NCBI GenBank assembly: GCA_021739805.1
Contig: JAIPBB010000047.1
Location: 1 to 20,588 of the forward strand
From: Saprospiraceae bacterium
GTDB lineage: Bacteria; Bacteroidota; Bacteroidia; Bacteroidales; JAIPBB01
Direction: 5' to 3'
Length of the DNA stretch: 20,588 nucleotides
Shown here: piece after piece, positions 1-20,588 of the stretch
Numbering within the stretch: the stretch's first letter is position 1
Layout: each line of letters begins with the position of its first letter
Position numbers and translations under genes: made by a program
The notes under the pieces: model-generated
What the model was told of the DNA's origin: nothing
Databases searched by the model: none
Seen by the model: only the letters and a program-made list of their open reading frames with translations

Positions 1-150
1 GGTGTCTTTTCCTTAGCCAACGATCAGTAATGTTAAAGATTGTGTAGTCAATAAATCCGAATACCTTTTTGGAAACTACGTGTTTATAGTAGTTGACCCA
101 TCCACGTATTATCGGATTCAGTTTTCTAATAAGCCCTTCCGGAACTTGTC
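1..150 (-). pseudogene. Group II intron maturase (reverse transcriptase) fragment, partial at window edge
   Basis: The minus strand from about position 150 to 1 encodes about 49 residues, including LIRKLNPIIRGWVNYYKHV and ending at DRWLRKRHP. This is the typical start of the maturase-specific domain X of group II intron-encoded proteins (LNPIIRGWxNY). The frame is closed by a stop immediately upstream, and the reverse-transcriptase domain that should precede it is absent. The copy is therefore 5'-truncated, and its C-terminal part continues past the window edge. It lies next to the last recognisable integron cassette. Some group IIC introns are known to insert at attC sites; whether this one belongs to that class cannot be decided from 49 residues. 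Confidence 0.72.
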
Positions 151-232
151 AACAAAAAGTCAAAGAACAGCGATTGAAATACATTAAAAAACAAGCCAAA
201 CAACTCGGCTTTAATCTCTCGCCAATGATTTC
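150..232 (+). pseudogene. Orphan C-terminal tail, possibly of a transposase
   Basis: Reading from about 150, an open frame without start codon encodes roughly 27 residues including EQRLKYIKKQAKQLGFNLSP, then stops with TAG at 230-232. The pattern of basic residues followed by KxLGFxL resembles the C-terminal tail of several transposase groups. The family cannot be named and the rest of the gene is missing. It abuts the maturase fragment head to head at about 150, which looks like a rearrangement junction. Function is not assigned. Confidence 0.3.
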
Positions 233-262
233 TTAGTGGTCATTGGCAGCGGCTGGTTAGGC
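221..262 (-). other. attC13 remnant, left end of the HigBA-1 cassette
   Basis: The perfect core gttaggc (256-262) fits the GTTRRRY consensus and matches the opposite end of this cassette at 967-973, apart from one base. Left of it is a hairpin with 8-bp arms (221-228 and 240-247), followed by an 8-base spacer to the core, as in the short site at 2657-2713. No convincing opposite core is visible, because other mobile-element fragments occupy the expected place. Confidence 0.4.
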
Positions 263-272
263 TTTTTTACCA

Positions 273-302
273 TATAATTGCTTTTATGTCATATTTGACA
301 TA
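273..302 (+). promoter_or_regulatory. Probable promoter and operator of HigBA-1
   Basis: A perfect TATAAT lies at 273-278. A palindrome with 7-bp arms (tatgtca 285-291, tgacata 296-302) follows just before the toxin start codon at 314. HigA antitoxins of the Xre type usually autorepress by binding such a site; the assignment here is by position and symmetry only. It gives the pair its own promoter, which fits its orientation opposite to the other cassettes. Confidence 0.5.
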
Positions 303-313
303 TATTTGTTGCG

Positions 314-646
314 ATGCGAAAACATGATAAACCTCTTGTCTGGATGCATGGAGAAATTAAATCTCCACCTTTTTCTACTCCCGCAAGAATCGAAGCCGGA
401 TATCTTTTTAGGCTTCTTCAAATAGGAGAGAAATTGAGTTTGCCACATTCTAGACCAATGCCGAGTATTGGTACAAATTGTCATGAACTTAGAATTAACG
501 ATGAAAATAGCACTTGGCGTATTATTTATAGAATTGATAATGATGCTATAGTTATTCTTGAGGTATTCAATAAAAAATCTCAACAAACTCCGAAAAAAGT
601 AATAGATGTTTGTAAAAAGAGAATTAAGGAGTATGATAATGAATAA
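314..646 (+). CDS. higB: HigB-like toxin (RelE superfamily, Gp49-like)
   Basis: The 110-residue protein has the hallmark sequence of the Gp49/HigB branch of RelE-fold mRNA interferases: KPLVWMHGEIKSPPFS at residues 6-21, then ELRINDENSTWRIIYRID near 59-76 and the conserved basic tail FNKKSQQTPKKVIDVCKKRIKEY. Members cleave mRNA at the ribosome and are neutralised by a downstream Xre-type antitoxin, which is present here and overlaps by 8 bases. The pair fills one cassette (256-973) on the plus strand, opposite to the array, and has its own upstream promoter-like site. Toxin-antitoxin pairs are common in large integrons, where they are thought to stabilise the array by killing cells that lose them. 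The length is normal and no damage is visible. Confidence 0.88.
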   Translation: MRKHDKPLVWMHGEIKSPPFSTPARIEAGYLFRLLQIGEKLSLPHSRPMPSIGTNCHELRINDENSTWRIIYRIDNDAIVILEVFNKKSQQTPKKVIDVCKKRIKEYDNE

Positions 647-950
647 AGAAAAACAGAAAATACTTATCAAAAAAGGTTGGAAGATTGGCTCTGCGAAAGA
701 CTTCCTTGGACTGACTGATGAAGAAGCTTCATATATTGAGCTGAAACTCAAGTTAAGTACTAACTTAAAGAAAGTACGAACTGAGCGTAAATTAACACAG
801 ATAGAACTTGCCAAAATCATAAAATCGAGCCAGTCACGAGTAGCTAAATTAGAATCCGGAGATCCGTCGGTATCACTCGATCTAATTATAAGATCTCTAT
901 TAGCTCTTGGGACCTCGAAAAAAGATATTGCTCGAACCATATCATCTTAG
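639..950 (+). CDS. higA: HigA-like antitoxin with Xre helix-turn-helix
   Basis: From the start at 639 the protein has 103 residues. An in-frame upstream start at 606 lies inside higB, and ATG 633 is too close to the AAGGAG at 626-631; ATG 639 has a 7-base spacing, so it is preferred. The C-terminal half is an Xre-type helix-turn-helix (KVRTERKLTQIELAKIIKSS followed by QSRVAKLESGDPSVSLD), and the N-terminal part resembles the HigA2 group (KGWKIGSAKDFLGLTDEEA). It should bind and neutralise the toxin encoded immediately upstream and repress the operon through the palindrome at 285-302. Translational coupling is likely from the 8-base overlap. Confidence 0.88.
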   Translation: MNKEKQKILIKKGWKIGSAKDFLGLTDEEASYIELKLKLSTNLKKVRTERKLTQIELAKIIKSSQSRVAKLESGDPSVSLDLIIRSLLALGTSKKDIARTISS

Positions 951-982
951 TTTATTTTCAAAAAAAGCCTACCGGCGTTGCA

Positions 983-1002
983 CCCACCTGCCGGTAGGCA
1001 GG
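983..1002. repeat. Hairpin insertion 1 in attC12 (20 bp)
   Basis: It contains cctgccggtaggcagg, a near-perfect palindrome. The uninterrupted attC at 13014-13236 reads gttgcaaataaccc at this point, so the insertion falls between gttgca and aataaccc. A degraded relative (cctatcggtagacagg) is visible near 19707-19722. Confidence 0.85.
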
Positions 1003-1011
1003 AATAACCCG

Positions 1012-1035
1012 CTTGTCTCGACGATTTTTGTCGGG
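1012..1035. repeat. Hairpin insertion 2 in attC12 (24 bp)
   Basis: It starts cttgtctcga and ends tttttgtcggg, so the arms can pair. The uninterrupted copy reads aacccgccgccc here. It belongs to the same family as the insertion at 1269-1293 (cttgtcccga...atcgggg). Confidence 0.85.
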
Positions 1036-1059
1036 CCGCCCAAAAGCAAGTAACCCAAG

Positions 1060-1089
1060 CCTGCCCGCCGTAGTTTTAACGAGGGCGGG
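1060..1089. repeat. Hairpin insertion 3 in attC12 (30 bp family)
   Basis: It starts cctgcccgcc and ends cgagggcggg with the loop gtagttttaa. It is 30 bp and differs at only three positions from the insertion in the recombinase remnant at 2230-2259. The uninterrupted attC reads ccaagttaaaatgc across this point. Confidence 0.88.
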
Positions 1090-1235
1090 TTAAAATGCAA
1101 TGCCAAAACTCTTAGCCAAGTTTAAATTGTCCGAAAAACTTGGCGGTACTTTGTTTATTAAAACTGTTCTGCCGAACAGCAATGTTTACAAGAACCGAAA
1201 ACTTAACAGCAAATCGGCATGACCGCATCTTCTCG

Positions 1236-1260
1236 TTTATCCCGCAGACCTTTTGCGGGG
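1236..1260. repeat. Hairpin insertion 4 in attC12 (25 bp)
   Basis: It contains cccgc-agacctttt-gcggg, a 5-bp stem. The uninterrupted attC reads tctcgcggtcggg at this point. Confidence 0.85.
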
Positions 1261-1268
1261 CGGTCGGG

Positions 1269-1293
1269 CTTGTCCCGATGTTTTTTATCGGGG
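1269..1293. repeat. Hairpin insertion 5 in attC12 (25 bp)
   Basis: It starts cttgtcccga and ends tatcgggg. The uninterrupted attC reads gtcgggttgattt here. It is in the same family as insertion 2 (1012-1035). Confidence 0.85.
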
Positions 1294-1335
1294 TTGATTT
1301 ACTTGTTATAAGCGTTTTTTATCAAAACAAAAATT

Positions 1336-1788
1336 TCAATCTTCTATTGCCTCAATTCCTTGCTCTTTAAGTTTTGCTAATCCGTCTTTCATTGCGTTGA
1401 CTTGTTCGGGTGTGTGCCCTTGCCAAATAGTAATTTCTCCAACAACCTTAAATGGATGTTTTGATCGGTAAGACATTGTTGGATTGCCAGGAAATTTTTT
1501 ATCTGTTAAATTGGGATCATCCTCGATTGGACCTGTGGACTCTACTAAATAAATTCTTTCACGTTCTTCGCCTAATGCAAGTTCAGCTCCCCAAATAGCA
1601 GCATCCAAAGTGGCCGTCAAATAGATATATTTGGCTTTTTTCTTTTGGCCATAATTTGAGTTAAGACCCACTTCAATAAACTCACCAATCTTTAGCTCCG
1701 CTTTTGTGCCGTGGAAGAAAGTCTGGGAAAAAGGGCTTGGACTAGTTTCATTCGATTTGTTTTCTATATTATTTTGCTCCGCAGTCAT
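1336..1788 (-). CDS. arr: Rifamycin ADP-ribosyltransferase (Arr family)
   Basis: Arr enzymes transfer ADP-ribose from NAD+ to the ansa-chain hydroxyl of rifamycins and inactivate them in the cytoplasm. The 150-residue product carries the family signatures: FFHGTKAELKIGE at 24-36 (catalytic-site His26), YIYLTATLDAAIWGAELA near 54-71 (Tyr56) and VESTGPIEDDPNLTDKKFPG at 82-101 (Asp90 or Asp91), followed by NPTMSYRS. Length and motif order match Arr proteins, with a non-conserved extension of about 15 residues at the N-terminus. The start has a good ribosome site (GGAAGGAAA). Cassette ends agree exactly (gttataagc at 1305, its complement at 1871-1879), so this is an intact cassette, like the arr cassettes of clinical class 1 integrons. 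TTTG at 1832-1835 followed by tattattt-like sequence may be a Bacteroidota-type promoter of its own. The family call is firm; resistance itself is inferred. Confidence 0.93.
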   Translation of the reverse strand: MTAEQNNIENKSNETSPSPFSQTFFHGTKAELKIGEFIEVGLNSNYGQKKKAKYIYLTATLDAAIWGAELALGEERERIYLVESTGPIEDDPNLTDKKFPGNPTMSYRSKHPFKVVGEITIWQGHTPEQVNAMKDGLAKLKEQGIEAIED

Positions 1789-1872
1789 ATATTTATATTT
1801 CCTTCCGAAATAATATTTTTATTTATTGCCCCAAACATCATTCATCTTTTTGAATTTATCATCATTCTGAGC

Positions 1873-2058
1873 TTATAACGGCGTTGTGCCTAAGCCGAAG
1901 CCCAGAGCAACAAAGCCGAATAATAAGCTAATGCCAATAATTATTAACAAATTTATTTAATAGAACAATGTAACAAGCAATGCTTTCTTTTGCACCAATC
2001 CCGAAAACTTGAACACTACCGCATTGAAAACGCGGTCGGGTGGAAAAGCTGGTTGAAC
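1873..2058 (-). other. attC11, site of the gene-poor cassette
   Basis: The left core ttataac (1873-1879) belongs to the arr cassette. The right core gttgaac (2052-2058) fits GTTRRRY and pairs with gttcaac at 2657-2663. The left half follows the common pattern (taacggcgttg...agcccagagcaa). The right half is a degraded version of the usual end (gcggtcgggtggaaaagctgg). It is 186 bp, shorter than most sites here. Confidence 0.75.
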
Positions 2059-2072
2059 TAAGCCGCAAAGCG

Positions 2073-2090
2073 GCAGAGTAGTTACTCTGC
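2073..2090. repeat. Perfect hairpin next to an attC core
   Basis: Arms gcagagta and tactctgc are separated by gt. It follows directly on another small stem, gccgc-aaa-gcggc, at 2062-2074. Confidence 0.7.
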
Positions 2091-2183
2091 TTTCCTGCCT
2101 TCACTTGACAAACCCGATTACAATTACCAAAATGATATATCTCAAAATAAATCACACTATCGATAACTAAAACGAGGCATATC

Positions 2184-2438
2184 ATGAACCATTTAATTAA
2201 AAAAATGATTGAAGACATGCAGCTTTACGCCTGTCCGCCATAGTTTTAACGAAGGCGGGGCTTTTCTCAAAGAACTCAAGAGACATACATTTATCGTGTA
2301 AAGAAACTACTTGAATATTTCAACAAACCACCCGAACAAATTTCGAATGAAGAAATAAGACAATATTTTCTTTATCTGAAAAACGATAAAAAATACGCTA
2401 GAGCTACCCAAACTATCGCACTACACGGATCAGCTTAA
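2184..2438 (+). pseudogene. Truncated tyrosine recombinase, N-terminal SAM-like domain only
   Basis: An ATG at 2184, preceded by a GAGG-type ribosome site, begins MNHLIKKMIEDMQLY. After removal of a 30-bp insertion (2230-2259) it continues GFSQRTQETYIYRVKKLLEY, then FNKPPEQISNEEIRQYFLYL and KNDKKYARATQTIAL, ending in a divergent tail and TAA at 2436-2438. This is the core-binding N-terminal domain of phage-integrase-type recombinases; the catalytic domain with the R-H-R-Y residues is lost. The insertion leaves the phase unchanged but brings TAG and TAA in frame, so the gene is doubly dead. It lies opposite to the array direction inside a gene-poor cassette. It is not a copy of the integron integrase in this window, whose corresponding region differs throughout. 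Confidence 0.8.
2230..2259. repeat. 30-bp hairpin insertion inside the recombinase remnant
   Basis: It starts cctgtccgcc and ends cgaaggcggg with the loop atagttttaa. Excision joins tacg to gctttt and restores the codons for Tyr-Gly-Phe-Ser expected in this family. It is the same 30-bp length and family as the insertion at 1060-1089, with three differences. Confidence 0.85.
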
Positions 2439-2656
2439 TGCCAACAATATTTTTTTGAGGTAAACGGATATCAATATTTAATTTCTAAATACATCAACAA
2501 ATTTTTACCATTTTGCTTTAATTATATGCTCCTATTTTCAAAAATATTACAACAATGTTGTTTTTACTCCGCTTATTTCTCACTAACACTAAATTCTACA
2601 GATCCGTAATACTCTATCCAAATTCCAAATCGTGCCCTAAGTCGCTTTGCGGATTA
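2439..2656. other. Non-coding AT-rich stretch within the gene-poor cassette
   Basis: No gene, RNA or clear regulatory signal is seen between the recombinase remnant and the right inverted repeat. It may be decayed remainder of the recombinase-bearing element. Confidence 0.5.
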
Positions 2657-2713
2657 GTTCAACACTGGATTAAAACTCGGTATACTTCGTTTTAATCCTT
2701 TAGTACGTTATAC
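2657..2713 (-). other. attC10, a short site of the HigBA-2 cassette
   Basis: A stem with perfect 10-bp arms (ggattaaaac 2667-2676, gttttaatcc 2689-2698) and a 12-base loop lies between the core-like sequences gttcaac (2657-2663) and gttatac (2707-2713). At 57 bp this is like the shortest classical attC sites and unlike the roughly 220-bp sites of the rest of the array. The match of gttatacta to the other end of the cassette (gttagggtacta on the cassette strand, 3585-3596) requires a three-base gap, so this end is less certain. Confidence 0.5.
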
Positions 2714-2742
2714 TACTTTTAATACATTTACTAAACTTTTTT

Positions 2743-3189
2743 TTATGCAAATTCTTTATTCAATTTCTTTCTTGTATTCATCAAGCTTGCATTTCGAAAA
2801 CGTTTATTTATTTCATTTACTAATTTATAAGGACGATTAAAAGCCTCTTGCGAAATGTTGAAGTGATCTGATAATTTGCGGATTGTTTCTTTTGATAGAC
2901 CTTTCTGGTAATTCAAAATTTTTGATATTGTTCCTTTTGATAAATCCAATATCTCAACCAAATCTTTTGCTTTTAGATTATTACTTTCCATCAAGGATTT
3001 TAACAATTCGATTGGGTCAATATCTTCAAATGAATTATGTTCAGCATCCCATTTCTCTATCAAAATAGTTAATAATTCTATTTCATCAGAAAATTTTTTA
3101 TCATCTTTTGATATTAATTCTTCTAAGATATTGCAATATCCATCATATTGTTTTTTATTTTTTATTACCGTGTATTTTAGTTTCTCCAT
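2743..3189 (-). CDS. higA: HigA-type antitoxin (COG5499-like) with Xre helix-turn-helix
   Basis: From ATG 3189 the protein is 148 residues. Longer in-frame starts run into the toxin gene, and AAAGGA is spaced 7 bases before this ATG. The N-terminal half is helical and acidic; residues about 61-115 form the helix-turn-helix (LLKSLMESNNLKAKDLVEIL, then SKGTISKILNYQKGLSKETI). This layout is typical of HigA partners of the HigB toxin found in Bacteroidota. It should neutralise the toxin encoded 16 bases upstream and repress the pair. A poly-T stretch (on the plus strand) follows the stop. The C-terminal tail (residues 120-148) is basic and variable. Confidence 0.87.
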   Translation of the reverse strand: MEKLKYTVIKNKKQYDGYCNILEELISKDDKKFSDEIELLTILIEKWDAEHNSFEDIDPIELLKSLMESNNLKAKDLVEILDLSKGTISKILNYQKGLSKETIRKLSDHFNISQEAFNRPYKLVNEINKRFRNASLMNTRKKLNKEFA

Positions 3190-3205
3190 TTTCATTCCTT
3201 TTAAT

Positions 3206-3538
3206 CTAATATGCTTCAACAGTATATTGTTTCCCTTGAGCACACAATTTTGTGTATTCTGAATGAGTACCAATCCATTTAATAAATAAATGAACTTTCT
3301 TTTTTCCAAAATGATGACTACATATCATTCTATATTTATTCCCACCAATATTAAACACAATCCGTTGCGAACTTTCGCCCAGAACATCGGCACTATTAAA
3401 AGTAGAAATTATATCGTTTGGTTCTTTCCATTCAACCCATTTTATAATTGAAAGCCAATTCGCAAATGCTGATTTACTTTGAGCATTTTCTGCAACATAC
3501 TTTTCAATAGTTTGTTTTCGAATAAGGTGTATTTTCAT
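3206..3538 (-). CDS. higB: HigB-type mRNA interferase toxin
   Basis: The 110-residue protein begins MKIHLIRKQTIEKYVAENAQ and contains FNSADVLGESSQRIVFNIGG near 47-66 and MICSHHFGKKKVHLFIKWIG near 71-90. These are signatures of the HigB family (PF09907) with RelE fold: ribosome-dependent mRNA cleavage counteracted by HigA. The toxin comes first in the operon, as usual for hig loci. The start lies about 50 bases after the cassette core. In this leader, taaattta flanked by cg (3542-3554) forms a near-palindrome that could be the operator. It is unrelated in sequence to the other HigB in this window, so the two pairs should not cross-neutralise. Confidence 0.9.
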   Translation of the reverse strand: MKIHLIRKQTIEKYVAENAQSKSAFANWLSIIKWVEWKEPNDIISTFNSADVLGESSQRIVFNIGGNKYRMICSHHFGKKKVHLFIKWIGTHSEYTKLCAQGKQYTVEAY

Positions 3539-3589
3539 ATACGATAAATTTACGAATAATGTTTCACAATAGGAAACTCTTTTTTAGTA

Positions 3590-3813
3590 CCCTAACGGCG
3601 TTGCAAATAACCGGCGCCCCAGAGCAAGAATGCCGATTAAAAAGACAACACCAATAATTTAGCAGACGGTGCGTAACTTTCATCGTACGCGCCGGCTGCA
3701 ACAATTTATTTTAGAACGTTACTGTTGAACAGCAACCTTACATTTTTCAAAAAAGCCAAGAACTACACAGATGCCGCTTTTAAAACGGCGTCCGGTTGAT
3801 TTGCTTGTTAGCT
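3590..3813 (-). other. attC9 (Mrr-like nuclease cassette)
   Basis: Left core ccctaac (3590-3596) is followed by ggcgttgcaaataaccgg; the right end is gtccggttgatttgcttgttagct. Central arms ggtgcgta and tacgcgcc (about 3668-3693) pair with one G-T. The right core matches the complement at 4789-4797 (gttagctgg). Confidence 0.9.
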
Positions 3814-3825
3814 GGTTTTTTATCA

Positions 3826-4749
3826 TCACCTAATTTTCTTTAATAACCAATCCGTTAAACCAAAATCAACTACCATTTTTGCTAATTTATCTGGCAAAAT
3901 AAGTTCAACATTTTCATCAGTGTTGACTGAATAATTTGACAATTTTAGATCTGGACTATGAACAATAAAGTAGAATTTTCTAAAGTTATCACGGGAAAAA
4001 TTTTGTATATACTTTTCAAATTCTTCTAAAGTAGCAGATGACTTAATTTGAACTTGATAGAGGTCACCAGTTATTGGGTCTTCCAATTCAAGGTCTACAT
4101 ATTTCATTACTTCACCAATTACGCTTGTACGTCGCCAACCAGCATTACGAAAAACTAAATCAACTAAAGTCTCAAAATCTTTCCAATGCAAGCTTGTCAA
4201 TCCTTCTTTAACCTTACTTACTAACTCTTCTTTTGTTTTTATTATTGCTTGAAAAGTAGGACTAGACTCATCATTGAGTAATCGTTTTAAAGTTTCAGCT
4301 TCAGCTACATTACATATTGTACCTCGGTACCCTTGAAGTTTTTGAATATTACCAGGGATTTGAGAAAGTATCAATGGATTTCCTTTAATGTCAACCTTGT
4401 GCCATTTATCTGATACTTTACGATAATTAGAAATAGCATCTTGAAATATTCTTTGTTCCCCCACTTTACACCACCAAAGATGGCTTGAAGAAAAAGTAAT
4501 CCAAATATCATCAAAAGTAGATTCAACGATTTTTCGTAATGCATTTACATCAGTCGATGCTACGATTTTGTTTTTGTATTGATGTTTGTATTTTTCCTTA
4601 AGATTATTCCAGTCCCCTCGATTTATTTCTTCAAGATTCCACTCTTCCCATCCAATTCTTAGTATGTCTTCTTCAAAGCTGGATTTTTCCCACTTTCCAC
4701 CAGAACCAAGTTTAACATAGTATGCGTTTTTAAAATCTATTTTTTTCAT
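3826..4749 (-). CDS. Mrr-like restriction endonuclease with distinct N-terminal domain
   Basis: The 307-residue protein has two parts. The C-terminal part (about 185-300) is an Mrr-type PD-(D/E)xK nuclease: LHWKDFETLVDLVFRNAGWR near 187-206 (Glu193), then VDLELEDP (Asp219) and YQVQIKS (Gln234-x-Lys236). The Q-x-K form is usual for Mrr and its relatives. The N-terminal part (1-150) begins YYVKLGSGGKWEKSSF and includes DIWITFSSSHLWWCKVGE near 81-98. Its aromatic-rich, EVE/PUA-like look suggests recognition of modified bases, which would make the protein a type IV, modification-dependent enzyme. The nuclease assignment is good; the N-terminal function is inference. The gene is alone in its cassette, with no methyltransferase, as expected of a type IV enzyme. 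Confidence 0.8.
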   Translation of the reverse strand: MKKIDFKNAYYVKLGSGGKWEKSSFEEDILRIGWEEWNLEEINRGDWNNLKEKYKHQYKNKIVASTDVNALRKIVESTFDDIWITFSSSHLWWCKVGEQRIFQDAISNYRKVSDKWHKVDIKGNPLILSQIPGNIQKLQGYRGTICNVAEAETLKRLLNDESSPTFQAIIKTKEELVSKVKEGLTSLHWKDFETLVDLVFRNAGWRRTSVIGEVMKYVDLELEDPITGDLYQVQIKSSATLEEFEKYIQNFSRDNFRKFYFIVHSPDLKLSNYSVNTDENVELILPDKLAKMVVDFGLTDWLLKKIR

Positions 4750-4790
4750 AAACTTTTTAAGAATATTCTCTATTCATTATTTTACTAGCC

Positions 4791-5017
4791 AGCTAACGGC
4801 GTTGCGCATAACCCGCCGCCCATAGATACAATTTTTTATAGAATGACAACCCGAATAATTAAAAGCAAAAAATGCTTATTTTTTATACAAGCATTTTTTG
4901 CTGCAAACTTTTTTAGAACGACTACCTTGCAATACAATTTATGTTAGATTGACAAACCAATTTACATTTTCAAAGCCCAAGCAGAATGAAGCGGTCGGGT
5001 TGATGCGCTTGTTATAT
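4791..5017 (-). other. attC8 (HEPN-like cassette)
   Basis: Left core agctaac (4791-4797), right core gttatat (5011-5017). The central stem has perfect 14-bp arms (4864-4877 and 4889-4902, agcaaaaaatgctt and complement), the longest perfect stem in the array. The right core overlaps the stop codon of the cassette gene. Confidence 0.9.
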
Positions 5018-5632
5018 GCGACTATTCAATTCCTTACAATCTAATTTTTCGAAAAAGGTTATAACGGCTTTAACAAAATCATCTACATATAGTACATCAT
5101 CAATATAAACTTTTCCATAATCTTTATCATAGCTTAAGAATGGATTTAATTCTACAATATCAATTAGCTCTTTAACACGTCTATTTGGATTTTTCTTAAG
5201 TTCATAGTTGCCAAAATATAGATTTGAGTTATTGTGAATCTTCAAGTTTCTTATTTTTCGAAATTCTTCAATAAATTTCCATTCGACAATATTTTTCCCA
5301 ATATCATACCCGGTAACATTTTTTATGAATTTTCTTCTTTTGTCATTATCATTATTTCCTTTCTGATCAACTAATGTTTTGCCAGTCAATTTTTCAATTG
5401 TTATACAGAAATGTTGAAAGAAGTAATCAAAAATTGAGTAAGTAGATATTACACCATAATCTAAAGAAAAATCCATCTTTATTAGCTCTTTATAAAAATC
5501 TAAACTGAGCTCATCTTCGATGTCTGAGAGATTTTCTTCGTGTCGACAATGACTTTCAATAACGAATTCAAGACAATCATTTAATTTTGCCTTTAAAGCT
5601 GTATGGAAATATTTACTTATAGATTTTTCCAT
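5012..5632 (-). CDS. HEPN-like protein of unknown specificity
   Basis: This 206-residue, mostly helical protein is not a recognised named gene. Its clearest feature is FRKIRNLKIHNNSN at 124-137, which contains R128-N129-x3-H133. That is the RNxxxH (R-x4-6-H) motif forming the active site of HEPN ribonucleases, here placed in a predicted helix after YSIFDYFFQHFCITIEKLTG (65-84). HEPN proteins act as RNA-cleaving toxins in abortive infection and toxin-antitoxin systems. No partner gene is present, so it would act alone or be self-regulated. The stop codon TAA is supplied by the attC core, and only about 16 bases separate the upstream core from the ATG. The HEPN call rests on the motif and helical character. 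Confidence 0.55.
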   Translation of the reverse strand: MEKSISKYFHTALKAKLNDCLEFVIESHCRHEENLSDIEDELSLDFYKELIKMDFSLDYGVISTYSIFDYFFQHFCITIEKLTGKTLVDQKGNNDNDKRRKFIKNVTGYDIGKNIVEWKFIEEFRKIRNLKIHNNSNLYFGNYELKKNPNRRVKELIDIVELNPFLSYDKDYGKVYIDDVLYVDDFVKAVITFFEKLDCKELNSRI

Positions 5633-5647
5633 TTCGATTTAGATAGC

Positions 5648-5873
5648 ATATAACGGCGTTGCCGATAAGCGGCGCCCCAAAACAGAGATGCCGAATAAAA
5701 AACAACTGCCGATGATTATGCAAACTGTGCTTAACTTTAATCGTAAGCGCAGTTTGCAACAATGTTATTTAATAGAACTACCTTTAACAAGTTAGCCGAA
5801 ACGGAACGACTAACTCTAAAATTTATAAAATGCCAAATGCGAAAACGGCGTCCGCTTGATTGGCTGGTTAGTG
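5648..5873 (-). other. attC7 (HsdR_N/DUF5655 cassette)
   Basis: Left core atataac (5648-5654), right core gttagtg (5867-5873), whose 10-base extension matches the complement at 6986-6995. The central stem has 14-bp arms (5720-5733 and 5744-5757) with a single G-T. Confidence 0.9.
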
Positions 5874-5884
5874 TGCGTTTAATT

Positions 5885-6955
5885 TTACATCACCTTTTTA
5901 TAAGATTTATTTATTAAACTAACTATCCATTCCAACTCTGAACCGTTCTCAACAAAACATTCAATATTGCCCATACCCCAATGACCAATTTTTGAAACGT
6001 CACGGACTTTCAAGCTTTCTTCTTCAGACAATTCACTCATTTCAAGATTAATCCAAATTTTTAATCCAGATTTCAAACCGCAAACTTGGCAAAAACTTTT
6101 TGAATCTATGAGAAGACTGATATAACGTTTAGTTGGATTTTCAGTAAAACTTATTTCAATATTTTTTAATTGTTTGCGTAATTTTTTATACTGTTCAAAG
6201 CTTTCATTCCATTTACCATCTTTAAATTGATTTTCTACAGTCCAATTCTTTTCATCGTCATTATTCTCAACGGTTGTGCCATTCGTATAAACTGTTTCGT
6301 GAAGGTCGGTATTTATGTGCAAGGTAAATTGTTTCAGTGCTGATTCAATATCATCTTCGCCGAACTTATGCCCCAATATTTCTTTAACTGATTCATTAAC
6401 GATTCTAATAAATTTTTTGTCAGCCGATTGGAAAAGATTTTCTATGGCTTTTTTAATAGTCGTAAAAAGAGAAATGTTTCTGGAGTAATTAAGTAGTAAA
6501 TCTCTTTCAAATGATTTTTTACTTAACTTTTCTATTACCTCATCATCTGCTGAATCTGAAAGAGTAAATTCTTGTAGCAATTTGTCTTTGCCAATACCCT
6601 TTAATTCCGAATAATAAATTTTATATGAATCTCCATTTGTAATAATGAGCAAGGGAATATTTCTATTTGCGCAATAGTTTAATTTTTCGATTATCATTTT
6701 ATTGTCTGTTAATAAATTGGAAAGTGATTTTGCTTCAACCAATAATTTGGGAATCGAATTAACATAAAAGCAATAATCTGTCCTTTTGCCAGCATTATCA
6801 TCATCTTCCGGCACGACTTCATCTGGATTAGAAAAATCCCAACCGAGAGATTCAAAAAATGGTCTGATTAACCAATCCTTTGTTTGGGCTTCATTAATAT
6901 TTTGTGATTTCAATTTCTTAATTGCCGTGATTATTTTTTCCAAAGAAGCTGCCAT
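5885..6955 (-). CDS. HsdR_N-like nuclease with C-terminal DUF5655
   Basis: The 356-residue protein starts with a type I restriction R-subunit-like N-terminal domain. It contains TKDWLIRPFFESLGWDF at 25-41 and a PD-(D/E)xK site, Asp60 in KRTDYCFY and Glu74-Ala-Lys76 in LLVEAKS, followed by NYCANRNIPLLIITNGDSYK. Such proteins resemble COG4748 nucleases. Residues about 262-353 match the DUF5655 pattern (GLKSGLKIWINLEM, then VRDVSKIGHWGMGNIE). The helicase region of true HsdR is absent, so it is not a type I motor subunit. It stands alone in its cassette, next to a large restriction-modification cassette, but is separated from it by an attC, so the two are independently mobile. An anti-phage nuclease role is likely; substrate and trigger are unknown. 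Confidence 0.78.
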   Translation of the reverse strand: MAASLEKIITAIKKLKSQNINEAQTKDWLIRPFFESLGWDFSNPDEVVPEDDDNAGKRTDYCFYVNSIPKLLVEAKSLSNLLTDNKMIIEKLNYCANRNIPLLIITNGDSYKIYYSELKGIGKDKLLQEFTLSDSADDEVIEKLSKKSFERDLLLNYSRNISLFTTIKKAIENLFQSADKKFIRIVNESVKEILGHKFGEDDIESALKQFTLHINTDLHETVYTNGTTVENNDDEKNWTVENQFKDGKWNESFEQYKKLRKQLKNIEISFTENPTKRYISLLIDSKSFCQVCGLKSGLKIWINLEMSELSEEESLKVRDVSKIGHWGMGNIECFVENGSELEWIVSLINKSYKKVM

Positions 6956-6988
6956 AATTTCACCATTTTAATAATATTTGATTAAGCA

Positions 6989-7177
6989 CACTAACGGCGT
7001 GGTTGATAAGGCGCAGCCCATAACAACTATACCGCATTTATTTAATAACTTTTTATTTACTCCAAAACTAACATTTATAGATACAGCCGAACAGCAAAAC
7101 CAAAACGGTAGAACAAACTTTAGAATTACACAAATGCCGAAAGCGAAAACGCTGTCGCCTTGAGCAACTGGTTATGC
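6989..7177 (-). other. attC6 (restriction-modification cassette)
   Basis: Left core cactaac (6989-6995), right core gttatgc (7171-7177), matching gcataac at 10380-10386. The ends pair as ggttgataaggcg with cgccttgagcaactgg. At 189 bp it is shorter than its neighbours, and no clear central stem is seen. Confidence 0.87.
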
Positions 7178-7182
7178 CTTCA

Positions 7183-10100
7183 CTAAAAATCAATAGATTG
7201 CTTTTCTATTTTTAATAGTTCTGACTGTATATCACTCTTGATATTTTCGATCTTTTGGTAAAGTTTTGCAATTTTCGTTTGTTCAATTAAATCAGGATTG
7301 TCATTGTCATCTATTGGGAGAGGAATTTCTAATTTTTCAACCATCGTTGGATAAACCTTTGTAAATTCATCTTCTCCTTTTTCACCCTTCCTACCCTTTG
7401 CAATTTCACGAAGAACTGGCTCAAGAACGTAACGGATATAATTGATGTCAATATTATCTATTTTTGGTTGCAAAAGACCTCTATCAGCATTGATGGAAAA
7501 TTTGCCTTCAATTATTTTTATGTAGCCAGCAAATCCATTTGTTGCCCAAGTCAAATATGTACCTTCAAAGTCAAAAGTATTGATATAGGTTAAAGGTTCT
7601 CTATTAGAGGCAGAATAAACAGGATACACGCCTTTGTTTTTTTCACCATACTTTCTTGTGTATTTCCCATTGCCTTTAACAATATTTAATAACTCAATAA
7701 TTGGAAAATTCTTATACTTTGAATCAAACTCTAATTTTACTTTAAGATCGCTAATGTTCGTTTTATATGCTTGAATTTCTTTTTTTAATTCAGAAACTAT
7801 TTTATACCTTTCAACTACTTCCTTTTGGCTTGATATATCAAAATTATTCTCTTCGTCTATTGGAATTTCTATAGCCATATTGGATACATTTTTTAATGAA
7901 GCTCGTAAACCTCTATCAAAACCGTAAATGTGTTTTTTGGTCTCTAGTTCAAGCATTAGATATTCTGGAATAATATTCTCGGAAAGAATCCTAATTGCGC
8001 CACAATGATCGGTTGTAACAAATGGAGTGTTCTTATTGATAGAGTTAAATTCAAAATCCCCATCGATACCCCAAAGGATAAAATTATTATTAAAATCTTT
8101 GATATTGCTATTTGTGTGATATGCGATAGGCTCTTTAACGTTGGCACTGTAAATAGGCAATGAGCCTTTAATATTGCGTATGTCTTTCTTTAGTAATCTT
8201 TTTCCAATAAATAATTCAAAATTATTTTTATCAGATAATTTTATTTCAGCTTTATTTGGAACTATCTTTTTTTTTTCGGAAATATCCTTTAAAAATGTGC
8301 TATACTCAGCCAGTGATTGTGAAACGTCGTTTATAATGCCACTAAACTCAAGTGTACTGACTAATTTATCCTCATCCATAACACCCAGTTCAATCTTTTC
8401 TTCTCTACTCCACCACCTATCAACTGACCAATTATGATCAGGATCAAATTTGGAAATAGAATGAATCTTGCATCTTTTATCAGTATTTATTTTTTCAAAT
8501 ACTTTTTTATTGCCTTTAAAAAATGAATATAAAGTAACAGCTTCGTTTAAATCGTTGTCTTCTAATTCAAAACGATAGATGTCTCTTGTTTCTCCAATCT
8601 CACTAACTAAATATGTAAACACAGGATCTTTTTGAATTACCTTTTTATTATTCTTTTTCGTAATACACAGTATATATGTTTTCTTATTTGTGCTAAAAAA
8701 AGTATTTAGAGGAAGAGAAATGATTCCATCAAGAATACATTCATCGAGAATAAATTGCCTAAGGTTTTTATCGTTTTGTCTATTTAAGATTCCATCTGGT
8801 ACTACAACGTATGCTTTGCCAGTAGGTTTTAGAGCTCTTATAATCCATTCAAGAAATAATCCTTCTACACCCATTGCATTTACTTTAAAGTAATCTATTA
8901 GTTCGCCGTCTTTTTTAATTTCCTCTTTCAGATTACTGCTACCACTCGTGACATAGGGTGGATTTGTTAGGATTAAGTCGTATTCATTATGAACTGCATC
9001 TGACAATGTGCCTAAAATAGAATTGGTTTTTAATATAAAGCTCTCATTGAATAAATTAGAGAATTCTTTCGTTAACGATGGATTCTCTTTTATTAAATCC
9101 GAAAAATAAATCAGCATATTGGCTTTGGCGAGGATAATTGTTTTTTGTTCATCATTATCAAATCCTTTATCAAAACCACAAATTGATATTTTAGGATTAA
9201 TACCTTTTTTGTTTATTGAATAAAGATACTCAAGCTTGGTTATAATTGGTTCCAATAAAAATTTACCAACACCGCAAGCCGGGTCGCAAATTTTGATACC
9301 TTCTTTAATATCATCTTTAGCCATTTCTACAATAGCTCGAACAATTTTTAAAGGTGTAAAAAACTGTCCCCAATTCTTTTTGCTAATGCTTTCTTTTAAG
9401 AAACTTTCAAATAACTGACTTTTAAAATCATAATCGATATGTTCAAGCTTACCATAATCACGAAATCTATATAATACCTTTTTAAATACTGTGCTATAAC
9501 CTTTAACAGCTTTTTGAGCACGACTTACAAATATTGTCCCATTTATTATAGTAGTTCCATCACTTGAAGCAGGAAAAAGTTCTTTTATTTTAGGTCTAAT
9601 AGTTCCGGCGTAAAACTCCAATGCTTCTTCATTAGGATTTTCTATGTTGTAATCGAAACGCTCAAGTAAATGATCAAAGTTTATTCCTTGTGATAAAACT
9701 CCTAGGTCACTTAAATATTTGAATATGAATAACTCAACGAATGTATATAAACAATTTTCAGGTGTTGCGCCGCTTACAGACCAAATGTCTTGCCAAATTT
9801 GTTTAGCAAGGGTTGTTGGATTAACCAGTTGTTTGGGTTTGATTCTATTGTTTATTTCATTAATTGAAAAGGTAACCTTTTCAATGAGTTCAGCTATTTT
9901 TTCATCTTTGGGATTAAAATTGTATATAAGTTCATTGCCATTTTCATCTAAAATACGTTTGTTTGTTAGAGTATTAACCCAAACTGATTCTTTTGTATCT
10001 GTGGCAATTAATAGCTTACAACCAAGTTTTTTTGCTACTTCAATTTCTTGCTTTATTGCTTTGTTTTGTGCGGTCTTTGTTCTAAATTCTGAAGGCTTTT

Positions 10101-10305
10101 TATATTCAACAACAGCTATAACTTTTTTTTGTTGGACAATTATACCATCGACCTTTTTTCGCTCGACACCAGCATAATTAATGTTGCTTATTATACCATA
10201 GTCTTTTAACGCCTTAACAGTTGTAGAACCGATGTTATAAAAGTCCCATTTACCTATTTTTTCTGGATTTTTAACTAAATCTCTTTGTAATAATTCTTCA
10301 CTCAT
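7183..10305 (-). CDS. Single-chain restriction-modification-specificity enzyme (type IIG/IIB-like)
   Basis: The 1040-residue protein combines three activities. An N-terminal nuclease of PD-(D/E)xK type: Asp53 in KKVDGIIV and Glu67-Tyr-Lys69 in AVVEYKK. A gamma-class N6-adenine methyltransferase: GQFFTP 313-318, motif I DPACGVGKF 341-349, motif IV NPPY 448-451. A specificity part with two target-recognition domains starting near 700 and 867, each with the type I S pattern (IYSANVKEPIAY; VYSASNREPLTY), with helical spacers at about 828-866 and 1000-1035. Two recognition domains in one chain suggest a split target, as in BcgI/HaeIV-type enzymes. The gene fills one 3.2-kb cassette with matching ends (gttatgcct) and is intact. 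TATAAT on the minus strand (10354-10359) may be its own promoter. As an addiction-type system it should resist loss. The recognition sequence cannot be predicted. Confidence 0.92.
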   Translation of the reverse strand: MSEELLQRDLVKNPEKIGKWDFYNIGSTTVKALKDYGIISNINYAGVERKKVDGIIVQQKKVIAVVEYKKPSEFRTKTAQNKAIKQEIEVAKKLGCKLLIATDTKESVWVNTLTNKRILDENGNELIYNFNPKDEKIAELIEKVTFSINEINNRIKPKQLVNPTTLAKQIWQDIWSVSGATPENCLYTFVELFIFKYLSDLGVLSQGINFDHLLERFDYNIENPNEEALEFYAGTIRPKIKELFPASSDGTTIINGTIFVSRAQKAVKGYSTVFKKVLYRFRDYGKLEHIDYDFKSQLFESFLKESISKKNWGQFFTPLKIVRAIVEMAKDDIKEGIKICDPACGVGKFLLEPIITKLEYLYSINKKGINPKISICGFDKGFDNDEQKTIILAKANMLIYFSDLIKENPSLTKEFSNLFNESFILKTNSILGTLSDAVHNEYDLILTNPPYVTSGSSNLKEEIKKDGELIDYFKVNAMGVEGLFLEWIIRALKPTGKAYVVVPDGILNRQNDKNLRQFILDECILDGIISLPLNTFFSTNKKTYILCITKKNNKKVIQKDPVFTYLVSEIGETRDIYRFELEDNDLNEAVTLYSFFKGNKKVFEKINTDKRCKIHSISKFDPDHNWSVDRWWSREEKIELGVMDEDKLVSTLEFSGIINDVSQSLAEYSTFLKDISEKKKIVPNKAEIKLSDKNNFELFIGKRLLKKDIRNIKGSLPIYSANVKEPIAYHTNSNIKDFNNNFILWGIDGDFEFNSINKNTPFVTTDHCGAIRILSENIIPEYLMLELETKKHIYGFDRGLRASLKNVSNMAIEIPIDEENNFDISSQKEVVERYKIVSELKKEIQAYKTNISDLKVKLEFDSKYKNFPIIELLNIVKGNGKYTRKYGEKNKGVYPVYSASNREPLTYINTFDFEGTYLTWATNGFAGYIKIIEGKFSINADRGLLQPKIDNIDINYIRYVLEPVLREIAKGRKGEKGEDEFTKVYPTMVEKLEIPLPIDDNDNPDLIEQTKIAKLYQKIENIKSDIQSELLKIEKQSIDF

Positions 10306-10379
10306 TGCACTATGCTTTTAATTGTTTTTCTAAATATAACAATACATTAGTTGATTATAAATCACAATAAATTTTTGAG

Positions 10380-10598
10380 GCATAACGGCGTTGCCGATAA
10401 GCCGCCGCCTAACACAGCAATGCTTAACTTGCAACGAATTTTATAATGTGTAGCCGCCATTAACTTTCCGCACAATGGCGGCGACCTAACTTACATTTAC
10501 AAACTACTTTGAACAAAATGCCGAACGAAAAAACTAAACCCTAAAACTGCAATTAACTCAAACCGTTTCGGCGGTCGGTCTTGAGCGGCTTGTTAGCC
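10380..10598 (-). other. attC5 (membrane/TPR cassette)
   Basis: Left core gcataac (10380-10386), right core gttagcc (10592-10598), extending to gttagccatt and matching the complement ending at 13020. Perfect 9-bp central arms gccgccatt (10453-10461) and aatggcggc (10474-10482). Confidence 0.9.
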
Positions 10599-10614
10599 AT
10601 TGTTAATAAGCGTC

Positions 10615-12549
10615 TCATTTGATTAACTGTAAACGGTGTAATCTTTCCATTACACTCCTTTCTTTTGAAATTGCTATGTTTAACCATTTCTGCGCGGAAT
10701 CAATGTCATTTAAACTGACATATAGCATACCAATGCCATATGGAATTCTCCACCCACCATCTTTGTAATGATTTTTTGCTTTGTTTAGATAAAAAATGAC
10801 AGAATTAGTATCATTATCATGTAATCTCAATTGAGCCATACTAATGTAATTACGAGGATCATCTGGTTTAACCTTTAATAATGACTCAACAGTTTCTTCA
10901 GCTTTCGTGTAGTTTTCATTAAGTATATACATTCTAACAATTTCAAGTTTTAGCTCAACATCATCTTTGTCTCTTACTTTTAGAAAGTCAATTAAGCTAT
11001 CAACTTCAGAAAACATTTTAAGTTCATTTAAGACAAAGAGATAGTGCTTTTGAGCGTATTCATCATCTTTGTTGATATGAAAAGCTGCTTTAGCATGAGG
11101 CAAGGCACGATTAGGTTCATTTGCTCGAATCCAGTATTTTGTTAACGTAAGCTCATCACTAAATGTTTTTCTATTATATTTCTCAGCGATATCAAGTTGA
11201 CTTCGGGCAGTTTTTATTGCTCCATTATTAATTAGTGTTTCAATAAGATAGAAATACTTTAAAATTAATAGTGAGTTTATAGCTTCTTTGCTCCAGATAC
11301 TATCAACTTTAGGTAAGGGATTAAAACATATTGTGACATTTTTGAACTTGGGATCCCATACATTATTCATTGCTCCTTCCGTGTGAAATAATTCTTGCGT
11401 AATGTAACCCAACTGATTTGTGCTTGGATGTATTCTAATTAAAGCACCTTTTATATAATTACTATCAACTATTATTGAAGTCATGGCATTAAACTCGATT
11501 GCATTTGTCCATTCAATCATTATTTTGCCTTCTACTAATTGATTTCTTTCGAATTCGCCTATACTTAAGTTGGCAATATATTTATCTCCTAGTAGTTTAG
11601 TTAAATGATTGAAGATAATTTTACTACATTCCGTAATCATTAAGGGATCAATGTTTGTAGAGGATAAGGGGAATGGAGACGTATTTATATAGTAATCTCT
11701 TGTATAATTCTTATCCCACAAGTGTGACCCTTGAAGACGCTTTCCAACAATTTGAGTATATGAACCTCTGTAATCAATTTTAGCTCTATCGATTTCATTT
11801 GATTTTCTTTTAGCAAAGTCTACTAAAGAATTGTTAAACGCGGTATCGATATCCCATTTGTTTTCTATGTATCTTTTACTATAATCATGAATGAATTCAA
11901 TATTTGATGAATCCTTTATTAAGAATTCTCTCAACTCAATCATTTTTTTTCTTTTCAATAACCAAATCGAATTATATTTTAAGGAATCAGTACCAGCTAT
12001 ATATGCTAACTTTACATCACACCCAAATCCTAAGCTCATAATAAAACGAACACCTTTATTATAATTCGAATCAAATAAACGTATTACTTCACCAGCTAGC
12101 CTCCCTCCATCTAAATAACTTTCTGAGGTTTCATTGGATTGAGAGTCATACATATTTAAAATATTATTTATATTATTTTTAATTTCTTCGTTTACAAACG
12201 AAGAATCTAATACTTCCAAAAAATTGTTCTCGGACAAGGTCGTATTAATTATACTGATAATATTTTCATCCAAGAGATTTTCATTCATCATGTATGAAGT
12301 ATAATAACCCAAAGCGGCGGCAACGGGGACATCAACAACAATTGTTTTGTTTTCTTTTAAGATATGAACTGTTTCATGAGCCAAAATTCCTTCGGTTGGA
12401 GGATATTTACTCATAAAAATTAGGTTATGAGCGTTCTTTGTTTTTAAATATGTTACAACTACTGGATGTAAATTAATATTGTCTCTAAAGTAAAATCCAA
12501 GAGTAATAACAATTGATAAAAATATTAGCAAAAATATAAAACGTTTCAT
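10615..12549 (-). CDS. Membrane-anchored protein with HExxH motif and C-terminal TPR repeats
   Basis: Not recognised as a known family. The 644-residue product starts with one hydrophobic segment (FIFLLIFLSIVITLGFYF, 4-21) that would anchor it with the bulk outside the cytoplasm, or act as a signal sequence. Just after it, ILAHETVHILKEN (55-67) contains HETVH at 58-62, an HExxH zinc-binding motif of metallopeptidases; a third ligand could not be identified, so protease activity is only a possibility. Residues about 440-644 are helical repeats of TPR type (for example NYTKAEETVESLLKVKPDDP). It overlaps the upstream membrane-protein gene by four bases (ATGA), so the two are translated together and probably work together. 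At 2.4 kb this is among the largest cassettes here. Envelope stress or defence are guesses. Confidence 0.6.
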   Translation of the reverse strand: MKRFIFLLIFLSIVITLGFYFRDNINLHPVVVTYLKTKNAHNLIFMSKYPPTEGILAHETVHILKENKTIVVDVPVAAALGYYTSYMMNENLLDENIISIINTTLSENNFLEVLDSSFVNEEIKNNINNILNMYDSQSNETSESYLDGGRLAGEVIRLFDSNYNKGVRFIMSLGFGCDVKLAYIAGTDSLKYNSIWLLKRKKMIELREFLIKDSSNIEFIHDYSKRYIENKWDIDTAFNNSLVDFAKRKSNEIDRAKIDYRGSYTQIVGKRLQGSHLWDKNYTRDYYINTSPFPLSSTNIDPLMITECSKIIFNHLTKLLGDKYIANLSIGEFERNQLVEGKIMIEWTNAIEFNAMTSIIVDSNYIKGALIRIHPSTNQLGYITQELFHTEGAMNNVWDPKFKNVTICFNPLPKVDSIWSKEAINSLLILKYFYLIETLINNGAIKTARSQLDIAEKYNRKTFSDELTLTKYWIRANEPNRALPHAKAAFHINKDDEYAQKHYLFVLNELKMFSEVDSLIDFLKVRDKDDVELKLEIVRMYILNENYTKAEETVESLLKVKPDDPRNYISMAQLRLHDNDTNSVIFYLNKAKNHYKDGGWRIPYGIGMLYVSLNDIDSAQKWLNIAISKERSVMERLHRLQLIK

Positions 12550-12983
12550 TTGTTATCTTTAATCAAAGTTTTAGTCAATCCTTCGAGGAAAAAACCGTTT
12601 TGATAAGCCATAACTAACATTATAACTGGATCTGTAATTGTATTAACTGACAACCATAAGCCATAATATAGAATTGGTGAGAATAATAAAGCTATCCATA
12701 ATCTTGATGTTTTAAGTGTTTGAATCAATACTTCACTTATGTTTTCAATCGATTTTATTTTCTGTAATTGCTCAACTATCCTACCAGAAAAGATCCCAAG
12801 TATCATGCAGAAAAAGACTAATATTGGCATGATACGATCAAAAACCCATGTAAGAATAAAATGTTTCCCTGATTCAGGAATTAAATTGTTATATAGGATA
12901 TAATCTAAAAATTCAGTAATAAAAAATGATATTATAATAACAGAAATGCTTATTATTGTAGAATATTTATTTAATTTCTTCAT
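12546..12983 (-). CDS. Small multi-spanning membrane protein
   Basis: Starting at ATG 12983 (an upstream in-frame start at 13079 lies inside the attC and is rejected), the product has 145 residues. It has hydrophobic segments near residues 8-25, 47-66 and 92-130 and no recognised family. The segment after the second hydrophobic stretch (GRIVEQLQKIKSIENISEVL) is amphipathic. It is the first gene of a two-gene cassette; its stop TGA overlaps the ATG of the TPR protein gene by four bases. The pairing implies a shared envelope function, for instance a membrane partner of the TPR protein. Confidence 0.65.
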   Translation of the reverse strand: MKKLNKYSTIISISVIIISFFITEFLDYILYNNLIPESGKHFILTWVFDRIMPILVFFCMILGIFSGRIVEQLQKIKSIENISEVLIQTLKTSRLWIALLFSPILYYGLWLSVNTITDPVIMLVMAYQNGFFLEGLTKTLIKDNK

Positions 12984-13013
12984 TTCTAAAATCCTATATT
13001 GATAAATGAAAAT

Positions 13014-13236
13014 GGCTAACGGCGTTGCAAATAACCCGCCGCCCAAAAGCAAGTAAGCCAAGTTAAAATGCAATGCCAAAAACCGTTAGCCAAGTTTAAA
13101 TTATCCAACAAACTTGGCGGTACTTTGATTATTAAAAACTGTTCCGCCGAACAGCAACCTTTACAAGAACTACAAACCTTACAGCAAATCGAGTTGACCG
13201 CATCTTCTCGCGGTCGGGTTGATTTGCTGGTTATAA
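13014..13236 (-). other. attC4 (HEPN/DUF3467 cassette), uninterrupted reference copy
   Basis: Left core ggctaac (13014-13020), right core gttataa (13230-13236); the extension gttataaacacaa matches the other cassette end over 13 bases. Perfect 9-bp central arms gccaagttt (13089-13097) and aaacttggc (13110-13118). It is nearly identical to attC12 apart from the five insertions there. Confidence 0.92.
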
Positions 13237-13242
13237 ACACAA

Positions 13243-13530
13243 TTATTCTTCTAATTTAATTTCACCAAAATTGCCTTCATATTTTTTAATATTATCCCCA
13301 AGAACTTGATGGAATTTTTTCATATGCGTTGGATTTGTTATAACCCTCGAAACCAGATTCGCATTTCCTGCTACATCAAGTATGAAATCTAGTACAAATT
13401 CATTCTTTGAATGATTGATCATTGCAACGTTAGTATAGACACCATTCATTTTGTCAATTGGTGCGTGAACTGAAGTTTCTTTTTTTACATCTTCACGTGA
13501 TGCATTAAAATTTGTTTTCTTTTTAGCCAT
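13243..13530 (-). CDS. DUF3467 family protein
   Basis: The 95-residue protein matches the DUF3467 pattern: GVYTNVAMINHSKNEFVLDF near 30-49, then RVITNPTHMKKFHQVLGDNI and KKYEGNFGEI. DUF3467 proteins are small, widespread and of unknown function. The start lies one base after the stop of the HEPN-like gene, with GAAGG in the end of that gene as ribosome site, so both are one transcriptional and translational unit. Its small size and position next to a candidate RNase suggest an antitoxin or regulator of the HEPN protein; this is inference. Nothing is truncated. Confidence 0.8.
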   Translation of the reverse strand: MAKKKTNFNASREDVKKETSVHAPIDKMNGVYTNVAMINHSKNEFVLDFILDVAGNANLVSRVITNPTHMKKFHQVLGDNIKKYEGNFGEIKLEE

Positions 13531-13531
13531 T

Positions 13532-14218
13532 TTATAATTCCTTCGATAATATTTTAATTATTTTTTCTAAGTCACTGATTATTCTTCTTTCTAATTCCTC
13601 AAGGTAATCTGGGACCTCTCTTTTTTTATCTGTCTTTGGTTTTATTGCATAAGGATCATCACATAAAACTCTAACGGTTTTATTTACTGGACCACTAGTA
13701 CTTACATTGTAACCTTGAGTGCGTCTAAATTTTTCCGTTTTTTCTTCCATAAATATCTGTCTTCTGTGAACCGAACAATTTCTATACTTATTAAGATTTT
13801 TAAAAGCTCTTGATTTCTGTATTTTCTGAAATAATTTTTGTAATTCAGAATTAAGATGGTTTTGCTCAAGTTTTTTAGAAATCTTATTAAAATCGACCTG
13901 CTTCTCATCCATTCCAAATCTGTAAACTTGATTAACGATTTGAGCTAGAATATCAAGGCTTGAGTAAAGAAAAACACAGAAAGTGTCGGTGAAAAATGCA
14001 ACTTGGCTATAGATATCTAAAATTGGTTCCCTTGTTGAATCAAATGTATCATCATCCTTTGAAGATAATTCTGCTAACTTTTCCAGAGTATAATCAATCT
14101 GTTTTAGCTTTGATTTTAATCCAGATGCGTAGAGTTCTGATTTTTGTCGAATTGTTTTCTGTGAAATTTCTTTTCTAGCTCTTTCGATAAAATTATCAAT
14201 CTCTTCTACAATACTCAT
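13532..14218 (-). CDS. HEPN-like protein, candidate toxin
   Basis: The 228-residue helical protein carries FKNLNKYRNCSVHRRQIF at 139-156, with R146-N147-x3-H151, the RNxxxH motif of HEPN ribonucleases. An upstream helix with FLYSSLDILAQIVNQVY (83-99) is as in Cthe_2314-like HEPN proteins. The C-terminus is a charged helix (LEELERRIISDLEKIIKILS). It is the first gene of a two-gene cassette with a DUF3467 protein one base downstream, so toxin-antitoxin or abortive-infection roles are plausible. ATG 14218 is chosen because an upstream ATG (14230) is closed by TGA after four codons. It is distinct from the single-gene HEPN-like cassette at 5012-5632. Confidence 0.62.
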   Translation of the reverse strand: MSIVEEIDNFIERARKEISQKTIRQKSELYASGLKSKLKQIDYTLEKLAELSSKDDDTFDSTREPILDIYSQVAFFTDTFCVFLYSSLDILAQIVNQVYRFGMDEKQVDFNKISKKLEQNHLNSELQKLFQKIQKSRAFKNLNKYRNCSVHRRQIFMEEKTEKFRRTQGYNVSTSGPVNKTVRVLCDDPYAIKPKTDKKREVPDYLEELERRIISDLEKIIKILSKEL

Positions 14219-14241
14219 ATAATACTCATTTTACTTTGTGT

Positions 14242-14462
14242 TTATAACGGCGTTGCAAATAACCCGACGCCCAAAAGCAGCAAAGCCACGTTACCCACAA
14301 ATGCCGATAACTTTGAGCCGTGCTTATCTTCAATCGAAAGCACGGCGGAACTTATTTATTTAAAACTACTACGCCGAGCAGCAATGTTTACAAGAACTAA
14401 AACCCTACAGCAAATCGAGTTGACCGCATCTTCTCGCGGTCGGGTTGATTTGCTGGTTATAT
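14242..14462 (-). other. attC3
   Basis: Left core ttataac (14242-14248), right core gttatat (14456-14462), whose 14-base extension matches the complement ending at 15263. Perfect 9-bp central arms gccgtgctt (14317-14325) and aagcacggc (14338-14346). The right core overlaps the stop codon of the next gene. Confidence 0.91.
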
Positions 14463-15245
14463 GGTGTTTTTATTAATATAGTCAGTTGTTAATTCATCAA
14501 ATTTCGGCATAAGTTTGAGAATAGAATCGTAGCTTTCAATAAAAAAATCTGAATATGTAATCATTAATTTGCAAACCAAAGTTATTAGTGTTTTATCATA
14601 CTTTGATGGTTTAGAAATTTTAACAGTGAACTTATTTTCCCAATCACAATATAGACCAGCTAGACCATCATAATTCGGGTGGGTAAACTCAGATAAATTA
14701 TTGTATGATTCAGAATAGTTTGGAATTACTGTTTCAATTTCACTTATTACTTCCATTATATTATCTGCATACAAAATCTTCTTGAATTCATTTCGTGAAA
14801 AAAATTGATTACTATCGTTTTCAAAAATGATTTTTATTCTCTGTTTAATTTGTTTATTTGAGCGGCTTCCGTATAAAAGCTTTAGAACCATTTTATGCAG
14901 ATTATTTAAATCATTTGTTTGTATATATTTATCAATTTTTAAACTTGCCAAAAAAATTGAAGAAGTATTTTCATAAAAGGCTCTTACTAGAATTAGAGCA
15001 GATGCAAAATTGCTTTTTAAGATACAAGTGATAATACTTTGCAATAGATCAATAACTCTATTTAAAACAGCTTGAATGTAAATATGGAAATTAAAAGTTT
15101 GCGGATGCATTATATTTCCATTTTCGAATTTTGGATGAACTATTTCCACACAACACTTTTCTAATGCCAGAATTGTACTGGTGATTTTAATAAAATCCTC
15201 CTCTAATTCCGGGAATTTGTTATAATAATCTTCAGTAAACCTCAT
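14457..15245 (-). CDS. Helical protein of unknown function (DUF5677-like)
   Basis: Not firmly recognised. The 262-residue product is mostly helical. A hydrophobic helical core holds ASALILVRAFYENTSSIFLA (81-100) and, later, YNNLSEFTHPNYDGL (181-195). Pairing of an R..xxE helix (Arg88, Glu92) with an SEFTHPN motif resembles proteins of the DUF5677 type, sometimes grouped with HEPN-like folds; this is a weak similarity judged by eye. The stop codon TAA is formed by the attC core, and the ATG lies about 12 bases after the other core, so the cassette holds nothing but this gene. It probably depends on transcription from upstream. Confidence 0.6.
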   Translation of the reverse strand: MRFTEDYYNKFPELEEDFIKITSTILALEKCCVEIVHPKFENGNIMHPQTFNFHIYIQAVLNRVIDLLQSIITCILKSNFASALILVRAFYENTSSIFLASLKIDKYIQTNDLNNLHKMVLKLLYGSRSNKQIKQRIKIIFENDSNQFFSRNEFKKILYADNIMEVISEIETVIPNYSESYNNLSEFTHPNYDGLAGLYCDWENKFTVKISKPSKYDKTLITLVCKLMITYSDFFIESYDSILKLMPKFDELTTDYINKNTI

Positions 15246-15256
15246 ATTGAAACACC

Positions 15257-15477
15257 ATATAACGGCGTTGCAAATAACCCGCCGCCCAAAAATGAAATGC
15301 CGGATTAAAACACAATGCCAAAAATTGCAGCCGTGCTTAAATTAATCTAAAAGCACGGCAGAACTAACTTTAATTAAAAGAACAACCTTCAATTGCAATG
15401 TTTACTAAAATCTGCAAACCCCAAAATCGCAAATTGCCGAACAGCAAAAAGCGGGCGGGTTGATTTGCTGGTTATAT
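15257..15477 (-). other. attC2 (lipoprotein cassette)
   Basis: Left core atataac (15257-15263), right core gttatat (15471-15477), matching the complement at 16486-16494. Perfect 9-bp central arms gccgtgctt (15330-15338) and aagcacggc (15351-15359). Confidence 0.91.
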
Positions 15478-15483
15478 GCGACA

Positions 15484-16464
15484 TTATCCTTTTCTTAATA
15501 TTTGATAATCTTTTATCTTAAATGGAAATTTATACTTTGTTATTCTATCTCCAATTTTAATGGGGAGAATCAGATATAATCTTGAGTTAATAAAACCAGC
15601 TGATGAGAAAGCTAATTTAAATTTTTCACTGTTTGTAAAAGGATATATTGCGCTCGATAATGTAGCTGGAACTATTTCATCACTGAATACAGATTTCGGA
15701 AGCATTACTGTTGGACGAATAGTAAATAAACTATCAGATTTTTGTAATTCTATTAGACTTGATATTTCAAGGAAATTTGATTCTGTGCTATCAGGTAATA
15801 TTAATTGTTCTTGTCTTTTATCTTTGTGAGTAACTTTATATTCTTTCAATTTGTGAAGATAAATCTTCCCATCGTCTTCATTTATTTTGTAGAAATATTT
15901 CGAAATATTTATAAAAGATAATTCTGCACTATCAGCAAAAAACAGCCAATTCACTTTAATAAAATCATCCTTATAATTTTTTAATGCTAAATCTGAAAAA
16001 TAATATTTAAATGAATCTCCGATTTTCACAAAACCACTATCTTTTTCAAACATCATTTTATCTTTGGATTTATTTTTAATGGAACACAAAATTGTATCTT
16101 TTTTGTTTAGCCACTTAACTTCCAGAAATTCATTAGAAGTGTTTTCGATTTTATTTGCAATTTTATAAATCCTCTCATACTCAATTACAACTTTTGCACT
16201 ATCCCAAATTATGTGGAGGGGCTTTTCTAATTTATTTTCAATCTGAAAACCAATAGCGTTTGGTTCAATATCCATAAATATATTTATGCTGGCATCTTCA
16301 TAATAATGATTGTATCTACCAAATAATGTTTCTTTATATAATCCTTGATTGGATATTTCTTGGGGTGTGTTATCAAATTCAAAATAATACCGAGATACAT
16401 ATGATGAGCAACCATAAAAGAGGAAAGCTAAAGATGAAAATACGAATAACCATTTTTTTAACAT
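15484..16464 (-). CDS. Putative lipoprotein of unknown function
   Basis: The 326-residue protein begins with a short basic N-terminus and a hydrophobic stretch (KKWLFVFSSLAFLFYGC) ending in a lipobox-like FYGC; Cys19 would be the lipidated residue after signal peptidase II cleavage. The rest is rich in Lys, Ser and aromatic residues with alternating beta-strand patterns (for example KVVIEYERIYKIAN) and no family I recognise. The start is well supported by GAGGT placed before ATAAATG. It would sit in the outer or inner membrane facing the periplasm. It occupies cassette C2 alone. Confidence 0.7.
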   Translation of the reverse strand: MLKKWLFVFSSLAFLFYGCSSYVSRYYFEFDNTPQEISNQGLYKETLFGRYNHYYEDASINIFMDIEPNAIGFQIENKLEKPLHIIWDSAKVVIEYERIYKIANKIENTSNEFLEVKWLNKKDTILCSIKNKSKDKMMFEKDSGFVKIGDSFKYYFSDLALKNYKDDFIKVNWLFFADSAELSFINISKYFYKINEDDGKIYLHKLKEYKVTHKDKRQEQLILPDSTESNFLEISSLIELQKSDSLFTIRPTVMLPKSVFSDEIVPATLSSAIYPFTNSEKFKLAFSSAGFINSRLYLILPIKIGDRITKYKFPFKIKDYQILRKG

Positions 16465-16487
16465 TTATTACCTCACGATATTTTAGC

Positions 16488-16733
16488 ATATAACGGCGTG
16501 GCTGCTAACCGGCAGCCCAAAACCCACACCACCACTAGCGACACGCCTATTTAATTTAAAGCGACGGGTTATTAATTTTCACAACAATAATCCGGCTCAA
16601 CTATTTAACACTTAATAAAACTATTTTTAAGAACGCTAAACCTACTCAAACAGCCACCAACACTTATCAAGACACTTTAGGCCTGCAGAATTTCCCATTT
16701 AGCATAGCTGTCCGGTTGAGCAGCATGTTATGT
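16488..16733 (-). other. attC1, site of the first cassette after attI
   Basis: Left core atataac (16488-16494), right core gttatgt (16727-16733); gttatgtgca matches the complement at the attI junction (17326-17335). The ends pair as gctgctaaccgg with ccggttgagcagc. At 246 bp it is the longest site without obvious insertions; its central stem is less regular than in other sites. Confidence 0.9.
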
Positions 16734-16739
16734 GCAATT

Positions 16740-17297
16740 TTATTTAAGAATTACTTCTTGAATATTTTTTAATGATTTTTGTGTTCTTTTAGTACTAAAA
16801 GTAAACTTAATAGAATTAGATCTTTTTGCATCCTCAATGGATTGAAGCCAAGAATTATAATCTGCTTCAATACTTATTGCTTCATTTTTTATATTGTCAA
16901 ATATGTAATTTGAATTAATGATAAATAGTATATTTCGAGTAGTTTCGAATAACTTCTCATACATATTAAATTGAGGATCAGAGCCAGCTTTTAATAGCAA
17001 CCCATTTAATTCAACTACTCTCTTATATAAATCTTCTTTATTCTGATCTATTATTTTTTGAGTTCCCTTGAATTTTTCAATTTGCTTTACATATTCAGAT
17101 TTTACATCTTCCACTTTTTCTGTTAGAACTTTGATGTCAGATTTTGTAGCAAGATTCTTGCCTTTTTGCTTGAAATATTCAAAGATATAGGTTCCCGCAA
17201 TTCCAATAACTACGGATAAAATAATGTAAACCCAAAAATATTTAATCTCATTTTTGATTGCTGTTTCGATAATTGTTTGAATTTCGTCAGGTTTCAT
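16740..17297 (-). CDS. Small protein with one membrane helix and coiled coil
   Basis: From ATG 17297 the product has 185 residues; a GTG at 17330 inside the recombination core is an alternative start. After a short N-terminus comes a membrane segment (YFWVYIILSVVIGIAGTYIF, 20-39), then a charged, probably coiled-coil stretch (SDIKVLTEKVEDVKSEYVKQ) and a helical C-terminal domain ending in EVILK. No family is recognised, though similar single-helix coiled-coil proteins are common in integron cassettes. It is the first cassette next to the integrase, hence the most recently inserted if insertion occurs at attI, and the best placed for transcription. Confidence 0.62.
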   Translation of the reverse strand: MKPDEIQTIIETAIKNEIKYFWVYIILSVVIGIAGTYIFEYFKQKGKNLATKSDIKVLTEKVEDVKSEYVKQIEKFKGTQKIIDQNKEDLYKRVVELNGLLLKAGSDPQFNMYEKLFETTRNILFIINSNYIFDNIKNEAISIEADYNSWLQSIEDAKRSNSIKFTFSTKRTQKSLKNIQEVILK

Positions 17298-17328
17298 ATA
17301 AAGCTCTAATAATTTAATTATTGTATGC

Positions 17329-17530
17329 ACATAACATATTTTTATCCCGACACTAAATCGGGTTTTATTACATTTTAATTTTCTGTTATTCCCTAAATTT
17401 TGTCGGGAATAACTGAATTTTCAATTCCTAATTTTCACAGCAAATAGTTCATTTGGTTAGTAAAAAACAAATGAATTCAGTTAATTTTCATTTATGTTAT
17501 ATACGAAAATTTTTCGGGAATAACACTGCG
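17329..17530 (-). other. Presumed attI region and promoter area
   Basis: The segment lies between the integrase stop and the first cassette and contains no gene. The cassette junction is the core acataac at 17329-17335 (GTTATGT on the cassette strand). Possible integrase-binding repeats are cgggaataac at 17404-17413 and again at 17515-17524, the first with its inverse gttattccc at 17385-17393. A second inverted pair, aactgaatt (17411-17419) and aattcagtt (17474-17482), is also present. A 5-bp stem cccga/tcggg (17346-17362) is followed by tttt on the plus strand. No clear cassette promoter could be fixed. Confidence 0.6.
17385..17413. repeat. 9-bp inverted repeat in attI
   Basis: Arms gttattccc (17385-17393) and gggaataac (17405-17413) are separated by 11 bases. 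The right arm recurs at 17516-17524, next to the integrase stop. Confidence 0.75.
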
Positions 17531-18517
17531 TTAGTCCAGAGGACTTCTAACGCCCGATATATTTTTTAACACATGTGTATAAATCATAGTTGTTCTTAAA
17601 GATTTATGACCCAACAATTCTTGTATAGTTCTAATATCATATCCGTCACTTAATAATTGCGTAGCAAAGCTGTGACGAAATGTATGCGAGCCTGCTTTTT
17701 TATCTATCTTAGATTTTTTAACGGCTTTTGTAATAGCTTTCTGAATGGTGCTTTCATGAATCGGTAAACGAATTATTTTACCGCTTTTTTCGAGTTTAGT
17801 TCTTTTATCTGCGGGAAATACAAACTGCCATTTAAATTCTTTGGAAGCATTCGGGTATTTTTTTTCTATCCCATCAAATAATATTGTTTCGCCGTATCCT
17901 TTTTTTAAATCTTCATAATGTATTTCAAAATTTTTCTTTATATGTTCTTCAAGTTCTGGAATTATCGACACCGGCAAAACTGTGGTTCTGTCTTTGTCTC
18001 CTTTTCCCCTCCTAACAGTTATTATCCTGTTTTCAAAATCAATATCAAGTATGCGCAACTTAAGACATTCATTTAGTCGAAGTCCGCTGCCATACAATAT
18101 AGATGCAATAAGTTTTGGCGTACCATACAAATATGATATTACTTTGAGCGCTTCATTTTTCGAAAACACAACAGGTATTCTTGAACTCCTATGTGCGCGT
18201 ACTACATCTTCAAGCCACCCAAATTCTTTTTCCAAAACCTTTTTGTATAAAAATACTATCGCACATAACGCCTGGTTCTGTGTTGATGCTGAAACTTTTC
18301 TCTCTACTGCTAAATAGGTTAAATACTTTTCAATATGTTCTTTTGTTAATTCTTCGGGATGTTTTTTGTTGTTGTATAATATAAAGTCATGCACCCATTT
18401 CGTGTATGCTTCTTCCGTTTTTCTGCTGTATCTTTCCGACCTTAATTTTAACCGTACTTGTTCCAGCAGTTTTGGTTTTCTGCTTACTTTCTTAATTGTT
18501 AGTGAATTCGAATTCAA
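17531..18517 (-). CDS. intI: Integron integrase IntI (tyrosine recombinase)
   Basis: IntI recombines attI with the folded single-stranded attC of circular cassettes. The 328-residue product has the catalytic set Arg147 (SGLRLNE), Lys172 (RRGKGDKDR), His278 and Arg281 (SHTFRHSFATQLL), His304 (LLGHKSL) and Tyr313 (TTMIYTHVL). It also has the integron-specific insertion EKKYPNASKEFKWQFVFPAD (218-237) and the typical ending GVRSPLD. The gene is complete. The only methionine codon is at residue 311, so the start is probably TTG 18517, which gives the same N-terminal length as IntI1; an in-frame ATG at 18550 is cut off by TAA after four codons. No clear ribosome site or LexA box is seen. Unusually, the 3' end faces the cassettes, as in the inverted integrases known from Treponema denticola and some marine bacteria. 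Confidence 0.95.
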   Translation of the reverse strand: MNSNSLTIKKVSRKPKLLEQVRLKLRSERYSRKTEEAYTKWVHDFILYNNKKHPEELTKEHIEKYLTYLAVERKVSASTQNQALCAIVFLYKKVLEKEFGWLEDVVRAHRSSRIPVVFSKNEALKVISYLYGTPKLIASILYGSGLRLNECLKLRILDIDFENRIITVRRGKGDKDRTTVLPVSIIPELEEHIKKNFEIHYEDLKKGYGETILFDGIEKKYPNASKEFKWQFVFPADKRTKLEKSGKIIRLPIHESTIQKAITKAVKKSKIDKKAGSHTFRHSFATQLLSDGYDIRTIQELLGHKSLRTTMIYTHVLKNISGVRSPLD

Positions 18518-18817
18518 TATTTTATCTGTGTGTTTTTATTTTTGATTCATTTATCCTTGGGTGTTAAGGTCCATAACTTGACACAAGCTGCTCTTTTAGG
18601 AAAATCCCGCATGCACTTTTTAATTGCGGCGTATAAAGGTTCCCGGCATCCATGCTAAAAATATTTATATAGAAAGATATATAATCTTCGAAAGGTAAAT
18701 TCGTGTGAGTGTGTCCCGACTTCAAGTATTTGCCCTATTTGTAAAAACCGAAATCAATTTAAGGTAATTTGGTTTAATTGTCAAATATGTTTTGAGCAGC
18801 GAGTGGTAAACGAAAGA
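18518..18817. other. Non-coding region upstream of intI
   Basis: No intact gene is seen. It must contain the integrase promoter, but no convincing -35/-10 pair was found. A short frame without start codon (about 18658-18830, plus strand) encodes CPIC...CQIC, which looks like a fragment of a zinc-ribbon protein. Confidence 0.4.
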
Positions 18818-19018
18818 ACGAAAAGTATCAAGAAACAAGTATCAAGTATCAAGTATCAAGAAACCAGAAACCAGAGACCAGAAACAAGTATCAAGAATCA
18901 AGAATCAAGTATCAAGTAGCAAGTATCAAGAAACCAGAAACCAGAGACCAGAGACCAGAAACAAGTATCAAGTATCAAGAAACAAGTATCAAGAAACAAG
19001 AAACCGGCAACCAAAAAC

Positions 19019-19083
19019 CCAACCTACGCTAAAACCCAGCTTCGGTTGGCAGGCCCACCTACGCTATAAGGCAGCTACGGTGG
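19019..19083. repeat. Pair of hairpin elements within the heptamer array
   Basis: Two elements lie side by side: 19019-19049 (ccaacctacgct to gcttcggttgg) and 19055-19083 (ccacctacgct to agctacggtgg). Both have paired ends and share the cctacgct motif. They recur at 19389-19488. Confidence 0.8.
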
Positions 19084-19388
19084 ACTAGCAGAGACCAGAG
19101 ACCAGAAACAAGTATCAAGAATCAAGTATCAAGTATCAAGTAGCAAGTATCAAGTAGCATGTATCAAGAAACAAGAAACAAGTAGCAAGAAACACAGGGT
19201 AAAAGGTACAAGGTAAAGGGCATAGTGCAGAGAGCAGAGGGGGGAAAAGCTAAGACGTAAGAAGTAAGACTTAAGAAACAAGTATCAAGTAGCAAGTATC
19301 AAGTAGCAAGTATCAAGTAGCAAGTATCAAGAAACAAGAAACAAAAATCAAACACCAAACAAATCTCAAAAAACAAACAACCAGAAAC

Positions 19389-19488
19389 CCAACCTACGCT
19401 AAAACCCAGCTTCGGTTGGCAGGCCCACCTACGCTAAAACCCAGCTTCGGTTGGCAGGCCCACCTACGCTATAAAGCAGCTACGGTGG
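19389..19488. repeat. Three hairpin elements in tandem
   Basis: Elements at 19389-19419, 19425-19454 and 19460-19488 are copies of the two types at 19019-19083. The middle one combines the left end of one type with the right end of the other. Each is joined to the next by caggc. Confidence 0.8.
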
Positions 19489-19620
19489 ACTAGCAGAAAC
19501 CAGAAACAAGTATCAAGTATCAAGTATCAAGTAGCAAGTAGCAAGAAATAAAAGAAAAAAAACAAATAAATCTCAAAAACCAAAAAGCATAAAATCAGGA
19601 ACCAGCAACAAGAAACAAGG

Positions 19621-19868
19621 AACTCCACCTACACTAAAAAACCAGCTTCCACCTACGCTAAAAGTCAGCTCCGGTGGGCAAGTCGGTGGGCAGGCCCGTC
19701 TCTACCTATCGGTAGACAGGTTCGTCAAAAACCGACTTCGCCGTGGCAGGCAGAAACCAGAAACCAGAAGCCAGAAGCCAGTAACAAGAAATCCACCTTT
19801 GGCGAGATCTCGCTTTGCGGACAAATCTCAAATAAATATCAAACAACAATCATCAATTTTAACACCGA
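19621..19868. other. Non-coding stretch with degraded hairpin elements
   Basis: It contains further broken copies of the cctacgct elements (about 19625-19690), a degraded cctatcggtagacagg palindrome (19707-19722) and a few heptamers (19750-19790). No gene is seen. Confidence 0.6.
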
Positions 19869-19929
19869 CCTGTCCTCCATAGCCAAACTTCATCAATTAT
19901 TACGTTTGGTAATTTTAAACGAAGGGGGG
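19869..19929. repeat. 30-bp family hairpin with a nested insertion
   Basis: The outer parts (cctgtcctccatag ... ttttaaacgaagggggg) match the 30-bp family at 1060-1089 and 2230-2259. The loop is expanded by a second hairpin with arms ccaaac and gtttgg (within 19883-19908). Confidence 0.65.
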
Positions 19930-20080
19930 AATCTTTGATGTAGGTAATAGTCAATTTCAAGCCCCTTAATAACCAAATAACTCAATACCAAATAACTCAA
20001 TAACCAAATAACTTAATCCTTTCTCCGTGTTTTTCCGCGTAGTCCGTGTCGTTCGTGTTCTATTCCCCGGCATCAGGAAG

Positions 20081-20290
20081 AACGGCGTCAATGTAAGGAA
20101 GAGCGGTGTCAACGTCAGGAAGAACGGCGTCAGCGTCAGGAAGAACAGCGTCAATGTCAGGAAGATCAGCGTCATCGTCAGGAAGAACAGCGTCAATGTC
20201 AGGAAGATCAGCGTCAACGTCAGGAAGATCGGCGTCAATGTCAGGAAGAGCAGCGTCAACGTCAGGAAGAGCAGCGTCATCATCAGGAAG
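20081..20290 (+). repeat. Tandem 21-bp repeat, ten units
   Basis: Ten consecutive units of 21 bp, each ending tcaggaag (taaggaag in the first) and containing gcgtca or gtgtca, run without interruption; a partial unit follows. Because 21 is a multiple of three, several frames stay open through the array on both strands, encoding repeats such as ALPDVDA or SVRKNSVN. None has a convincing start, and the flanks look non-coding. Confidence 0.85.
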
Positions 20291-20495
20291 AATGACGTCA
20301 GCTCTTTTACTTCCCACTTCAAAGGAATGGAAAACGCTTTGTAAAACTTGAAATATCTCGGGCATCAAGACCCATGCCTTGACGATAGGACAAAAAGCAA
20401 GTGTCGGGAAATCCCGCCTACACTTATCAGTTACGGTGGATAAAGGATTCCGACAAACGAGCATAATTGCTAATTCATAACTCACCCCAACTTTT
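20291..20495. other. Non-coding stretch, no gene recognised
   Basis: No intact gene or RNA is visible. A small palindrome-like segment (gtcgggaaatcccgcc, 20403-20418) resembles the other hairpin elements of this flank. Confidence 0.4.
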
Positions 20496-20585
20496 CCCCT
20501 CTCTTTTTCGAGAGGGGAACGAGTTCTTTTAAAGACGATAGGGTTTTCAGATTTACACAAATCTGTCCTCTCTCCATGAGAGAGG
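20496..20585. repeat. Cluster of three small palindromes
   Basis: Three hairpins follow one another: cccctctc/gagagggg (20496-20503, 20510-20517), cagattt/aaatctg (20548-20554, 20559-20565) and cctctctc-cat-gagagagg (20567-20585). This looks like a composite REP-type element that continues to the window edge. Confidence 0.75.
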
Positions 20586-20588
20586 TCG

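What the first reader, a model, noticed from the sequence alone, without database searches (positions are those of the whole stretch)
967..1311. Five separate mini-hairpin insertions in one attC, each with a base-precise empty site
attC12 and attC4 (13014-13236) are nearly identical except for five insertions of 20, 24, 30, 25 and 25 bp, each a small inverted repeat. Removing them restores 221 bp against 223 bp. So many tiny palindromes entering a site that itself works as a folded single-stranded hairpin suggests that single-stranded or replication-fork DNA is their target, or that attC is a hotspot. No protein for their movement is evident. The insertions make no obvious target duplication.
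Basis: seen in the sequence. Interest (0 to 1): 0.85.

Follow-up and report, generated by a model that had tools for sequence, protein, structure and literature searches.

The report
Tiny mobile hairpins invading integron sites
One integron recombination site has been invaded five times by 20-30-letter DNA hairpins of families that also occur in other bacteria, one of them base for base in several phyla; they look like some of the smallest mobile DNA known, and what moves them is unknown.

Summary
attC12 (967-1311) equals attC4 plus insertions of 20, 24, 30, 25 and 25 bp, each a hairpin. Homologous attCs in three related genomes are empty, so the short form is ancestral. The inserts are copies of dispersed families. 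Family A is a 20-nt unit inserted after a purine; of 120 usable copies of its 16-nt core, from many phyla, 97 carry the same four bases upstream. Same-locus empty sites define exactly 20 nt (12 of 101 copies; other shifts 0-2, bar two of 6). In genome G155 all seven family-B copies lie in attC sites, in one orientation; 10 of 19 tabulated junctions lie 21-23 nt from the core. Other copies sit in hairpin loops, tRNA-like sequence and copies of themselves. They resemble cyanobacterial SDRs (recalled) and share strand bias with group IIC-attC introns, but are neither shown to be. No mobilising protein is shown: Y1 transposase is weakly associated (25/48 against 1/9 genomes, p=0.03) but mostly carries other hairpins; reverse transcriptase is not associated. 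Best reading: SDR-like elements inserted in trans into folded single strands.

The parts
967..1311 (.). attC12, beside the cassette ORF 1336-1788 (-); carries five hairpin insertions; its 5' core reads TACC where other sites read TAAC
   Evidence: alignment; sequence and ORFs; multiple alignment
983..1002 (+). insert 1, family A, 20 nt (CCCA + 16-nt hairpin), after A
1012..1035 (+). insert 2, family B, 24 nt, after G, at the 21-23-nt position (counted without insert 1)
1060..1089 (+). insert 3, family C, 30 nt (CCTG + hairpin), after G
1236..1260 (+). insert 4, family D, 24-nt unit plus one G, at the loop edge of a local hairpin predicted for attC4
1269..1293 (+). insert 5, family B, 24-nt unit plus one G, in the 3' arm
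2230..2259 (+). second copy of family C, inside a short ORF fragment that resembles the N-terminus of a tyrosine recombinase (by eye); 30 nt, same frame on both sides, two stops inside the insert
13014..13236 (.). attC4, empty reference site
14245..14459 (.). attC3, a second empty homologue in the window
17531..18517 (-). integron integrase gene (TIGR02249, 396.7 bits, cut-off 265)
19020..19682 (+). six copies of a further hairpin-like unit of about 34 nt set among repeats spaced by multiples of 7 nt

Best explanation
The five inserts are copies of dispersed, non-autonomous, ultra-small mobile elements (about 20-30 nt): a GC-rich hairpin, in B, C, D and this A copy preceded by a 4-5-nt tail. 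Shown: family A copies of one 20-nt sequence in several phyla; base-precise insertion after a purine without target duplication (at most 1 nt); insertion as the derived state in attC12; one orientation of B and D in the clear attC sites; a recurrent attC position; nesting in other hairpins and in itself. Inferred: the target is a folded single strand (for attC the bottom strand, which also folds for recombination), the element enters as one strand, and a trans-acting enzyme does it, most plausibly a single-strand (HUH/Y1-like) transposase not yet linked to these families.
For: Unit and cross-phylum identity: (97 of 120 cores preceded by CCTG; purine at -1 in 104 of 120). Precision. Direction of change. 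attC hotspot: B 7 of 7 in G155 and 2 clear plus 2 attC-like of 28 loci in other genomes of the class; A in three G155 attCs; D in attC of G155, G236, G300 and an attC 5' half of G296. Orientation: of 14 non-window B and D copies tabulated, 12 lie in sites whose direction I could read, and all 12 agree with the window, as does D in G236; the two in attC-like sites (G053, G084) could not be judged. Structure under constraint: closing pair of B T-A 32, C-G 13, T-G 7, A-T 3, other 10 (65 loosely matched copies); outer pair of C C-G 25, T-A 9, T-G 5, G-C 1 and inner pair C-G 26, T-A 12, T-G 2 (40 copies). Hairpin targets. Y1 against presence of A: 25/48 and 1/9 genomes, Fisher p=0.031.
Against: No gene is linked: of 30 Y1 loci (about 1.5 kb each side where the contig allowed) 2 hold an A copy, one of them beside a G155 Y1 gene (L230), none holds B or D and one holds C 1.2 kb away, while many carry unrelated hairpins; G053 and G132 carry B but show no Y1, although they may be incomplete. 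Copy number of A does not track Y1 number (Spearman 0.21, p=0.12), and genome size is as good a predictor (0.25, p=0.06). Hairpin preference is moderate and null in one test. In consensus A the whole 20 nt also folds as one palindrome, so tail and orientation are ambiguous there. Identical B and D copies at the same attC position may be shared by descent or attC exchange, so the hotspot counts are not all independent events. Classification of sites as attC or hairpin was by eye.
Confidence: 0.55

Rival explanations
1. Classical REP elements moved by a RAYT (REP-associated Y1 transposase) that recognises the tail plus hairpin.
For: Same size and build (short unpaired tag beside a hairpin) as REPs in PMC3733652 (abstract); Y1 genes in 48 of 57 family genomes and their presence goes with A; one A copy lies beside a G155 Y1 gene (L230).
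Against: Tails are CCTG, CTTG(T), TTTA(T), not GTAG or CGTC; many Y1 loci carry different hairpins; two B-bearing genomes show no Y1; PMC3116915 (passages) predicts that inverted pairs, not single REPs, are mobilised.
Confidence: 0.2
2. Insertion through an RNA: the hairpin RNA is reverse-spliced or reverse-transcribed into folded DNA, as group IIC-attC introns enter attC bottom strands.
For: Fixed orientation in attC and use of stem-loops parallel group IIC-attC introns, which sit in the attC bottom strand opposite to cassette transcription (PMC7923331, passages).
Against: RVT_1 presence is unrelated to family A (9/18 against 17/39 genomes, p=0.78); five genomes with 11 or more A copies (G246, G251, G253, G262, G273) show no RVT_1. 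The introns mostly enter at TTGT/T in R'', the elements elsewhere.
Confidence: 0.13
3. No dedicated enzyme: polymerase template switching or joining at stalled hairpins captures short hairpin DNA.
For: Nesting in hairpins and tandem repeats; duplicated tRNA ends beside B in L165, L167, L185.
Against: One sharply defined unit with a purine rule in several phyla is not expected of random capture.
Confidence: 0.15
4. No target preference: elements land anywhere, and the variable part of attC simply tolerates them.
For: The large VTS of a Vibrio cholerae attC can be replaced with little effect (PMC2727003, passages), so insertions there may persist; several invaded sites have degraded cores; outside G155 most B copies are not in attC.
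Against: G155 has roughly 20 attCs of about 220 bp by reading, yet these hold all 7 B copies; tolerance does not predict one orientation.
Confidence: 0.15
5. The integron integrase itself inserts them.
For: Integron integrases bind folded attC bottom strands (PMC2727003, passages).
Against: Junctions are not at the GTT core, and most family A copies read sit outside attC.
Confidence: 0.04
6. Deletion from a long ancestor, or assembly artefact.
For: None found.
Against: Empty homologues in several genomes and identical filled sites in a separate assembly.
Confidence: 0.01

Closest known systems
SDR elements of Nostoc (Elhai et al. 2008; content recalled, paper not held, citation seen)
   Same: As recalled: 21-27 nt, dispersed, hairpin-forming families with compensating changes, found inside heptamer repeats and inside themselves
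   Different: Sequences not compared; here one 20-nt sequence is shared by several phyla, and attC sites are a preferred place in one genome
REP/REPIN elements with RAYT (PMC3733652: abstract, one section and passages; PMC3116915: passages)
   Same: Short tag beside a 20-40-nt hairpin, dispersed
   Different: No GTAG or CGTC tag; no clear cognate RAYT neighbour found; pairing in inverted doublets was not tested
Group IIC-attC introns (PMC7923331: passages)
   Same: Prefer attC and other stem-loops, one orientation on the attC bottom strand
   Different: 20-30 nt against a far larger ribozyme (size recalled); different position; no reverse transcriptase association
Repetitive hairpin-forming elements of sponge mitochondria (PMC2800124: search listing only)
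   Same: Dispersed hairpins in intergenic DNA
   Different: Mitochondrial; not compared in sequence

Membership tests
Integron attC site | Inverted-repeat arms with TAAC...GTTA cores, in array with an integron integrase | tested here: met
   attC4 and 8 further sites in the window; integrase TIGR02249. attC12 has TACC in its 5' core and was not picked up by that scan; it is placed by alignment
SDR-like ultra-small mobile hairpin | 20-30 nt hairpin, several dispersed families | tested here: met
SDR-like ultra-small mobile hairpin | Base-precise insertion with empty site | tested here: met
SDR-like ultra-small mobile hairpin | Sequence relation to a named Nostoc SDR family | not tested
   the paper is not held
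REP (RAYT-associated) | GTAG or CGTC tag at one end | tested here: not met
   tails CCTG, CTTG(T), CCTG, TTTA(T)
REP (RAYT-associated) | Copies flank the cognate RAYT gene | tested here: inconclusive
   30 Y1 loci: A in 2 (one in G155), B and D in 0, C in 1 at 1.2 kb; many carry other hairpins
Group II intron | Ribozyme and intron-encoded RT | tested here: not met
   inserts are 20-30 nt; Rfam gathering scan of the window gave 0 matches
IS200/IS605 derivative | Strand-specific insertion without target duplication next to a fixed short motif | tested here: inconclusive
   one orientation in clear attC sites and no duplication in A, but only a purine is fixed at -1

The most novel reading that the evidence does not exclude
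A class of 20-30-nt DNA elements, one of them shared in identical form by different phyla, that move strand-specifically into folded single-stranded DNA and use integron attC sites as a structural landing place at the boundary between the arm boxes and the variable terminal structure; among the smallest mobile DNA known, with an unidentified mobilising enzyme.
Probability: 0.4. Interest if true: 0.85.

Novelty: new variant of a known kind. Interest (0 to 1): 0.68.

Why it matters
How elements of 20-30 nt move is, as far as I recall, open since SDRs were described. Here a unit with exact borders, a target rule, a strand bias and a natural recorder (arrays of near-identical attC sites, some filled, some empty) come together, so mobility and the enzyme can be tested. 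It also shows integron sites being altered by a second kind of mobile DNA that may read folded strands, and one 20-nt sequence spread over several phyla.

Tried and rejected
Sequence-string search in papers: 138 papers, the 20 listed unrelated. Viral contigs: exact B and D patterns found nothing, the A 20-mer 8 stretches; C was not searched there. The raw count of the 16-nt core is not evidence: by my arithmetic about 120 chance hits are expected in 257 Gb; the extension to 20 nt and the flank rule are. Y1 and reverse transcriptase as movers: weak and no association. Rfam gathering scan: nothing in the window. Five literature searches listed no report of mini-hairpins in attC or of these elements; I saw titles and abstract starts, only 15 of 71 and 12 of 17 papers, and most subscription papers are not held. 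The spanning-pair test was null in the multi-phylum set. The family-D search includes coding look-alikes (for example L398, L400, L425-L427), which I did not count as copies. L164 and L166, first taken for attC, are only attC-like on reading further. The host of the window was not identified; G155 is the nearest genome found.

Full report
What is there. The window is an integron: an integron integrase at 17531-18517 (-) (TIGR02249, 396.7 bits) and a run of cassettes whose ORFs are mostly on the minus strand, with attC sites between them. A scan found nine attCs in the window; attC12 and the site at 1876 were not picked up by it. Because most ORFs are on the minus strand, the strand printed here (TAACGGCGTT...GGTTA) should be the attC bottom strand, the one that recombines folded (PMC2727003, passages); this is an inference from gene direction.

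Check of the observation. attC12 aligned to attC4 shows insertions of 20, 24, 30, 25 and 25 bp beside scattered substitutions. Inserts 2 and 5 belong to one family (B), insert 4 (D) looks like a relative of B with a similar tail and T-rich loop, inserts 1 (A) and 3 (C) are others. A second C copy lies at 2230-2259 in a short ORF fragment that resembles a tyrosine-recombinase N-terminus by eye; the frame is the same on both sides and the insert carries two stops.

Direction of change. attC4 as query in 79 genomes of G155's family found near-full-length homologues at 88-93% identity in G162 (four sites), G128 and G078. The four G162 sites are 215-217 bp from core to core, and all six are empty at the five places. 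Of 11 aligned homologues eight are empty; the three with inserts are attC12, G155:C70 and G155:C41. G155:C70 shares D with attC12 and shares another family-A insert with C41, while C41 lacks D and attC12 lacks that A; attC4 lacks both: all four combinations exist. G162, G128 and G078 have no family-A copy at the threshold. The long form is derived.

Families elsewhere. The 16-nt core of A gave 118 stretches before the scan stopped at its limit. By my arithmetic about that many chance matches are possible in 257 Gb, so the count itself says nothing. But 97 of 120 usable copies carry CCTG directly upstream, 104 of 120 have a purine before the unit and only 4 of 120 have A after it: most are one 20-nt unit. 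Titles are shown for 80 of the 118; those with the full unit include Bacteroidota (with isolates L005 and L021), Ignavibacteriae, Nitrospirota-type, Omnitrophota, several candidate phyla, WOR-3, Chloroflexi, Spirochaetia and Deltaproteobacteria. C matches occur in 12 of 49 of those genomes, with the reversed-pattern control at zero. B occurs in 3 of 43 of them (control in 1) and in 21 of 197 genomes of the class of G040 (control in 2), a class named by the Ignavibacteriae title of L067. D-like matches occur in 42 of 294 genomes (control in 8), some of them plainly coding look-alikes. In 57 genomes of one family A ranges from 0 to 115 copies and is present in 26.

Precision. For 101 A copies I asked whether the sequence left when a stretch is skipped occurs elsewhere in the same locus, for all border shifts of -6 to +6. 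With 6+6 bases, 12 copies match for exactly the 20-nt unit, 6 for the shift of both borders by one, and 6 at one corner shift (+6,-6); all other shifts give 0-2. With 7+7 and 8+8 bases the first two peaks are 8 and 6, and 6 and 5; all else is 0-1 and the corner signal vanishes.

Where they land. In G155 all 7 B copies (up to 2 mismatches) lie in attC sites, at least two of which have degenerate cores; classification was by eye from core motifs and homology. G155 has roughly 20 attCs by reading; the motif search itself was no better than its reversed control (14 and 17 against 15 and 14), so I relied on the sequences. Of 28 B loci read from other genomes of the class, 2 are clear attCs (L161, L172) and 2 attC-like (L164, L166); others include a TGTCATTCTGAG-type hairpin and tRNA ends. 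Of 15 G155 A copies read (of 26), 3 are in attC, 8 in hairpin loops, 1 in another A copy, 2 in tRNA-Leu-like sequence and 1 elsewhere, by eye. Of 19 junctions that I tabulated, chosen because they lie in attC or attC-like sites, 10 lie 21-23 nt from a core start (window B1 counted without the 20-nt A insert; two of the 10 in the attC-like sites; one, in G155:C14, a diverged A-like 20-mer) and six lie 13-25 nt before the GTTA end. By my reading of the arm pairing, the 21-23-nt place is the end of the arm boxes; in a Vibrio cholerae site the variable structure beyond could be replaced with little effect (PMC2727003, passages). D lies at the loop edge of a strong local hairpin predicted in the 3' part of attC4.

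Hairpin preference in general. A perfect stem of at least 6 within 12 nt of the junction occurs in 20 of 120 A copies against 5.7% of random positions of the same loci. Joined flanks fold more stably than controls (multi-phylum n=100: -4.49 against -3.38 kcal/mol, p=0.011; Ignavibacteria loci n=43: -4.88 against -2.55, p=0.00015), but pairs spanning the junction are not in excess in the first set (p=0.44) and only slightly in the second (p=0.025). The preference is moderate.

Orientation and structure. The B and D copies in sites whose direction I could read (12 of 14 non-window copies, and D in G236) all lie the same way round as the window's relative to their attC, in the 5' as in the 3' arm. 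On a double-stranded palindromic target one would expect both. Stem pairs of B and C change in a compensating way in many copies.

What moves them. Y1 transposase genes are present in 48 of 57 family genomes; A is present in 25 of those 48 and in 1 of the 9 without (p=0.031), but copy numbers do not correlate and genome size is a possible confounder. Many Y1 loci carry other hairpins; 2 of 30 hold an A copy, one of them in G155. Reverse transcriptase shows no association. I therefore infer, and do not show, a single-strand transposase acting in trans.

Comparison with what is known. The nearest kind is the SDR class of Nostoc (recalled; paper not held). REPs share size and build, but the tags differ and no clear cognate transposase neighbour was found. 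Group IIC-attC introns share the strand bias and use of stem-loops (PMC7923331, passages) but are ribozymes that mostly enter elsewhere in the site. None of the papers listed appeared, from title and abstract start, to describe these elements or mini-hairpins in attC. I file it as a new variant of a known kind.

Noticed in passing
window 1336-1788 (-): The cassette ORF next to attC12 matches Arr-ms, rifampin ADP-ribosyl transferase (PF12120, 162.7 bits); described only.
   Followed up: no
window 967-1000: attC12 begins GCCTACCGGC where some relatives read GCCTAACGG; the form in attC12 is a perfect 10-bp match to the arm of insert 1, as if templated by the hairpin.
   Followed up: no
L165, L167, L185: Family B sits between a tRNA gene end and a second copy of the end bases of that tRNA, in three genomes (by eye).
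   Followed up: no
window 18800-19800: Repeats spaced by multiples of 7 nt with six embedded hairpin-like units of about 34 nt, the setting recalled for SDRs.
   Followed up: partly
window 20052-20345: 21-nt tandem repeat, open in several frames.
   Followed up: no
L217, L230: Y1 genes of G155 are flanked by their own 8-bp-stem hairpins in several copies; L230 also holds a family-A variant.
   Followed up: no
window 314-950 and 2743-3538: Two cassettes look like toxin-antitoxin pairs (Gp49/HTH_3; HigB/HTH), and 7183-10305 is a type I-like methylase with specificity domains.
   Followed up: no
G282: 115 copies of family A in 3.2 Mb, the highest seen among 57 genomes; a good genome for the empty-site census.
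   Followed up: no
L164, L166: Family B lies 21-22 nt into attC-like sites whose far ends read GTTGTT...GTTAT and which I could not assign to an integron.
   Followed up: partly
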